This document shows positions 1-64,000 of a DNA stretch of 64,000 nt, one piece after another (position 1 is the stretch's first letter; each line of letters begins with the position of its first letter). The position numbers and the translations under genes are program-made. The notes under the pieces were generated by a model. That model made no database searches, had not been told where the DNA came from, and saw only the letters and a program-made list of their open reading frames with translations. Source of the stretch: an uncultured Bacteroidales bacterium (GTDB lineage: Bacteria > Bacteroidota > Bacteroidia > Bacteroidales > UBA932); contig ONRD01000002.1 of assembly GCA_900320185.1 (NCBI GenBank), forward strand, positions 90,241 through 154,240, in the 5' to 3' direction.

Positions 1-306
1 GTCCTCAAGATGCTCACCTTCCAGATGATCAAGTACATCGGCGCCTATGTCGCCGAGATGAACGGTGTCGACGCTATCTTCTTCACAGGTGGCATCGGCG
101 AGCACAACAGCCGTCTCCGCCGCCGTGTCTGCGAGAACTTCACCTACCTCGGACTGACCTTCGACTACGAGGCCAATACCGCCTGGGGAGTCGACACGGT
201 CATCTCCCTTCCCGATTCCAAGGTGAAGGTCGCCCTTGTGACCACCGACGAGGAACTTGTGATCGCCAGGGACACGATGCACCTTGTACAGAACATTGAA
301 GAATAA
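1..306 (+). CDS. ackA: acetate kinase, C-terminal part (cut by window edge)
   Basis: The frame is open from the first base and ends with TAA at 304-306, giving the last ~101 residues of acetate kinase, which converts acetyl phosphate and ADP to acetate and ATP in the cytoplasm. The visible sequence carries the family's late nucleotide-binding motif (FTGGIGEHN, followed by RRRVCENFTYLG) and the near-terminal signature TTDEELVIARDT. The first Met at base 10 is internal and not a start; about three quarters of the gene lies outside the window. A phosphate acyltransferase follows after 22 bases, the usual pairing for substrate-level phosphorylation. Butyrate kinase was considered, but its matching region reads differently (no GGIGE-N motif), so acetate kinase is preferred. 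Confidence 0.93.
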   Translation, partial: VLKMLTFQMIKYIGAYVAEMNGVDAIFFTGGIGEHNSRLRRRVCENFTYLGLTFDYEANTAWGVDTVISLPDSKVKVALVTTDEELVIARDTMHLVQNIEE

Positions 307-328
307 TCAATCCAATAACATTAGAACG

Positions 329-1240
329 ATGATCACGAAATTCGCAGATGTCTTTGCAGAACTCAAGGAGAAGAAGGTCTGCAAGAGAATGGTAGCCGCA
401 TGGGCGGTTGACGAGCACACGATCGAGGCTTGCGCGAAAGCGTCCGAGCTTGGATTCGTAAAGGTGACCCTTGTGGGTGACAAGGACCTTATCGAGAAGA
501 CTTGCACCGACAACGGGATAGATGCCGGACAGTTCGTTATCGTTGACGAGAAAGTGGAGCTCAAGGCTGTCGCCAAGGCTGTCCAGATGGTCCACGACGG
601 TGAAGGCGACGTCCTGATGAAGGGCCTCTGCTCGACAGACAAGTTCCTCCGTGCAATCCTCAACAAGGAGACAGGCCTCCTTCCTCCGAAGGGAGTCCTC
701 AGCCACGTCGGTGTCATCGAGAACCCGAAATACCACAAGCTCATGTTCCTTTCCGACATGGCAGTCATCCCTCAGCCCGATTTCCGCCAGAAGGTAAAGA
801 TTGCCGGCTACCTTGTGGGTGTGGCCCATTCCTTCGGGATTGCGAAGCCCAAGATCGCATTCATAGCAGCTTCCGAGCAGATGCTCGATTCCATGCCTGC
901 ATGCGTCGAAGCGGCCCAGCTCGCCAAGATGTGCGACCGCGGCCAGATCAAGGGCTGCATCGGTGACGGTCCCCTTGCCCTCGATGTCGCTATAGACGAA
1001 GAATCCGTCCAGATCAAGAAGCTGGTCAGCCCCGTGGCCGGAGATGCGGACTGCCTGCAGTTCCCCAACATCGAGTCCGCCAACGTCTTCTGGAAGACCA
1101 ATTCCAAGCTGGCCGACGGTGTCCGTCAGGCCGGAATGCTGGTGGGTACCACAGCTCCCTGTGTCCTGGCCAGCCGTGCCGACAGCGTGGACACCAAGCT
1201 GAATTCCATAGCGGAAGCTGTGATGTTCGTGAACAAGTAG
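329..1240 (+). CDS. phosphate acetyl/butyryltransferase (Pta/Ptb family)
   Basis: A 303-residue protein of the single-domain phosphate acetyl/butyryltransferase family, which transfers an acyl group between CoA and phosphate. The characteristic C-terminal part is present (FPNIESANVFWK, then LVGTTAPCVLASRADS), as is the mid-protein GDVLMKGLCSTDKFLRA segment. I chose ATG 329 because the longer reading from 284 overlaps the end of ackA and adds 15 residues absent from the family. The position directly behind ackA argues for acetyl-CoA/acetyl phosphate as substrate; by length alone it resembles phosphotransbutyrylase, so the acyl specificity stays open. It probably forms the ATP-yielding acetate branch together with ackA. 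Confidence 0.85.
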   Translation: MITKFADVFAELKEKKVCKRMVAAWAVDEHTIEACAKASELGFVKVTLVGDKDLIEKTCTDNGIDAGQFVIVDEKVELKAVAKAVQMVHDGEGDVLMKGLCSTDKFLRAILNKETGLLPPKGVLSHVGVIENPKYHKLMFLSDMAVIPQPDFRQKVKIAGYLVGVAHSFGIAKPKIAFIAASEQMLDSMPACVEAAQLAKMCDRGQIKGCIGDGPLALDVAIDEESVQIKKLVSPVAGDADCLQFPNIESANVFWKTNSKLADGVRQAGMLVGTTAPCVLASRADSVDTKLNSIAEAVMFVNK

Positions 1241-1252
1241 CGGAAGGGGAGG

Positions 1253-2563
1253 CTATCCTTCTTCTTCGTCCGTTGCCGGAATCTCGTAGAAAAGGTTGCG
1301 TCTGGGGAGTTTCCCTGAATATTCAAGGCGCATGTTCTCGAAGAGCTCATTCGTGTGGGCGGCAAGCGCAGGACCCTTGTAGGTGCTGGTGTTGGTGACG
1401 AAGATCCAGCATTCCCCGTCTTCGAAAGTCTTTATAAGCGCACTGGTGCCTGCAAAGGTGCCGGTGCGCGTCCATTCTCCGTTGGGCTTGGTGTCGTTCC
1501 ATCCGAGGGAATAGGTGTCCGGGTCGAAATATTCAGTCATCCTGTCCACGCTTTCCTTCGAGATGATGTCGGGGACTTCCTCCTTCCCGTCGATCGATGC
1601 GACCAGGAGGGCGAGTTCCGGAGTCGAGGCGGCCCAGGCTCCCGCACCCAGCAGCCCGGAGACGTTGTTGCCGCCGTAGCAGCGCACGACCTTCCGTCCG
1701 CTGTTGTTGAACTCTTCTACCATCTGGTCGTCTTTCGGGACATAGTAGCGCACTTCGTCAGGCCACTTGTCGGCGTAGTAGTTCCCGGCGATCTTGAACC
1801 CGACGCAGCCGACAGGCTTGAGCACATTCTCCTGCATGAAGGTCTCGTAGTCCTGTCCGCTCACCTTCTCGATGACCATCGACAGGGCCAGATAGCCGAA
1901 ATTGGAATAGTCCTGCCAAGTCCCGGGTTCGAATTTCAGCGGCCTTGCGAGTTGCAGCTCCATCAGCTGTTCCTTGGTAGGGACCTTCTTCCAGTGCTTC
2001 TGCATCATTATCCACCGTGTCGAAAACATGGGGTCCCCGCCCTTCTTGCTGAATCCTCCCTTGTGGCGGAGGAGGTCCTCCACCGTGATCCGGTAGTAAA
2101 GGGAGTCGGTTATGGCCTCGTTGTAGGTAGAGTCGTTCAGGATGCCTGAGGGACCGAAGACGGTGTCCTCCAGGGCGAGCTGGCCCCTCTCGCAAAGGAC
2201 CATGATCCCCACTGCCGTGACAAGCTTGGACACGGAAGCCACGCGGAGGATGTTGCCCGGCGACATCGGCTTCCTGGTGTCGGCGATGCCGTAGCCTTTG
2301 GCATAGAGGAGCGAGTCGTTCCTCATCACCGAAAGGGACACTCCTTTAAGCCCCCACACCCTCATGTAGTCGGTGACCATGCTGTCCATCCCCTTCAGGA
2401 TGGAGGTGTCGGACATCTCGTTGGTCAGGCTGGCGTTCAGGTCGACCGGAATCCTGGGCTCGGCTTTCCTCCTGCCTGAACCGGATGCCAGCAGGACGGC
2501 CGCCGTGAGCATCACGGCCGCTCCTGCGGCCAGTAAGATCTTTCCTTTCTTCGAGACGGCCAT
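1253..2563 (-). CDS. beta-lactamase-fold serine hydrolase (class C / penicillin-binding protein-like)
   Basis: A 436-residue protein with an N-terminal membrane anchor or uncleaved signal (residues ~8-27) followed by a PF00144-type domain. The catalytic SxxK is visible as S110-V-S-K113 and the YxN motif as Y219-S-N221. Members include class C beta-lactamases, D,D-peptidases and esterases that act in the periplasm; sequence alone does not choose between them. It is the last gene of the minus-strand run that begins at nrnA, starting 3 bases after the kinase-like gene's stop codon, so it is probably co-transcribed. It converges on the phosphate acyltransferase gene with 12 bases between stops. 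Resistance should not be assumed from the fold. Confidence 0.85.
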   Translation of the reverse strand: MAVSKKGKILLAAGAAVMLTAAVLLASGSGRRKAEPRIPVDLNASLTNEMSDTSILKGMDSMVTDYMRVWGLKGVSLSVMRNDSLLYAKGYGIADTRKPMSPGNILRVASVSKLVTAVGIMVLCERGQLALEDTVFGPSGILNDSTYNEAITDSLYYRITVEDLLRHKGGFSKKGGDPMFSTRWIMMQKHWKKVPTKEQLMELQLARPLKFEPGTWQDYSNFGYLALSMVIEKVSGQDYETFMQENVLKPVGCVGFKIAGNYYADKWPDEVRYYVPKDDQMVEEFNNSGRKVVRCYGGNNVSGLLGAGAWAASTPELALLVASIDGKEEVPDIISKESVDRMTEYFDPDTYSLGWNDTKPNGEWTRTGTFAGTSALIKTFEDGECWIFVTNTSTYKGPALAAHTNELFENMRLEYSGKLPRRNLFYEIPATDEEEG

Positions 2564-2566
2564 ATC

Positions 2567-3187
2567 CTACCTGATGAGTTTGGACTTCCTCCCGAATTCT
2601 ATGATGAACCGGGCCGTGCCTTCTATCCCGAGGAGGGAGGAGTCGATGCACAGGTCATAGTCAGAAGCCTGTCCCCAGTTCCCGAAAGAGAAGAAATTGT
2701 AGAAGGTCTGCCTGGTCCTGTCCTGCTTTTCGATCATCTCCTGGGCCTCTTCCTCCGGGATCCCTTCGCGCTTTGAGACCCTGCCGACCCTGTCCTCCAT
2801 GGGAGCCTTGATGAAGACGTCGAGGCAGGACATGTCCCTGAGGATGTAGTTGGAGCAGCGTCCGACGAAGATGGCGGACTGCTTGAGGGCGATGTCGCGG
2901 ATCACTTCGCTCTGGATCTTGAAGAGCTGGTCATCCCCGACGGAGGCCGCGTGCGCGCCGCCGAACCTTTCCGCCCCGAAGAAGGAAGAGAAACGGAAGA
3001 GGCTTCTCTTCTCGTCATTCTTCTCGAAGAGTTCCTTGCTGAATCCGCTTTCTTCGGCAGCCTTGGAGATGATCTCCCTGTCGAACACTTGTATGCCGAG
3101 TTCCCGTCCGATCTCCACGGCGATGCTTTTGCCGCCGCTTCCGAACTGGCGTCCGATGTTTATTATGATGTTTCCTTCGTCTGTCAT
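2567..3187 (-). CDS. cytidylate kinase-like family protein
   Basis: A 206-residue P-loop kinase. The N-terminus reads INIGRQFGSGGKS, a Walker A-type loop at residues ~8-20, followed by the VFDREIISKAAEESG segment typical of the cytidylate-kinase-like family common in Bacteroidota and Clostridia. The substrate of this family is not established, and a separate true cmk gene is expected elsewhere. The frame stays open to 3262, but ATG 3187 is chosen: the upstream part overlaps the MATE gene end, and homologues begin just before the P-loop. It sits 34 bases after the MATE gene and 3 bases before the serine hydrolase gene, in the same operon. Confidence 0.8.
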   Translation of the reverse strand: MTDEGNIIINIGRQFGSGGKSIAVEIGRELGIQVFDREIISKAAEESGFSKELFEKNDEKRSLFRFSSFFGAERFGGAHAASVGDDQLFKIQSEVIRDIALKQSAIFVGRCSNYILRDMSCLDVFIKAPMEDRVGRVSKREGIPEEEAQEMIEKQDRTRQTFYNFFSFGNWGQASDYDLCIDSSLLGIEGTARFIIEFGRKSKLIR

Positions 3188-3221
3188 CGTTTGTTTGTCT
3201 GGGATGGTTGGATTAAAAGCT

Positions 3222-4619
3222 TCATGAGATCGAACTTCCGAGTATCGTCGGTTCGTCGCCATCCTTGAGCTTGCTGAATTTACGGAACAGCCGGTGGATC
3301 AGGATAAGGGTGGCTATGCATGCGAGAGTGTCCGAACAAGGGAATGCGAGGAACACCCCGTGTACGTCATAGAACAAGGGCAGGATGTAGACCAGCGGTA
3401 CCAGGAACAGGAGCTGCCTGCTCAGGGACAGGAAGATGGATTTCTTCACCATGCCAAGGCTCTGGAAGAAATTAGTGGAGACCATCTGCCATCCCACTAT
3501 CAGCACCACCGGGTTCATCACCCGCAGGCCCTTGTCAGCAATGGCTATGAGTTCAGGGTCGTTGGTGAATATCCCCACCATCAGGCTCGGGAAGAATTCG
3601 GATGCCGCGAACCAGAACACGCACACCGCAGTCGCCCAGAGCGCGGTCAGGAGGAAGACCTTCTTCACACGGGAGTACTGCCTCGCGCCGAAGTTGTAGC
3701 CGGCGATCGGCTGCATCCCCTGGTTGAACCCCATGATGACCATCACGAACATGAAGTTGATGCGGTTGACGATACCATAGGCGCCGATGGCAAGGTCACC
3801 GCCGTACTTGAGCAGCTGCTGGTTTATGAACATGGCGACTATGCAGCTTGCGGCGTTCATCAGGAACGGTCCCATGCCGATGGCGAGGGAATCCTTGGCA
3901 ATCCTCCAGTCCAGGCCGAAGAATCCTTTCGGCAGGTGGAGCAGGTTGTCTTTCCGGGTGTAGAACCTGAGGGTCCATGCAAGTGCCATCGCCTGGCAGA
4001 GGACAGTGGCGATCGCCGCTCCCTTTATCCCGAGGCCGAACACGAAGATGAACACCGGGTCGAGGATGGTGTTGGAGATGACGGTGAAAAGGGTCAGCCT
4101 CATCGCCGTCCTGGGATGTCCGGACGAGCGGAGCATGCTGTTCAGCCCGAAATACAGGTGCGTTATCACGTTGCCCAGCAGGATGATCCTCATGTACTGG
4201 CAGGCGTAGGTGATGGTGTTGTCGGAGGCTCCGAAGAAGAACAGGATCGGCTTCAGGAAGATCAGGCAGAAGACCATGAACGCGAGGCCTATGATGCAGT
4301 TGAGGGTCACGTCGTTGGCCAGGACCTTGTTGGCGGCCTTGTAGTTTTTCTGGCCGAGGAGTACCGAGACGAGGGTGGAGGCACCGACTCCCACCAGGGT
4401 GCCGAGTGCGGAACTGAGGTTCATTAGGGGGAATGAGACACCGAGTCCGGCCAGGGCGAGGGACCCAATGCCGGGGATATGCCCGATGAATATGCTGTCC
4501 ACCATGTTGTATAAAGAAGACGCAGTCATGGCTATTATGCCAGGGACCGCGTACATCTTCAGGAGTTTCCCTATCCTCTCCGAGCCCAGTTCGGTTGGGG
4601 CAGCCTGTGAAGTCGGCAT
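3222..4619 (-). CDS. MATE family efflux transporter
   Basis: A 465-residue polytopic inner-membrane protein with about 12 hydrophobic segments in two similar halves, the organisation of MATE Na+/H+-coupled multidrug exporters. The N-terminal GKLLKMYAVPGIIAMTASSLYNMVDSIFIGH region is the conserved entry into helix 1 and 2, and a G-F-N-Q-G-M-Q-P-I-A-G-Y-N-F-G-A segment near residue 300 is the second-half signature. Its ATG overlaps the upstream FKBP gene's TGA by one base, showing translational coupling. Substrates cannot be predicted. Its place behind two folding-type lipoproteins looks like operon happenstance rather than function. Confidence 0.92.
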   Translation of the reverse strand: MPTSQAAPTELGSERIGKLLKMYAVPGIIAMTASSLYNMVDSIFIGHIPGIGSLALAGLGVSFPLMNLSSALGTLVGVGASTLVSVLLGQKNYKAANKVLANDVTLNCIIGLAFMVFCLIFLKPILFFFGASDNTITYACQYMRIILLGNVITHLYFGLNSMLRSSGHPRTAMRLTLFTVISNTILDPVFIFVFGLGIKGAAIATVLCQAMALAWTLRFYTRKDNLLHLPKGFFGLDWRIAKDSLAIGMGPFLMNAASCIVAMFINQQLLKYGGDLAIGAYGIVNRINFMFVMVIMGFNQGMQPIAGYNFGARQYSRVKKVFLLTALWATAVCVFWFAASEFFPSLMVGIFTNDPELIAIADKGLRVMNPVVLIVGWQMVSTNFFQSLGMVKKSIFLSLSRQLLFLVPLVYILPLFYDVHGVFLAFPCSDTLACIATLILIHRLFRKFSKLKDGDEPTILGSSIS

Positions 4620-5671
4620 CAGTTCTCGGGTTTGTCTACATATTCGATGGTGAAGGACAGGGGAGCGTACTTGGGAATGGCCGCTCCCATGCCGCTGTAG
4701 CCGTAACCGTAGACCGAATAGAAGGCGCAGATGACCTTCTGGTATTTCCTAAGTTTCGAGAGGGTGTACGAGAAGCCGTCCACGACGGTGGACCCGGTCA
4801 CTCCGTTGCTGTCATTGTCCGAGCCGATGGTGATTTCGGTGTACTCGGAGGACATGTTGACCTGGATGGGCTTGTATGTCTTGGATTCGGAATAGATGCC
4901 GTAGACCTTGGCGGTGTCCTTGATGGTCGTGTCGAACACCTGCCCGTTGAGGAGCCGTCCGGTGTAGTTGATGTAGTAGGTGGTGTCGACGGGGATTTCC
5001 GTGGTGTCGGAGGGTGCTACCAGCTGCTTGCAGTAGTAGCCGTACATGGTCGAGTCAACCCCGTCCATGTATTCGTCGGTGAACTTCTCCAGCTGCTCCA
5101 CCTCCAAGGCGTAGATGTCGTCGGTCTTCCCTGTGATGGTTATCGTGTAGACGGCGTTCTCCCCGGTGCAGTTCTTCAGGTACTCTTCGGCGGTGTCGTA
5201 CCCGGTCTTTACGTTGAGCCACCCAGGAATGACGCCCCTGCGGGTCCCTCCGACTTTCATCCCCTTGATGATGTCCAGCAGGCCGGCTTCGGTGTAGGAA
5301 GTGTTGTTCAGCAGGACCTGGTCGCCGTAATATTTACTGCGGGCCCAGGTTCCCAGCTGTTTGGCCAGTTCTTCGCTGGTGGTGGAAGTGATGTTGCCTT
5401 CGAGGTCGGTGACGGTGTAGCGGGCCAGGATGAAAGTGTCTTCACCGGTGACCGTCTCGCCCGTGCCGGGCTGGTCGTCGACTATGTAGGCCCCGAGGGT
5501 GGTGCGCTGGGCCGACGGATGGTTGAGCCTGATCCAGGAGTCGAAGAAGCGTTTCTCGGAAGCGTTGTTTTCAGTGGCCGCCTCCTTGGCGCATGAGCCC
5601 AGAACGGCCGCAACCGCAGACGCGGCGGCAAGGAGGGTGATGATCCTGCTAGTTTTTATATTCATTTCCAT
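4619..5671 (-). CDS. lipoprotein with two FKBP-like peptidyl-prolyl isomerase domains
   Basis: A 350-residue lipoprotein: a hydrophobic signal ends in the lipobox-like AVLGSC near residue 27. The C-terminal part (about residues 200-347) is recognisable as an FKBP-type domain (TTYYINYTGRLLNGQVFDTT, then a central insert, then KYAPLSFTIEYVDK). The N-terminal half (about 50-170) has the same order of elements in weaker form, with a DTFILARYTVTDLEGN strand and a GLLDIIKGMKVGGTRRGVIPG loop, so I read it as a second, degenerate FKBP domain. Such proteins assist folding in the periplasm or at the outer membrane. It lies 10 bases after another FKBP lipoprotein gene and overlaps the MATE start by one base. 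A second ATG at 5665 is equally possible. Confidence 0.8.
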   Translation of the reverse strand: MEMNIKTSRIITLLAAASAVAAVLGSCAKEAATENNASEKRFFDSWIRLNHPSAQRTTLGAYIVDDQPGTGETVTGEDTFILARYTVTDLEGNITSTTSEELAKQLGTWARSKYYGDQVLLNNTSYTEAGLLDIIKGMKVGGTRRGVIPGWLNVKTGYDTAEEYLKNCTGENAVYTITITGKTDDIYALEVEQLEKFTDEYMDGVDSTMYGYYCKQLVAPSDTTEIPVDTTYYINYTGRLLNGQVFDTTIKDTAKVYGIYSESKTYKPIQVNMSSEYTEITIGSDNDSNGVTGSTVVDGFSYTLSKLRKYQKVICAFYSVYGYGYSGMGAAIPKYAPLSFTIEYVDKPEN

Positions 5672-5681
5672 TTCTTTTCTA

Positions 5682-6230
5682 TCAGTTACTTATGCTCTTG
5701 ATCCACAGGCGGTAGGCAAGGGCGGACTTGCCCGGCACAAGGCCGGCGGCCTGCTTGCCGAAAGCGTACTTCCCGGAGAACAGGACATAGCATTCTTCGC
5801 CTGCGCGGACTCCTTCCAGTCCGTTGCGGAGTCCCGTGATGATCCCGTCCCTGGCCAGGTCGACGGTCATGATCCTGAACCTCGAGGAGTCGGACACGTT
5901 CCATCCGATGCTGCCTGCGAAGTCGTCGTAGTTGGTGGCGAACAGATTGTCGCTGCTCAAGGTCCTGCCTTTGATGTAATAACCGGCGTAGTAGAAGGAG
6001 ACCGCTCCGCCTTCCCGGAGCTCTTCCCCGGACCCATGGCCAACGGTCACCCTTATCGTCCCTTTGTTGGACGTGACGGTGGCCGAGTCGGCAGAAGCCG
6101 TCAGGCTGGACACTATGGCGTCGATGTAGGTCTCCTGGGTGGCGTAGGTGTTCTGTAGCTCCTTGCTGCAAGATGCCGCAAGGAACAGTCCCGCCACAAT
6201 GGCGGTCAATGCCGTCAGCCGTACTTTCAT
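5682..6230 (-). CDS. FKBP-type peptidyl-prolyl isomerase-like lipoprotein
   Basis: A 182-residue protein with a lipoprotein signal (LFLAASC, Cys ~21) and one FKBP-like domain in the C-terminal two thirds: EGGAVSFYYAGYYIKGR, the LRNGLEGVRAGEECYVLFSGKYAFGKQ loop, and a final ALAYRLWIKSIS strand. The order matches periplasmic FKBPs, although several active-site aromatics cannot be confirmed by eye, so catalytic activity is uncertain. Its start codon overlaps the nrnA-type stop (ATGA), and the next FKBP gene follows after 10 bases, so the two are probably made together. Confidence 0.78.
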   Translation of the reverse strand: MKVRLTALTAIVAGLFLAASCSKELQNTYATQETYIDAIVSSLTASADSATVTSNKGTIRVTVGHGSGEELREGGAVSFYYAGYYIKGRTLSSDNLFATNYDDFAGSIGWNVSDSSRFRIMTVDLARDGIITGLRNGLEGVRAGEECYVLFSGKYAFGKQAAGLVPGKSALAYRLWIKSISN

Positions 6231-7261
6231 TGCCTGAAAAACCGTTCTGTTACTTTCAATATGTATGCCTGAGCGTCCTCGGGAGAGGGAATATCCCCGG
6301 GGAAGAACAGTTTCCCTCCCGCGGCCTGCTCATGCCCGCCGCCGTGGAAGAACTGCCTGGCGCAGAGATTCGCCGAAGTGCCCTTCTTGGAGCGGATCGA
6401 GACCCTGTAATGGTCTTCCTGCTGGGTCAGGAAGATGCTCATCCTGACCTTCCCGATGGAAAGCGGCATGTTCACGAACCCTTCCGTCTCTCCCTGGACC
6501 ATGCCGAACCTTTCCTGCGTCCGCGAATCCAGGACTATGAAAGCGACGCCTTCGGGGGTGATTTGCATCTTCTCCCCGAGCAGGCAGCCGAGCAGGCGGA
6601 GCCTGTTCTCGCGGTAGCTGCTGTAGAGGCTCTCGAGTATCGAGTCCCTGTCGACACCTGCGGCTATGAGTTCGGAAGCCATCTTCAGTGTGGACGGGAA
6701 CACGGAGTTCGAGAAGTTGTTGGTGTCCGTCGTCATCCCTGTCATCAGGGCGGAGGCGCACAGCGGCGGAAGCCTGGACGGATCCCCGGCTATCTCGGGC
6801 ATCCGGAGCAGGATCGAGTAGAGAAGTTCGCTGGCCGAGGATGTCTCGGTCTCGCTGAACACCAGGTCGAAGGCGTCCCGTTCGGGATCGAGGTGGTGGT
6901 CGATCAGGACCTTCTTCGCCCCGGACTCCCTCAGAAGGCTTTCAAGGCCGGCTGTCCTGGAGAATGAACTGCAGTCGAGGCAGACCAGGAGGTCGCTGCG
7001 TGCGATCCTTCCGGCTGCCTGGGGATTTCCGTCGCCGAAGGTCATCAACCTGCCTGGGTCGATCCCGGAAAGCATGAAGGAAAGGGAGTCCGGGACCCTG
7101 TCGGGGAAGACCAGTACGGCGTCGGCTCCCTTGCACTCGAGCAGGTACGACAGCATGCCCGTCCCGCTGCCGACGGCGTCTCCGTCGGGGTGGGTGTGGA
7201 CCGCCAGGGTAATGCAGGATGCATTGCCTGCAAGTGCGTTCAATTGGTCTGTCATGTTCAT
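6227..7261 (-). CDS. nrnA: DHH/DHHA1 phosphoesterase (NrnA-type oligoribonuclease / pAp phosphatase)
   Basis: About 344 residues with all DHH-family motifs in order: HTHPDGDAVGS near residue 20, LVCLDCSS near 85, the DHH motif in VLIDHHLDPE near 113, TGMTTDTNNF near 155, and the DHHA1 signature GGGHEQAAGG near 315. NrnA enzymes degrade 2-5 nt RNA fragments and dephosphorylate 3'-phosphoadenosine 5'-phosphate using Mn2+. The frame is open to 7300, but a -7 box at 7271-7278 puts the transcript start around 7264, so the start is ATG 7261 or 7255. It is the first gene of the minus-strand operon running to 1253 and is divergent from the gene at 7381. Confidence 0.88.
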   Translation of the reverse strand: MNMTDQLNALAGNASCITLAVHTHPDGDAVGSGTGMLSYLLECKGADAVLVFPDRVPDSLSFMLSGIDPGRLMTFGDGNPQAAGRIARSDLLVCLDCSSFSRTAGLESLLRESGAKKVLIDHHLDPERDAFDLVFSETETSSASELLYSILLRMPEIAGDPSRLPPLCASALMTGMTTDTNNFSNSVFPSTLKMASELIAAGVDRDSILESLYSSYRENRLRLLGCLLGEKMQITPEGVAFIVLDSRTQERFGMVQGETEGFVNMPLSIGKVRMSIFLTQQEDHYRVSIRSKKGTSANLCARQFFHGGGHEQAAGGKLFFPGDIPSPEDAQAYILKVTERFFRQ

Positions 7262-7270
7262 TGGCGATGG

Positions 7271-7278
7271 CAAAATTA
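7271..7278 (-). promoter_or_regulatory. -7 promoter box for the nrnA operon
   Basis: On the minus strand the sequence is TAATTTTG, an exact match to the Bacteroidota -7 consensus TAnnTTTG. No convincing -33 TTG sits at 19-21 bases. It predicts a very short leader and rules out the upstream ATG at 7300. Confidence 0.6.
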
Positions 7279-7289
7279 CAAATATTATA

Positions 7290-7320
7290 TTGCATTTCAT
7301 AAATCAATTTTCTAACTTTG
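7290..7320 (+). promoter_or_regulatory. promoter of the 7381 / DUF3822 / rsmD operon
   Basis: TTG at 7290-7292, a 20-base spacer, then TAACTTTG at 7313-7320: a full match to the Bacteroidota sigma-ABfr promoter layout. It is divergent from the nrnA promoter and leaves a leader of about 55 bases. Confidence 0.75.
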
Positions 7321-7380
7321 TCCGGAATTGACGCATTGTCTTTTCATCCGTTTCAGAAACAGTAATAAATTTTAAGGATA

Positions 7381-8097
7381 ATGAACAAAGTACTGAAAGC
7401 GATTCTGTGCGTTTTGCTCGCACTCATCTCCGTATTTCTCGTCTACAAGATCGTAGAGGGCGTGATGCAGCCTGTCCATTTCAACAAGCAGGTCGATGCA
7501 AGGAAAGCGGTCGCCATCCAGCAGCTCAAGGATATCCGCGACCTCCAGGTCGCCTTCAAGAGCGTCAACGACAGGTACACTGCTTCCTTCGACACCCTCA
7601 AGCAGTTCTATAACGAGGGCAAGATGGAGGTCGTTCTCCAGATCGGTTCCAAGGACGACTCCCTCGCAGTCGCCCACACCGCAGAGGTGAGGAAGGCCAA
7701 CAAGGGCATCACCGACCAGGGTCTGTACGACCTTTACAAGAAGGGCGACAACAGGCTCGTCTTCACGATCCCCAGGAAGATCGCCGTGAAGGACACCCTC
7801 TTCACCGGAAGGACCGGCTTCGACATCAATTCGATCGACAAGATTCCTTTCGTCCATGAGGGACTCATCACGGAAAAGACCCCCGAGAACCTCGAGATGT
7901 CCGCTATCGTGAAGACCGTCTCCGGCGTCCAGGTCCCCCTCTTCGAGGCGAAGATGCCTTACTGGTCTCTCCTCAACGGACTTGACCACCAGCTTATCGT
8001 CAACATGGTTGCCGAGCTTGAGGACCAGGACCGTTTCCCCGGCCTTCAGGTCGGAAGCGTGACAACGCCTAACAACAACGCAGGAAACTGGGAGTAG
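7381..8097 (+). CDS. conserved membrane-anchored hypothetical protein
   Basis: 238 residues with one N-terminal transmembrane helix (residues ~5-26) and a long exported or cytoplasmic region rich in charged residues, including a probable coiled segment (QVDARKAVAIQQLKDIRDLQVAFKSVNDRY). No catalytic motif is visible and I do not recognise a named family. From memory, a similar short protein sits before DUF3822 and rsmD in other Bacteroidales, and that is the order here (2 bases to the next gene). The C-terminal tail ends in an Asn-rich stretch. Function unknown; the topology suggests a periplasmic domain held at the inner membrane. Confidence 0.75.
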   Translation: MNKVLKAILCVLLALISVFLVYKIVEGVMQPVHFNKQVDARKAVAIQQLKDIRDLQVAFKSVNDRYTASFDTLKQFYNEGKMEVVLQIGSKDDSLAVAHTAEVRKANKGITDQGLYDLYKKGDNRLVFTIPRKIAVKDTLFTGRTGFDINSIDKIPFVHEGLITEKTPENLEMSAIVKTVSGVQVPLFEAKMPYWSLLNGLDHQLIVNMVAELEDQDRFPGLQVGSVTTPNNNAGNWE

Positions 8098-8099
8098 AA

Positions 8100-8621
8100 G
8101 TGTTCTCACTGTTCACTCCCAAGGTGGCGCTTGTCCCGTCGGCTTTCTTCGACGCCTCCTCGGCCAGGGAAATCCTGGGACGGACGGTTGTCCTGAAAGA
8201 TGAAGACGAAGTAGAATACATCAGCCTTCCGGAATATTCCGCGGAGCTGGTGTATTCTCTTTCTGTGGGCGACACCAAGCTTCATGCGGTTTCCCGCGAG
8301 GAAGGTCCGGCCGAGGCCGGGCGGGTGCTGCCTGAGATGTACTTTATCCTGAAAGACCTCGGCAAGGTCGGAGACTACAACAAGATAGTCGCTTCCTACA
8401 GCGGCACGCACCTCCATCTTGCGGTCGCGCAAGGCGGGAACCTTCTCCTTGCAAACGTTTTCGAAGCCGCTGATTTCACCACCGCCGAGTATTTCATATT
8501 CCTGGTGCTGAAGAAGCTCCAGCTGAATCCCGAAGTGTCGACGGTTTACTTCCGCACTCCTCTGGCCGAGGAAGAGGAGATGTCGCTGTACCGTTATTTC
8601 AAGTCGGTCGAGCGTCTATGA
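8100..8621 (+). CDS. DUF3822 family protein
   Basis: 173 residues starting with GTG at 8100, two bases after the previous stop; its TGA overlaps the rsmD ATG (ATGA at 8618), so translation is coupled. Length and content (FTPKVALVPSAFFD near the start, a central ASYSGTHLHLAVAQGGNLLLANVFE segment, and an NPEVSTVYFRTP strand near the end) fit DUF3822, a Bacteroidota-specific family found beside rsmD. The sequence has the look of an actin/hexokinase-like ATPase fold with alternating strands and helices, but no enzyme activity is known for the family, so no function is assigned. Confidence 0.75.
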   Translation: MFSLFTPKVALVPSAFFDASSAREILGRTVVLKDEDEVEYISLPEYSAELVYSLSVGDTKLHAVSREEGPAEAGRVLPEMYFILKDLGKVGDYNKIVASYSGTHLHLAVAQGGNLLLANVFEAADFTTAEYFIFLVLKKLQLNPEVSTVYFRTPLAEEEEMSLYRYFKSVERL

Positions 8622-9148
8622 GGATCATCGGCGGACGCCTCGGCGGCAAGACCATAAACCCTCCTCGCGGCTACAAGGCGCGTCCCACCACGGATTTCGC
8701 CCGTGAAGGGCTTTTCAACGTCCTCGGCAACGAGTATGAATTCGAAGGCCTTACCGTCCTCGACCTTTTCGGCGGGACAGGTGCGGTAGCATTCGAATTC
8801 GCTTCCAGGGGTGCCGCAAAGGTGTATTCCGTAGAGATGAGCAGGGACAACGCCACTTTCATCAAGACGGAGGCAAGGCGGCTGGGACTGGACAACGTCA
8901 CGATGGTCCGGGACAATGTCTTCGATTTCATCCCCCTTTGCAGGGAACAGTTCGACATTGTTTTCGCCGACCCGCCTTATGCCATGGAAGGCCTTGAGAC
9001 ACTGCCGGACCGGATCCTCGGGCGCGGCATCCTCCATGAAGGCAACTATTTCATCCTGGAACACGGTCCCGAGCATTCCTTCACCGACCATCCGCGGTTC
9101 AAGAAAGAGAAGCGGTACGGTCGTGTCCACTTCTCCTTCTTCGAATGA
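8618..9148 (+). CDS. rsmD: 16S rRNA (guanine(966)-N(2))-methyltransferase
   Basis: 176 residues, the normal size for RsmD, which methylates G966 of 16S rRNA using S-adenosylmethionine. Visible motifs: [11 protein letters not shown] at the N-terminus, [23 protein letters not shown] as SAM-binding motif I near residues 44-66, and the catalytic DPPY in [10 protein letters not shown] near residues 113-122. The start overlaps the DUF3822 stop. The last 50 bases are overlapped on the other strand by the extended reading frame of the ATPase gene, which I consider an accident of the repeat array downstream. Confidence 0.93.
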
Positions 9149-11084
9149 TCCTGACGTAGACCGGCCTACAAACGGTTTCCGGTCGCATCAGTGTTGTCCT
9201 GAGGACCCTGGCCACCCGCGGCCGTAAGCGGGAGGCGGTACGTGCAGCCTTGGAGAGGGGTGGTATGAAGGAAGTAGTGGATATGCATGGTCGTAAGCGG
9301 TGTTGTCCTGAGGACCCTGGCCACCCTCGGCCGTAAGCGGGAGGCACCGCGCCGTCAGGCGTGGGGGGATAGAGCGAAGTGCATGGACGGTCGCAGGCGG
9401 TGTTGTCCTGAGGACCCTGGCCACCCGCGGCCGTAAGCGGGAGGCACCGCGCCGTCAGGCGTGGGGGGATGGAGCGAAGCGGAAGGTCCGAAGGATAGCG
9501 GCCGAGGGTCCCTGTTATCGTGCGCGTGATTTCGCGCGTGATCGTGCGTGCGGCGGCTGAAGTCGCGCTCTTCACAACCTTCCCCGCCTTGTCCTTGGTG
9601 GAAGTCTTCTTGGAAGACGACTTGCCTGTCACCGCCTCGGAGACGGTGTTGCCCAGCATCGTCGCGACGGTCGCCGTCACGGCTGTGATGATGGCCTTCC
9701 ACACCTTGGACGCTATCCCGTTGGATTTCTTGCCCGGGACCTTTGCGGCCTTGCCGGAAGCCTTCTTCCCTTCTTCTTCGGCCGCTTCCTTCAGCTGTTT
9801 CTCCTTTTCGGCAAGCAGGACTTCGAATGCGCTCTCGCGCTCGACGGCCTTGTCGTATTTGCCATAGACCTTGGAGCCCTTTATCAGCTGGTTCCTCTGG
9901 CCTTCGTCTATGGCGCCTATCTGGGAGAGGGGGAACAGGACCTTGGCCCTTTCCACCATCGACGGGGCTCCCTTCGGATCGAGGAAGGACACCAGCGCTT
10001 CTCCGGTCTCAAGGTTGGTGATGGCTTCGGAAGTGTCGAAGGCGGGATTGGCCCTGAAGGTCTCTGCGGCCACCTTGACGGCTTTCTGGTCCTTCGGGGT
10101 GTAGGCGCGGAGTGCATGCTGCACGCGGTTGCCGAGTTGGCCGAGGATCGTTTCCGGGATGTCGGTGGGGCTCTGGGTGACGAAATAGACTCCTACGCCC
10201 TTGCTTCGGATGAGCCGGATCACCTGTTCGATCTTGTCGGTAAGGGCCTTGGAGGTGTCGTCGAAGAGCATGTGGGCCTCGTCGAAGAAGAAGACCAGCT
10301 TCGGAAGGTCCATGTCGCCGACTTCCGGAAGGGTGCTGTAGAGTTCGGAAAGGAGCCAGAGGAGGAAGGTGGAATAGAGCTTGGGCTTGAGCATCAGCTT
10401 GTCCGCGGCCAGGACGCTCATCACCCCCTTGCCGCCCTCCGTGGCGAGCAGGTCATAGATGTCGAAGGAGGGTTGTCCGAAGAATTTGTCCGCTCCTTCG
10501 TTCTCCAGGGTAAGCAGCGACCTGAGGATGGCTCCGACCGATGCCGGAGCGATGTTGCCGTAGACCTGTGAATACTCCGACGAGTGCTCGGAAACATAGT
10601 TGAGAAGTGACCTCAGGTCCTTTATGTCATCCAGGAGGAGCCCCCTCTCGTCGGCGATGCGGAAGGCGATGTTGAGCACTCCCTCCTGGGTGTCGTTGAG
10701 CCCGAGGATCCTTGTGAGGAGCAGGGGGCCCATCTGGGAGACGGTGCACCTCATCGGATGGCCTTGCTCCCCGAAGACATCGTAGAACCGTACCGGGCAG
10801 CTCTGGAACTGGGGGTCCGCTATCCCGAATTCGGGCATCCTCTTCTCGATGAAGCCGCTGAGGCGGCCGGGCTGGGATATTCCTGAAAGGTCGCCTTTCA
10901 TGTCGGCCATGAAGCAGGGAACTCCTGCCTGGCAGAAACTCTCCGCCATGACCTGAAGGGTGACGGTCTTTCCTGTGCCGGTGGCTCCTGCCACGAGGCC
11001 GTGCCTGTTGGCCATTTTCCCGGTTATCGAAAGCGGACCATTCTCGCAGTGGGCTATCCAAAGCCCGTTGTCTTTGTCGAACAT
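9099..11084 (-). CDS. HerA-like ATPase (DUF853 family) with a repeat-encoded C-terminal extension
   Basis: 661 residues as read. Residues 1 to ~530 are a DUF853/HerA-type ATPase: Walker A GATGTGKT at 33-40, Walker [10 protein letters not shown] at 263-271, then the [30 protein letters not shown] segment typical of the family, a charged helix (~412-440) and a Ser/Lys/Ala-rich tail. Homologues end shortly after the [12 protein letters not shown] element, which here lies at residues 517-528. From about residue 532 (base ~9491) the frame runs through three GC-rich repeat units and then antisense into rsmD, so roughly 130 residues are not family sequence. The original stop has evidently been replaced by the repeat insertion. 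The cellular role of DUF853 proteins is not settled; DNA translocation is inferred from HerA. Confidence 0.85.
9191..9488. repeat. interspersed GC-rich repeat array 1 (three units)
   Basis: Three tandem units start at 9191, 9300 and 9400, each opening with GTGTTGTCCTGAGGACCCTG. Unit 1 (109 bases, type A) contains GCAGCCTTGGAGAGGGGTGG and ATATGCATGGTCGTAAGCGG. Units 2 (100 bases) and 3 (about 89 bases) are type B and contain CACCGCGCCGTCAGGCGTGG. Each unit holds small hairpins: GTCC-TGA-GGAC, CCCGC-loop-GCGGG (one mismatch in unit 2), and in type B CCGCGCC-GTCA-GGCGTGG. The array lies between the convergent ends of rsmD and the ATPase gene and ends in GGAGCGAAGCGGAAGGTCC. The same family recurs at 38133-38540. 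Confidence 0.9.
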
Positions 11085-11124
11085 ATGTATCAGCTGTTTA
11101 TTGTTTGCAGGTTGCGGACAGTTA

Positions 11125-11132
11125 CAAATTTA
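11125..11132 (-). promoter_or_regulatory. -7 promoter box for the DUF853 ATPase gene
   Basis: Minus-strand TAAATTTG, matching TAnnTTTG, about 41 bases before the ATG at 11084. No -33 TTG at the expected distance. Confidence 0.5.
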
Positions 11133-11177
11133 AGGAAATAATTCATAATGCCATTCATTTTTTCCGGGTCAATTGAG

Positions 11178-11185
11178 TATATTTG
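11178..11185 (+). promoter_or_regulatory. -7 promoter box for the GH2 gene
   Basis: TATATTTG, an exact -7 consensus, about 73 bases before the GH2 ATG. No clear TTG at -33, so the promoter may need an activator. Confidence 0.5.
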
Positions 11186-11257
11186 TGACCACCCGTCCCG
11201 TTTCCGGCAGGGGCGGGACTGCCACTGATTATTCATCACAACGATATCGAACATCTT

Positions 11258-13117
11258 ATGAAGGCAAGACTTATCACTATGTGCGCTGCCCTGGCCGCGG
11301 TCTTCCAGGCCGCCTTCGCGCAGCAGTGGGCCCCCGCGGGCGACAGGATCAAGACAAGATGGGCGGAGGAGGTTTCCCCTGCATCTTCGCATCCGGAGTA
11401 TCCGAGGCCCCAGATGGTCCGCAAGGACTGGAAGTCCCTCAACGGGCTTTGGGATTATTCGATCACAGGGAAGGGAGACCCGCGTCCCGCGACTCCCGAA
11501 GGCAGCATCCTGGTGCCTTTCTGCATCGAGTCTTCCCTCTCGGGAGTGATGAGGACTTTCACTCCCCAGGACGTGCTCTGGTACAGCACGACATTCACCG
11601 TCCCGGGTGCATGGAAGGGGAGAAGGATACTCCTGAACTTCGAGGCTGTCGACTGGAGGGCCGACGTTTTCGTCAACGATGTGCTGGTCGGCTCCCATAC
11701 CGGAGGCTACACCCATTTTTCCTTCGATGTGACTCCCTACCTGAAGAATGGCGCAAACTCCCTGGTCGTCAAGGTGCAGGATTCGACGGATGATGATTTC
11801 CAGCCGCGCGGGAAGCAAGTGAAGAATCCCAACGGAATCTGGTACACCGCCGTTTCGGGAATATGGCAGAGTGTCTGGCTCGAACCAGTGCAGAAGGCCC
11901 ATGTGGCAGATTTCAATCCTGTGTTCGACAGGCAGGACGGCAACCTGGAAGTCAGCGTTGAAACCGTCGGGACGCAGGAAGGTGACATAGTGAAGGTCGC
12001 CCTTCTTGAAGGCGGCATCGGTTACGACCCTGAGAAGCCGGCGGCATCGCCCGTGGTAGTGGCAGAAGGGAAGGTGGTCCCGGGCGGAGCGGTCCTTCTC
12101 CCGGTCAAGGAGCCCAGGCTCTGGTCCCCGGATTCTCCCTATCTCTACGGCCTCGAGATCTCCATACTCCGCGGCGGCAAGGTGATCGACAAGGTGGATT
12201 CCTACACCGCACTCCGTTCCGTGGAAGTGTTCTTCCGGAACCGTGGCACGAGGCTGCTCGGTCTCAACGGGGCCCCCATATTCCAATTCGGACCGCTCGA
12301 CCAGGGCTGGTGGCCTGACGGCCTTTACACGGCCCCTACCGACGAGGCCCTTGCCTATGACGTGCAGAAGACGAAGGATTTCGGTTTCAACATGATCCGT
12401 AAGCACATAAAGGTGGAGCCTTCCCGCTGGTTCTATCATTGCGACCGGATTGGAATCGTCGTCTGGCAGGACATGCCCAGTTTCGCCGGCAGCAAGAAAT
12501 GGGGAATGTTCTATTATGGAGAAGGTGAGGACTTCCCGGCCAGCGAGAAGGCCAGGGCGAACTATTTCAAGGAGTGGGGAGAGATAATCGACCAGGTCAA
12601 GAAATTCCAGTGCGTAGTCGTCTGGGTGCCCTTCAACGAGGCCTGGAGCCAGTTCGAGACCGCCAGGGCCGTCGAGTTCACCCGGGCCCAGGATCCCACC
12701 AGGCTGATCAACCAGTCCTCCGGAGGGAACTGGGAGCAGGGAGTCGGAGACATCCTCGACAACCACCATTATCCCTATCCGAAGATCCGCATGTGGGACT
12801 CCCAGATGATCAACGTGCTGGGTGAGTACGGCGGCATAGGGCTTCCTCTCGAGGGACATCTCTGGCAGGCCGACCGCAACTGGGGCTACGTGCAGTACAA
12901 GGACGGCGGCGAGGTCCTCAAGGAATATTCCTCCTTCGCCGACCAGCTGGTCACCCTGCTGAACCAGGGACTTTCGGGAGCCGTCTATACCCAGACCACG
13001 GATGTGGAGGGTGAGGTGAACGGGCTGATGACCTATGACCGCAAGGTGATAAAGATGGATGAATCCAAGCTTCGCGAAGTCAATCAGCGCGTCATCAGGT
13101 CGATGCCTTCCAAGTAG
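11258..13117 (+). CDS. glycoside hydrolase family 2 protein, exported
   Basis: 619 residues with a signal peptide (cleavage near AFAQQ, residues 20-23). The layout is that of GH2: an N-terminal jelly-roll domain (~55-210, with VPFCIESSLSG and LNFEAVDWRADVFVND), an immunoglobulin-like domain (~210-325), then a TIM barrel. The acid/base Glu is E461 in VPFNEAW and the nucleophile candidate is E523 in LGEYGG. Members hydrolyse beta-galactosides, beta-mannosides or beta-glucuronides; the protein is shorter than E. coli LacZ, as many Bacteroidota GH2 enzymes are. Location next to hexuronate catabolism genes makes a beta-glucuronidase attractive, but this is inference. It stands alone, with its own promoter box. 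Confidence 0.88.
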   Translation: MKARLITMCAALAAVFQAAFAQQWAPAGDRIKTRWAEEVSPASSHPEYPRPQMVRKDWKSLNGLWDYSITGKGDPRPATPEGSILVPFCIESSLSGVMRTFTPQDVLWYSTTFTVPGAWKGRRILLNFEAVDWRADVFVNDVLVGSHTGGYTHFSFDVTPYLKNGANSLVVKVQDSTDDDFQPRGKQVKNPNGIWYTAVSGIWQSVWLEPVQKAHVADFNPVFDRQDGNLEVSVETVGTQEGDIVKVALLEGGIGYDPEKPAASPVVVAEGKVVPGGAVLLPVKEPRLWSPDSPYLYGLEISILRGGKVIDKVDSYTALRSVEVFFRNRGTRLLGLNGAPIFQFGPLDQGWWPDGLYTAPTDEALAYDVQKTKDFGFNMIRKHIKVEPSRWFYHCDRIGIVVWQDMPSFAGSKKWGMFYYGEGEDFPASEKARANYFKEWGEIIDQVKKFQCVVVWVPFNEAWSQFETARAVEFTRAQDPTRLINQSSGGNWEQGVGDILDNHHYPYPKIRMWDSQMINVLGEYGGIGLPLEGHLWQADRNWGYVQYKDGGEVLKEYSSFADQLVTLLNQGLSGAVYTQTTDVEGEVNGLMTYDRKVIKMDESKLREVNQRVIRSMPSK

Positions 13118-13141
13118 CGGAAAAATAGAGGAATAAAAAAA

Positions 13142-13155
13142 TACAAACGTTTGTA
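13142..13155. promoter_or_regulatory. palindromic LacI-type operator overlapping the -33 element
   Basis: TACAAACGTTTGTA is a perfect 14-base palindrome with a central CG, the form recognised by LacI-family repressors. Its right half contains the TTTG (13150-13153) that serves as the -33 element of the promoter below, so a bound repressor would block RNA polymerase. No LacI gene is present in the window. Confidence 0.7.
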
Positions 13156-13181
13156 AAAACCACGACAGTTTCTTACCTTTG
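13151..13181 (+). promoter_or_regulatory. promoter of the hexuronate/gluconate operon
   Basis: TTG at 13151-13153, a 20-base spacer, and TACCTTTG at 13174-13181, an exact Bacteroidota promoter. The leader to the ATG at 13240 is about 50 bases. Confidence 0.75.
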
Positions 13182-13239
13182 TCCCCTGTGACGCCGCGAC
13201 TGTGCGGCGGAGCCTAACAAGACTAAAACAGGAAAAGGA

Positions 13240-14319
13240 ATGGAAATGTCACTCAGACAAGGCTGCAGGTACTCTCTGCTGGTACCGACCAGCATGGGGC
13301 TGCGCCTCACTCCCGAAAACGGTCAGCCGGTACAGGCAAGCGATGTACTCCATCTGCAGGCCACCAGCGCCGAGACAAACGTTGCGAGCATATCATCTTA
13401 TCTCGGACTTCCCGTGAAGGTCCTCACGACCTTCGTAAAGGGAAGTCCTTTCGCATCTTTCATCAAGTCGAACCTGCGTTCGCGCGGAATGGACTTCGAG
13501 GGTCCTGAGGTCCCCCAGGGGGGACCGTGGGGCTACCGCCACCAGATCAACATCGCCGACAGCGGCTATGGCTCCCGCGGCCCGAGAGTCTGGAACGACA
13601 GGGCCGGCGAAGTCGGACGTACGCTCAACGTGCGGGATTTCGACCTTGAGAGGATATTCGGGGAAGAAGGAGTGCAGGTCGTCCACCTCTCCGGTCTCAT
13701 CGCAGCCCTCAGCCCCGACACCGGCAGGTTCTGCCTTGAAATCGCACGTGCCGCGAAGAAGCATGGCACCATGATTTCCTTCGACCTCAACTTCAGGGCT
13801 TCCTTCTGGGAGGGCAGGGAGCAGGAACTCCATGACATATTCAGTGAGATATGCTCCGTCTCGGACATCCTCATAGGGAACGAGGAGGACTTCCAGCTCT
13901 GCCTCGGCATCCAGGGGCCGGAGGCCGGCGGCAAGGACATCGCGGCCAAGATCGAGGGTTTCAAGGAGATGATCGCAAGGGTGAAGGCCGTCTATCCCGG
14001 GACAAAGGTCTTCGCGACGACCCTGCGCCAGGTCAACCACACCAATTCCCACGACTGGGGAGCGATAATGCTTGCCGGAGACGACTGGCACGTCGTGCAG
14101 CCCAGGGAGATCCATGTGCTTGACCGCATCGGCGGCGGCGACGGCTTTGTCGGGGGCATGCTCTATGCGATCCTGAAGGGATGGGAGAGTGAGAAATGGA
14201 TCCAGTTCGGCTGGGCATGCGGTGCCCTTGCCACAACGTTCCAGACAGACTATGCCCAGCCTGCCGACGAAGAGCAGGTCTGGAGCGTATGGAAAGGAAA
14301 CGCACGCGTAAAGAGGTAG
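13240..14319 (+). CDS. kdgK: PfkB-family sugar kinase, probable 2-dehydro-3-deoxygluconate kinase
   Basis: 359 residues of the ribokinase/PfkB fold. The late signature RIGGGDGFVGGMLYAILKGW contains the catalytic Asp of the GxGD motif; FSFDLNF-type strand (ISFDLNFRASFW) and SDILIGNEEDF are the usual family landmarks. Bacteroidota KDG kinases share the long N-terminal part seen here. The kinase would phosphorylate 2-keto-3-deoxygluconate before aldol cleavage, the meeting point of galacturonate and glucuronate breakdown, which fits the epimerase and mannonate-type oxidoreductase downstream. It is first in a five-gene operon behind a palindromic operator; the next gene begins 3 bases after its stop. 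The substrate assignment rests mainly on context. Confidence 0.75.
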   Translation: MEMSLRQGCRYSLLVPTSMGLRLTPENGQPVQASDVLHLQATSAETNVASISSYLGLPVKVLTTFVKGSPFASFIKSNLRSRGMDFEGPEVPQGGPWGYRHQINIADSGYGSRGPRVWNDRAGEVGRTLNVRDFDLERIFGEEGVQVVHLSGLIAALSPDTGRFCLEIARAAKKHGTMISFDLNFRASFWEGREQELHDIFSEICSVSDILIGNEEDFQLCLGIQGPEAGGKDIAAKIEGFKEMIARVKAVYPGTKVFATTLRQVNHTNSHDWGAIMLAGDDWHVVQPREIHVLDRIGGGDGFVGGMLYAILKGWESEKWIQFGWACGALATTFQTDYAQPADEEQVWSVWKGNARVKR

Positions 14320-14322
14320 GGT

Positions 14323-15603
14323 ATGCTTTATTTCGCGAGAGGTTCCGCTGCTGATGTCATCACCGGGGAGGAGGTCCGCTCGATCCTCCATGACGTGTTC
14401 GCTTCGCTGGGACCTAAGAAGAGGGTGCTTGCCATTCCGCCTGACTATACCCGCCTGAATTCCTTCGCCGGTCCGGTCACGAGGATGTGCAACGACTACT
14501 ATGGAGACGCCCTGACCGACGTCATGCCGGCGCTCGGGACGCATTCTCCGATGACACCGGAGCAGATACTATCCATGTTCGGGGACATCCCGATGGAAAA
14601 GTTCCGCGTCCACGACTGGCGCAACGACGTAGTCACCGTGGGAGAGGTCCCGGAGAGCTATGTCCGTGAGGTCTCCGAGGGGAAGGTGAGCTATCCGTGG
14701 CCTGCCCAGGTCAACAAACTGCTCCTGGATCCTTCCTTTGACCTCATCCTGTCGGTGGGCCAGGTGGTTCCCCACGAGGTGATCGGCATGGCGAACTACA
14801 CGAAGAACATATTCGTCGGGACCGGAGGCAGCGCCGGCATCAACAAGAGCCATTTCATCGGTGCGGCCTACGGGATGGAGCGCATAATGGGCCGGGCCAA
14901 GAGCCCGGTGCGCGACGTGCTGGAATATGCCAGGACGCATTTCATCCCCGACCTTCCAATCCTCTATATCCTCACCGTACGCGCGAAGGACGCCGCTACC
15001 GGAGCCATGGTTACCCGCGGACTCTTCATCGGGGACGATTTCGAATGCTTCGAAAAGGCATCCAGGCTCTCGCTCGAGACGAATTTCATAATGGTGGACC
15101 GTCCGATACGCAAGTGCCTTGTCTATCTCGACCCGGAGGAGTTCAAGAGCACCTGGCTTGGGAACAAGGCCATCTACAGGACCAGGATGGCCCTGGCCGA
15201 CGGCGCGGAACTCGTGATCCTTGCTCCCGCGCTCAAGGAGTTCGGGGAAGACCCGACAATGGATGTCCTGATCCGGAAATATGGGTACAAGGGTACTCCC
15301 GCAACATTGGAGGCGACCCGGTCCGATCCGGCCCTCCAGGAGAACCTTGGCGCTTCGGCGCACCTTATCCACGGCTCATCCGAGGGCAGGTTCACTATCA
15401 CTTACTGCCCGGGCCCCGGAATGACAAGGGAGGAGATAGAGGGAGTCGGCTTCAATTACGGGGACCTCGGGGAAATGCTGGGGAGGTATCCCCTCGAGAC
15501 CCTTCGCGACGGCTGGAACGTCATGCCTGACGGAGAAGAGGTCTATTACATCCCCAACCCGGCGCTCGGGTTGTGGGCTTATCCGGAAAGATTCAAGGAT
15601 TAA
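14323..15603 (+). CDS. LarA-like nickel-pincer racemase/epimerase family protein (DUF2088)
   Basis: 426 residues, the length of LarA-type enzymes. The N-terminal domain carries PPDYTRLNS and MPALGTHSPMT; the latter matches the LarA segment holding a catalytic His. The later VGTGGSAGINKSHFIGAAYG stretch is in the C-terminal lobe. LarA racemises lactate using a nickel pincer nucleotide, but homologues act on other alpha-hydroxy acids. Here it is embedded in a sugar-acid operon, so epimerisation of an aldonate or hexuronate-derived acid is more plausible than lactate racemisation. No larB/C/E cofactor genes are in the window. The substrate is unknown. Confidence 0.7.
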   Translation: MLYFARGSAADVITGEEVRSILHDVFASLGPKKRVLAIPPDYTRLNSFAGPVTRMCNDYYGDALTDVMPALGTHSPMTPEQILSMFGDIPMEKFRVHDWRNDVVTVGEVPESYVREVSEGKVSYPWPAQVNKLLLDPSFDLILSVGQVVPHEVIGMANYTKNIFVGTGGSAGINKSHFIGAAYGMERIMGRAKSPVRDVLEYARTHFIPDLPILYILTVRAKDAATGAMVTRGLFIGDDFECFEKASRLSLETNFIMVDRPIRKCLVYLDPEEFKSTWLGNKAIYRTRMALADGAELVILAPALKEFGEDPTMDVLIRKYGYKGTPATLEATRSDPALQENLGASAHLIHGSSEGRFTITYCPGPGMTREEIEGVGFNYGDLGEMLGRYPLETLRDGWNVMPDGEEVYYIPNPALGLWAYPERFKD

Positions 15604-15615
15604 TCATTTACACAT

Positions 15616-17073
15616 ATGCAAGCAATTTCAGACATAGGGCTCGTCGGACTCGCCGTGATGGGCGAGAACCTGGCCCTCAACATGGAGAGCAAAGGCTTCC
15701 ACGTAAGCGTTTTCAACAGGACCGTCGAGAAGGTCGACCGTTTCATGGAAGGCCGTGCCAAGGGAAAGAACTTCTACGGGGCGCACTCGCTCGAGGATTT
15801 CGTACAGTCCCTGAAGAGCCCGCGCAAGGTCTTCCTGATGGTGAAGGCCGGCCGCCCGGTCGATGATTTCATCGAGAGCCTCATTCCGCTCCTCGACAAG
15901 GGGGACATAATCATAGACGGCGGCAACACCCATTTCCCGGACACCGCGCGAAGGACCGCCTACGTTGAGAGCAAGGGCCTCCTGTACGTCGGCACGGGAG
16001 TTTCCGGAGGCGAGGAGGGCGCCTTGAAGGGTCCTTCCATGATGCCCGGCGGATCAGAGGCAGCCTGGCCTTTCGTCAAGCCCATATTCCAGAGTATCAG
16101 CGCAAAGGTCGAGGACGGGACACCCTGCTGCGACTGGGTCGGGAACGGCGGAGCCGGCCATTTCGTGAAGATGGTGCACAACGGGATCGAGTACGGTGAC
16201 ATCCAGCTCATCTGCGAGTGCTACCAGATCATGAAGGATGTCCTCGGAATGACGAACGAAGAGATGCACTCCACCTTCGCGAAGTGGAACGAGGGCGACC
16301 TCGACAGTTACCTTGTCGAGATAACCAGGGACATCCTTGCCAAGAAGGACGAGGACGGTTCCTACGTCCTGGACAACATCCTCGACACGGCCGGCCAGAA
16401 AGGTACCGGCAAGTGGACAGCTGTTGCTGCCCTTGACGAGGGAGTTCCTCTTACCTTGATCAGCGAGGCCGTCTATGCGCGCTGCCTTTCCGCCCAGAAG
16501 GAAGAGAGAGTAGCCGCTTCCACCATCCTTGAAGGTCCCAGGCCCATCAAGTACTGCGGAGACCGCGATGAATTCCTCGAGGACCTCCGCAAGGCCCTGT
16601 TCGCCGCCAAGGTCGTCTCCTATGCGCAAGGGTTCACCCTCATGCGTGCGGCCGCCAAGGAATACGGCTGGAACCTCAACTACGGCGGAATCGCCCTGCT
16701 GTGGAGGGGAGGATGCATCATCCGCAGCGTATTCCTCGGAAAGATAAAGGAAGCCTTCGACAGGAATCCCGACATCGCCAACATCCTGCTCGACCCTTAT
16801 TTCCAGGGCAAGCTCGCGCAGGCCCAGCAGGGATGGAGGAACGTCATCTGCAAGGCTATCGCCAACGGAGTCCCCGCACCTGCGATGACTGCCGCCCTCG
16901 AGTACTATGACGGCTACCGGACCGAGAGGCTGCCTGCCAACATGCTCCAGGCTCAGCGTGACTACTTCGGAGCCCACACCTATGAGCGCACCGACCGTCC
17001 CCGGGGAGAGTTCTTCCACACCAACTGGACCGGCCACGGAGGCGACACCGTTTCAGGTACTTACACCGCATAA
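15616..17073 (+). CDS. gnd: 6-phosphogluconate dehydrogenase (decarboxylating)
   Basis: 485 residues, the normal size of the long dimeric form. Rossmann motif GLVGLAVMGENLALN at residues ~8-22, the VFNRT cofactor-binding strand, the catalytic-region GTGVSGGEEGALKGPSMMPGG, and the C-terminal GGDTVSGTYTA-like end are all present. It converts 6-phosphogluconate to ribulose 5-phosphate with NADP+ or NAD+ and releases CO2. Its place inside a hexuronate operon, rather than next to glucose 6-phosphate dehydrogenase, suggests gluconate or a gluconate-like acid also enters through this operon, although no gluconate kinase is seen. It begins 12 bases after the LarA-like gene. Confidence 0.93.
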   Translation: MQAISDIGLVGLAVMGENLALNMESKGFHVSVFNRTVEKVDRFMEGRAKGKNFYGAHSLEDFVQSLKSPRKVFLMVKAGRPVDDFIESLIPLLDKGDIIIDGGNTHFPDTARRTAYVESKGLLYVGTGVSGGEEGALKGPSMMPGGSEAAWPFVKPIFQSISAKVEDGTPCCDWVGNGGAGHFVKMVHNGIEYGDIQLICECYQIMKDVLGMTNEEMHSTFAKWNEGDLDSYLVEITRDILAKKDEDGSYVLDNILDTAGQKGTGKWTAVAALDEGVPLTLISEAVYARCLSAQKEERVAASTILEGPRPIKYCGDRDEFLEDLRKALFAAKVVSYAQGFTLMRAAAKEYGWNLNYGGIALLWRGGCIIRSVFLGKIKEAFDRNPDIANILLDPYFQGKLAQAQQGWRNVICKAIANGVPAPAMTAALEYYDGYRTERLPANMLQAQRDYFGAHTYERTDRPRGEFFHTNWTGHGGDTVSGTYTA

Positions 17074-17097
17074 CCGACATCAAAACAATACAGTCAT

Positions 17098-18240
17098 ATG
17101 AAAATAGGAAAATATTCATTCGGTACCGGAGACCGCTTCGGCCATGAAGGCGTCGCCCAGCTCCAGGCCCTTCTCAAGGCTGAGAAGGAGTTCGGGGTCA
17201 GTTTCGTCCCCGTCTGGAACAAGTCCAACAGGGAGCACCAGATAATAGGCACCGAACCCATCCAGACCCGCAAGGAGGCTGACGCTGCCGTCAAGGCCCT
17301 CGGCTACACCGGCCAGTACTTCGTCGATGCCGACCACATCAACCTCACCAATGTGGACCGTTTCATGGAGGCATCCGACTTCTTCACCATCGACGTGGCT
17401 GACTATATCGGGAAGCAGGGCTCTGTCGAGGAGCGTTTCCTCCCCGCGATAAAGGAGGCCGGAAGGATCTACAGGCATATCGCAGAATGCAAGGGAGCGG
17501 ACAATTTCGTCACCGAGGTCTCGATGGACGAGGTCGACCAGGCCCAGACTCCCGAGGAACTCAGGTACATTCTCCGCGAAATCGCCCGTGAAGGTATTCC
17601 CGTCCAGACGATAGCCCCCAAGTTTACCGGCAGGTTCAACAAAGGAGTCGATTACCGTGGCGACCTCGTGAGGTTCGAGAAGGAATTCGAACAGGACCTC
17701 CTGGTGATTGACGAGGCTGTCAGGGAGTACGGACTTCCCGAGAACCTGAAGCTTTCCATCCATTCCGGCTCGGACAAGTTCTCGATCTATCCGATAATGG
17801 GACGTCTGATCCGCAAGTACGACAAGGGAATCCACATCAAGACGGCCGGAACCACCTGGCTTGAAGAGAACATCGGGCTTGCGGTGGCGGACCCGGCAGC
17901 CCTGGAACTTGCAAAGAAGATATATGTCAATGCCCTGGGCCGCATGGATGAACTGACCGTCCCTTATGCTACGGTGATAGATGTGGATGTGGACGCCCTG
18001 CCTTCTCCCGAGGAGGTTGCCGCCTGGGATGCCCAGACCTATGCCAGGACGATGCGCCACAACCAGCAGGATCCCCTTTACAATCCTTCTTTCCGGCAGC
18101 TCATACACGTCAGCTACAAGATAGCTGCGGAACTCGGAGACGAGTATTATCCCGCTCTCGAGAAGCATTCGGCAGTGATTGCCGAGCAGGTTATCGAGAA
18201 CCTGTGCGAACGTCATATCAAGAGACTTTTCAGTGAATAG
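17098..18240 (+). CDS. uxaE: tagaturonate epimerase family protein (UxaE-like)
   Basis: 380 residues. The opening MKIGKYSFGTGDRFGHEGVA and the segments NKSNREHQIIGTEP, YFVDADHINLTNVDRF and DFFTIDVADYIG match my recollection of the UxaE family, which interconverts tagaturonate and fructuronate and so joins the galacturonate and glucuronate routes. A later LSIHSGSDKFSIYPIMG stretch is probably part of the metal/substrate site of the TIM-like fold. Neighbours (KDG kinase, SDR mannonate-type oxidoreductase) support a hexuronate role. It is somewhat shorter than the Thermotoga enzyme as I remember it, so a related sugar-acid epimerase is possible. The gap to gnd is 24 bases, to the SDR gene 4 bases. 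Confidence 0.72.
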   Translation: MKIGKYSFGTGDRFGHEGVAQLQALLKAEKEFGVSFVPVWNKSNREHQIIGTEPIQTRKEADAAVKALGYTGQYFVDADHINLTNVDRFMEASDFFTIDVADYIGKQGSVEERFLPAIKEAGRIYRHIAECKGADNFVTEVSMDEVDQAQTPEELRYILREIAREGIPVQTIAPKFTGRFNKGVDYRGDLVRFEKEFEQDLLVIDEAVREYGLPENLKLSIHSGSDKFSIYPIMGRLIRKYDKGIHIKTAGTTWLEENIGLAVADPAALELAKKIYVNALGRMDELTVPYATVIDVDVDALPSPEEVAAWDAQTYARTMRHNQQDPLYNPSFRQLIHVSYKIAAELGDEYYPALEKHSAVIAEQVIENLCERHIKRLFSE

Positions 18241-18244
18241 GACC

Positions 18245-19084
18245 ATGAAGTATTCATTCGACGACCTTAAAGGCAGGAACTGCGTCATCACCGGAGGTTT
18301 CGGGGTGATTGGGATGGCGCTTACGAGAGGACTGGCGGAAGCCGGTGTGAACCTGGCTGTCATCAGCCGTGCCAAAGACAATCCGGAGAAGGGGGAGGCT
18401 ATTGCAAGGGAGTTCGGGACCAAGTGTCTCGGAATCTCGGCCAGCACCCTTGACAAGGAGGCCTTGCTCCAGGCAAGGGACCTTATCCATGAGAAGTTGG
18501 GTAAGATCGACTATCTGATCAACTGCGCCGGCGGGAATTCTCCCAAAGCTACATGCAAGGTGGAGCAGATGACCAAGGACGATGACCTGGCGGACACTTT
18601 CTATGGGCTGGACCTTGAAGGATTCGACTTCGTTTTCGACCTCAATTTCAAGGGGACCCTGCTTGCGACGATGGTCTTCACCCAGGACATGCTGGAGGCC
18701 GGCAAGGGGAATGTCCTCAATATTTCCTCCATGAACTCGATCCGCCCGCTTACCAAGATACCGGCCTACTCGGCTGCAAAGGGCGCCATCAACAACTTCA
18801 CCCAGTGGTATGCCGTCCATGTCGCCCAGACCGGGATACGTTGCAATGCCATCGCTCCGGGATTCTTCCTGACCAACCAGAACCGTTTCCTGCTCACCGA
18901 CGAGCAGACAGGGGAACTGAAACCCCGGGGCAGGAAGATCATAGCCAACACTCCGACCCACAAGTTCGGTGAGCCTGAGGACCTGGTCGGTACGATGCTT
19001 TACCTGCTCAGTGACATCTCCGCCTTCGTGACCGGAGTCGTGATTCCGGTCGACGGCGGCTACAGCGCTTTCGGAGGGGTTTGA
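18245..19084 (+). CDS. SDR oxidoreductase, D-mannonate/fructuronate-type
   Basis: 279 residues of the short-chain dehydrogenase family: nucleotide-binding VITGGFGVIGMAL near residue 15, NCAGG near 95, the Ser of ISSMNS near 160, and the catalytic Tyr-Lys in YSAAKGA near 173-179. The C-terminus (VTGVVIPVDGGYSAFGGV) is typical of the D-mannonate oxidoreductases found in uxu/uxa operons, which reduce fructuronate to mannonate. I chose ATG 18245 because the open frame upstream overlaps the epimerase gene. As last gene of the operon it is followed by a strong hairpin at 19127. Mannonate dehydratase (UxuA) is not in this window. Confidence 0.8.
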   Translation: MKYSFDDLKGRNCVITGGFGVIGMALTRGLAEAGVNLAVISRAKDNPEKGEAIAREFGTKCLGISASTLDKEALLQARDLIHEKLGKIDYLINCAGGNSPKATCKVEQMTKDDDLADTFYGLDLEGFDFVFDLNFKGTLLATMVFTQDMLEAGKGNVLNISSMNSIRPLTKIPAYSAAKGAINNFTQWYAVHVAQTGIRCNAIAPGFFLTNQNRFLLTDEQTGELKPRGRKIIANTPTHKFGEPEDLVGTMLYLLSDISAFVTGVVIPVDGGYSAFGGV

Positions 19085-19126
19085 CGTAGAGATGTAAATG
19101 CTTTCCTTTATCGGGAAGCTTGTGAA

Positions 19127-19164
19127 ATGCAGGGCTCATTCGACAGGCTGAATGGGCCCTGCAT
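19127..19164 (+). terminator. hairpin after the hexuronate operon
   Basis: A 15-base-pair stem (ATGCAGGGCTCATTC with GAATGGGCCCTGCAT, one G-T pair) and an 8-base loop, 42 bases after the last stop. The trailing U tract is weak, so it may stabilise the 3' end rather than terminate alone. The rest of 19165-19310 shows nothing recognisable. Confidence 0.55.
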
Positions 19165-19313
19165 CCTTGTTATCGGTGTCGTAGTACTTTTCGCAGAGCG
19201 GGTCGGGGACGAGCCGGCGTTGGAGGGCGGTGCCGCAGTGCCTTGCCCCGGAGTCGGTGCAGGGGACGGCGAAGTAGTGGATAATGCGCCAATAATCAAA
19301 AAATAAACGCCAT

Positions 19314-19344
19314 TTGTAATAATCAGGCAATACTTGTATATTTG
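19314..19344 (+). promoter_or_regulatory. promoter of the fucosidase gene
   Basis: TTG at 19314-19316, a 20-base spacer, TATATTTG at 19337-19344. It excludes the in-frame codon at 19342 as a start and supports ATG 19369. Confidence 0.75.
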
Positions 19345-19368
19345 CGTATAACACTAGAATTTCCCGAC

Positions 19369-20697
19369 ATGAAGACACTGAAGTACATCCTGGCCGCAAG
19401 TCTGTTGCTGGCGACATCGCTGGCAGCATATCCGCAGAACTACATACCCTCCGAGGAGAACCTTGCCGCCCGGAAGGAATTCTCCCGTGAGCGTTTCGGA
19501 ATATTCCTTCATTGGGGAATCTACGCTTCCTATGCGCAAGGGGAGTGGTACTTGAACACCGGTGAGCTGGATGCGGGAATCTATTCCAAGGCGGCTTCCG
19601 GCTTCTACCCGGCCAATTACGATGCCTCCGCCTGGGTCAAGGCCTTCAAGGATGCCGGTGCTGAATATGTCACCATCACCTCCCGCCACCATGACGGCTT
19701 CTCGATGTTTGACACGAAGGTTTCGGACTATGACATAGTGGACGCGACTCCATTCGGCCGGGACGTAATCGCAGAGCTGGCCCGGGCCTGCCATTCCGAA
19801 GGACTTGACCTCCATTTCTACTATTCCATCCTCGACTGGATGAGGGAGGATTACCCGGTCGGGAATTCCGGCAGGAAAACCGGCCGGCGCACGGACCGCC
19901 AGGACTACGGGCACTATTTTGAATTCATGAAGGCGCAGTGCAAGGAACTGATGGACAACTATGCTCCGGTACGCGCCCTCTGGTTCGACGGCTACTGGGA
20001 CCAGCCGTCGTCATTCGACTGGAGGATGCCGGAGTTCTACAGGTACCTGCATTCCCTCCATCCCGAGCTCATGATCGGGAACAACCACCATATCCTTCCC
20101 ATAGAGGGGGAAGATTTCCAGATGTTCGAGAAGGATTTCCCGGGGCAGAACACCACCGGTTTCGCTCCGGACCAGAAGGTGAGCGAATCCCTGCCGCTCG
20201 AGATGTGCCAGACGATGAACCACACTTGGGGTTATTCCGTGAAGGACCAGGACTACAAGAGTGTTGGGGAACTGGTCCGCACCTTGGCCCGGTGCGTGTC
20301 GATGGACACGAACCTGCTCCTGAATATCGGCCCGATGGCCAATGGAGAACTCCCCGGAGCCGCCCTGGAGAGGCTCGAGGGCATCGGCAAGTGGATGAGG
20401 GCGAATTCCGAATCCGTCAAGGGCTGCGGCCCCGGCCCCGTAGACGGGCAGGACTGGGGAGTCTCGACTGCACCATCGGAAGGTGACGGCAGGACCTTCT
20501 ATCTCCATGTCTTCAAGGCTCCGGAGGGGTCCCTTGACATCCAGGTCCCCGTGAAATCACGGGTGAAGGAGGTAACGGCCCTCGACGGCGGTGCGCCATT
20601 GCCGTTCACCAAGGCCAGGAAGGCTGCGACCCTGAGCATAGTCCTGCCGGAAATCCCGGCCGACACTGATTATGTGGTCAAGGTCACTCTCAGATAG
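19369..20697 (+). CDS. alpha-L-fucosidase, glycoside hydrolase family 29
   Basis: 442 residues with a signal peptide (cleavage near AAYPQ, residues 19-23). GH29 landmarks: RFGIFLHWGIYASYAQGEWY (43-61), TSRHHDGFSMFDTK (104-117), and the nucleophile Asp as D207 in LWFDGYW. MDTNLLLNIGP near residue 315 is another family signature. The enzyme releases L-fucose from glycans outside the cytoplasm, which would suit host mucin or plant glycans. The acid/base residue varies within GH29 and I cannot place it. It is followed after 23 bases by a GH-like lipoprotein gene, and these probably form a glycan-degradation transcript with the frameshifted gene beyond. No SusC/SusD pair is nearby, so this is not a classical PUL. 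Confidence 0.9.
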   Translation: MKTLKYILAASLLLATSLAAYPQNYIPSEENLAARKEFSRERFGIFLHWGIYASYAQGEWYLNTGELDAGIYSKAASGFYPANYDASAWVKAFKDAGAEYVTITSRHHDGFSMFDTKVSDYDIVDATPFGRDVIAELARACHSEGLDLHFYYSILDWMREDYPVGNSGRKTGRRTDRQDYGHYFEFMKAQCKELMDNYAPVRALWFDGYWDQPSSFDWRMPEFYRYLHSLHPELMIGNNHHILPIEGEDFQMFEKDFPGQNTTGFAPDQKVSESLPLEMCQTMNHTWGYSVKDQDYKSVGELVRTLARCVSMDTNLLLNIGPMANGELPGAALERLEGIGKWMRANSESVKGCGPGPVDGQDWGVSTAPSEGDGRTFYLHVFKAPEGSLDIQVPVKSRVKEVTALDGGAPLPFTKARKAATLSIVLPEIPADTDYVVKVTLR

Positions 20698-20720
20698 TTT
20701 TTTTTAATCGATATCGTCCT

Positions 20721-21914
20721 ATGAAATCATTGCAACTGACTGTTGCCGCCCTGCTGGCGGCATTGCTTTCGGCGGGCTGCGCCCGCGAAGCGGGGACTCC
20801 TGAGGCCGAGCTGCCTATCCTTGCCTGGTACAGTATCCCGGCAGAACATCTCTCCCTCGAGCGTTTCCAGGAACTGAAGGAAGCCGGATTCAACATCAAT
20901 TTCTCGCACATCGGTTCCTTCGAGGATGCCGTCAAGAGCCTGGACTATGCCGAGCAGGCCGGTGTCAAGGTGATGTTCACCTGCCAGGAGCTCCGTACGG
21001 ACACGGAGAACACTGTCCTCAAAGTCAAGGACCATCCCGCCTTGTACGGCTATTTCCTCCGCGACGAGCCGGCCAACAAGGATTTTCCCGACCTTGCCGA
21101 GTGGGCCGCTAAGATCAAGGCGGTCGACCCCGACCACGTCATCTACCTCAATCTTTTCCCGAATTATGCCCCGGATGAGGTCCTGGGTTCCACTTACCCC
21201 GAACATGTCCGCAAGTTCATAGACGAAGTCAAACTGCCCCTGGTGTCCTTCGACTTCTATCCCGTCACCGAAGGCGGGATCCGCGAGCGCTGGTGGGAGA
21301 ACCTTGAAGTCATCTCCAGGGAAAGCGCCGCTGCCGGACTTCCTTTCTGGGCTTTCGCCCTTTCGACGGCCCACAAGCCCTATCCGGTCCCTACCATGGC
21401 GTCGCTCCGGCTTCAGTTCTACACCGACCTTGCGTACGGAGCCCAGGGTCTCCAGTATTTCACATATTGGAATCCCGTTCCCGGTACATGGGACTTCCAT
21501 GACGCCCCGATAGACCTGGACGGCAACCGTACCCCGGTTTATGACCTGGTCAAGGAGATGAACGTCGAACTGCAGGCCCGTGCAGGGGTATTCGTCGGAG
21601 CAAAGGTGCTCAGCGTCCGCCATGCCGGCGAGACCGTGCCTCCCGGAGTCACCCCTCTCGGGGAACTTCCCGCTCCGCTCACTACCCTTGACACCCATGG
21701 GAACGGCGCGGTGGTTTCAATGCTGGAGAACGGACCTTACCGCTACCTGGTCATCGTCAACCGCAGCCTTGACGCAGGATTCGACTACGACATCGCCTTC
21801 TCCGGGAAGGTGTCCGTGATCGGCCGGGACGGAAAGGCCACGAAGTTCTCCGGCAAGGCCCCCATGCATCTTGAAGAAGGCGACTGCGCATTATTCCGCT
21901 GGAAAGCGCAGTAG
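20721..21914 (+). CDS. lipoprotein with a glycoside-hydrolase-like TIM barrel
   Basis: 397 residues with a lipoprotein signal (LLSAGCAREAG, Cys ~20). The body begins LPILAWYSIPAEHLSLERFQELKEAGFN, then alternates strand/helix in the way of a GH-A clan barrel; YGYFLRDEPAN near residue 112 is a good candidate for an acid/base Glu, and LVSFDFYPVTEGG near 175 is a later strand. The last ~100 residues form a beta domain. It resembles proteins annotated as GH42-like or simply hypothetical in Bacteroidota; I cannot name the family. It is surface- or periplasm-anchored and sits between the fucosidase and another GH-like lipoprotein, so a role in fucosylated glycan breakdown is likely but inferred. Confidence 0.7.
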   Translation: MKSLQLTVAALLAALLSAGCAREAGTPEAELPILAWYSIPAEHLSLERFQELKEAGFNINFSHIGSFEDAVKSLDYAEQAGVKVMFTCQELRTDTENTVLKVKDHPALYGYFLRDEPANKDFPDLAEWAAKIKAVDPDHVIYLNLFPNYAPDEVLGSTYPEHVRKFIDEVKLPLVSFDFYPVTEGGIRERWWENLEVISRESAAAGLPFWAFALSTAHKPYPVPTMASLRLQFYTDLAYGAQGLQYFTYWNPVPGTWDFHDAPIDLDGNRTPVYDLVKEMNVELQARAGVFVGAKVLSVRHAGETVPPGVTPLGELPAPLTTLDTHGNGAVVSMLENGPYRYLVIVNRSLDAGFDYDIAFSGKVSVIGRDGKATKFSGKAPMHLEEGDCALFRWKAQ

Positions 21915-21966
21915 CCCTTTTCCCCAGCCGGACTCGATTCTGTCTCATGGAATAAACGACCGACCT

Positions 21967-24040
21967 ATGAAACATCTATGCTACTTTAAAGCCACGCTGC
22001 GGCTTCTGGCCGCATTGTGCTGTGCCGCCCTGGCGTCATGCTCGTCCCCGTCCACGGGAGAGCAGGAACAAAGCGATTTCCGGATGATGGTGCGCCTTTG
22101 GCCGGTCCATCACAATGATTCGACCCTGACGGACCAGCTGATCACCGCTTTCCGGAAATATGACTTCTGTGACGAGGTCTGGCTGTGCTCAGAGACCCCT
22201 GCCACCCACGAACTTTCATGGCACGCTCCGTCCGCCCGCCGCATGGGAGTCGCCGCCAGGAAGTTCCGTGATGCCGGAATCATTCCGTCCCTGCAGGTCG
22301 TAGCCCTCGGCCATGGGGACGGGGCGGTCTCCTTCGGCCCTATCAAGGACACTACCATCCACTGGGGAACGATGGTAGGGCCGAACGGGGAAGTGACGGC
22401 TTCGGTCAATTGCCCGAGGCAGTCCTTATGTCAGCGAGGTACATCCCCACAGCCTCTATCTGGACGACGACCTTCGGGTCACAAATCATGTCCCTGCTCC
22501 TTTCGGATGCTTCTGCGACACCTGCATCACCCTGTTCAACAGGCAGTTCGGCTACTCCTTCGGCAGAGAATCCCTGGTAGGTGCCCTTATTGCCAACCAG
22601 GGAGACGGCAAGGTCCGCAGCGACTGGATCGCCTTCGGGCAGGAGAGCCTGGCCGGGGTGGTGCGAGCCATATCACGAGGAGTCCACCGTGTCAGTCCTG
22701 AAACACGGATAGGATTGCAGCATACTGCCTTCCATGACCAGCTCCTGGAGGGATGGGACTGGAATCCGATGTTCCGGGCGATGAAGGAGGAGACCGGCCT
22801 GGACCCGGTGTCGCGTCCGGGACATGGCTTCTATGACGACCATTCCCCGCGCGGGATGATCTCCAAGGGCCTGGGCATAGCCCGGCAGGTCCGTCGGCTT
22901 GAGCCCGGCATAACCGAGATAGCCCCGGAGATCGAAGGCTATCTCCACAAGGCTACCGGCAAGTCGGCCCGCAGCCTCTGCCTCGAGACCATGTACTACC
23001 TCTCCATGGGCGCTACCCAGATGAGCTATGCAATAATCTGCGGCAACGAGGAACCTATGTCCTGGTATGCCGACCATTATTTCAAGGCTCTTTCGCAGTG
23101 GAAGCCCTTTGCCCGGGAATATGCCGATTTCAACCGGGGCACGCTGCCTTCGGGGATAGACCCTTTCATCAGCAAGTCCCTTGTCCTGAGGAACGTGGAT
23201 CCGGGCGAGGACCCGTGGGCATGGATCCGTACTTCCGCCGGAGACCAGGCGGTGGACCTTGAGACGCTGGGGTTGCCATTCGCACCGGAAGATCCCCGCA
23301 GCCCTGTCCTGATGCTCGACATGGAGGATGTCCGGGGCATGGGCGACGACGAACTGAGGGAACTCCTCTCTTCCAGGAACATTGTGATGGAACTGGGATC
23401 GTGGAACCTTCTCGAGAGCCGTGGCCTGGTGCAGGGATTCGTCCCGGCGGAACCTCCCTCCCGTGATTGCGGAGACTATGACAGCCCCCACATCACTCCC
23501 GGAGCAAGGTATTCAGACCTTGTCTCCACCTTCCGTTTCTTCGAGAACTCCGGTGGGGCCGCTGAAGCCACACCTTCATCGGACGGAGGGCCTTCAGGTG
23601 TGAGCCGTGCTGCAACTGATGGCAGGCAGGGGGGATGCAGGGTGGCCGTCGTGCCTTCCCTGGGCGTCAACCTGGTTGCCGGCGCCGGCTTCAACGGTGC
23701 CTGGCGCCTCGCCCTTCTCCATGCCTTCGACTGGGCTTCGGGCAATGCCCTTCCCGCCGTGCTCGAGAGTTTCGCGCAGGCCGCCGTGGTACCCCGCAAG
23801 GATGCGCAGGGCCGTCTCAGGTCGGTGGCCATCCTCAATTGCAGCATATCCCCGGAGGAGTCATATATCCTTCGCCTGCGCACTGGCCTGCATGAGGGGG
23901 ACCCTGCCCCGAAGTTCGTCTGGAAGAAGCAAGGATGCCGCGACCAGGTCCTGCATGCAGAAAAGGACGGCGAGGATTTCCTCCTCACCGTCCCTGTCCT
24001 TGAAGGGTGGAACTTCGGCTGGATCGCAGTGGAACTCTAG
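21967..24040 (+). pseudogene. GH42-like lipoprotein gene with a frameshift
   Basis: One gene in two frames. From ATG 21967 the reading gives a lipoprotein signal (AALASCSSPS) and FRMMVRLWPVHHNDS, continuing to NCPR at about 22420. The continuation lies in the next frame: about 22421 onward reads GSPYVSEVHPHSLYLDD, then FGCFCDTCITLFNRQFGYSF and WIAFGQESLAGVVRAISRG, straight on to the stop at 24038-24040. The Cys-x-Cys-x-x-Cys (CFCDTC) segment is common in GH42-type barrels. Without the shift the product would be about 690 residues. The first frame runs on as nonsense to 22701. Either the gene is recently broken or a single base is wrong in the assembly; both halves keep normal codon use. The DIAPEIEGYLHK-type region (EIAPEIEGY) may carry a catalytic Glu. 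Confidence 0.8.
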
Positions 24041-24105
24041 CCGTGACCGCATGGCAGCCGCCCTGCAGCACTCATGTGCCTTGGCGGCAATCTCACTGAA
24101 CAATG

Positions 24106-24867
24106 TCAGTAGAGATCCTTGAAGGCGAAGTCGACAATGAAATCAACTATCCGCGGGATCACTGCCTCCATGTAGCGGCGGCCTTTGGCGGCAGAGGCCT
24201 TGCCCGGATTACCCACGCCTGTGTCCGAGGTTGTCCTGGCCCAGTCCCTTGGTGCCCAGGCAACCTTTTCGTTCAGGCCCTGTATGGCGAAACTGCGGGA
24301 CTCGCCTTTCCCGGCGAGGTCCATCCGGACTTCATCCGGATAATAGTGCAGCATCACCGACGTCTCCAGTTCGCCGGCATGGTCGTCTTCCTCCTCCTCG
24401 AAGAACCCGTCCCTTTTCACTATGTTGAACCACTCGTTGTGGCAGATGGTGAATCCGGGATTGGCTATCATCAGGTCGCGGATCATTCCCTTGAAGATGT
24501 TGCCTCCATGCCCGCTCATTATCAGCAGTTTCCGTATTCCCTGACGGTCCAGGGAGAACACGATGTCGCGCAGGATCGATTCCTGTGTGGCCTGTGAGGC
24601 ATGGAGGCAGAAGGGGAGTTCGACCTGTCCCGGGTTCTGGGAACCCAGGGGAATTGCAGGGAGCACCATTGCCTTGACCCCTCTGAGGGAGGCTTTCTCC
24701 AGAGCCTCGAAGGCTATGGCCTGGGTGGTGAGCACGTCGGTGCAGTACGGGAGGTGGCGGTTGTGAGGCTCGGTCGAGCCCCAGGGCAGGATCGCCAGAT
24801 GGTAACTGTCCGTCGCGCCCACCTCCCCCCATTTGGCGTAGGTTATGTCGAATCTGGAGCCGGCCAT
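24106..24867 (-). CDS. creatininase family amidohydrolase
   Basis: 253 residues with the creatininase-family metal and catalytic landmarks: ILPWGSTEPHNRHLPYCTD (residues ~26-44, metal-binding Glu/His/Asp), LIMSGHGGNIFKG near 123, and the EEDDHAGELETSVMLHYYPDEV segment near 160. Family members open cyclic amides or cleave amides (creatinine, formamides in cofactor or riboflavin-like pathways) and also act on sugar-related compounds. Here it is the last gene of a ROK-MFS-SIS cluster and its ATG overlaps the SIS gene's stop by one base, so a sugar-linked amide or lactam is the more likely substrate. The true reaction is not known. It converges on the frameshifted GH gene. Confidence 0.8.
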   Translation of the reverse strand: MAGSRFDITYAKWGEVGATDSYHLAILPWGSTEPHNRHLPYCTDVLTTQAIAFEALEKASLRGVKAMVLPAIPLGSQNPGQVELPFCLHASQATQESILRDIVFSLDRQGIRKLLIMSGHGGNIFKGMIRDLMIANPGFTICHNEWFNIVKRDGFFEEEEDDHAGELETSVMLHYYPDEVRMDLAGKGESRSFAIQGLNEKVAWAPRDWARTTSDTGVGNPGKASAAKGRRYMEAVIPRIVDFIVDFAFKDLY

Positions 24868-25631
24868 TACTGAAGTCCTTTGACCCTCCTCTTGTACTCG
24901 GCGGTCGAGGCGGCAAGACGCTCGCGTGCCGTGGCGTCGCCCGGGACATTGTGGGAAGGATTGATCCAGAGCTTGACGCCGCGGGATTCAAGTATTTCGG
25001 CGACGGTGCAGATCGTGAGCCAGACCGTAGTTATGAACGCCATCGTGGAGAGCGGACCGATCTTGTCGAATTCGCTTGCCATCTTGACCGAGGCGTCCTC
25101 GAGAGGGCAGCAGGTGTCCACGACGTAGTCGGCCAGCTGGAAGAGGTTCTTCCCGCAGGAGTGCCGGGGAACCTTGTCGCCGGTCTCGGCAGCCGATCCG
25201 TAGACTATCACCTTCATGCCGCGTTTCTTGGCCTCGAGAGCCATGTCGATGTTGACGGCGTTGATGCCGGTGTGCGAGAAGAGCCACAGGCAGTCCCTGG
25301 AATCGAAGTCCCAGCTTTCCATTATGGTCTTGCCGTAGCCTTCTGTCCTTTCAAGGAAGAGGAACTGGCTCAAGCCCATTTCGCCGACGATGTGGGTGAA
25401 GAAGGTAAGGGGAAGTTCGCAGAGAGGATGGAAGCCTACGAAACCACCGATCCTCGGATACATCTCTTCTATTGGGAGGTTGGCGTGGCCGCAGCCGAAG
25501 GTGTGGATCCAGCGCTCCTGCTGGATCGTGTCGGCCATCACTTCTGCGACTTTGCGGATCTGTTCCATCTGTGTCCCTTCAATCTTGTCCATAACGCCCA
25601 TGGCGTTCTTTTTCCATTGTTCTGCGTACAT
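24867..25631 (-). CDS. SIS-domain phosphosugar-binding protein (UPF0309-like)
   Basis: 254 residues from ATG 25631. The SIS (sugar isomerase) fold is seen in IHTFGCGHANLPIEEMYPR (residues ~40-58), LWLFSHTGINAVNIDMALEAKKRGMKVIVYGS (~115-146), the Ser-His-Thr replacing the usual SxS, and a helical N-terminal cap. This matches the family of SIS proteins often annotated as UPF0309, found beside kinases and transporters of amino sugars. They isomerise or cleave phosphosugars such as N-acetylmuramic acid 6-phosphate or simply bind them. The longer open frame to 25706 was rejected because its first 25 residues are not family-like. It overlaps the creatininase start by one base and follows the MFS gene by 84 bases. 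Confidence 0.8.
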   Translation of the reverse strand: MYAEQWKKNAMGVMDKIEGTQMEQIRKVAEVMADTIQQERWIHTFGCGHANLPIEEMYPRIGGFVGFHPLCELPLTFFTHIVGEMGLSQFLFLERTEGYGKTIMESWDFDSRDCLWLFSHTGINAVNIDMALEAKKRGMKVIVYGSAAETGDKVPRHSCGKNLFQLADYVVDTCCPLEDASVKMASEFDKIGPLSTMAFITTVWLTICTVAEILESRGVKLWINPSHNVPGDATARERLAASTAEYKRRVKGLQ

Positions 25632-25715
25632 TTCTTTGTCGTTTATTAAGAGTTTTTTCTGTTGTGTCGAGTGTATGTCCCGCTCCTGGCGCTCTGGAAG
25701 CGCCATCCGGGAAAG

Positions 25716-26906
25716 TCAGTCCTGCTGCGGTGGAGCCGTCCCGCCCCTCCGCCATGCGGCGTTGACGGCGACGTGTGGCAGGAGCAGCAGCATCATGGCC
25801 ACCGCCACCACCATGAGCGCAGGGTAGAGGGAGATGGATCCTCCACTGAATATGCGGCCGGTGAAGTGGTTGAAGGCCGTCTGCCCCGACAGGGCGATGA
25901 ACATCGCGGCGCTGACCGCCGATCCTGTCTTGGCGCTGAATGCCTCCCCGAGCCGCGAGAGGACCACCGGGAAGGTGGCACCGCAGCCGAAGCCGATGAA
26001 GGTTATGGCCAGGTACGGGACAAAGGAGTTTCCCTTCGCGTAATGCATGAGGATGCAGCCTGCGAGCGCCACCTCAAGGTAGGTCACCAGCATCCTGAGG
26101 TCGCTTGTCCTGGAGGCGAACCATGTCAGCGCCAGCCTTCCTGCAAACATCCCGACCGTGTACATGGTAAGGCAGAAGGTGGCGGCACTGACAGGGAAAC
26201 CGTTGGCTACCAGGTAAGGCTGGAGGTAGTTGCACGAGATCCCTTCGAAGCCGCTCTCGAAAAAGAGGATGAGGGCGAAGAGCAGAAGGACCGGCTTCCC
26301 CATGAGCCTGAGGGAGTCGAGGTAGGATACGTTTTCCTGTTGCTTCGCCTTGGGGAAATCAGTGAGGATGAAGAATATGATGAATGCCAGGGTGACCGCG
26401 GCAGCGGCGGCGAGAGGAATCTTGTAGTCCTTGATGAGGGCGCAGGCAACGGTCCAGAGGAGGGCTCCTATGCAGTAGAATGCGCCAAGGAGGCTCAGCC
26501 GGGGGCTGCGTGTCGTGTCGTCGCTGATGTCCGAGACAAGGGCGTTGGTGAGGCCGTTGAGGATGCCGCCCCCGAGTCCCAGGAGCAGCATGCTGGGGAC
26601 CAGCAGGGACATGGAAGTGAAGCCGGAGAGTCCGAGCAGCCCTGCGAGCGCGGCGACGGCCGCCCCGATGGTCATCCATTTGTAGCCGGACTTGTCCACC
26701 ACGGGCCCGAACAGCAGCGTCCCCGCGAGAAGTCCTATGGACAGGTACTGCGGGAGTGAATATGCCTGTGGCACCCTTGCCTTGAGAGGCTCCATTATCG
26801 ACCCAAGTGCAAGCATCACCACTCCGAACACCGCCATGCCGGCGCAGGCGGCTGCGAATACCCTTTTGCCGGAGTAGCTTGCGGTTTCCATTCTTTTGCC
26901 AGTCAT
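25716..26906 (-). CDS. MFS transporter, probably for a sugar
   Basis: 396 residues with about 12 membrane-spanning segments. The first loop after helix 2 (GPVVDKSGYKWM, residues ~67-78) is a loose version of the MFS motif D/R-x-x-G-R/K, and the two six-helix halves are separated by a hydrophilic stretch around residue 195 (TDFPKAKQQENVSYLDS). It resembles fucose/glucose-type permeases of Bacteroidota. It lies between the ROK kinase gene (22-base gap) and the SIS gene, so it likely imports the sugar derivative used by this cluster. An ATG at 26891 is an alternative start. Confidence 0.82.
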   Translation of the reverse strand: MTGKRMETASYSGKRVFAAACAGMAVFGVVMLALGSIMEPLKARVPQAYSLPQYLSIGLLAGTLLFGPVVDKSGYKWMTIGAAVAALAGLLGLSGFTSMSLLVPSMLLLGLGGGILNGLTNALVSDISDDTTRSPRLSLLGAFYCIGALLWTVACALIKDYKIPLAAAAAVTLAFIIFFILTDFPKAKQQENVSYLDSLRLMGKPVLLLFALILFFESGFEGISCNYLQPYLVANGFPVSAATFCLTMYTVGMFAGRLALTWFASRTSDLRMLVTYLEVALAGCILMHYAKGNSFVPYLAITFIGFGCGATFPVVLSRLGEAFSAKTGSAVSAAMFIALSGQTAFNHFTGRIFSGGSISLYPALMVVAVAMMLLLLPHVAVNAAWRRGGTAPPQQD

Positions 26907-26927
26907 CGTAATACGGTCATATTGAAA

Positions 26928-27923
26928 TCAAAACGCGCCGTCCTGCGGCGATGGCTTCCCCTTGCCGAGGTCCCTGAGGACCATCCAGGCCGCTCCCATC
27001 AAGGCGGCGTCGCCTCCCGAGACGGTGGAGGCGCAGAATTCCACTTCTTCCATGGCTATGGGCTGCCCCCACTTGAGCGCCTCTTCCCGGATCCTGGGCA
27101 GAAGCTGGACGGCCGGACCGAAAACGCCTCCTCCGAAGATGAGTTTCTCAGGATTGAAGAGGCTGACCAGGTTGGCCGAGGCCATCCCCCAGAGCAGTAC
27201 GGCCTTGTCGATGATGCGTAAGGCGAGCGGATCCCCTTCGAAGCAGGCGCTGAACACCTCCCGGGCGGTGATGCTTTCAACCGGGATTGCGGATAGGGGA
27301 CCGTCGTAGCCTGCGGCGGCCGCCACGGCTTCCCGTGCCCGGGCGCCGATCCCGTTGCCGGAGGCGTAATATTCAAAGCAGCCGACCCCGTCGTATTTCC
27401 TGTCATATGGCGGTTCGAGTGCCATCCAGCCTGTCGCGCCTACGCTGTCGCCCTTCCCGTGGAGGACATGGCCGTCGATGAGGATGCCGGCTCCGATGCC
27501 GGTCCCGACGGCGAGGTAGACGGCATCGTCGCAACCCTTGGCGCAGCCTTGCCAGACCTCGCCGAGGATGTAGCATGTCCTGTCGCTTTCAATGTGCACG
27601 GGGATGCCGCGCCGCTCCTCGGGCAACTGTTCCAGCAGGTTCCGCCTGAGGGGGAAGTCCACCCATCCCGGAATGTTCGGAGCCCAGACCGTGCCCTTCT
27701 TGGAGTACACTATGCCCGGGACGCATATTCCGATACCTTCAATGCCGTCCCTGGCTGCCGGATTGTCCCACAGCCCGGTCACCATGGAGCCCAACAGGTC
27801 GGACACATCCTTGCCGGAGCGTCCTTCCAGAAGGCGGGTCTCCCAGGCGAGCACGTTGCCCGAATCCTCGAACAATGCGCCGGCGATCTTGGTCCCGCCC
27901 AAGTCTATGCTTATAACTGCCAT
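26928..27923 (-). CDS. ROK family sugar kinase
   Basis: 331 residues. The phosphate-1 loop ISIDLGGTKIAGALF is at residues 4-18, VPGIV near 69, the catalytic-region VGTGIGAGILIDG near 135-147, and GGGVFGPAVQLLP near 285. The usual ROK zinc motif CxCGxxGCxE is reduced: only VGCFEYYASG (about 175-184) remains, so the metal site is probably absent or altered, a feature of some non-glucose ROK kinases. No N-terminal helix-turn-helix, so it is an enzyme and not a repressor. It heads the cluster with MFS, SIS and creatininase genes, 64 bases after purB, without a clear promoter of its own. Substrate unknown; an amino sugar or fucose-like compound is plausible. Confidence 0.83.
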   Translation of the reverse strand: MAVISIDLGGTKIAGALFEDSGNVLAWETRLLEGRSGKDVSDLLGSMVTGLWDNPAARDGIEGIGICVPGIVYSKKGTVWAPNIPGWVDFPLRRNLLEQLPEERRGIPVHIESDRTCYILGEVWQGCAKGCDDAVYLAVGTGIGAGILIDGHVLHGKGDSVGATGWMALEPPYDRKYDGVGCFEYYASGNGIGARAREAVAAAAGYDGPLSAIPVESITAREVFSACFEGDPLALRIIDKAVLLWGMASANLVSLFNPEKLIFGGGVFGPAVQLLPRIREEALKWGQPIAMEEVEFCASTVSGGDAALMGAAWMVLRDLGKGKPSPQDGAF

Positions 27924-27987
27924 GTCTGGTTATTGTCGGTTGTCTCAGTGTCTGTCATGCGGCCGCTTCCGCTGAGGCTCCTCCGGC

Positions 27988-29349
27988 CTAGAAGCCGGTG
28001 TAATTCCAGGGCGTTATGGCCCGCAGTTCATCCTTGACAGCCTCCGGGACGTCAAGACCGTCGATGAACCGCTTGATGGTGTCCTCGTCGATGGCCTCCC
28101 CGGTCCGGGTCAGCCTCTTCAGGGCTTCGTAGGGGTTGGGGTAGGCTTCACGCCTGAGGATGGTCTGGATGGCCTCGGCGACCACCGCCCAGTTGCCATG
28201 GAGGTCTTTGTCGATGGCCTTCCGGTTGAGGATCAGCTTGCCGAGTCCCTTCCTGAGGGATGCGAACGCGATCATCCCGTGCGCGAGAGGGACCCCGGCG
28301 TTCCTCAGCACGGTAGAGTCGGTGAGGTCTCTCTGGAGCCTTGAAATCGGAAGTTTCATCGAAAGGAAGGTAAGCACCGCGTCGGCCATTCCGAGGTTGC
28401 CTTCCGCATTCTCGAAATCGATGGGATTGACCTTGTGCGGCATGGCCGAGGAGCCGACCTCCCCGGCTACTACCCTCTGGTGGAAATATTCCATGGAGAT
28501 GTAGGTCCACACGTCCCTGCAGAAGTCGATGAGGATGGTGTTTATCCTTCTGAGGCAGTCGAAGATCGCCGCCAGGTTGTCGTAGTGGTCTATCTGTGTC
28601 GTGGGGAACGACCTGCGGAGTCCGAGCGAAGAGGTGAAAGCGTCGGCGAAAGCCGGCCAGTCCACCTGGGGGTAAGCCACCTTGTGGGCGTTCATGTTGC
28701 CGGTGGCGCCTCCGAACTTCGCGGGATATGACAGGCCGCCCAACTGGCGGAGCTGCTCTTCCAGCCGGGCCTCGAACACGCGGAATTCCTTTCCCAGGCG
28801 CGTGGGGGTCGCAGGCTGGCCGTGTGTCTTGGCGAGCATCGGAACGTCATCCCATTCCCGGGCAAGGCAGGAGATGGTGGAGAGGATGTCCTTGAGTGCG
28901 GGAATATACTCATCCTCAAGCGCTTCCTTGAGCATGAGGGGCTGGGCCGTGTTGTTGATGTCCTGGGAGGTGAGCCCGAAGTGCACGAACTCCTGCCAGC
29001 GGTCGAGTCCCATCTCCCTGAACCGCTCCTTGATGTAGTACTCGACGGCCTTGACGTCGTGGTTGGTCACTTTCTCGATTTCCTTGACCCTTGCGGCGTC
29101 TTCCTCAGTCATGTCCCGGTAGAGGCCTCTGAGGCGGGAATATACCTCCTCTTTCCCCATCGAAGTGCCTTCGCCGACATCTTCCAGGCCAGGCAGGGGG
29201 ATCCCGCACAGCGCGATGAAGTACTCGGTCTCCACCCTGACGCGGTAGCGGATGAGTGCATATTCACTGAAATACGGCCTTAACGACGCAGTCTTGGCAG
29301 CGTACCTGCCATCAACAGGAGAGACTGCCACAAGTGAGTTGAAATCCAT
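27988..29349 (-). CDS. purB: adenylosuccinate lyase
   Basis: 453 residues, full length. The fumarase/aspartase superfamily signature appears as GSSAMPHKVNPIDFENAEGN near residue 285-304; early family segments are SPVDGRYAAKT (10-20) and TNHDVKAVEYYIKER (92-106), with QDINNTAQPL (129-138). The enzyme acts twice in purine synthesis, releasing fumarate from SAICAR and from adenylosuccinate, in the cytoplasm. The long form with VSPVDGRY matches the E. coli type. Its start lies 9 bases after the stop of the FtsB-like gene, so the two are co-transcribed. Confidence 0.95.
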   Translation of the reverse strand: MDFNSLVAVSPVDGRYAAKTASLRPYFSEYALIRYRVRVETEYFIALCGIPLPGLEDVGEGTSMGKEEVYSRLRGLYRDMTEEDAARVKEIEKVTNHDVKAVEYYIKERFREMGLDRWQEFVHFGLTSQDINNTAQPLMLKEALEDEYIPALKDILSTISCLAREWDDVPMLAKTHGQPATPTRLGKEFRVFEARLEEQLRQLGGLSYPAKFGGATGNMNAHKVAYPQVDWPAFADAFTSSLGLRRSFPTTQIDHYDNLAAIFDCLRRINTILIDFCRDVWTYISMEYFHQRVVAGEVGSSAMPHKVNPIDFENAEGNLGMADAVLTFLSMKLPISRLQRDLTDSTVLRNAGVPLAHGMIAFASLRKGLGKLILNRKAIDKDLHGNWAVVAEAIQTILRREAYPNPYEALKRLTRTGEAIDEDTIKRFIDGLDVPEAVKDELRAITPWNYTGF

Positions 29350-29358
29350 GACCTGATG

Positions 29359-29685
29359 CTATTTTTCCACGAGGAACACATCGTCTCCAGGCTCGGCGAA
29401 GCCGAAGTTCTCCCGGGCGAACTGTTCCAGGGAGTCCTTGTCCGAGTTGAGGTTACGGATCTGCCGGTCCATGTCGTCGATCTTTGCATTGTACTCCTTG
29501 ACCTGCCTGTCCAGCCTGCGGATGTCCCTTTCAGCCTTGACCCATCGTACGATGTTGTTCTGGTTGACGAAGCCGACCAGGACCAGGAAAAGGAGGGTTG
29601 CGAATATGGCATAACGTGCGAAGGAGCGTTTCTCAGCGTCCTTGCCGTCCTTGCTTCTGTCCCATAGGTCCCTGAACTTTCCCAT
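29359..29685 (-). CDS. FtsB/DivIC-like septum formation initiator
   Basis: 108 residues: a short basic cytoplasmic N-terminus, one transmembrane helix (residues ~24-42, YAIFATLLFLVLVGFV), then a coiled coil (~50-85, ERDIRRLDRQVKEYNAKIDDMDRQIRNL) and a short C-terminal tail ending ENFGFAEPGDDVFLVEK. This is the architecture of FtsB/DivIC, the bitopic division protein that bridges FtsL and FtsQ. The frame extends to 29706, but the -7 box at 29704-29711 supports ATG 29685. It is followed by purB after 9 bases. Confidence 0.85.
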   Translation of the reverse strand: MGKFRDLWDRSKDGKDAEKRSFARYAIFATLLFLVLVGFVNQNNIVRWVKAERDIRRLDRQVKEYNAKIDDMDRQIRNLNSDKDSLEQFARENFGFAEPGDDVFLVEK

Positions 29686-29703
29686 CCTGATAGGTTGTTT
29701 ATG

Positions 29704-29721
29704 CAAAAATAACTATTTTTG
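29704..29721. promoter_or_regulatory. back-to-back -7 boxes of the divergent ftsB-like and nucleotidyltransferase genes
   Basis: Minus strand TATTTTTG at 29704-29711 and plus strand TATTTTTG at 29714-29721, only two bases apart. Their polymerases would compete for the same DNA, coupling the two transcripts inversely. Confidence 0.55.
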
Positions 29722-29766
29722 TAGAAGAAAACCGCATTTTGGAAACATTAAATAATCATTTTTGAC

Positions 29767-30705
29767 ATGAAACCTACATTATTGGTGCTTGCAGCCGGTA
29801 TGGGCAGCCGCTACGGCGGTCTCAAGCAGATGGACGGCCTCGGCCCCAGCGGCGAGACCATCATCGACTATTCGATCTACGACGCCGTGGCAGCGGGATT
29901 CGGTAAGGTGGTCTACATCGTAAGGCAGTACTTCCTGGACCAGTTCAAGGAGACCGTGCGCAACAAATATTCAGGGATTGCCTGTCCCGACGGGACTCCG
30001 CTCGAGTTCGACTTCGTCGTGCAGGAGCTTGACAAGATCCCTTCCCGGTTCGCCCTGAACCCGGAGAGGCAGAAACCCTGGGGAACCGCCCATGCGGTCC
30101 TGATGGCTAAGGATGTCATAAAGGAGCCTTTCGCCGTGATCAACGGAGACGACTACTACGGCAAGGAGTCCTTCTCCATCCTCGCCGACTGGCTCCGTGC
30201 CCATGAGGACTCCAAGGGGGTCTGCAGCATCGTCGGCTTCCAGCTGGACAACACCCTCTCCGAGTACGGGAAAGTCTCCCGCGGAATATGCTACTATGAC
30301 GGGACCAGGCACCTGACCGGAGTCGCCGAGCACCAGAACGTCGGCAAGGAGGAGGACGGCAAGGTCTACGGAGACAACACCGTCACCGGCGACGTCCATG
30401 TGGAACTCGACGCCAAGGCTCTCTGCTCGATGAACATGTGGGGCTTCACCCCGGACTACTTCGACCTCAGCGCCGAGGTGTTCGAAAAGTTCCTCGAGGA
30501 GAACGCTGGTGAACTCAAGAAAGAGTTCTACATCCCTTATGCCGTCGATGTGATGATGAAGGAAGGCACATGCCGGTGCGAGGTGCTGACCACGGCTTCC
30601 CGCTGGTTCGGAGTGACCTACAAGGAGGACCGCCCCAGCGTGGTAGCCAAGTTCCAGGAACTCGTGGACAAGGGAGTCTATCCTACTCCTCTGTGGAAGA
30701 GGTAG
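29767..30705 (+). CDS. sugar-phosphate nucleotidyltransferase family protein
   Basis: 312 residues of the NTP-transferase fold. The nucleotide-binding loop LAAGMGSRYGGLKQMD is at residues 7-22 and the metal-binding VINGDDYYGKESF near 126-138. These enzymes activate a sugar 1-phosphate (or phosphocholine-like alcohol) with an NTP for cell-envelope synthesis. The length fits a stand-alone transferase without an acyltransferase domain. The nucleotide and sugar are not predictable; from memory similar Bacteroidota genes occur next to an aminoglycoside-phosphotransferase-like kinase, which is not present here. The CPBP protease gene follows after 7 bases. Confidence 0.8.
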   Translation: MKPTLLVLAAGMGSRYGGLKQMDGLGPSGETIIDYSIYDAVAAGFGKVVYIVRQYFLDQFKETVRNKYSGIACPDGTPLEFDFVVQELDKIPSRFALNPERQKPWGTAHAVLMAKDVIKEPFAVINGDDYYGKESFSILADWLRAHEDSKGVCSIVGFQLDNTLSEYGKVSRGICYYDGTRHLTGVAEHQNVGKEEDGKVYGDNTVTGDVHVELDAKALCSMNMWGFTPDYFDLSAEVFEKFLEENAGELKKEFYIPYAVDVMMKEGTCRCEVLTTASRWFGVTYKEDRPSVVAKFQELVDKGVYPTPLWKR

Positions 30706-30712
30706 TACGGCC

Positions 30713-31666
30713 ATGGGTTTCTTCAGTCACAGGAAGGTCGAGAAGAATTACGACCTGCTTTCCGCCTGCTCCTGGTACACCCCGGGAGTCGGCGGTTTGT
30801 TCGCGGTCCTTGGCTTTTTCCTCGTTGGGGTCCTTCTCGGGAGCATCGTGACAGTCGGCCTCCTGCTCTTCATGGATGTGGAGTACACCCAGCTGGTCGC
30901 CTATCCCTTGATGTTTGTCCCGGTTTTCATTTTCGTGAGGTTCAAAAGCCTGTCGAACAGCACTTTCGACCGGGGATACAGTTTGGACAGCAGCCACTTC
31001 GGCCATTTGGGAGGAGGCGGTGCCGCCCTGGCTGCATTCTTCGCGGCCCTGGCGGCCATTGTGGTACTCGAGGGACTGTCCTCCCTGCTCCCGCCGATGC
31101 CTGACAGTCTCAAGGAATCAATGGACATCCTGACGGGCGGCCCGTTGTGGCTCAGCCTGCTCCTTACCGCGGTGATGGCGCCCCTGTGCGAGGAATGGCT
31201 CTGCAGGGGAGTCGTCCTCAGGGGACTTCTCAACTACAAAGGCACAGACCCTTTCGCTCCCCAGGAGCCTCGCGGGATGAATCCGGCGCTTGCCATATTC
31301 ATCCAGGCAGTTTTCTTCGCCGCGATCCACATGAACCTCTGGCAGGGCCTCTCGGCTTTCCTGATAGGCTGCCTGATGGGTTATGTCTACTACAGGACCG
31401 GTTCGCTGAAGCTGACCATTCTGATCCATTGCACGAACAACGCCTTGACCGTCCTCCTGACGCATTTCGGGGGTGAGAAGGTGCAGGAGGCGGATTCCCT
31501 GGTGGACCTGCTTCCCGGATGGGAATATGCCATTATGCTGGTTGTCAGCCTGGCCATCCTGGCCGCAGTGTACGCCCAGCTCCGCAGGATCCCCCTGCAG
31601 GATCCTCAGGGCAACTGCGACGTCATCCCTGCGGTTGACGAGACCGACGGGCAGGGTCTTTCATGA
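30713..31666 (+). CDS. CPBP family intramembrane glutamic protease
   Basis: 317 residues, about eight membrane segments. The conserved motifs of the CAAX protease/bacteriocin-processing (CPBP/Abi) family are complete: EEWLCRG (motif 1 EExxxR) near residue 161, FAAIHMN (motif 2, F-x-x-x-H) near 202, and HCTNNAL (motif 3) near 241. Family members cleave within membranes, process prenylated or peptide substrates, or give bacteriocin immunity; the role here is unknown. Its TGA overlaps the ATG of the next gene (ATGA at 31663). Confidence 0.88.
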   Translation: MGFFSHRKVEKNYDLLSACSWYTPGVGGLFAVLGFFLVGVLLGSIVTVGLLLFMDVEYTQLVAYPLMFVPVFIFVRFKSLSNSTFDRGYSLDSSHFGHLGGGGAALAAFFAALAAIVVLEGLSSLLPPMPDSLKESMDILTGGPLWLSLLLTAVMAPLCEEWLCRGVVLRGLLNYKGTDPFAPQEPRGMNPALAIFIQAVFFAAIHMNLWQGLSAFLIGCLMGYVYYRTGSLKLTILIHCTNNALTVLLTHFGGEKVQEADSLVDLLPGWEYAIMLVVSLAILAAVYAQLRRIPLQDPQGNCDVIPAVDETDGQGLS

Positions 31667-32241
31667 CGGCTTCGAGCAAAATCCTGGATGATCCGGAGTT
31701 CGGCCCGGTCGTGCTTCGCAAGCATGCCCGGGCCCGCCGGATTACCCTGCGCCTTTCCTCTGACGGGCGTGTCCGCATCTCGCTCCCTTTCCGTACGTCT
31801 TACATTGAAGCCGTTGCATTCTTCTCCCGAAACCGGGAATGGATCCGGAAGGCCCTTGCCAGGCAGCAGGCGAGGCGGGAAGCCGCTGGGCCCGCTCCGG
31901 CTCCTCCTTCCGGGGAAGACATCCAACGGCTCCGTGCCCTGGCGAAGGAGACTCTTCCGGCCCGCCTCCGGGAGCTGGCCCTCCTGCATGGGTTCAGCTA
32001 TAATGCGGTACGCATCAAGCGCAACAAATCGAACTGGGGCAGTTGCTCCCGCAAGGGAAACATCAACCTGAACCTTTCCCTCGTCCTTTTGCCGGAAGAA
32101 CTGCGCGACTATGTGCTCCTCCACGAGCTCTGCCATCTTCGCCATCCGGACCATTCTCCGGCCTTCCATGCCCTGCTGGAAGAGTTGTGTCCAGGGCATC
32201 TGGCCCTCCAGCGGGCGCTGCGCCGATACAGGCCGGTCTGA
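31663..32241 (+). CDS. YgjP/SprT-like zinc metallopeptidase (DUF45)
   Basis: 192 residues. The zinc-binding motif is HELCHLRHPDHS near residue 149 (HExxH plus the later His), preceded by the family hallmark NKSNWGSCSRKGNINLNLSL near 125-145. DUF45/YgjP proteins are cytoplasmic minigluzincins whose targets in bacteria are unclear. The gene is translationally coupled to the CPBP protease gene by a 4-base overlap. It ends 140 bases before rpsO, which has its own promoter. Confidence 0.85.
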   Translation: MTASSKILDDPEFGPVVLRKHARARRITLRLSSDGRVRISLPFRTSYIEAVAFFSRNREWIRKALARQQARREAAGPAPAPPSGEDIQRLRALAKETLPARLRELALLHGFSYNAVRIKRNKSNWGSCSRKGNINLNLSLVLLPEELRDYVLLHELCHLRHPDHSPAFHALLEELCPGHLALQRALRRYRPV

Positions 32242-32288
32242 CCGTCCCAGCCGTCACTTTGGGGGCGAAGCAGAAATGCAAAATATTT

Positions 32289-32318
32289 TTGATTCTCTGA
32301 AATTTATGCCTATCTTTG
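32289..32318 (+). promoter_or_regulatory. promoter of rpsO
   Basis: TTG at 32289-32291, 19-base spacer, TATCTTTG at 32311-32318. The leader of about 57 bases before the rpsO ATG is long enough to hold an autoregulatory S15 site, but I see no clear pseudoknot. Confidence 0.75.
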
Positions 32319-32381
32319 CACGCTTTTCGCGTTGGGCGGAAAGTCTGAGGTTTTTTTATTATCACAAAATTTTTTGCGAAA

Positions 32382-32657
32382 ATGGCAGAGTATTTACAAG
32401 CCGACAAGAAGCAGGAGATTTTCGCGAAGTACGGGAAGTCTAATACGGACACCGGCTCTCCAGAGAGTCAAGTTGCTTTATTTTCCTACCGTATCAATCA
32501 CCTCACCGAGCATGTGAAGAAGAACAAGAAGGACGTCGTCACGCGTCGTTCCCTTCTCCGTCTCGTGGGTAAAAGGCGTCAGGTCCTGGATTACCTCCAG
32601 AAAACCGACATCGAGAGATACAGAAAAATCATCAAGGAGCTCGGTCTCCGTCGATAA
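32382..32657 (+). CDS. rpsO: 30S ribosomal protein S15
   Basis: 91 residues, the usual length. Characteristic sequence: [38 protein letters not shown] and the C-terminal [22 protein letters not shown], including the RNA-binding basic residues. S15 binds the central domain of 16S rRNA early in assembly. The gene has its own promoter and a strong terminator and precedes pnp, the conserved rpsO-pnp order. Confidence 0.97.
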
Positions 32658-32676
32658 GCATACGATAGGAATCGAC

Positions 32677-32718
32677 AAAGGGATTGGTCCGCAGGTGCGG
32701 CCCATCCCTTTATTTTTT
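32677..32718 (+). terminator. intrinsic terminator after rpsO
   Basis: AAAGGGAT pairs with ATCCCTTT and an inner CCGC/GCGG closes the top, followed by ATTTTTT. It leaves pnp to be reached by read-through or an unseen promoter. Confidence 0.85.
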
Positions 32719-32744
32719 GAAATCAAGCGGTTAAAAGCAGTTAA

Positions 32745-35117
<2,373 letters not shown>

Positions 35118-35146
35118 CGGATCGTCTCCGAATCTATAGCAAAGAG

Positions 35147-35174
35147 GGCGGCTGATAAGTGATTATCGGCCGCC
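35147..35174 (+). terminator. hairpin after pnp
   Basis: GGCGGCTGATAA pairs with TTATCGGCCGCC around a GTGA loop (12 pairs). The U tract following is weak (TTCAGCTTTT). Confidence 0.65.
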
Positions 35175-35230
35175 TTCAGCTTTTCCGTCTCCTCGCAGGC
35201 GGGGCTGTATTAAAATGGGAATGACCTCTT

Positions 35231-36115
35231 TCAGTCCTCCGCTTTCCCATGGCCTGTGTCCCGGGAGGATGGGCTGGAGTATAGCAGGAACAGCTTTACT
35301 GTCCTGAGTGTCTGGGCTATGTCGTGGACCCTCAGGATCGTAGCTCCGCCTTCAAGGGCGGCGAAGTTCGCGGCCTGGGTCGGCGCAAGGGCTTCTTCCG
35401 GGGTGAGGCCGAGCGGTTTGTAGATGAAACTTTTCCTGGAGAGTCCGGCCATTATCGGCCTGCGGAATTCCCGGAGGAGGGACATCTCCCTGAGGAGCTG
35501 CCAGTTCTGTTCCACGGTCTTGGCGAAACCGAAGCCGGGGTCGAGTATCCAGTCTTCAATCCCATACTCAGAGGCTGTCCTGCTGAAATCCTCGAAGAAG
35601 GACCTGACGTCCCGGGTGACATCGTCATAGACTGCAAGGTCCTGCATCGTCTTGGGAGTGCCCTTCGTGTGCATGGCGATGTAGGGGAGTCCGAGGCTTG
35701 AGACGGTCTCCCACATCGCGGGGCAGCCTCCGCTGACGTCGTTCACCATGAAGGGGCCCGCGATGTCGTGGGCCTTGCGTACCATCTCGGGACGGAAGGT
35801 GTCGATGGACAGGCGTGCTCCGGGAAAATCGGCTGCGAACCTTCTCAGGGCGGGGGAAAGCCTCTCCCATTCAAGTTCCGCCGGAACCGGATCCGAACCG
35901 GGACGAGTCGAGCATGCGCCTATGTCTATGATGTCTGCCCCTTCCTCGAGCATGGCGGCCACCTTGGCGGCGAAGCGTCCTTCGTCGAAGGATCCGTCGG
36001 GTAGGATGTGCCTGCTTGCCGCGAAGAAAGAATCGTCAGTGATGTTGACGATCCCCATGACCAAGATCTTTCTCCCTGCAGTCGCTCCCATTGGTAAAAT
36101 GATTGACGCTTCCAT
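35231..36115 (-). CDS. folP: dihydropteroate synthase
   Basis: Up to 294 residues. Family motifs: VMGIVNITDDSFF (pterin loop), DIIDIGACSTRPGSDPVPAELEWER, LSIDTFRPEMV, VNDVSGG, WILDPGFGFAKTVEQNW, GLSRKSF, and a terminal RVHDI. It joins p-aminobenzoate to 6-hydroxymethyl-dihydropterin diphosphate in folate synthesis. The motif that is usually NVTPDSF reads NITDDSF here. The -7 box at 36118-36125 lies so close to ATG 36115 that the transcript would start near or inside it; ATG 36091 (MGATAGRKILVMG) is the better start if that promoter is used. Divergent from tmk. Confidence 0.93.
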   Translation of the reverse strand: MEASIILPMGATAGRKILVMGIVNITDDSFFAASRHILPDGSFDEGRFAAKVAAMLEEGADIIDIGACSTRPGSDPVPAELEWERLSPALRRFAADFPGARLSIDTFRPEMVRKAHDIAGPFMVNDVSGGCPAMWETVSSLGLPYIAMHTKGTPKTMQDLAVYDDVTRDVRSFFEDFSRTASEYGIEDWILDPGFGFAKTVEQNWQLLREMSLLREFRRPIMAGLSRKSFIYKPLGLTPEEALAPTQAANFAALEGGATILRVHDIAQTLRTVKLFLLYSSPSSRDTGHGKAED

Positions 36116-36117
36116 TA

Positions 36118-36146
36118 CAAAAATAGGTAAAAAATGAATATCTTTG
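36118..36146. promoter_or_regulatory. divergent -7 boxes for folP and tmk
   Basis: Minus strand TATTTTTG at 36118-36125 (folP) and plus strand TATCTTTG at 36139-36146 (tmk). Both match TAnnTTTG exactly; clear -33 elements are not seen. Confidence 0.55.
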
Positions 36147-36170
36147 TCATATTAACAGTTGCTGTTGCTG

Positions 36171-36857
36171 ATGCTAGTCGTTCTCGAAGGCCTGGACGGA
36201 GCGGGCAAGTCCACCCAGGTCAGGAAGTTGAAGGAATATCTTGAAACGGTGTGCCCGGTCCTGGAGTATATTCATTTCCCACGCTATGACTCTCCCGTTT
36301 ACGGCGGCTTGATCAGCCGTTTCCTTCGCGGCGACTTCGGATCCAACGATTCGGTCCATCCCCAGCTGGTCGCCTTGCTGTTCGCCGAGGACAGGCATGG
36401 CGCCGCCCCGTCCATCCGGCGGACTCTCTCGCAAGGCGGTACGGTGCTCCTCGACAGGTATGTCTACTCGAACATAGCCTACCAGTGCGCCAAGTTGCCG
36501 GATGCGGACCGCAGGGAGGAGCTCCGCGAGTGGATACTCAATACCGAATATGGCGAATTCTCCCTTCCCCGTCCGGACCTTAACATATTCCTGGATGTGC
36601 CCTTGGGTTTTGTAGAAAGCAGGCTGGAAGCCTCCAGGAAGGGTGCTGACCGCGAATATCTTCATGGAGGACGGGATATCCACGAGGCCAGCATCGATTT
36701 CCAGAAGAGGGTGAGGGAAATCTACCTGAGGCAGGCTTCCCTCGACCCGAAGTTCATCAGGGTGGATTGTTCCGGCCCCGATGGCAGCATGCTTCCCCCC
36801 GAGCCCATATTCGCGAAGGTGAAGGGAATTGTTGACGGATATTTGGCAAATCCATGA
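36171..36857 (+). CDS. tmk: thymidylate kinase
   Basis: 228 residues from ATG 36171. The P-loop EGLDGAGKST is at residues 6-15, the DR-Y motif reads LLDRYVYSNIAYQ near 94, and the LID region carries the family Glu/Arg pattern (RKGADREYLHGGRDIHE). It phosphorylates dTMP to dTDP. A TTG codon at 36159 in the same frame is possible but too near the -7 box at 36139. The stop overlaps the start of the DoxX-like gene (ATGA), so the two are coupled. The Walker loop reads GAGKST. Confidence 0.93.
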   Translation: MLVVLEGLDGAGKSTQVRKLKEYLETVCPVLEYIHFPRYDSPVYGGLISRFLRGDFGSNDSVHPQLVALLFAEDRHGAAPSIRRTLSQGGTVLLDRYVYSNIAYQCAKLPDADRREELREWILNTEYGEFSLPRPDLNIFLDVPLGFVESRLEASRKGADREYLHGGRDIHEASIDFQKRVREIYLRQASLDPKFIRVDCSGPDGSMLPPEPIFAKVKGIVDGYLANP

Positions 36858-38089
36858 ACATAAAGAGTCTGAAATACAGGACAAGAAGGTTATGTGCCTT
36901 CATCATCGGAGCGGTTTTCCTGCTCGCGGGCATGTTCAAGCTGCTCGATCCGGTAGGGGCGGGCCTTGTGATGGAGGAATATTTCCGTTTCCTCCATGTC
37001 ACTTTCATGATGCCTGCCGCCAAGGCCCTTGCCGTGGCGCTGGCCGTCTTCGAATGCATCCTCGGAGCAGCCCTGGTAACGGGGGTGTGGCGAAAGCCGG
37101 TCGCGGTCATAACCACTGTCGTCATAGGCCTTTTCTCAATCCTGACATTCGTGATGGCGGTCACGAAGTCCGAGATGGACTGCGGCTGCTTCGGAGAGGT
37201 GATCCATCTTACCTCCTGGCAGACATATTTCAAGAACCTCATCCTTCTCGCCCTTGCCCTCGTGGCTTTCGTGCCATACCGTAACCTTGGTAGCAACAAG
37301 AGACGTAAATTCGTGTCTTTCAGCATAGTGACAGTCTCGGTGATCGCTTTTGCCGTGTATTCCCTGACGACACTCCCGATGTGGGATTTCACGTCATTCG
37401 CACCCGGAAGCGAACTCCTTTCCGCCGGTTCCCCCAGCCAGTCCGATGCCTCGGACAGCGATGATTTCATAGCCACTTTCATCTACGAGAAGGATGGGCA
37501 GGAAGGCGCTTTCTCCCTTGACAGGCTTCCTGATTCGACATGGACTTTTGTCCGGACTGAGACTGTCCGGCGCAACCTTCCTTCCGACGATGCCGGTATC
37601 GCCCTTCTCTCTTTCTCCGATTCTTCGGGGACCTATTGCGACGAGTTGGCGGCAAAGGGCAATGTCCTTGTGCTTTCCGTCCATGATGTCGAAGGACTGA
37701 AAGGTGACGACTGGACCAGGATCTCCGGGACGGTGGAGGATGCTTCAGGGGCCGGATTCACACCTTTGCTCCTTGTCAGTTGCACAAAGGAGGCCTTCGA
37801 CAGCCTTTCCGTCCTTCTTCCGGAAGTCCGCTCGGCGATTGTCCCGTCGTTGTATTTCTCGGACAGGAAGACCCTGATAACGCTTAACCGCTCAAACGGC
37901 GGAGCCACATGGTTCAATGACGGGCAACTGATCCGGAAGTTCCACTTCAAGTCCCTGCCTTCGGACGAGGACCTTGTCAAGATGACAGGCGACGATCCCA
38001 CCGAGACGATGCTCAAGAACAAGACTGAAGGCCGCCTCCACTACCAGGGCTTCCTCCTCTATCTTTTTGCCGTCCTGCTCCTGTTGTAG
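36854..38089 (+). CDS. DoxX/MauE-like membrane protein (BT_3928-like)
   Basis: 411 residues. The N-terminal third has four membrane segments resembling DoxX/MauE (CAFIIGAVFLLAGMFKLLDPVGAGL at residues ~14-38, and the DCGCFGEV segment near 116-123, the redox-type Cys-Gly-Cys-Phe-Gly motif of MauE). A fifth hydrophobic segment (~155-172) leads into a soluble domain of about 200 residues with a thioredoxin-like alternation of strands and helices but no CxxC, and a final membrane helix (LHYQGFLLYLFAVLLLL). This layout is a Bacteroidota-specific protein without a known function; a role in envelope redox is inferred only from the MauE-like part. The gene is coupled to tmk and converges on infB across repeat array 2. 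Confidence 0.75.
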   Translation: MNIKSLKYRTRRLCAFIIGAVFLLAGMFKLLDPVGAGLVMEEYFRFLHVTFMMPAAKALAVALAVFECILGAALVTGVWRKPVAVITTVVIGLFSILTFVMAVTKSEMDCGCFGEVIHLTSWQTYFKNLILLALALVAFVPYRNLGSNKRRKFVSFSIVTVSVIAFAVYSLTTLPMWDFTSFAPGSELLSAGSPSQSDASDSDDFIATFIYEKDGQEGAFSLDRLPDSTWTFVRTETVRRNLPSDDAGIALLSFSDSSGTYCDELAAKGNVLVLSVHDVEGLKGDDWTRISGTVEDASGAGFTPLLLVSCTKEAFDSLSVLLPEVRSAIVPSLYFSDRKTLITLNRSNGGATWFNDGQLIRKFHFKSLPSDEDLVKMTGDDPTETMLKNKTEGRLHYQGFLLYLFAVLLLL

Positions 38090-38132
38090 ACTGCTGCAAG
38101 GCCCTTCCCTCAAATCACTGTCTCCCCCCCTT

Positions 38133-38540
38133 CAGACCCTCTGGCCACCCGCGGCCGTAAGCGGGAGGCGGTACGTGCAGCCTTGGAGCGGGGTGGTGTG
38201 AAGGAAAGAGTGGATATGCATGGTCGTAAGCGGTGTTGCCCTGAGGACCCTTGCCACCCGCGGCCGTAAGCGGGAGGCGGTACGAGCAGCCTTGGAGAGG
38301 GGTGGTGTGAAGGAAGTAGTGGATATGCATGGTCGTAAGCGGTGTTGTCCTGAGGACCCTGGCCATCCGCGGCCGTAAGCGGGAGGCGGTACGTGCAGCC
38401 TTGGAGCGGGGTGGTGTGAAGGAAAGAGTGGATATGCATGGTCGTAAGCGGTGTTGTCCTGAGGACCCTGGCCACCCGCGGCCGTAAGCGGGAGGCACCG
38501 CGCCGTCAGGCGTGGGGGGATGGAGCGAAGCGGAAGGTCC
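38133..38540. repeat. interspersed GC-rich repeat array 2 (four units)
   Basis: A truncated first unit (from about 38133) followed by units starting at 38233, 38342 and 38451. Units 2 and 3 are 109 bases, type A; the last is type B and ends GGAGCGAAGCGGAAGGTCC, identical in layout to the end of array 1. Small differences separate copies (for example GGAGCGGGGTGG versus GGAGAGGGGTGG, GAAAGAG versus GAAGTAG), alternating between units. On the minus strand the array is open in all three frames. It fills the space between the convergent DoxX-like and infB genes; bases 38090-38132 hold nothing recognisable. Confidence 0.9.
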
Positions 38541-38545
38541 CCATG

Positions 38546-38581
38546 AAAAAAAGAGGATGACCAGCCGATCATCCCCTTTAA
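38546..38581 (-). terminator. intrinsic terminator of the rimP-nusA-infB operon
   Basis: On the minus strand AAAGGGGATGA pairs with TCATCCTCTTT (one mismatch) and is followed by a run of T. It abuts the end of repeat array 2. Confidence 0.85.
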
Positions 38582-38631
38582 ACACAGGCTGCCGGAAAGC
38601 CACCGGCTCCCCTGGAGCAATCAACAAACGC

Positions 38632-41499
38632 TTAGTCCAGCGTCTGCTTGATCTCAGTCACGATGAATGCCTCGATGACATCTCCAGGCTTGATGTCGTT
38701 GAACTTCTCGATACCGATACCGCATTCCATCCCGGCAGACACGTCCTTCGCATCGTCCTTGCCCCTCTTCAGGGATGCAAGGTCGCCGGTGTAGACGACG
38801 ATACCGTCGCGGATGAGCCGGCACTGAGAGTTCTTGGAGATCTTGCCTTCGCGCACGAGGCAGCCGGCGATGGTCCCGACCTTGGAGATCTTGAATGTCT
38901 GCTTGACCTCGGCGGTTCCTGTCACTTCCTCCTTCTTGATAGGCTCCAGGAGTCCTTCGATACCGTCCTTGACATCATTGATGGCGTCGTAGATGACAGA
39001 GTAGAGGCGGATTTCTATCCCCTGGTCATCAGCAAGCTTCCTGGCATCGGTAGAGGGACGTACCTGGAATCCGATGATGACAGCATCCGAAGCTTCGGCC
39101 AGGATGACATCCGACTCGGAAATGGCACCTACCGCCTTGTGGATGACATTGACCCTGACCTGCTCGGTGGAAAGCTTGATGAGGGAGTCGGAAAGCGCTT
39201 CGACCGAACCATCCACATCACCCTTGACGATGACGTTGAGTTCCTTGAAGTTGCCGATGGCTATCCTCCTTCCGATCTCTTCGAGAGTCATGTGCTTCTG
39301 GGTCTTGATGCCCTGGATGCGGATCAGCTGCTCGCGCTTGTTGGCGATTGCCTTGGCTTCTTTCTCGTCGGACATGACGTTGAACTTGTCGCCCGCACTC
39401 GGAGCCCCGTTCAGACCAAGGATGGAAACAGGGGTGGAAGGACCGGCCTCCTTGACTTTCTGGCCGCGTTCATTGAACATGGCCTTGATCCTTCCGTAGT
39501 AGCAGCCGCTGAGCACCATGTCTCCAGTGTGGAGTGTCCCGTTCTGGACCAGGACCGTGGCAAGATAGCCCCTTCCCTTGTCAAGCGAGGACTCGATGAC
39601 GGCACCGACCGCGTTTTTCTTCGGGTTGGCCTTGAGGTCGAGCAAGTCGGTTTCGAGGAGCACCTTCTCGAGCAGTTTGTCGACGTCCAGACCCTTCTTC
39701 GCGGAAATTTCCTGGCTCTGGTACTTTCCACCCCAGGCCTCTGTCAGGATGTTCATCTGCGAGAGCTGCTGGTAGATCTTCTCAGGCTGGGCTCCCGGCT
39801 TGTCGATCTTGTTGATGGCGAAGACCATGGGCACTCCGGCTGCCTGGGCGTGGTTGATAGCCTCCACTGTCTGCGGCATCACAGCGTCGTCTGCGGCGAT
39901 GATGATGATGGCAAGGTCGGTCAGCTGTGCTCCACGCGCACGCATGGCGGTAAATGCCTCATGTCCGGGGGTGTCGAGGAAAGTGATGCGACGGCCGTCC
40001 GGCAGCTTGACATTGTAGGCGCCGATGTGCTGGGTAATGCCTCCCGCCTCACCTGCGATCACGTTGGACTTGCGGATGTAGTCGAGCAGGGAAGTCTTGC
40101 CATGGTCGACATGGCCCATCACCGTGATGACCGGAGGCCTTGGTACAAGGTCTTCCTCTTTGTCCTCCTGGCCGCCCTGGTCGATTTCCTCAGTGAGTTC
40201 GGCAGTCACGAACTCCACCTTGTAGCCGAACTGCTCGGCCACGAGGACGAGGGCTTCCGCGTCCAGCCTCTGGTTGATGGACACCATCAGTCCGAGGTCC
40301 ATGCAAGCCTTGATCACCTCGTTGACCGGGGTGTTGTTCATCAGGGTGGCAAGGTCGTTGACCGTAACGAATTCCGTCACCTTGAGGACGGTCTTCTCCG
40401 CCATCTCCTGCTGCATCTCCTCAAGGGACTTGGCCGCCGCCTGCTCTCTCTTCTCCTTCCTGTACTTGGCTCCGAAGTTGTTCTTCTTGTTGTCGTTCAT
40501 CCTGGCGTAGGTCTCTTTGACCTGCTTCTGGATTTCCTTCTGCATCGCCTCCTGCTCCTCTTCGGTCATTGCAGGCTTGAAGCGGTCTGCGCCGCGCGAA
40601 CGTTTCCGGCCCTTCCCCTGGTCCTGTGCCTGGGACTGGCGCGGATCCTTCTTCGCGTTCTTGTCCTTCCTGGAGTTGTTGTCTGCCTGCTTGCCTTCCT
40701 TGGCGACATCAACCTTCTGGCTGCCCTTGGTGATCCTTTCCCTCTTCTTGAGGGGCTTCTTCTCGAACTGGGACATGTCGATCTTTCCAAGGACCTTGAA
40801 TCCGGGCACTGCCGCTGAAGCGTCGTCTCCTGACTCGGATTTCGCTTCCTCGGCCGGAGCGCTTGACTCTTCCGCCTTCTTCTCTTCCTCAGGTTTCCCG
40901 GAATCCGCTCCTTCCTTGCCGGAGTCGTCCTTCTCGGCGGGAACCCGTTCCTCTGCAGGGGTTGGGACTGAGGAAGGTTCCACGGAAGGTTCTGCATTGG
41001 CTTGCGCCTGCGGCTCCTGCTGAGGTGCCTGTACCGGCTCTTCGGCAGGCTCCGGTATCGCTACGGGCTCCGGTTCCGGTTCAGGTTCCGCAACAGGTTC
41101 AGGTACCTCGGCAGGCTCCGGCTCTGCTACAGGCTCCGGAACAGGTTCCGGCTTGGGCTCGGGTTTCGGTTCCGGCTTCTGGACCGGAGTGAAGACATTG
41201 CTCTTGATGACGGTCTCGCGGGCAGGCTCGTAGAAGTCGTCGTCCTTGTTGTCTTCCTGCTGTTTACGGGAGGTCTTCTCAAGGATTTCCGTGAGCTTGA
41301 TCTCCACTTTCTCGGATGCTTCCTTCATCTCGAGGTCCTTGCCGAACTGCTTCTCGATGTCTGCGAGATACTCATCCGAGATCTTTGCGTTCGGATTGCC
41401 CTCTTCGACATCGGCGCCCTTGCTCTTGAGGAAGTCCACGAGATTCTGGAGTCCGATGTTGTATTTCCTGATAATCTTGCTTATTCTGATATCTGCCAT
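38632..41499 (-). CDS. infB: translation initiation factor IF-2
   Basis: 955 residues from ATG 41499; a TTG at 41505 is in frame but not needed. N-terminal IF2N-type helical domain ([24 protein letters not shown]), then a long low-complexity spacer (~95-190) of Pro/Glu/Pro/Ala-Val repeats ([10 protein letters not shown]-like), then a Lys/Arg-rich part, then the GTPase core: [12 protein letters not shown] near 455 (G1), DTPGHEAF (G3), NKIDKPGA (G4). The C-terminal domains II-IV bind fMet-tRNA. It ends the rimP-nusA-infB operon, the order found across bacteria, and follows nusA by 28 bases. Confidence 0.97.
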
Positions 41500-41527
41500 A
41501 TTCAACCCCTTGTGTTTTATTGTTCTA

Positions 41528-42793
41528 TTATTCTTCGAATTCAGCCCTGAGTATCCTGAACACCTCGGCCACGGTCTCGTCCTCGAGGTCGGCCCTCTTG
41601 GCTATGTCTTCGGGCGTGAATGCCAGCACGCTCTTCGCAGTGTCGCATCCAATAGCCTCGAGACGGTCGATGACCCACTGGTCGATTTCGTTGCTGAATT
41701 CGCTCAGAAGGACATCCTCTTCCTCGTCGAGGCTGTCGTTGCCGATCTCCCTCCAAACCTCGATCTCCCTTCCGACGAGCATGCCGGCCAGCTTGATGTT
41801 GCAGCCGCCGCGTCCGATACCTTTCTTTACCTCGTCAGGCTGCATGTAGACCTTTATCTTGTCCTGGTCTGAGGAACCGAGGTCGATCGAAGACACCCTT
41901 GCAGGATTGAGCGCCCTCTGGATGAGAAGCTGGGTGTTCGTGGTCCACTGGAGGACATCGATGTTCTCGTTGCGGAGTTCCCTGACGATGCCGATGATCC
42001 TGGAGCCCTTCACGCCGATGCAGGCGCCGATGGGATCGATCCTTTCATCGTAGGACTCCACGGCGACCTTGGCGCGCTCCCCGGGCACCCTCACCACCTT
42101 CTTGATGGTGATCAGGCCGTCGAGGATCTCGGGTACTTCCTGTTCGAAAAGTTTCTCGAGGAATTCGTTGGATGTCCTGGAAAGGGTGATGTACGGGGTC
42201 GTGTTGTTCTTCATCTCCACGCTCTTGATGATGGCGCGGATGGTGTCTCCCTTCTTGAACCTCTCTCCGGGAATCTGCTCGGCCTTCGGGAGGTGCAGCT
42301 CGTTGCTGTCCTCGTCGAGGATGATGACTTCCTTGGACCAGGTCTGGTAGATCTCGCCGGTGAAGATCTCTCCGACCCTGTCGGAATATGCCTTGAATAC
42401 ATTGGCTTTGTCGATGTCCATGATACGGCCCTGGAGGTTCTGCCTTATGTTCAGGATGCCCCTTCTGCCGAAGGACTCAAGGCTCAGCTTGCGGGTGTAG
42501 ACATCGCCGATCTCGTAGTCGTCGTCGCCGGTCTCGGCCGCGATCTGGTCGATCGTGATCTGGGTGTTGGGGTTCTCCACTTCCTCGACCACGTCGAAAT
42601 TCTGGTAGATCTCGCAGTCTCCCTTGTCGACGTTGATGATCACGTCGAAGTTGTCGGAGGAGCCGTAGGTCTTGGCGATCTGCGTAAGGAAGACATCCTT
42701 GAGCACGCCCATCATGACCGGCCTGTCGATGTTCTTCTCTTCCTTGAAGTCCTTGAAAGCGTCAATGAGAGTGATAACTTCTTTCTTTTCCAT
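41528..42793 (-). CDS. nusA: transcription termination/antitermination factor NusA
   Basis: 421 residues: N-terminal RNA-polymerase-binding domain (~1-130), S1 domain (~135-200, [39 protein letters not shown]), and two KH domains (~230-350) with the signature [20 protein letters not shown]. The C-terminus continues with an HhH-like helix set ([21 protein letters not shown]) but not with long acidic repeats, as is usual in Bacteroidota. It lies 19 bases after rimP. Confidence 0.96.
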
Positions 42794-42812
42794 GTTGATG
42801 TATTTCTGTGTT

Positions 42813-43295
42813 TTATTTGTCGAATGTTATGTGCGGCATCACGGAATTGATCCTTTCGAAGGAGAAGCGGTCTTCGTGCTCCACGGCCACCTTTTTCTTC
42901 TTCCCTTCCGGAACTTCCTTGACGGTGTAGCGGAGGCATATTCCCTCTTTGTCGGCCCCGGTAAGGACGCCCACGAGTTTCATTCCGCCCTTGAGGCGTA
43001 CTTCCACCGTCGAGCCTGTAGCCTTGGCGAACTGGGCCGGAACCTTGAAAGGCTGGTCCAGGCCTGCCGAGGTAACGGTCAGGGAATAGTCGTGCTCATC
43101 CCTGTCGAAGGCCTCGAGGAAAGCATCGTTGATGCTTTCGCAGTCTTCCAGGCTCACGTCGCCTTCTTCCTTCTCTATGGCCACGAGGATGTCGTCATCC
43201 TTGCCGATCCTTGCCTCCACGAGGAAGCATCCCCTCCGGGCGAGGACGGGTTCGATGGCCTTTGCTATTTCTTCCGTTGTCATGTTGTCCTTCAT
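42813..43295 (-). CDS. rimP: ribosome maturation factor RimP
   Basis: 160 residues. Two-domain RimP layout: N-terminal alpha/beta domain with the conserved CESINDAFLEAFD helix after VSLEDCE, the DYSLTVTSAGLDQPFK signature near residues 70-85 (usually YxLEVSSPGxxRPL), and a C-terminal Sm-like barrel. It helps 30S maturation. ATG 43295 and 43283 are both possible starts. First gene of the operon with nusA and infB; a -7 box lies upstream at 43346. Confidence 0.93.
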   Translation of the reverse strand: MKDNMTTEEIAKAIEPVLARRGCFLVEARIGKDDDILVAIEKEEGDVSLEDCESINDAFLEAFDRDEHDYSLTVTSAGLDQPFKVPAQFAKATGSTVEVRLKGGMKLVGVLTGADKEGICLRYTVKEVPEGKKKKVAVEHEDRFSFERINSVMPHITFDK

Positions 43296-43345
43296 AAAAC
43301 AAAGATAGGAGACGCCCCTGCGTCACCTATCTCTCTCAACGGTTG

Positions 43346-43353
43346 CAAATATA
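43346..43353 (-). promoter_or_regulatory. -7 promoter box of rimP-nusA-infB
   Basis: Minus-strand TATATTTG, exact consensus, about 50 bases before the rimP start. On the plus strand TTG at 43362-43364 with TTACTTTG at 43386-43393 (one mismatch) probably serves lpxD. Confidence 0.6.
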
Positions 43354-43418
43354 AGGATATTTTGGCAATTATGAAAATTAATTGCTTACTTTGCAAACCT
43401 TTTCAACTGATTTGAACC

Positions 43419-44420
43419 ATGAAGATGGAGTTAACCGCCAAGCAGATCTCCCAGATTCTGAGGGGGACCGTAGATGGCGACCCGGACGCTAAAGTAACCT
43501 CTTTCGCCAAGATAGAACACGGCAAGGCCGGACAGCTTTGTTTCTTTGCCAACCCGAAATACGAAAGGTTCGTCTACACTTGCAAGGCGAGCGTCCTTCT
43601 CGTCAACAAGGATTTCAAGCCTTCCGGGACGGTCGCCCCTACCATGGTCAGGGTCGATGACGCCTACAAGGCCCTTGCCGACCTTCTGAAGTATGTTTCG
43701 TCAAAGAACCATACGGAAGGCAGGCACAGGGGGCTGTTCTCCCGTCGCTTCTTCACCAGCAGGATCGGCAGGAAGGTTTATGTCGGAAGCCATACCTACA
43801 TCGGGCATCACGCCACCGTCGGGGACTATACGAAGATCTATGAGAATGTCTACGTCGGTGACAACACCACGATCGGCAGCAACTGCATCATCTATCCGGG
43901 AGTCGTGATCTATCCCGGGATGGTGATAGGGAACAACGTGATCATCCATGCGAATGCCGTCATCGGCTCCGACGGTTTCGGAAACGCTCCTCTCCCGGAC
44001 GGTTCATGGGAAAAGATCGAGCATCTGGGGAATGTCGTGATCGGCGACAACGTGGAGATCGGTGCCGGCACCACCATCGACCGCTCCGAGATGGAGTCGA
44101 CCATCATCGGGAACGGAGTGAAGATAGACAACCTGTGCCAGATAGCGCACAACGTCCAGATCGGGGACCACACCGTCATGGCGGCCCAGTGCGGGATCGC
44201 CGGTTCTACCAAGATAGGGAAATACTGCATCCTGGCCGGCCAGGTCGGGATTGCGGGACATCTTACCATCGCGGACCACACCACCATCGGAGCCCAGTGC
44301 GGCGTTATCGGCAACATCCGCAAGGAAGGCCAGGTCCTCCTCGGCTCTCCTTCCATGCCGTTGAAGGACTACCTCCGCAGCTACGCCGTCTTCAAGCAGC
44401 AAGGCCGACAGGACGACTGA
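43419..44420 (+). CDS. lpxD: UDP-3-O-(3-hydroxyacyl)glucosamine N-acyltransferase
   Basis: 333 residues. An N-terminal uridine-binding domain (~1-100) is followed by many left-handed beta-helix hexapeptide repeats ([40 protein letters not shown]), and the catalytic His is in the [13 protein letters not shown] segment near residue 240. The C-terminal helix ends [16 protein letters not shown]. LpxD adds the second acyl chain in lipid A synthesis. It starts the lpxD-lpxC-lpxA group, although lpxC has its own promoter. Confidence 0.95.
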
Positions 44421-44431
44421 CCCTTCAGTCC

Positions 44432-44462
44432 TTGATTATTCCAAATATAATGGCTACCTTTG
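44432..44462 (+). promoter_or_regulatory. promoter of lpxC
   Basis: TTG at 44432-44434, 20-base spacer, TACCTTTG at 44455-44462. Transcription from about 44468 excludes ATG 44460 as the start of LpxC. Confidence 0.75.
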
Positions 44463-44498
44463 CAGACTGCAGCGAAAATGCAGCCTGACTGGATGGAA

Positions 44499-45422
44499 AT
44501 GACGCCAAAGAAGCAAATGACCCTTTCGGGAGAATATTCTTTCGAAGGGAAGGGACTGCATACCGGGAAGGTTTCCCGGATGATCCTCAAACCGGCACCT
44601 GCCGGGACCGGAATCGTTTTCCGGAGGACGGACATCGGCCCCGGTGCGGTCGTGGAAGCTGTTGCGGAGAATATCTCTTCCACCGAAAGGAGCACCACCA
44701 TCTCGAAGGGAGAGGCTTCCGTCTCGACCATCGAACACGTGATGTCCGCACTCACGGGCCTGGGTGTCGACAACGCCATCGTCGATATCGACAACGTGGA
44801 GGTCCCGATCCTTGACGGCAGCGCCCGTTTCTACGCCGAGGCTCTGTCCAGGGACGGATTGACGGAACAGGATGCCGCCCGCAGGTACATCACCCTCGAA
44901 AAGGAGATTGAAGTCAAGGACGAGGCGACGGGAGCCTGGGTCAAGGTGACACCAGCTCCGGCCCCTTCTTTTGACATTACCGTAGATTTCGGTTCCAGGA
45001 TCCTCGGGGTCCAGTCTGCCAGGTGGGACATGGGCGTCGATTATGCAGAACAGCTTGCGCCGTGCCGCACCTTCGTCTTCTTCCACGAGATAGCCATGCT
45101 TTTCCGTCACAACCTGGTAAAGGGCGGCGATGTGGACAATGCGATAGTGATAGTGGAGCATCCGGTTTCAGAGGCCGACCTGTCCGAACTGTCCCGGCTG
45201 TTCAATCTCCCTAAACTCGAAGTCAGGGAAGGTTACCTGAACAACCTTACGCTCCATTTCCCGGATGAATGCGGACGGCACAAGTTGCTGGACCTTATCG
45301 GTGACATGAGGCTTGCCGGTGGTTACATGAATGCTGCCGTCACTGCCTTCAAGCCGGGACACACCATCAATTCAAGGCTTACCAAGGCTGTCAGGTGCCA
45401 TATTTCGAACAAAGGATTCTAA
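44499..45422 (+). CDS. lpxC: UDP-3-O-acyl-N-acetylglucosamine deacetylase, without the FabZ fusion
   Basis: About 307 residues. Zinc and catalytic sites: STIEHVMSAL near residue 70, the HKLLDLIGD motif near 265 and KPGHTINS near 293. LpxC performs the committed step of lipid A synthesis. In Bacteroides, Porphyromonas and flavobacteria LpxC is normally fused to a C-terminal FabZ dehydratase (about 460 residues); here the protein stops 16 residues after the last catalytic His and lpxA follows in 14 bases, so the fusion is absent. The promoter at 44432 excludes ATG 44460; starts at 44478, 44493 or 44499 remain, and 44499 (MTPKKQMTLSGEYSFEG) best matches homologues. Confidence 0.95.
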   Translation: MTPKKQMTLSGEYSFEGKGLHTGKVSRMILKPAPAGTGIVFRRTDIGPGAVVEAVAENISSTERSTTISKGEASVSTIEHVMSALTGLGVDNAIVDIDNVEVPILDGSARFYAEALSRDGLTEQDAARRYITLEKEIEVKDEATGAWVKVTPAPAPSFDITVDFGSRILGVQSARWDMGVDYAEQLAPCRTFVFFHEIAMLFRHNLVKGGDVDNAIVIVEHPVSEADLSELSRLFNLPKLEVREGYLNNLTLHFPDECGRHKLLDLIGDMRLAGGYMNAAVTAFKPGHTINSRLTKAVRCHISNKGF

Positions 45423-45436
45423 CACAAGGATACGTA

Positions 45437-46249
45437 ATGAACAAGATTTCTCCCCAGGCTTATGTGAGTCCCAAGGCCAAACTCGGGGACAACGTCGAGG
45501 TCTGCCCCTTCGCTTTCATCGATGACGATGTAGAGATCGGTGATGGCTGCAAGATCCATCCCCATGCCGTGGTGTACCAATATGTCAAGATGGGAAAGAA
45601 CTGCCAGGTCTTCCCCGGCGCAGTGGTGGGAGCCATCCCGCAGGACCTGAAATATGAAGGCGAGGTCACTTATGTCGAACTCGGGGACAATGTAACAGTA
45701 CGCGAATGTGCTACCATCAACCGCGGCACCAAGGCCAGCGGAAAGTACGTTACCAAGATTGGAAGCGATACCTTGATCATGTCCTATGTCCATGTGGCGC
45801 ATGACTGCGAGATTGGAAACCACTGCATCCTGGTGAGCTACGTCGGCATTGCCGGAGAGACGGTCATCGAGGACTGGGCGATCATCGGAGGCGGCGCAAA
45901 GGCCCATCAGTTCTCCAAGGTCGGCTGCCACGCGATGGTGGGCGGAATGTCCAAGATCAACAAGGACATCCCTCCGTACGCCCTTTGCGGCAGGGAACCT
46001 ATCAGCTATGCCGGGGTCAACATCGTAGGGCTTCGCAGAAGGGGATTCTCCCCGGAGGTAATCCGCAACATCAAGGACATCTACGACACGATCTACTATT
46101 CCGGCTACAACATCTCGGACGGCTGCGCCAAGGTGGAGGCCGGCTTCCCCCAGAGCGAGGAAAGGGATACCATCCTCAATTTCATCAAGAACTCCAAGAG
46201 AGGGATCATCAGGGCCTACGACGGCAAGCTCAAGGGCGAGATCGACTGA
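45437..46249 (+). CDS. lpxA: acyl-ACP--UDP-N-acetylglucosamine O-acyltransferase
   Basis: 270 residues from ATG 45437. Hexapeptide-repeat helix from the N-terminus (GDNVEVCPFAFIDDDVEIGDG), the family segment AVVGAIPQDLKYEGE, the catalytic His in YVHVAHDCEIGN near residue 122, and the LpxA-type C-terminus (VGLRRRGFSPEVIRNIKDIYDTIYYSG). It attaches the first 3-hydroxyacyl chain to UDP-GlcNAc. An open frame extends upstream to 45395 but overlaps lpxC. The WbqC-like gene follows after 2 bases. Confidence 0.96.
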   Translation: MNKISPQAYVSPKAKLGDNVEVCPFAFIDDDVEIGDGCKIHPHAVVYQYVKMGKNCQVFPGAVVGAIPQDLKYEGEVTYVELGDNVTVRECATINRGTKASGKYVTKIGSDTLIMSYVHVAHDCEIGNHCILVSYVGIAGETVIEDWAIIGGGAKAHQFSKVGCHAMVGGMSKINKDIPPYALCGREPISYAGVNIVGLRRRGFSPEVIRNIKDIYDTIYYSGYNISDGCAKVEAGFPQSEERDTILNFIKNSKRGIIRAYDGKLKGEID

Positions 46250-46251
46250 GC

Positions 46252-46902
46252 ATGCTTCTGAGCATAGCCTATTTCCCACCGATAAGCTATTTCGTCATGA
46301 TGGCGAAAGGCATGAAGTTTACGGCAGACGGCATAATACCGTCTGCCGTCACTTTGGAAGCATGCGAGACTTACCGCAAGCAGACCTGGCGCAACCGTTG
46401 CCGCATCTGTTCCGCTTCCGGCCCGGAGTACCTCAATTTCCCCATCGTCCATGAGAACGGCCACGAGCTTCCCATAAGGGAGATCAAGGTGGATTATTCC
46501 ACTCCGTGGGTCGTACGCACCCAGAGGACGATATCTTCAGCCTACGATTCCTCCGCCTATTTCGCCTATTACAAGGATGAGCTTTTCTCCATCCTGGAGT
46601 CAAGGCCGCAGACCCTGTTCGAACTCGACCTCGAAATCATCCGCTTCTTCCTCCGCAAGACAGGGGTTGCCGCTGACATCTCGTTCACTACATGCTACCG
46701 TTTTCCCCAGGAGGCCGGGCCGGAAGACTACAGGGAAGCGATCCATCCCAAGAAGCCTGACTTCATACTAGAACAGGAGGGACTTTTAAAACCGTACTTC
46801 CAGGTCTTTGCCGGGAAGTACGGTTTCATTGCGAATCTGTCAATCATGGACCTTCTTTTCAACGAAGGTCCGGAGAGCATCCTCTACCTTCGGAAGGCCT
46901 GA
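46252..46902 (+). CDS. WbqC-like family protein
   Basis: 216 residues. Matches the WbqC-like family by its opening (LSIAYFPPISYFVMMAKG), an N-W/R-C-R segment (YRKQTWRNRCRICSASGPEYLNFPI), the DYSTPWVVRTQRTISSAYDSSAYFAYYKDEL block near residue 80-110, and a final NLSIMDLLFNEGPESILYL. The family occurs near envelope-polysaccharide genes and has no proven enzyme activity. The conserved Cys and His residues of the YRKQTWRNRCRICS stretch could bind metal. It is coupled to lpxA by a 2-base gap, so lipid A or surface-glycan work is likely. Confidence 0.85.
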   Translation: MLLSIAYFPPISYFVMMAKGMKFTADGIIPSAVTLEACETYRKQTWRNRCRICSASGPEYLNFPIVHENGHELPIREIKVDYSTPWVVRTQRTISSAYDSSAYFAYYKDELFSILESRPQTLFELDLEIIRFFLRKTGVAADISFTTCYRFPQEAGPEDYREAIHPKKPDFILEQEGLLKPYFQVFAGKYGFIANLSIMDLLFNEGPESILYLRKA

Positions 46903-47010
46903 CCGGAGACTGTTGTATCCGTCAGGTCCTTCCAACGTGCCCGAGTGCGGACACACCTACCTTGAGGCGGCCTCCGCCTGCCGGGATGCAGGGCCACCCG
47001 ATGGAGGGCT

Positions 47011-47496
47011 TCAGTCCTTCGCCGCGTCGGTGATGAGGGCCTCCAGCTGCTCGCGGGGCATGGCGCCGTCCAGGCATATGAAGCTGGTCTCGGAGGCGTC
47101 GTGGGAGAGCATGATGAAGCTGTTCACTATTTTGTCGTCGCCTGCCGTGTACATCCGCATCACTTCGCCATTGTCCTTGGCCTCCATCAGGAGTTCGTAG
47201 TGGCCTTTCGTAACGAAACGGTTCACTTCGTCGGCCAGCTGGGCCGCAGCCTCGGATTTCGGAATGTTCAGGATGTAAAGGCCGCTGAGACTCTTGATGA
47301 TGGGGCCGAAGTTCACGGAACCGTCCTGCAGTTCCACATCGGGAATCTTGCCTATGAGGCGGAACATGGCAGGTGAGATGTACACGGCCTCGACGTCCGG
47401 GAGGTCGGAGTATTTGTTGTACAAGGAGCGCCCGTTCTGGGCGAGGGCGGAGACGCTGGCGAGGAGCATCAGCGCAAGGATATAGAACTTTTTCAT
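47011..47496 (-). CDS. DUF4252 protein (second copy of the sigma operon)
   Basis: 161 residues with a signal peptide (LMLLASVSALAQNG, cleavage near residue 20). The body has the DUF4252 layout, with the EAVYISPAMFRLIG strand and the GLYILNIPKS segment followed by GHYELLMEAKDNGEVMRMYTAGDDKIVNSFIML. DUF4252 is a Bacteroidota domain of unknown function found with sigma/anti-sigma genes. Its ATG overlaps the TGA of the membrane protein gene before it. It is the last gene of a four-gene operon. Confidence 0.85.
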   Translation of the reverse strand: MKKFYILALMLLASVSALAQNGRSLYNKYSDLPDVEAVYISPAMFRLIGKIPDVELQDGSVNFGPIIKSLSGLYILNIPKSEAAAQLADEVNRFVTKGHYELLMEAKDNGEVMRMYTAGDDKIVNSFIMLSHDASETSFICLDGAMPREQLEALITDAAKD

Positions 47497-47891
47497 TTCC
47501 AATAGCTTATTTTATCAATTCGAGTTTCTGCATCTTCGATTTTCCCGGCCCCGTAGGCGACGGTGCCGGAGATTTTGGCAAACACGGCTTCCACCTGGGC
47601 ATAAGCCTGATACGGATCGTCGAAAGTATCCTCCGGTTCCGGGTTCCGGTTCAGGCCGATGGCAACGATGGCTGCGAGCGCGGCGGCGATGCTGACGGCG
47701 GGGAGGATCCGGCGGGTGAAACGGCTTCCGGCCGATCCGGGCCTGGAGCCGGTTCCCTTCGATTCTTCAAGGCCGTTCAGGGCATCTTGCACCCTCCCGG
47801 AGAGTTCTTCCGGAACTGGAATCTTTTCGTCCAGCGAAATGCGCTCAAGGTCGGAGGCCCCGAGCCGGGATATTTCTTCAAACTTCTTCAT
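47493..47891 (-). CDS. single-pass membrane protein, probable anti-sigma factor
   Basis: 132 residues: an N-terminal ~60-residue cytoplasmic part (KKFEEISRLGASDLERISLDEKIPVPEELSGRVQDAL), one membrane helix (~61-79, ILPAVSIAAALAAIVAIGL) and a short periplasmic tail. This is the size and topology of small anti-sigma factors in Bacteroidota, and the gene overlaps the sigma gene by 14 bases. No zinc-binding HxxxCxxC motif is present. The assignment rests on context. Confidence 0.7.
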   Translation of the reverse strand: MKKFEEISRLGASDLERISLDEKIPVPEELSGRVQDALNGLEESKGTGSRPGSAGSRFTRRILPAVSIAAALAAIVAIGLNRNPEPEDTFDDPYQAYAQVEAVFAKISGTVAYGAGKIEDAETRIDKISYWK

Positions 47892-48357
47892 TTCGTTTCA
47901 ATTTTTTGCGGGCCAGGCTCACCTGGACACGGATGTTAAGGGGTGCAAGGCCGGTTGCGGCCGCGATCTCATCGTAGGACATGCCCTTCAGCAGGTGCAT
48001 TTTAAATAGTTTCCTCTGGCTTTCGGGGAGTTTCTCCATCTCTTGCAACAGAGTTCCCAGGGTTTCGCGTAGCATGAGCGTCTCGTCAGGCGGACGGTCC
48101 CCGGGGATGGTGTCCGTAAGGTCCTCGGTCGGTGTCAGCCGCCGGATCCGGTCGATGCACAGGTTCCGCATCAGCAGGGCTCCGTAGGCACCGGGATTCC
48201 GCACCAGGTCCAGCGCATCGCGCATCTTCCAGAGCTTTACGTACAGGTCCTGTACGGCGTCCAGGGCATCGGCCCGGTCTTCCAGCAGATAGAAGGCGAC
48301 GCGGTAAAAACGCTCCTGCAGAGGAATCCAGACGGTATGGAACCGAGCGTCGGTCAT
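47878..48357 (-). CDS. ECF-type RNA polymerase sigma factor
   Basis: 159 residues. Region 2 (~15-75: FYRVAFYLLEDRADALDAVQDLYVKLWKM, NPGAYGALLMRNLCIDRIR) and region 4 (~110-155: ESQRKLFKMHLLKGMSYDEIAAATGLAPLNIRVQVSLARKKLK with the helix-turn-helix) are both clear. The gene overlaps both neighbours (DUF4252 upstream by 4 bases, anti-sigma-like gene downstream by 14), so all four proteins are made together. The regulon is unknown; an envelope signal is likely because both DUF4252 proteins are exported. Confidence 0.93.
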   Translation of the reverse strand: MTDARFHTVWIPLQERFYRVAFYLLEDRADALDAVQDLYVKLWKMRDALDLVRNPGAYGALLMRNLCIDRIRRLTPTEDLTDTIPGDRPPDETLMLRETLGTLLQEMEKLPESQRKLFKMHLLKGMSYDEIAAATGLAPLNIRVQVSLARKKLKRNEEV

Positions 48358-48848
48358 TTCGAAGCCTTTTTCATGAGGGAGCCGACCTGGTCGGCCCGGA
48401 TGGATCCACGGACGCTGATGAGGGCGTCATCGGCCCGGATGATTATGTCTTCGATCCGGCTGCCGTCTTTGGAGGAGCGGCCGTAGATGGCGACTTTCTC
48501 GCCGCCGTCCTTGGCTTCCATCAGGATCTCCTCCCCGGCGAGGATCCGGTCCAGCCTGCGCAGGAATTCTTCCCGTTTTTCGGGCGCCGCTTCGGAGAAA
48601 TCAACCACGGTGAGGCGCTTGAGCCTCCGGAACAAGTCCAGGGCGGCGCGGTCTTCGGGGTCATCGGCCTCGGCGCGGGCCGCGGCCTTCAGCAGGAGCA
48701 TTGCGGGACCGCCCAGGTCCACGACGTCGAACCCTTCCGTCCTCTTGAAGGACGATACCAGCGAACGGAGTTTCCCGCCCGGGTTTCCGGCCCAGGCCTC
48801 GCCCACGAGGCAAAGGGCCATGCAAAGTGTAATCAGTATCCTTTTCAT
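48354..48848 (-). CDS. DUF4252 protein (first gene of the sigma operon)
   Basis: 164 residues from ATG 48848 with a signal peptide (ITLCMALCLVGEAWAG). The domain core reads SFKRTEGFDVVDLGGPAMLLLKAA and later EEILMEAKDGGEKVAIYGRSS, matching the downstream DUF4252 protein in order but not closely in sequence, so the pair are old duplicates. It precedes the sigma gene (ATGA overlap). Only 10 bases separate its start from a perfect hairpin, see 48859-48891. Confidence 0.85.
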   Translation of the reverse strand: MKRILITLCMALCLVGEAWAGNPGGKLRSLVSSFKRTEGFDVVDLGGPAMLLLKAAARAEADDPEDRAALDLFRRLKRLTVVDFSEAAPEKREEFLRRLDRILAGEEILMEAKDGGEKVAIYGRSSKDGSRIEDIIIRADDALISVRGSIRADQVGSLMKKASK

Positions 48849-48858
48849 AAACAAAACT

Positions 48859-48891
48859 CAGCCGGCTGCATACATAAGACGCAGCCGGCTG
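48859..48891 (-). terminator. hairpin between the OmpP1-like gene and the sigma operon
   Basis: A perfect 11-pair stem (GCAGCCGGCTG with CAGCCGGCTGC) around an 11-base loop, followed on the minus strand by AGTTTTGTTT and then directly by the ATG at 48848. It may terminate the OmpP1-like transcript or form the 5' leader of the sigma operon; a near-consensus TAACTTTT box lies just upstream. Confidence 0.65.
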
Positions 48892-48939
48892 GGAAAAGTT
48901 AAAATGATTTCCTGATTTGGCACCTATGGATAAACCAGG

Positions 48940-50622
48940 CTAGAACCTCCAGCCGAAAGTCGCAGTGATGTCGTAGCGCTCCCTCTTGTTGAGGATGAGC
49001 GGTGAAGCGACGTCGCTGAGGTAGTCTATGTAAGGTGATATGTACTCGTCGGACATCATCGTCAACCTGGCGGCCAGGTCTGCGAAGAAGGAGCCCTTAG
49101 AATAGTATCCGATACCGACGGAGAAGGAGTCCATCCTGTCTTTCAGGGTGGTCTTTATGGTTCCGTTGTATTCATATTCAGGGATGGTGGTGAAGTTGTA
49201 CCCTGCGCGGACCGCGAACTCCGGGATGGGCTTGAACTCGGCACCGAGCCTGACCATGTGGGACTTGCCCATGCAGTCGCGGATTTCGCTGTTGAGATTG
49301 TCGAAGTTGGTGTTCCAGTCGACATCGTTGCGGAATTTCATCGCGCTGTAGTCAGTCATCTCGTAGTCTGCGCTCAGCATACCCATTCCCATGAAGGTGA
49401 ATGCGACTCCGGCGTTGACCCTGTAAGGAGTGATCAGCCTGTAGGCGAATTCCCCTTCGGGAGAACTTGCATTGGCGTTGTACTTGACGTCGGTGTAGTT
49501 CACATCGACCGCGTGGCGCCAGATCTCGTTGACGTTCATTACGGTAGGAGTCTGGATGGCAGCACCGATCCTCACACCGTCGGCGGGGATGGCTATGAAT
49601 CCGAACTTGCCGTAGACTCCCGAACCTTCGGCTGAATAGGAGTAGCGGGAACGGTAGTCGCTCCAGTAGGTCGAAGCGTCTGAATATTCAATGAGGAAGT
49701 CGGCAGGGTCCTGTGCGGCCTCCTTGAAATACTCGTCATAGTCGTAGCTGATGTTCGCGAGCCCGAGGTTGGCTCCCAGGTAGAGGCGGTTGTTGATGTT
49801 GAAGCCGACGTTGAACAAGGCGTCGTACTTGCCTCCGGTGACTTTCCGGCCGTAGGCCTGGTTTACGGGTCCTGCGAGGTAGATGTCATAGATATGGTTG
49901 CCGTCGGCATCCACTCCTTCGGTCTGCTGGAAACCTTCCGTGGCCGCGATGTAGCGCCAGTAGTAGCTGGGGTCGTTGACGTCGCCGTAGTTGGCGATGG
50001 AACCGGCCTGGGCGTTGACTATCGAGTTCCAGGGGATGTCGGTGTTGTAGTAGGCATAGTCCCATTGGTCTATGTCCTTCCCGGAAAGATCCATGTAGCC
50101 GTTCATCACGTCGATGTCGAAGCCGTCTGCGCCGACTGCCATCGCGCTGAGGTAGCTGGTCTTGTCGTTCGCCCCTCCGGCCATCATCTGGCCTGTGAAA
50201 TTATTGGTCCCGTTGACGAGGAATCCGAAAGTCACGCTGAGAAGGCCGCTCCTGTTGCCCGTGGGCATGTTCAGGGTGGCTCCTACGTTAGGCATGGTGA
50301 AACGGGTGAGGTTCCTGGCCTGGGAGTTGATGAAGTGGTCCTGGCCGCCTGTGGGGTAGGCGCTGTACGAAGAGTTCATCGAACTGATGGTCAGGTTGGG
50401 AGTTATGGTGAACTGCGAGAAGTTGTACACGGCTGACCCGGCAGGATTGATCCCGATGGAACCAAGGTCTCCTCCGACGGCTGTCATGGCATTGCCCATT
50501 CCTATGGACCTTGCGGTACCATAGTAATTGTTCTGGCTGAAAGTCAGCCCGTCGTACATCGTCTGTGCTCCGGCGCCTGTTGCGGCAAGAGTGCAGAATA
50601 TTGCGATAATAGTCCTTTTCAT
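48940..50622 (-). CDS. OmpP1/FadL-family outer membrane transporter
   Basis: 560 residues, signal peptide to about residue 19 (AATGAGAQT). The family signature YGTARSIGMGNAMTAVGGDLGSIGINPAGSA is at residues ~34-64, the plug-like N-terminus of FadL-type barrels; the rest alternates short amphipathic strands and ends with a C-terminal aromatic (TATFGWRF), the mark of BAM-inserted barrels. FadL/OmpP1 proteins move hydrophobic compounds across the outer membrane. The substrate here is unknown. No obvious promoter is seen upstream of 50622. Confidence 0.88.
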   Translation of the reverse strand: MKRTIIAIFCTLAATGAGAQTMYDGLTFSQNNYYGTARSIGMGNAMTAVGGDLGSIGINPAGSAVYNFSQFTITPNLTISSMNSSYSAYPTGGQDHFINSQARNLTRFTMPNVGATLNMPTGNRSGLLSVTFGFLVNGTNNFTGQMMAGGANDKTSYLSAMAVGADGFDIDVMNGYMDLSGKDIDQWDYAYYNTDIPWNSIVNAQAGSIANYGDVNDPSYYWRYIAATEGFQQTEGVDADGNHIYDIYLAGPVNQAYGRKVTGGKYDALFNVGFNINNRLYLGANLGLANISYDYDEYFKEAAQDPADFLIEYSDASTYWSDYRSRYSYSAEGSGVYGKFGFIAIPADGVRIGAAIQTPTVMNVNEIWRHAVDVNYTDVKYNANASSPEGEFAYRLITPYRVNAGVAFTFMGMGMLSADYEMTDYSAMKFRNDVDWNTNFDNLNSEIRDCMGKSHMVRLGAEFKPIPEFAVRAGYNFTTIPEYEYNGTIKTTLKDRMDSFSVGIGYYSKGSFFADLAARLTMMSDEYISPYIDYLSDVASPLILNKRERYDITATFGWRF

Positions 50623-50703
50623 TGCAAGTTGTATTTTATAGTTGAAGCCAGGTTTCGTTAACGATTATGATTGGCAGGAAGGTGCCCGGAGGCACCCTTG
50701 GGC

Positions 50704-52005
50704 TTACCTGCGGCCACCTCCGCCGCCACCTCTGGAACCACCGCCGGAAGATCCGCCGCTGGAATGGCTGCCACCGCTGGACGAACCGCCGCCGGAGTAG
50801 CCGCCTGAACTCCTGGAAGAACTGCCGGAAGAGTAGCTGCCGGAGCTGGATGACCTGGAGTAGCTGCCGGAACTTGAAGACCTGTAGCTACCGCTGTTGG
50901 ACCTGGAGGAGGAACTGACCGACGAACTGCTGCCGCCGTTGGACCTGGAAGATGTCGAGGGCCTGCTGTAAGTGGTTCCCGCAGCAGTCGAACGGCTGGA
51001 TGAACCGGTGCTCCTTGCGGAGGAACTCCTTACTGTGGAGGAGGTTCCGGCGGTAACTCCCGAATTGGAGCGGGATGCCGTCTGGCCCTGCCTCCGGGCT
51101 ACGCTGGATGCAGATGTCCTGTTGGAGGAAGAGACTGCGCTGGACCTTGAAGCCCTTGCGGTCGATGACGACCTGGTGGCAGATGTCCGTGAGGCGGCTC
51201 CTGCCCTGTCGCGTACGGTGGAAGAACTCCTTGTGCCGGCAGACCTTGAGACGGCGCCGATGCCGCTCCTGCGTGCCGAACCTGTAGTGGTGTTGCGGGC
51301 TACATGCACCCTGTCGTTCCCGAAGCCGAACGCTCCGTGCCCGAAGTGGTGGTGTGCTCCGCCGTACCAGCCGCCGTACCATCCGCTATGCCACGGGCTG
51401 TACCATCCGCCGTAGTACCAAGGGTCGTAGAACCAAGGGTCATACCAACCTCCGTAATACCAGGGATCGTAGTACCAGTGGCTGTACCAACCACCGTACC
51501 ATCCGCCGTAGTACCAGGGGTCGTAGTACCACGGGCTGTGCCAGCCGTAGTAGCCGTAGCGCCACGGGCTGTACCATCCGCCGTAGTACCAGGGATTGTA
51601 GCCCCAGGAATAGAAAGGAGAGCCCCAGCCGTACCACGAAGCCGAGTACCATGGCTGATAGGCCGCCCAGGTGTTCCATCCGTCGTTGTCGTAGAGGAAC
51701 ACTGAAGTCAGGCTGTCCTTCTTGTTGAAATCTATTCTGGCTACCTTGTCCTGAGGGATGAACAGGGTGTCGACTTTCTCTCCGCTCTTCATGAAGATGG
51801 GTGAGTTTTTCGTCTTGGCCACAAGATAATCGGTCTCTTCCATGTCGCTGGAAGCTACGACCGCTTCGCCGTTTGAAGTTTTAGGGGTATAGTAGATCCC
51901 GTCTTGAAACCTCTGGTCGGAGGAGTCAATAGCGTACTGCGCTGCTGAACCGCACGAAGTCAGTGCCAGAAGCGCCGAGATAAAGATTGTTGTGCGTGTT
52001 TTCAT
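50704..52005 (-). CDS. lipoprotein with Trp/Tyr/Gly-rich and Ser/Arg-rich low-complexity regions
   Basis: 433 residues from ATG 52005 with a lipoprotein signal (LLALTSCGSAA, Cys ~18). Residues ~20-110 are a normal domain (IYYTPKTSNGEAVVASSD, VDTLFIPQDKVARIDFNKKD). Residues ~115-215 are imperfect repeats of DPWYYGGWY-type units with about ten copies of PW-Y and GGWY. The rest (~220-433) is Ser/Thr/Arg/Gly-rich and ends in Gly-Gly-Gly-Arg-Arg. Such proteins occur in Bacteroidota as surface lipoproteins of unknown role; the aromatic block suggests a sticky or matrix-forming surface and the basic tail may bind nucleic acid or glycans. Extending the frame to 52119 would add 38 residues without family support. 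Confidence 0.75.
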   Translation of the reverse strand: MKTRTTIFISALLALTSCGSAAQYAIDSSDQRFQDGIYYTPKTSNGEAVVASSDMEETDYLVAKTKNSPIFMKSGEKVDTLFIPQDKVARIDFNKKDSLTSVFLYDNDGWNTWAAYQPWYSASWYGWGSPFYSWGYNPWYYGGWYSPWRYGYYGWHSPWYYDPWYYGGWYGGWYSHWYYDPWYYGGWYDPWFYDPWYYGGWYSPWHSGWYGGWYGGAHHHFGHGAFGFGNDRVHVARNTTTGSARRSGIGAVSRSAGTRSSSTVRDRAGAASRTSATRSSSTARASRSSAVSSSNRTSASSVARRQGQTASRSNSGVTAGTSSTVRSSSARSTGSSSRSTAAGTTYSRPSTSSRSNGGSSSSVSSSSRSNSGSYRSSSSGSYSRSSSSGSYSSGSSSRSSGGYSGGGSSSGGSHSSGGSSGGGSRGGGGGGRR

Positions 52006-52160
52006 TACTGAATCTCCTATAAATTGACAATTAATTCGTAACTTCGCACCATAAAAAGAGGTGCAGGGTCTTATGTTTCTCCGGTAAACAAAATCCATAC
52101 CGAATGAAATCTTGCACAATTATAAGAATAATCGGGTTAAAAAAGAAATTTGAAAGCTAT

Positions 52161-53639
52161 ATGGCAAAAGAAGTGACAAAAAGGTCGGAGAATTATTCTC
52201 AGTGGTATAATGATTTGGTAATCAAGGCGGATCTCGCCGAGCAGTCTCCGGTAAGGGGATGCATGGTGATCAAGCCCTACGGCTATGCGATCTGGGAGAA
52301 GATGCAGTCTGCCCTTGACAGGATGTTCAAGGAAACCGGTGCGGTCAATGCCTATTTCCCCCTGTTCATCCCCAAATCGTTCTTCAGCAGGGAGGCGGAG
52401 CATGTCGCAGGGTTCGCGAAGGAATGCGCGGTAGTCACCCATCACAGGCTCATGAACGATCCTGCCGGCAAGGGCGTCGTCGTGGACCCTGAAGCCAGGC
52501 TGGAGGAAGAGCTGATCGTCAGGCCGACCTCCGAAACCATCATCTGGAGCACCTACAAGAACTGGATCACTTCATGGAGGGACCTGCCCATCATGTGCAA
52601 TCAGTGGTGCAACGTCGTGCGCTGGGAGATGCGTACCAGGCTGTTCCTCCGTACCGCAGAGTTCCTCTGGCAGGAGGGTCACACCGCCCATGCCACGGCC
52701 GAGGAGGCCATCGAGGAGGCCAGGAGAATGGTCGGAGTCTACGCCAAGTTCGCCCGTGAATACATGGCTTTGCCTGTCATCGTAGGCCACAAGAGCCCAA
52801 ACGAAAGGTTCGCCGGTGCCCTTGATACCCTTACCATCGAGGCCATGATGCAGGACGGGAAGGCCTTGCAGGCAGGGACGTCCCATTTCCTCGGCCAGAA
52901 CTTCGCAAAGTCCTTCGATGTTCAGTTTACCGACAAGGAAGGCGCCCAGCAGTACGTGTGGGCTACCTCGTGGGGTGTGTCCACCAGGCTCATGGGGGCC
53001 TTGATAATGGCACATGGCGACGACAACGGACTTGTCCTTCCTCCCGCACTGGCCCCTATCCAGGTCGTGATGGTCCCCATCTACAAGACAGGGGAAGAGC
53101 ATGACATGATACTTGACAGGATGCATGCCCTCAAGCAGGCCCTTGAAGCCGAAGGACACACCGTGAAGATCGACGACCGGGATACGCTCCGCCCCGGATT
53201 CAAGTTCGCGGAGTGGGAACTCAAAGGAGTGCCCGTGCGCCTGGCGATGGGACCCCGGGACATCCAGAACGGCACCGTCGAGGTCCACAGGAGGGATACC
53301 CTCGAGAAGCAGACCGTGCCGATGGAGGGCCTCGAGAAGTCCATTGCAGCCCTGCTCGACGATATCCAGCGGAACATTTATGACAAGGCTTTGAGCTTCA
53401 GGGCCTCCAATGTGGAGAAGTGCGACAGCTGGGACGAGTTCAAGGAGAAGATCGGCACAGGCAAGTTCCTTCTCTGCCACTGGGACGGAACGCAGGAGAC
53501 CGAGCAGAAGATCAAGGACGAGACCAAGGCTACCATCAGGTGCATCCCGGTGGACAGTTTCGTCTGCGAGGAAGAAGGGAAGGACATCTATTCTGGCAAG
53601 CCTTCGAAGCAGAGGGTTGTCTTCGCGATATCGTATTAA
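52161..53639 (+). CDS. proS: proline--tRNA ligase
   Basis: 492 residues from ATG 52161. The short archaeal/eukaryote-like ProRS form used by Bacteroidota: class II motif [16 protein letters not shown], the [15 protein letters not shown] segment, [14 protein letters not shown], an anticodon-binding domain, and the C-terminal zinc-like region ending [10 protein letters not shown]. No editing INS domain is visible. It charges tRNA-Pro. The upstream region to 52104 is open but not family-like. Divergent from the lipoprotein gene; followed by a DUF3078 gene after 18 bases. Confidence 0.95.
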
Positions 53640-53657
53640 CAATTAAAAGACAGAACC

Positions 53658-54779
53658 ATGACCGGAAGAATATTCAAGGCAGTCCTGGCCTGCGCGCTGG
53701 TTTTTTCATCAGCAGCACTGAACGCCCAGGACGACAAGACCAGGAAAGACGCGCAGACAGCGGCCGCTGAGGCTGCCAAGGCACTTTCCGAGACTCCCGA
53801 GGCCAAGGCCGCTCCTCCCAAACCGGTGTATTGGACCAAGAACCTCAAGACCGACCTCAAGTTCAGCCAGCAGAATTTCACCAACTGGGCGACCGGAGGT
53901 ATCAACAACGTCACCCTCGCTTCCTACATTGTAGCCAATGCCAACTATGCGAAGGGGAAGAGATTCTGGAACAACAACATACAGCTTGACTACGGTTTCA
54001 TCTACCAGGACAGCGACAAGTCCGCTCCTCCCTTCATCCAGAAGAGTACCGACCGTATGTACCTTGAGAGCAAGTACGGCAAGAAGATTTCCGACAAGTT
54101 GAACCTTTCGGCCAAGTTCGACCTGCTTTCCCAGTTCACCGACACCTACACCTACGCCGTGCCGAGGAACTATTCCGGGGACAGTCCTTCGAAACAGGAC
54201 TGGCTTGATTCCAGGTCCTTGAAATCCGGGCTCTTCTCTCCGGCGTACGTCCATGTCGGAATCGGTATCGACTGGATCCCCAACACAGCCAACAGATGGT
54301 TGACCGTCAACTTCCAGCCGCTCACCGGAGGTTTCACGATCGTCCGTGACCGGTCCCTGAGGAGGGGCTACGGGATGCACCGCAAGAAGGCTTTCAAGGA
54401 TGAGACGCTTTACCCTTACGCCGACCCTTCCACCGACGGGCGCTATTTCAGGCCTGCAAGGTTCGAGCTCGGTGCCCAGCTTACTGCCGACCTGGCGGCG
54501 AAGATCAACGACAATCTCTCCTACACGTCGCAGCTCATCCTCTTCTCCAACTACCTGGACAAGCCCCAGAATGTGAGGGTCAACTGGGTCAACCGTATCA
54601 ACTGGGCCCTTTCCAAGCATTTCTCCCTCTCCCTGACCACCTTCACCGTCTACGACGACAAGGTCATGATCAGGCAGGACAGCGACATCGAAAAGTACCC
54701 CAACGGCAAGCAGAGGGTGCAGTTCCAGGAAAGCTTCGGACTCGGATTCACGTATTCCTTCCCCCTCCCCAAGAAGTAG
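53658..54779 (+). CDS. DUF3078 family outer-membrane-like protein
   Basis: 373 residues with a signal peptide (LVFSSAALNAQD). After an Ala/Lys-rich stretch the WTKNLKTDLKFSQQNFTNWATGGINNVTLASYIVANANY opening is typical of DUF3078, a Bacteroidota family predicted to form an outer-membrane beta-barrel; many alternating strands follow and the protein ends near an aromatic (FTYSFPLPKK). Function unknown. It lies between proS and tilS with 18- and 14-base gaps, probably co-transcribed by position rather than by function. Confidence 0.85.
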   Translation: MTGRIFKAVLACALVFSSAALNAQDDKTRKDAQTAAAEAAKALSETPEAKAAPPKPVYWTKNLKTDLKFSQQNFTNWATGGINNVTLASYIVANANYAKGKRFWNNNIQLDYGFIYQDSDKSAPPFIQKSTDRMYLESKYGKKISDKLNLSAKFDLLSQFTDTYTYAVPRNYSGDSPSKQDWLDSRSLKSGLFSPAYVHVGIGIDWIPNTANRWLTVNFQPLTGGFTIVRDRSLRRGYGMHRKKAFKDETLYPYADPSTDGRYFRPARFELGAQLTADLAAKINDNLSYTSQLILFSNYLDKPQNVRVNWVNRINWALSKHFSLSLTTFTVYDDKVMIRQDSDIEKYPNGKQRVQFQESFGLGFTYSFPLPKK

Positions 54780-54793
54780 GGCGGCCGTAAAGG

Positions 54794-56119
54794 ATGCAGT
54801 CGCGTTTCGACGAAATACTCGCCTCCATCTTGCCTGAACGGCCTGTCCTGCTGGCCGTAAGCGGGGGAGTGGACTCCATGGTCATGGCGGACTTGTTCAT
54901 GGGCAGCCCGCTGTCCGGCCGTTTCGAAGTGGCGCACTGCAATTTCCATCTCAGAGGGGAGGAGAGCGACTCGGATGAGGCTTTCGTCAGGGACTGGTGT
55001 GAAGCGAACGGCGTCGGCTTCATCAAAAAAGACTTCCGCACCCGTGAATATTCACTTTCCAGGGGAGTAAGCCTGGAGATGGCTGCCCGTGAACTGAGGT
55101 ACTCCTGGTTCGAGGAAGTCTGCCGGAAGCGCGGTTTCGGGGCGGTCGCCGTCGCCCACAATTCCCTCGACAACGCAGAGACCCTGATGCTCAATCTCCT
55201 GCGCGGGACCGGGTTGAAGGGGGCCTGTGGAATGAAACAGGTCTCCAGCCTCAATGGAAGCGACGATCTCTTCCTGCTCCGCCCCCTGCTTGGTTTCTCC
55301 AGGGACGAGATCCGGGAATATGCCGTCTCGCGCGGCTTGAAGTGGCGTGAGGACAGCACCAACAAGGATACTACCTTCAAGCGCAATCTCCTGAGGAACA
55401 ATGTGTTCCCTTTGTTTGCCCAGATCAATCCATCCTTCGTCCGCACCCTGGCCCAGGATATGGAGCGTTTCTCCCAGGTACAGTCGCTTGCTGACGATTT
55501 CGTGGCTGAGGAAACTCCTCGGGTGCTGAAGGGGAAGTATCGTCTGGATTTAGGGGCATTGCTTGGCAACAGGCATTGGAAATACCTGCTGTTCAGGATT
55601 ATGGAATCTTATGGCTTCGCTCCGCAGACGATACGCGAGCTGACTTCGTGCCTGGAGGCGGGCGACTCCGCCGGAGGGAAGCGGTTCATTTCCGGAGACC
55701 TGGTGGCCGTGACTTCCGGTTCGGAGATAGTGATCGCCCGGCTTGCCGCAAGTCACGGGAGCCTCACCGTGGACGGCCCTGGTGAATATTCCCTGGACGG
55801 AACGGTTTTTTCGGTCAGGGAAGTCACGGCTTCGGCCCTCAAGCAGAAGACCGGGACAACTTTGATGGCCATCGGCTTTCCCTTTACCGTCAGGCACTGG
55901 CAGGACGGCGACTGGATGCAGCCGCTCGGGATGCGGGGGCGCAGGAAGAAACTGAGCGACATGTTCACTGACCTGAAGTTCAGTCTTCCCGACAAGGAAA
56001 GAGCCCTCGTCGTCGCAGACGAAGGCTCCCATGTGCTTTCACTCCTGGGCTACAGGATTGACGAGTCCGTCAAGGCCGAACAGGGCCGGAAGTGCATTCT
56101 TGTGGATATTACCGGATAG
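54794..56119 (+). CDS. tilS: tRNA(Ile)-lysidine synthase
   Basis: 441 residues. The PP-loop AVSGGVDSMVMADLF is at residues 21-35 (S23-G-G-V-D-S28), followed by HCNFHLRGEESDSDEAFV and, near 118, AVAHNSLDNAETLMLNLLRGTGLKG. The enzyme makes lysidine at C34 of tRNA-Ile so it reads AUA. A C-terminal TilS domain of ~150 residues (QDGDWMQPLGMRGRRKKLSDMFTDLK) is present. The first 11 bases of the opposite sppA gene's 3' end overlap its end. Confidence 0.95.
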   Translation: MQSRFDEILASILPERPVLLAVSGGVDSMVMADLFMGSPLSGRFEVAHCNFHLRGEESDSDEAFVRDWCEANGVGFIKKDFRTREYSLSRGVSLEMAARELRYSWFEEVCRKRGFGAVAVAHNSLDNAETLMLNLLRGTGLKGACGMKQVSSLNGSDDLFLLRPLLGFSRDEIREYAVSRGLKWREDSTNKDTTFKRNLLRNNVFPLFAQINPSFVRTLAQDMERFSQVQSLADDFVAEETPRVLKGKYRLDLGALLGNRHWKYLLFRIMESYGFAPQTIRELTSCLEAGDSAGGKRFISGDLVAVTSGSEIVIARLAASHGSLTVDGPGEYSLDGTVFSVREVTASALKQKTGTTLMAIGFPFTVRHWQDGDWMQPLGMRGRRKKLSDMFTDLKFSLPDKERALVVADEGSHVLSLLGYRIDESVKAEQGRKCILVDITG

Positions 56120-57929
56120 AGATTTCGTACGGCATCCTTGCGAACACGAATTCGCCCTTGCCGTTCCTGGCCCATGTCTTCTTCCAGGCCAGGAGCGACC
56201 TTGCCACGTCTTCGAACGGCGTGCCGTCGAACACCGTAGCCGCCACTTCCTCGGTATCCGATGACTTGCCGAACTGCCTGAGCAACTGCTCCATGGTGCT
56301 GAGTGGTTTCGGGTAATTTGCAATTTCCCAGTTCCCGACCTCGGGGTCGCCGGCGACGGATGCTGCGTAGGCAAGGGCATCCTCGAGGGTCCCGATTTCG
56401 TCAACGAGGCCGATCTTCAAGGCGTCAGTCCCCGTCCAGACGCGGCCCTGTGCGATTCCGTCCACATATTCAGGGGTCTTGTCCCTGCCTTCGGCGACCA
56501 TCCCGACGAACCTTTCGTAGATGTCGTCGACGTAGGTCTGCATCCATGCTGTTTCCTCGCTGTCGAAAGGCCTTGTCAGGGAAAGCATGTCCGAATGCCT
56601 GTGTGATTTGACCGGGGTAAGGTTGACGTGGGCGATGTTTTTCAGGGTGCCGCTGAACTCGGGAATCGCGGAGAACACTCCGATGGAGCCAGTGAGGGTG
56701 GTTGCATCCGAGATGATGTGGTCGCAGCTGTTCGAAATCCAGTATCCGCCGGAAGCGGCATAGTCTCCGTACGAAGCGATCACCGGCTTGACGGCCCTGG
56801 TGAGGTCGACTTCCTCCTTTATCTTGCTGGCCGCAAGTACTGTCCCTCCCGGCGAGTTGACGCGGAGGACTACCGCCTTGACGGTAGAGTCCGCGCGGAC
56901 TTTTGCCAGGATCCTGGCGAAGGTCTCGCCGCAGATGTTGGACGGATCCTCCTCTTCGACTATGTTGCCGTCGGCATAGACGACAGCTATCTTCTTCCTT
57001 GAGAAGGTCTTCTTGGCAGCCTTGGCTGCCGCATAATCCGCGAACGGGATGAACTTGACGTCTTCGGCTTTCTCCTTCCCGGCGAGGACGGCTAGTTTTT
57101 CGCCCAGTCCTTCGACGGTGAGTATCTCGTCAGCGAGGCCGTGGCTGAGCATGTCTTCAGGAAGGCCGATGGTAAGGTTCTCTATGAAATAGTTGAGGGA
57201 GTCGACGCTGATCCCGCGGCTCTGGGCCGTCTCCTGTGCGACGGTTTCCCACATCGAGTCGATCATGGCCTGGTTCTGCTCCATGTTCTCGGCGCTGGGT
57301 GCATTCTTTATGTAGGTCTCTCCGGCGCTCTTGTATTTGCCGTGGCGGATCAGCTGGTAGTTGACCCCGAGCCTGTCAAGCAAGTCCTTGAGGAACATCA
57401 TCCTTCCGCTGATGCCCAGCATGAAGTTGTTCCCGCCATGGTGGGCGGTGGTGTAGATCTTGTCGGAGACGGACGCGATGTAGTATGAACCTGAAGTGAA
57501 GGCTTCTCCGTAGCTGATGACCGCCTTCCCGCTCTTGCGGAAGTCGGTGATGGCCTTTCGGAGCTCTTCGAGTTTGGTCAGTCCGGTGGCAGGATTGTCC
57601 GTCTTGATGTACAGGTATTTGATTCCGGGATCCTCCGCCGCCTTGTGCAGGGCGTTGACGGCATCCAGGAGGCCGACCTGTACGACGCCTTCACCTCCCT
57701 GGATCGTGGAAAGCAGGGAAGGCATGCTTTCCTTGGTCTGTTCCGAGATGGCGATGGTCCCGAGATCCATTTTCAGGACTCCCTCCTTGGGGAGAACCGG
57801 AGCGGAACCGTTCCCTGAGAAGGATGCAGCCATCGACCCCATCATGATGAAGAACATGACGAGCTTGACGATCCCCCAGATCAGGAGGCCGACTATGACG
57901 GCCAGGACCCATTTGAAAAACTGTCTCAT
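56109..57929 (-). CDS. sppA: signal peptide peptidase SppA, 67 kDa type
   Basis: 606 residues from ATG 57929. One N-terminal membrane helix (~6-30, [23 protein letters not shown]), then two tandem ClpP-like domains. The general-base Lys region of domain 1 appears near [12 protein letters not shown], and the nucleophile Ser of domain 2 lies in the [29 protein letters not shown] stretch. It digests remnant signal peptides in the inner membrane. A -7 box at 57954-57961 supports this start. The 3' end overlaps tilS by 11 bases. Confidence 0.92.
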
Positions 57930-57953
57930 ATCCGAATGTTCTTTAGTTCGGGG

Positions 57954-58029
57954 CAAAGGTAATCATTTTGCCTGACAAGTCCCTCATCGTGCCGCTGATT
58001 ACAACTATTTGATTTAATCACTATATTTG
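57954..58029. promoter_or_regulatory. divergent -7 boxes for sppA and hisS
   Basis: Minus-strand TACCTTTG at 57954-57961 (sppA) and plus-strand TATATTTG at 58022-58029 (hisS), both exact TAnnTTTG. No -33 TTG at the normal distance for either. Confidence 0.6.
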
Positions 58030-58072
58030 CATTCCACTTGACATACCCGTTTTACGAAACACGAACAATACG

Positions 58073-59485
58073 ATGATCCAGAAACCATCCATACCCAAGG
58101 GGACACGCGATTTCGGGCCTCAGGAAATGGCCGAAAGGAATTATATCTTCGATACCATAAGGAGCGTTTTCCGCGCTTTCGGATATTCCCAGATTGAGAC
58201 TCCTGCGATGGAGAACCTCTCTACCCTCCTTGGCAAGTACGGCGACGAGGGAGACAAGCTTCTCTTCAGGGTGCTCAATTCGGGAGATTGCTTCTCCAAA
58301 GTCAGGCTCGGGGATTTCTGCTCCGATGAAGGGGTAGACAGCCAGGCCCTTTCCCGGGAAGTCTGCGAGAAAGGCCTCCGCTACGACCTGACAGTTCCGT
58401 TCGCGCGTTTCGTGGTCCAGCACAGGAACGACATCACATTTCCTTTCAAGAGGTTCCAGATCCAGCCGGTCTGGCGTGCCGACCGTCCGCAGAAAGGCCG
58501 CTACCGCGAGTTCTGCCAGTGCGACGTCGACGTGATCGGAAGCCGTTCCCAGGTAAACGAGCTGGAACTTGTCCAGATAGTGGACCGGGTTTTCTCCCTG
58601 CTCGGCATAGATGTGGTAGTCAAGGTCAACAACCGTAAGGTCTTGACCGGATTCGCGCAGATCTGCGGCTTCCCCGACAAGGTGGTGGACATCACCGTCG
58701 CAATCGACAAGCTCGACAAGATAGGTCTTGAGAACGTCGAGGCGGAGATGCGCGACAGGGGCCTTTCGGAAGAGGCGGTAGCTGTCATCAGGCAGATACT
58801 CAGCCTTTCCGGGACCACGGCGGAGAAGATCTCCGCGATGCGTGCCATGATGGGCGGCGGCTCGGCTTCCGGCATCGTCTCCGAGACCGGACTCAAGGGC
58901 CTGGACGAACTCGAGGAACTGTTCGGCCTCATCGAGGCAGCGGGAGTAGGGTGCAGCGTCGAGACGGATCTCTCCCTGGCCCGTGGGCTGAACTACTACA
59001 CCGGCGCCATATTCGAGGTGAAGGCAAAGGATTTCCAGATAGGAAGCATCTGCGGCGGAGGACGTTACGACAATCTTACGGGAATATTCGGCCTCCCGGA
59101 CACTTCAGGGGTGGGGATCAGCTTCGGAGCTGACCGTATCCATGACGTGCTGAAGGGCTTGGACAAGTTCCCCGGCGACCTGCGCTCTTCCACGACCCTC
59201 CTCTTCGCCAACATGGGCGCGCAGGAGCTGAAGTATATCCTGCCAGTCGCGGCCGCTCTCCGGAACATCGGCATCCCCGTCGAGGTGTTCCCTGACGCGG
59301 GCAAGCTGAAGAAGCAGTTTGAATATGCGGACCGCAAGTGCATCCCGTTCATCTCGATCACCGGCGGGGACGAGATGGCGGAAGGCAAGGTCAACGTAAA
59401 GGACCTTTCCTCCGGAGAGCAGAGGCTCTTCTCCAGGGAAGACATAGCCGGCATGGCCGGATTCATGGGCTTCGACTGCAGGTGA
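58073..59485 (+). CDS. hisS: histidine--tRNA ligase
   Basis: 470 residues. Class II aminoacyl-tRNA synthetase: motif 1 [14 protein letters not shown] near the N-terminus, motif 2 [30 protein letters not shown] near 125-155, the HisRS signature [15 protein letters not shown] near 308-322, and a C-terminal anticodon-binding domain. It charges tRNA-His. A -7 box at 58022 gives a ~40-base leader. The initiator tRNA gene lies 67 bases downstream. Confidence 0.95.
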
Positions 59486-59511
59486 CGCGCGGATTCCCCG
59501 GCAAGTTTTTT

Positions 59512-59541
59512 TTGCATATTCCGAAAAAAGCAGTACATTTG
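59512..59541 (+). promoter_or_regulatory. promoter of the initiator tRNA gene
   Basis: TTG at 59512-59514, a 19-base spacer, TACATTTG at 59534-59541, with the tRNA beginning 11 bases later. Confidence 0.75.
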
Positions 59542-59552
59542 CAGTCCAACAT

Positions 59553-59625
<73 letters not shown>

Positions 59626-59629
59626 CTAA

Positions 59630-59668
59630 AAACGATGGTTGCCTTTTGGCAGCCATCGTTTTTATTGG
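59630..59668 (+). terminator. intrinsic terminator of the tRNA
   Basis: AAAACGATGGTTGCC pairs with GGCAGCCATCGTTTT around TTTT (15 pairs, one G-T), followed by TTATT. Confidence 0.85.
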
Positions 59669-59779
59669 CAGGACGAGAACCGAAGGTTCGAACCGACGCA
59701 GCAGCCGAGTGCAAGGGGAGCTTGCTCACATTGCCGAGGCGCCAGGAGGAAAAGCCGCCGCAGGCGGGTTAGTCCTGCC
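59667..59779 (+). other. folded intergenic element between the tRNA repeats
   Basis: GGCAGGAC (59667-59674) pairs with GTCCTGCC (59772-59779) and encloses three hairpins: GAACC-GAA-GGTTC (59677-59689), GAGC-TT-GCTC (59718-59727), CCGCC-GCA-GGCGG (59755-59767). Partly made of the tRNA repeat copy. It could be a structured RNA or a recombination substrate. Confidence 0.5.
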
Positions 59780-59791
59780 CCCGCTACTAAA
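59771..59791 (+). repeat. tRNA 3'-end direct repeat, copy 2 (att-like)
   Basis: Exact 21-base copy of 59610-59630. It is followed by CAGGACA and the first cassette. Confidence 0.8.
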
Positions 59792-59821
59792 CAGGACATT
59801 TCTTCGGAAGTGTCCTGTTTT
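59784..59821 (+). terminator. terminator with TTCG tetraloop after att copy 2
   Basis: CAGGACATTTC pairs with GAAGTGTCCTG (11 pairs) closed by a TTCG tetraloop, then TTTT. The start, CTACTAAACAGGACA, recurs at 61454-61468. Confidence 0.8.
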
Positions 59822-59877
59822 CGTATCTACACCATCACAGGAGCCATCTTTCGAGTTCGAAATCTATCAGGAAGTGT

Positions 59878-59885
59878 TATATTTG
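59878..59885 (+). promoter_or_regulatory. -7 promoter box of the first island gene
   Basis: TATATTTG, exact consensus, about 20 bases before ATG 59905. Confidence 0.6.
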
Positions 59886-59960
59886 CACGAGTAAATGCAA
59901 CCTGATGAAACACCTCATTATTCCTTTGTTTTCACTTATTTTTTAAGTGTTTGTTGTATG

Positions 59961-60467
59961 CCTACAAAAATGAAAACTCAGAAAATGCATTTCGAAAATG
60001 CCGATATCATTTTCGTGGACCCGTGTTATTTTGCAAAGGATGATGGCGTATGGGAAGAGTATTGTGAGGACTTCGCCCAAAACAAGAACCTTGACAAATT
60101 GGGCTGCGAACAGAGCATTTGCATCAGTGTCGGGGATGTCTCTCCCGATGTTTTGGTTAATGAAAACGACGGCTCAGTGCTTGGCTGCATCTGTACGGAC
60201 AGCTATGTCCTCGGTTGTTTCAAGTTAGAAGATGTATTAGAGTATAATCCTGAATATGCTGAGGATATGGAGAAGTATCCTGATTCCTTCACAGTAATCA
60301 AAGGATTTACAGGCGATGTGGTTTTCGAAACAAAAAAAGAGCGTTATTACGACGAGGTCCTGCCCATCACTACAATTACAGGCATCGGCACCATTCGCTT
60401 CCACTCAGGTTTTACGGATGACGATGGTTCCATCAAGTTGCAGCTATCGCAATGTAACATGGACTAA
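59961..60467 (+). CDS. island hypothetical protein, possibly a broken lipoprotein
   Basis: 168 residues (ATG 59961; 59973 is also possible). Acidic, with FENADIIFVDPCYFAKDDGVWEEYCEDF near the start, a motif I have seen in uncharacterised phage-like proteins; no catalytic signature recognised. The upstream sequence is notable: ATG 59905 begins a lipoprotein-like signal (MKHLIIPLFSLIF) that stops at 59944-59946 after a run of six T; with seven T it would join the main frame as LSVCC. The gene is AT-richer than the chromosome. It has its own -7 box and a terminator at 60565. Confidence 0.6.
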   Translation, partial: PTKMKTQKMHFENADIIFVDPCYFAKDDGVWEEYCEDFAQNKNLDKLGCEQSICISVGDVSPDVLVNENDGSVLGCICTDSYVLGCFKLEDVLEYNPEYAEDMEKYPDSFTVIKGFTGDVVFETKKERYYDEVLPITTITGIGTIRFHSGFTDDDGSIKLQLSQCNMD

Positions 60468-60564
60468 CTGTTTATTTCAAGACACTGCAGAACTCTATCA
60501 CGGCTTTGAAACTATTGATGAATTCGTTCGAAATATCTAACACCTGTTCTACTACTTAAAAAAC

Positions 60565-60600
60565 GCTAACTGATTAATCATAAATCGGTTAGCATTTTTC
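60565..60600 (+). terminator. intrinsic terminator of the first cassette
   Basis: GCTAACTGATT pairs with AATCGGTTAGC (one G-T), then ATTTTTC. The stretch 60605-60781 contains an inverted repeat (CAAGGTGTG near 60630, CACACCTTG near 60733) and nothing else recognised. Confidence 0.75.
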
Positions 60601-60781
60601 TTTTATCTTTGAATCTGGCTTCTCATTGCTGATTGTGCAAGGTGTGTTTTTAAGCCGCGGACCTTGTACGCGGTATCGCCATTAGAAGGCTATCCTGTCG
60701 AGTTTCCCTGGTCAAGGTATGTCAATCAAATTCACACCTTGTACATTGGAATCAAATAACGGTTCTTTCATTCTTAATCAC

Positions 60782-60789
60782 TATCTTTG
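60782..60789 (+). promoter_or_regulatory. -7 promoter box of the second island gene
   Basis: TATCTTTG, exact consensus. It overlaps a possible GTG start at 60789, so translation must begin further down. Confidence 0.55.
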
Positions 60790-60824
60790 TGTTAGACGGG
60801 AAAGAATACACATTCGCCAATTAC

Positions 60825-61364
60825 ATGGGTACTCAGAACAAAGCACATAAACAAACAGCCTGGAAGAAAAACCGAGAATTCGGAGATAAAATGGGCGGCA
60901 GAGGGAGACTCAAACTGGATGATAACATCTTTGCTCGTGAGCACTCCTTTCACGCCCCCACTGAACTTGATGAGGTTCCTATCCTGATGATCGACAACAC
61001 TTCACGGGATTACTACTTTCCAGTTTCTCCGGATGAAATCAAAACGGCGCTCTCCAACTTGCCCAATTCGGATATTGTAACCCATATCTGGCTAAGGAAA
61101 CACAACAAGAAAAGGGATTCTATCGTTGAATGCATCAAAGGGAGTGGCGTTTATCTTATCACCCTGTATCCACTGTTGAAAGAGAACCGTCATTTCCTCG
61201 GAAAGAACAAACCTTTGGAGAAAGATTTTCGTTGGTATAGTCCTTTTGCAAACGTCGTTGAAACAAAGGAGGGTTGGTATGCAGTATTCACCGAAGCGTC
61301 TGCAAAGGATTTCTATCTGAATAGGCTTATTCCTTTCGGAGTGGAAGGATTACAGAACATATAG
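60825..61364 (+). CDS. island hypothetical protein
   Basis: 179 residues from ATG 60825; GTG 60789 is in frame but lies inside the promoter box. No signal or membrane segment. The protein is polar, with RDYYFPVSPDEIKTALSNLPNSDIVTHIWLRKHNKKRDS and a later FRWYSPFANVVETKEGWYAVFTEASAKDFYLNRLIPFG. I do not recognise the family. It occupies the second cassette, between the terminator at 60565 and the repeat/terminator at 61454. Confidence 0.6.
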   Translation: MGTQNKAHKQTAWKKNREFGDKMGGRGRLKLDDNIFAREHSFHAPTELDEVPILMIDNTSRDYYFPVSPDEIKTALSNLPNSDIVTHIWLRKHNKKRDSIVECIKGSGVYLITLYPLLKENRHFLGKNKPLEKDFRWYSPFANVVETKEGWYAVFTEASAKDFYLNRLIPFGVEGLQNI

Positions 61365-61453
61365 AAATTCAACTATTCCTATTGCTTTATCTCTGAGCCC
61401 TCCATTTCTGTTCAGGAGGTCCTCCAGAAGGTTCGAGATTTTACCTGTGTCGT

Positions 61454-61495
61454 CTACTAAACAGGACAAGTCGAAGGATGTGTCCTGATTTTTTT
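61454..61495 (+). terminator. cassette repeat with intrinsic terminator
   Basis: CTACTAAACAGGACA (61454-61468) repeats the start of the element at 59784. CAGGACA pairs with TGTCCTG (61481-61487), followed by A and seven T. Upstream GGTTCGAG at about 61430 recalls the tRNA T-arm, as if this were a decayed third att copy. Confidence 0.7.
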
Positions 61496-61513
61496 ATTTC
61501 AGCGGCTTCGTAA

Positions 61514-61693
61514 TCAACTGATACAGGACCAAGTCCATTTTCTCGTGGCTCCGCTGACCTTGTTGGCGAATACCTTCACGACCTCCCAGTTCATCCGCTG
61601 GCAGTAGTCCGTTAGTTCCACCACCTGCCTTTCGTAGTCCTGCCCCTGTGTCGAGACCCTTGCCAGAATTGCGACCTTTTCCATTGTGTTCAT
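61514..61693 (-). pseudogene. serine recombinase (resolvase/invertase) N-terminal remnant
   Basis: 59 codons on the minus strand from ATG 61693 (or 61684). The start of a resolvase catalytic domain is plain: EKVAILARVSTQGQDYERQV holds the catalytic Ser in ARVST, followed by LTDYCQRMNWEVVKVFANKVSGA, where intact members continue with the arginine-rich active-site helices. Here a stop follows 11 residues after SGA, so the remaining catalytic region and DNA-binding domain are missing. It is a decayed mobility gene in the island, and its presence supports past recombination at the tRNA. Confidence 0.75.
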
Positions 61694-61770
61694 ATCTGTT
61701 TCCTTTATCTATAGCTAATATACAGCTATGATTTAATATATGCAAGCTTTTGGCGGATTATTTTTAACAT

Positions 61771-61801
61771 TTGCAATCCTCAACCGTAATCCGTACCTTT
61801 G
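61771..61801 (+). promoter_or_regulatory. promoter of the small gene at 61826
   Basis: TTG at 61771-61773, 20-base spacer, TACCTTTG at 61794-61801: an exact Bacteroidota promoter. Confidence 0.7.
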
Positions 61802-61825
61802 TACCTATAACAACATAGCAGAACG

Positions 61826-62062
61826 ATGGCGAATGTAAATGGAAAACAAGAACGGATGGTCGTACATCTGGAAATCGACGGCCAGCATTACTACTACGGG
61901 AACCTGAAAGCCCTCTGTGACCACTGGGGCAAGGATGCCCTTGGGGTCGGGTACGCCTATCTCCGAAACTACGGCATCAGCGAAGAAAAGCCCTTCCGGA
62001 ATGCCAAGTGCGTGATTCGACGGAGTATTATTATTACATCTGAAAGAAAAAACGATAGATGA
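61826..62062 (+). CDS. small conserved mobile-element protein
   Basis: 78 residues. The core reads VHLEIDGQHYYYGNLKALCDHWGKDALGVGYAYLRNYGISEEKPFRN, a compact alpha/beta sequence that I associate with small proteins of Bacteroidales conjugative elements and phages; its role is not known. It has a full promoter 25 bases upstream. AT-richer than the chromosome. No signal peptide. Confidence 0.65.
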   Translation: MANVNGKQERMVVHLEIDGQHYYYGNLKALCDHWGKDALGVGYAYLRNYGISEEKPFRNAKCVIRRSIIITSERKNDR

Positions 62063-62086
62063 TACCCCTTCCTTCGTAAAAATGGC

Positions 62087-62094
62087 TAACTTTG
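62087..62094 (+). promoter_or_regulatory. -7 promoter box of the island lipoprotein gene
   Basis: TAACTTTG, exact consensus, about 25 bases before ATG 62119. Confidence 0.6.
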
Positions 62095-62118
62095 TATGTC
62101 AAAATATGTCAACACCTT

Positions 62119-62712
62119 ATGAAAAAGATTTGCGTTATTTCAGTTCTGCTTCTTTTAATTAGTTGTGGAGGTCGTAACTCCTCCAGTTCATCATCACCAG
62201 TAGAGGAATCTCCTTACGATGACTGGGAAATTTGTGATTACGTCAACGATTTTGACGAACCTACAGGTGAAAAGTTTGTTCGGCAAATTATACATGGGGA
62301 TTTCAGTAATTCTGCAACAGCATCAAGTCCGCTAGGGGTATATGTTTTTTTATATGACTACATCAATAGTATATCAAAAAAGCATTCTGTACAAGGGAAG
62401 ATTCTATTTGATGAATACATTGATGGGACCGAGGATTTCCATATTTGGTATGATGGTAGCCCTGCTAAAAGAGGAACAAAAATAGTCGACAAGCCGAATA
62501 AAAAGGCATACTACTATCAAGAGCATACAGGATTTAGAGATATTAACACTGATAAGTGGAGTAGTAATTGGATAGGCATTCTTAGAGACACGTCAAGCAT
62601 TCTATCTTTTACAGTCAAAGGCGAGTATCAAGACGAGTATCGGTTCTCCATCAACACGGCGAAACTCAATGAAGCCCTCAAGGATGCTGGTATTCTTAAA
62701 GAAGATGAGTAA
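62119..62712 (+). CDS. island lipoprotein
   Basis: 197 residues from ATG 62119 with a clear lipoprotein signal (ISVLLLLISCGGRNSSSSSS, Cys ~16 and a Ser linker). The exported part is polar and acidic (SPYDDWEICDYVNDFDEPTGEKFVRQIIHGDFSNSATASS) with a mixed strand pattern; I do not recognise a family. Codon use is AT-rich, unlike the chromosome. The following gene overlaps its end by 8 bases, so the two are coupled. Confidence 0.7.
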   Translation: MKKICVISVLLLLISCGGRNSSSSSSPVEESPYDDWEICDYVNDFDEPTGEKFVRQIIHGDFSNSATASSPLGVYVFLYDYINSISKKHSVQGKILFDEYIDGTEDFHIWYDGSPAKRGTKIVDKPNKKAYYYQEHTGFRDINTDKWSSNWIGILRDTSSILSFTVKGEYQDEYRFSINTAKLNEALKDAGILKEDE

Positions 62713-62917
62713 TATGTTTGATTTAACAAAAAATGAAATGATGGTTTTATCTGCTCTTGCAAATGGAGCAGCCATTAGTGATTACAGTCACTTGAATAGA
62801 GAGATTCACCGACTACACAGTTTTGGTTTTGTTCGGTGTATTTTCGACGAACAGAATCAAGTCATAAGCGGGAGTGTCACCCCGGAAGGAAGACAGTTCT
62901 TAATATCTAAGCAGTAG
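62705..62917 (+). CDS. small winged-helix-like protein
   Basis: 70 residues from ATG 62705. NEMMVLSALANGAAISDYSHLNREIHRLHSFGFVRCIFDEQNQVISGSVTPEGRQFL has the helix-turn-helix-wing order of a small DNA-binding protein: a first helix, a loop, a recognition-like helix, and a beta wing ending in TPEG. It overlaps the lipoprotein gene by 8 bases (ATGAGTAA). A regulator is possible but the family is not identified. Followed by a terminator. Confidence 0.55.
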   Translation: MSNMFDLTKNEMMVLSALANGAAISDYSHLNREIHRLHSFGFVRCIFDEQNQVISGSVTPEGRQFLISKQ

Positions 62918-62944
62918 AATATATTATAAAATGATAAGATGGAG

Positions 62945-62973
62945 CGCTTCTCCTACCCCGGGGAGGCGTTTTT
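62945..62973 (+). terminator. intrinsic terminator
   Basis: CGCTTCTCC pairs with GGGGAGGCG (two G-T) and is followed by TTTTT. It closes the lipoprotein/winged-helix pair. Confidence 0.7.
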
Positions 62974-63018
62974 CAATGTTAAAATGACACAATTTGGGAG
63001 CTTGTTGGGAACGCTGGA

Positions 63019-63159
63019 TCAGTATTTCTTCATTCCTTGACTGATGTGCTGCTTGTGGTCATAGGATTTCGCTCTGCCTTTCGTTGAGGCACTGATTTTC
63101 TCTTTTACCTCGTCCGGGAGGTCTCTGTATTGTCTTCTGTATTGTCTTCTGTATTCCAT
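63019..63159 (-). CDS. 46-residue NUMOD3-like mini-protein
   Basis: Starts at ATG 63159 and ends with TGA at 63019-63021. The N-terminus is a tandem YRRQYRRQY from a 12-base direct repeat; the rest, LPDEVKEKISASTKGRAKSYDHKQHISQG, resembles the NUMOD3 module of homing endonucleases and mobile-element proteins. It ends at MKKY, where longer relatives, as I recall, continue with a Trp. Basic and probably DNA- or RNA-binding. No promoter box is clear. Confidence 0.45.
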   Translation of the reverse strand: MEYRRQYRRQYRDLPDEVKEKISASTKGRAKSYDHKQHISQGMKKY

Positions 63160-64000
63160 AATGATTGTGATTTGCTTATAAATAGTAGGTTCAGTAAGAA
63201 AAGTATAGGGAAATGCTTGCTGGTCTCGAAAACTTTGTACCTTTGCTTAAGCATTGTCAGATTATCCACTTTAGGTGGTTATAGTCCGAAATCTAAAGGT
63301 ATTTCAGCCCACACTGGAATGCCTTTTCTCATTGAAAGAGAGCCGCAGGGGTACTTCTTACATCTCCCGAAAATCTTTTACGGACTCAAAATCTATGAAA
63401 TGAAAACAGAAAAGATTATTCGTTAATTAACATATATGCACGGCCGAGCGCCCGGTTATTTTGTAGGTTACGACGGTTCGGCTGGGCAACCCAGTAAGCC
63501 TCGGGGAAGGCTGCCCAGCCTCGGGCTCCGGGCTCGAGTCTCGTTTTCCGCTCCAATGAGAGAATCGGACCTATAAAGAGAGTCATCGGCAGGTTGAACC
63601 TGCATCAGAATGACATGAGACCGTCATTATGAGCGAAGCTGACATTCTTAGCGACGTTGTCATTTGAGCGAAGCGAAGAATCTGAATATCTTGGGGTGTC
63701 CTGGCCAGCTTACTTTCAAATAGCTAACACGCTCTAAAAAGACAAGCACCTCATTATTAACACATTACAAAACGGCAGCGTGTGAAGGTATCCCTAAAGA
63801 ACGGCACCCTAACACGCTAACAAAACTTAACGTATTGGTTAACAGCTGTTTCTGACAATCAAGCGTGTGAGCCATTTGAAAATGTGGGGCTCGGCGGCTA
63901 CGGCTCGCCGCTGCGGTGGGCTCCATAAAATGGCCCTCCTCGCGGCGGCCGTCACCAACCACAAATGTCACAATCACCAACCATTTTTGTCAATTATACC
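63160..64000. other. AT-rich island end with repeats, no clear gene
   Basis: No convincing coding frame. It holds a promoter-like TACCTTTG at 63238-63245 followed by a short unclear ORF (63321, 35 codons); a 9-pair stem GGCTGGGCA/TGCCCAGCC (63480-63488 with 63512-63520) and, after it, GGCTCGAGTCTCGTTTTCCGCTCC, which looks like a tRNA 3' end; two copies of a GTCATT..GAGCGAAGC motif at 63623 and 63659; and four CACGCT/AGCGTG half-sites at 63727, 63777, 63813 and 63862. A GC-rich palindromic block (about 63888-63950) is followed by two CACCAACCA direct repeats. This may be the edge or origin region of the mobile element. Confidence 0.5.

Follow-up and report, generated by a model that had tools for sequence, protein, structure and literature searches.

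Bacteroidales genomes carry a family of roughly 130-bp foldback elements, probably mobile, with paired locus-specific arms and a core that is often inverted between species

The window that we analysed, a 64-kb stretch of DNA from an uncultured Bacteroidales bacterium, carries two tandem arrays of a short repeat. What is this repeat, and how did it come to lie at these two places? The arrays occupy 9191-9489 (array 1) and about 38133-38540 (array 2), and Tandem Repeats Finder detects both of them (95% and 94% matches, respectively). Their parts, and the open reading frame (ORF) that runs through array 1, are given below.

9099-11084, minus strand: HerA-like ORF, extended through array 1 by about 130 residues; Pfam HerA_C matches up to residue 529 of 661
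9191-9299, plus strand: A unit 1 of array 1, 109 nt, with a 5′ arm half, a core and an altered second half
9300-9399, plus strand: B-type internal unit of array 1, 100 nt, without a 3′ arm
9389-9416, plus strand: 5′ arm of the array 1 terminal element (GGTCGCAGGCGGTGTTGTCCTGAGGACC)
9417-9489, plus strand: core of the array 1 terminal element, with helices in pseudoknot order (about 9419-9441), a variable hairpin, the GCGAAGC mini-hairpin and the 3′-arm start GGTCC
about 9490-9513, plus strand: putative degenerate remnant of the array 1 3′ arm (GAAGGATAGCGG...)
38133-38232, plus strand: partial A unit of array 2
38233-38341, plus strand: A unit of array 2, 109 nt
38342-38450, plus strand: A unit of array 2, 109 nt
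38440-38467, plus strand: 5′ arm of the array 2 terminal element (GGTCGTAAGCGGTGTTGTCCTGAGGACC)
38468-38540, plus strand: core of the array 2 terminal element; the 3′ arm after GGTCC is absent

The units start with GTGTTGYCC at 9191, 9300 and 9400 in array 1 and at 38233, 38342 and 38451 in array 2, where a partial first unit lies 5′ of 38233. The resulting spacings, 109/100 and 109/109 nt, agree with the A units of about 109 bases and the 100-base B unit of a first-pass annotation. Both arrays close with the same sequence, GGAGCGAAGCGGAAGGTCC (9471-9489 and 38522-38540), as expected from the constant terminal unit described there. The single-base differences said to alternate between units are also real: units 1 and 3 of array 2 have GAGCGGGG..GGAAAGAG in common, while unit 2 has GAGAGGGG..GGAAGTAG in common with the A unit of array 1. 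Both arrays had further been placed between convergent gene ends. This is correct at 38 kb, where a MauE-domain gene on the plus strand faces infB on the minus strand, but not at 9 kb. There, the HerA-like ORF is antisense to array 1 and continues through it, and the 3′ end of that gene has thus been overwritten. In a relative, the HerA-like gene closes with a stop at the corresponding place. The array 1 site, which lies between rsmD and the HerA-like gene, has other contents in relatives: in G020 (L108) it is occupied by a hairpin of another kind, whose core differs, and in G017 (L109) by one lone element that points the other way.

Scanning Rfam, we found no family at the gathering threshold in the window; the elements at the loci tried gave only matches far below the gathering score. 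The window also contains a second, MITE-like repeat at 63675-63889 (TTTTCAAATAGCTAACACGC ... GCGTGTTAGCTATTTGAAAA, roughly 190-215 bp), with similarity to 10 other array loci fetched from the same genome. Other tandem repeats lie at 34906-35017 (60 nt) and 51358-51498 (42 nt).

Using 212 bases from array 2 as a BLAST query, we searched the bacterium's own genome (2.28 Mb, 49 contigs, 92.8% complete). The search returned 62 matches, which we grouped into 35 sites, several of them close to contig ends. The repeat is therefore interspersed, as had been proposed, and extends well beyond the two arrays of the window. An alignment of 28 own-genome copies gave the order GGTCGTAAGCGGTGTTGTCCTGAGGACC - CTGGCCACCCGCGGCCGTAAGCGGG - variable hairpin - GGGATGGAGCGAAGCGGAA - GGTCCGAAGGACAACACCGCTTGCGACC, in which the last part, GGTCCGAAGGACAACACCGCTTGCGACC, is the complement of the first, GGTCGTAAGCGGTGTTGTCCTGAGGACC. 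A full element thus measures about 130 nt and consists of a conserved core between two arms of 22-30 nt. This anatomy corrects the first-pass annotation. The unit does not end at GGTCC, since elsewhere in the genome about 22 nt more follow, forming a 3′ arm that is the complement of the 5′ one; A and B are variants of one foldback element instead of two repeat kinds with three small hairpins each.

In the arrays of this genome, the 3′ arm is present in the last unit and missing from the internal ones; in the window, it is degenerate (array 1) or absent (array 2). The 3′ part is itself repeated at some sites (L066), and one arm lineage is common to the copies within the genome. We classified the context of 23 own-genome sites and found 9 convergent, 6 codirectional, 2 genic, 6 unclassified and no divergent ones. 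The family is not confined to convergent intergenic sites. On the 3′ side of many arrays (e.g. L045, L046, L054 and L057) lies a C/A-rich, G-poor stretch followed by a repeated terminator-like hairpin, AAAAAGAGGATGACCTCC....

We then looked at relatives. A covariance model built on the own-genome copies (R1), with up to 33 candidates scored per genome, matched in 84 of 101 genomes of the genus. In the copies found with it the core is kept, and the arms are quite different at each locus. A second model (R2) matched in 35 of 99 genomes of the family, spread over 11 of 25 genera, and under strict filters in 5 of 295 genomes of the order, the own genome included. A pattern scan of named genomes found at least 120 stretches. 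Among the matches listed there were 80 titles, 78 of them Bacteroidales or Bacteroidia; the remaining two were Candidatus Cryptobacteroides choladohippi and one labelled Lachnospiraceae. The window's own genus is presumably Cryptobacteroides. At the sensitivity used, viral contigs gave no match to the element pattern, and plasmids and phages gave none to one own-genome copy. Genome G016 carries many copies of a longer subfamily of 159-174 nt (L344-L369), nearly all outside genes.

The differing arms raise the question of whether the two arms of one element belong together. The MAFFT arm registers were too noisy for column counts, and we therefore scored the arms element by element. In 46 elements (three without a recognisable end left out), the arms of the same element reached a mean score of 21.0, compared with 6.07 in 2070 swaps. 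In a larger set, the values were 20.8 and 6.3, and 87% of 259 parsed elements (four unparsed ones left out) lay above the 99th percentile of the swaps. The arms are thus specific to their locus yet mutually complementary. A shared arm consensus is weak, at 10.0 bits compared with 1.66 for shuffled arms (149 elements; G016 left out, as were 49 of 223 that could not be parsed). Carrying this weak common pattern, the arms belong to the element and descend from it, not from each target.

In the core, a helix S1 of up to 7 bp and a helix S2 of 5 bp are ordered as in an H-type pseudoknot; a hairpin of variable length and the GCGAAGC mini-hairpin come next. Full pairing of S2 is seen in 216 of 259 elements and involves 9 types. 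In a swap control, 43% of the swapped S2 pairs also matched, because a single type, CCCTC/GAGGG (154 elements), dominates. This weakens the support for S2, which rests on the 9 fully paired types together with the inner S1 types: GGCC/GGCC (140), GTCC/GGAC (23), TGCC/GGCA (22) and AGCC/GGCT (16) among the 259 elements. From this covariation, pseudoknot folding of the element RNA is predicted; the form in which the element works may be RNA or single-stranded DNA. The proposal that the core is always more conserved than its flanks was rejected: in orthologous pairs, mean core identity was below flank identity (81.6 vs 86.4%, n = 20; 69.6 vs 75.5%, n = 30).

Many copies outside the own genome lie inside genes. 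The first case was an aminotransferase gene in which two orthologous loci are filled (L145 and L152) and a third is empty (L250). A homologous ORF matched both sides of the element for 71 of 270 elements (263 distinct sequences), at genic loci in at least 21 protein clusters. In all 71, the two sides are in one reading frame, with none shifted; three have a stop in frame, and the best match in these is an ORF antisense to the real gene. An earlier homolog test had given insertions in multiples of three in 17 of 19 cases, the other two (L109 and L239) being intergenic. Relative to the host gene, both orientations of the element are found. Using NCBIfam, we recognised a first set of host genes (aroB, tilS, recG, a PLP aminotransferase-like gene, ugd, uvrA, rsmH, atpG, trmB and mtaB) and a second one (yggS, truB, metG, an rlmB-like gene, truA, dapF, an argE-like gene, folC and an rlmL-like gene). 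Family matches were found in 19 of the 20 host proteins scanned; L201 had none there and a Pfam glycosyltransferase match in another scan. In several host proteins the NCBIfam match stops at the element, and in others it resumes past it. Alignments to known structures break exactly at the element in RecG (1gm5; 502 to 550 vs 517 to 519), Ugd (3phl; 162 to 213 vs 197 to 203) and YggS (5nlc; 129 to 186 vs 133 to 142).

How frequent the genic copies are depends on the genome and, to some extent, on the gene caller: 10 or 12 of 19 in G105, 8 or 13 of 27 in G121 (1 of 28 matches left out) and 1 or 0 of 36 in G016 (2 of 37 matches left out). The genic fraction is thus about one third to two thirds in G121 and G105. 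By a looser measure, 77 of 147 records, duplicates included, lie in long open frames. Open frames per element amount to 48%, compared with 35% in shuffles, which is only a mild stop poverty. The genic elements are probably translated, as an insert of 40-60 residues. An insert removed at the RNA level, like an intron, or bypassed at the ribosome could also account for a structured core with helices in pseudoknot order inside conserved genes; such removal would not require the frame to be kept, as it is in 71 of 71 cases, and we consider this explanation extremely improbable.

Comparing orthologous loci, we found an empty site for 26 element records. In one clean comparison, L222 (empty) and L194 (filled) share 89% flank identity, and both arms are missing from L222 along with the core. 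No clear target-site duplication was seen at this one clean empty site. Insertion into pre-existing terminator hairpins was rejected, as the empty sites lack the arms and the elements inspected have no T-tract behind their arms. With many of the insertions being old and shared, there are only indirect signs of recent movement.

Of 23 orthologous sites, not all of them genic, 12 show an inversion of the core between species. We compared the orientation in 91 orthologous pairs that are not identical: it is the same in 47 and opposite in 44. These pairs are not independent of one another, and some contain gaps of more than 250 nt. In one yggS-like gene, L204 and L246 have 88% identical flanks, and core plus inner arms become identical after reverse-complementing one of them. 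L173 and L281 are opposite in orientation at 98% flank identity, with different cores. Inversion of the segment was seen between species only, in assemblies; it may also take place within living populations. This pattern recalls the intragenic invertons of gut bacteria, in which inverted repeats surround a flipped segment inside genes. If the elements were such invertons, a site-specific invertase would flip the segment and vary proteins within a population. Inverted arms inside genes, the L173/L281 inversion at such close flank identity and the occurrence of both orientations, open in frame, at one gene site (recG L144/L300, yggS L204/L246, uvrA L175/L333, truB L179/L212) would fit. We still hold this to be quite unlikely: the arm consensus between loci is weak, unlike a recombinase site, the host genes are housekeeping and not surface genes, and the orientations are known from assemblies alone. 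The elements share with invertons the inverted repeats that flank a flipped segment within genes; they differ in a core that is conserved and repetitive, and in an inversion seen between species.

One may also ask whether the element is a conserved regulatory or structural RNA that acts as a stabiliser of 3′ UTRs or as a bidirectional terminator, and that was duplicated and retained because it serves the cell. Its stem and core helices covary, its own-genome sites are often convergent (9/23) and never divergent (0/23), and the C/A-rich stretch with the terminator-like hairpin often follows it in that genome. Set against this, coding sequence contains many copies, pointing either way, orientation is not conserved, and the arms examined are not followed by a T-tract. 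We regard a kept RNA as highly doubtful.

Next, what could move the element? A linked RAYT, which the first-pass annotation had suggested looking for, was not found in the own genome, where PF01797 (Y1_Tnp) is absent and a related genome's Y1 protein, used as a query without a positive control, returned nothing. Across the genus, divergent Y1/RAYT-like proteins occur in 81 of 101 genomes, at one to eight per genome and mostly of about 290-350 aa (loci L370-L389). An ordinary REP/REPIN population moved by RAYT transposases would agree with the association between Y1_Tnp and the element: Y1 is present in 76 of the 84 genomes with elements and in 5 of the 17 without them (76/8/5/12; Fisher p = 4e-7, kinship ignored). 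However, the own genome (34 model matches) and G014 (14) bear elements with no Y1 match, and a linked RAYT was rejected, as no element lies in 20 Y1 loci (about 1.5 kb each side). Size, arms and intragenic position are also unlike those of REPs, and we find this explanation unlikely. A trans-acting HUH enzyme is the leading candidate for the mobiliser, and a Y1/RAYT-like transposase would be best placed for this role.

Altogether, we favour, with a probability of roughly three in four, a family of foldback elements that are mobile and about 130 bp long, with paired locus-specific arms and a structured core, inserted whole, in which the core flips over evolution. The family, its arms, covariation, in-frame insertion into genes, empty sites and between-species inversion were all established by comparing sequences. 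Copies entered as a whole, arms and core together, between genes or in frame within coding genes. After insertion, the arms would diverge fast and yet remain paired. On an evolutionary time scale the core would flip between them, probably because the foldback recombines or undergoes template switching. One arm lineage would have multiplied in the own genome, and repetition of the 5′-arm-plus-core unit would have produced tandem arrays, the last element of which bears, or formerly bore, a 3′ arm. The tandem amplification and the undescribed family proposed at first pass are both supported. Several observations count against the mobile foldback explanation: the age of many insertions, which leaves recent movement visible only indirectly; the stop in three of the 71 in-frame pairs, each with a best match antisense to the real gene; the near lack of genic copies in G016; the lack of a mobiliser in an own genome with many copies, along with the lack of elements near the 20 Y1 genes; the lack of a clear target-site duplication at the clean empty site; and a core that on average is not more conserved than its flanks.

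Among known systems, the closest parallel appears to be the Rickettsia palindromic elements (RPE); the likeness is one of described features, and we do not claim membership. RPE are 100-150 bp long, lie in frame within genes at the same site in orthologs, and occur in Wolbachia (WPE) too, as described in the accessible parts of PMC10969869 and PMC3767692. Compared with those accounts, the Bacteroidales elements are likewise palindromic, of 100-150 bp and in many copies, and likewise sit in frame in unrelated metabolic or housekeeping genes, with the frame intact and at the same ortholog sites. Unlike the RPE of these partial accounts, they have locus-specific arms and a conserved core in pseudoknot order, a core orientation that flips at the same site, and tandem arrays with a terminal unit. 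The host differs as well, being Bacteroidota; no Rickettsiales title was among the matches listed.

MITEs are short non-coding foldback elements, intergenic and intragenic, without a transposase of their own (PMC10969869, accessible part), and as far as described there our elements share all of these: short foldback, both locations and no own transposase. Unlike MITEs, their arms differ between loci, and we found no conserved terminal inverted repeat common to an insertion sequence. With REP/REPIN, as covered in the source portions available, they share multi-copy palindromic DNA and the co-occurrence of Y1 transposases in the genus; they differ in being about 130 nt long and often genic, with arms that are not conserved and no linked RAYT at the loci tried. 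BOX and ERIC elements are modular or imperfect palindromes of similar size. Compared by description only, they resemble our elements in size and palindromic build, and are unrelated in sequence and host as far as known. No publication naming the family was found in the literature on such elements in Bacteroidetes or Cryptobacteroides, in which subscription journals were thinly covered.

In-frame palindromic elements in genes are known from Rickettsia and Wolbachia, and the present family adds a second, unrelated phylum and a large gut genus. A second phylum makes testable how such elements move, why enzymes tolerate them and whether they give rise to new protein sequence. Paired locus-specific arms and frequent inversion offer handles for this that the accessible text of PMC10969869 and PMC3767692 does not mention for the Rickettsia elements. 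A bolder possibility, which we rate as speculative and rather improbable, is a genome-wide reversible recoding derived from a selfish palindrome. Dozens of stop-free invertible inserts would then sit in housekeeping genes, and core inversion would swap one insert of 40-60 residues for another (in enzymes such as RecG, UvrA, YggS and TruB). Translation may in addition be tuned by the pseudoknot-type core in the mRNA. For the gut metagenome-assembled genomes concerned, the gene calls and protein models include foreign inserts of 40-60 residues.
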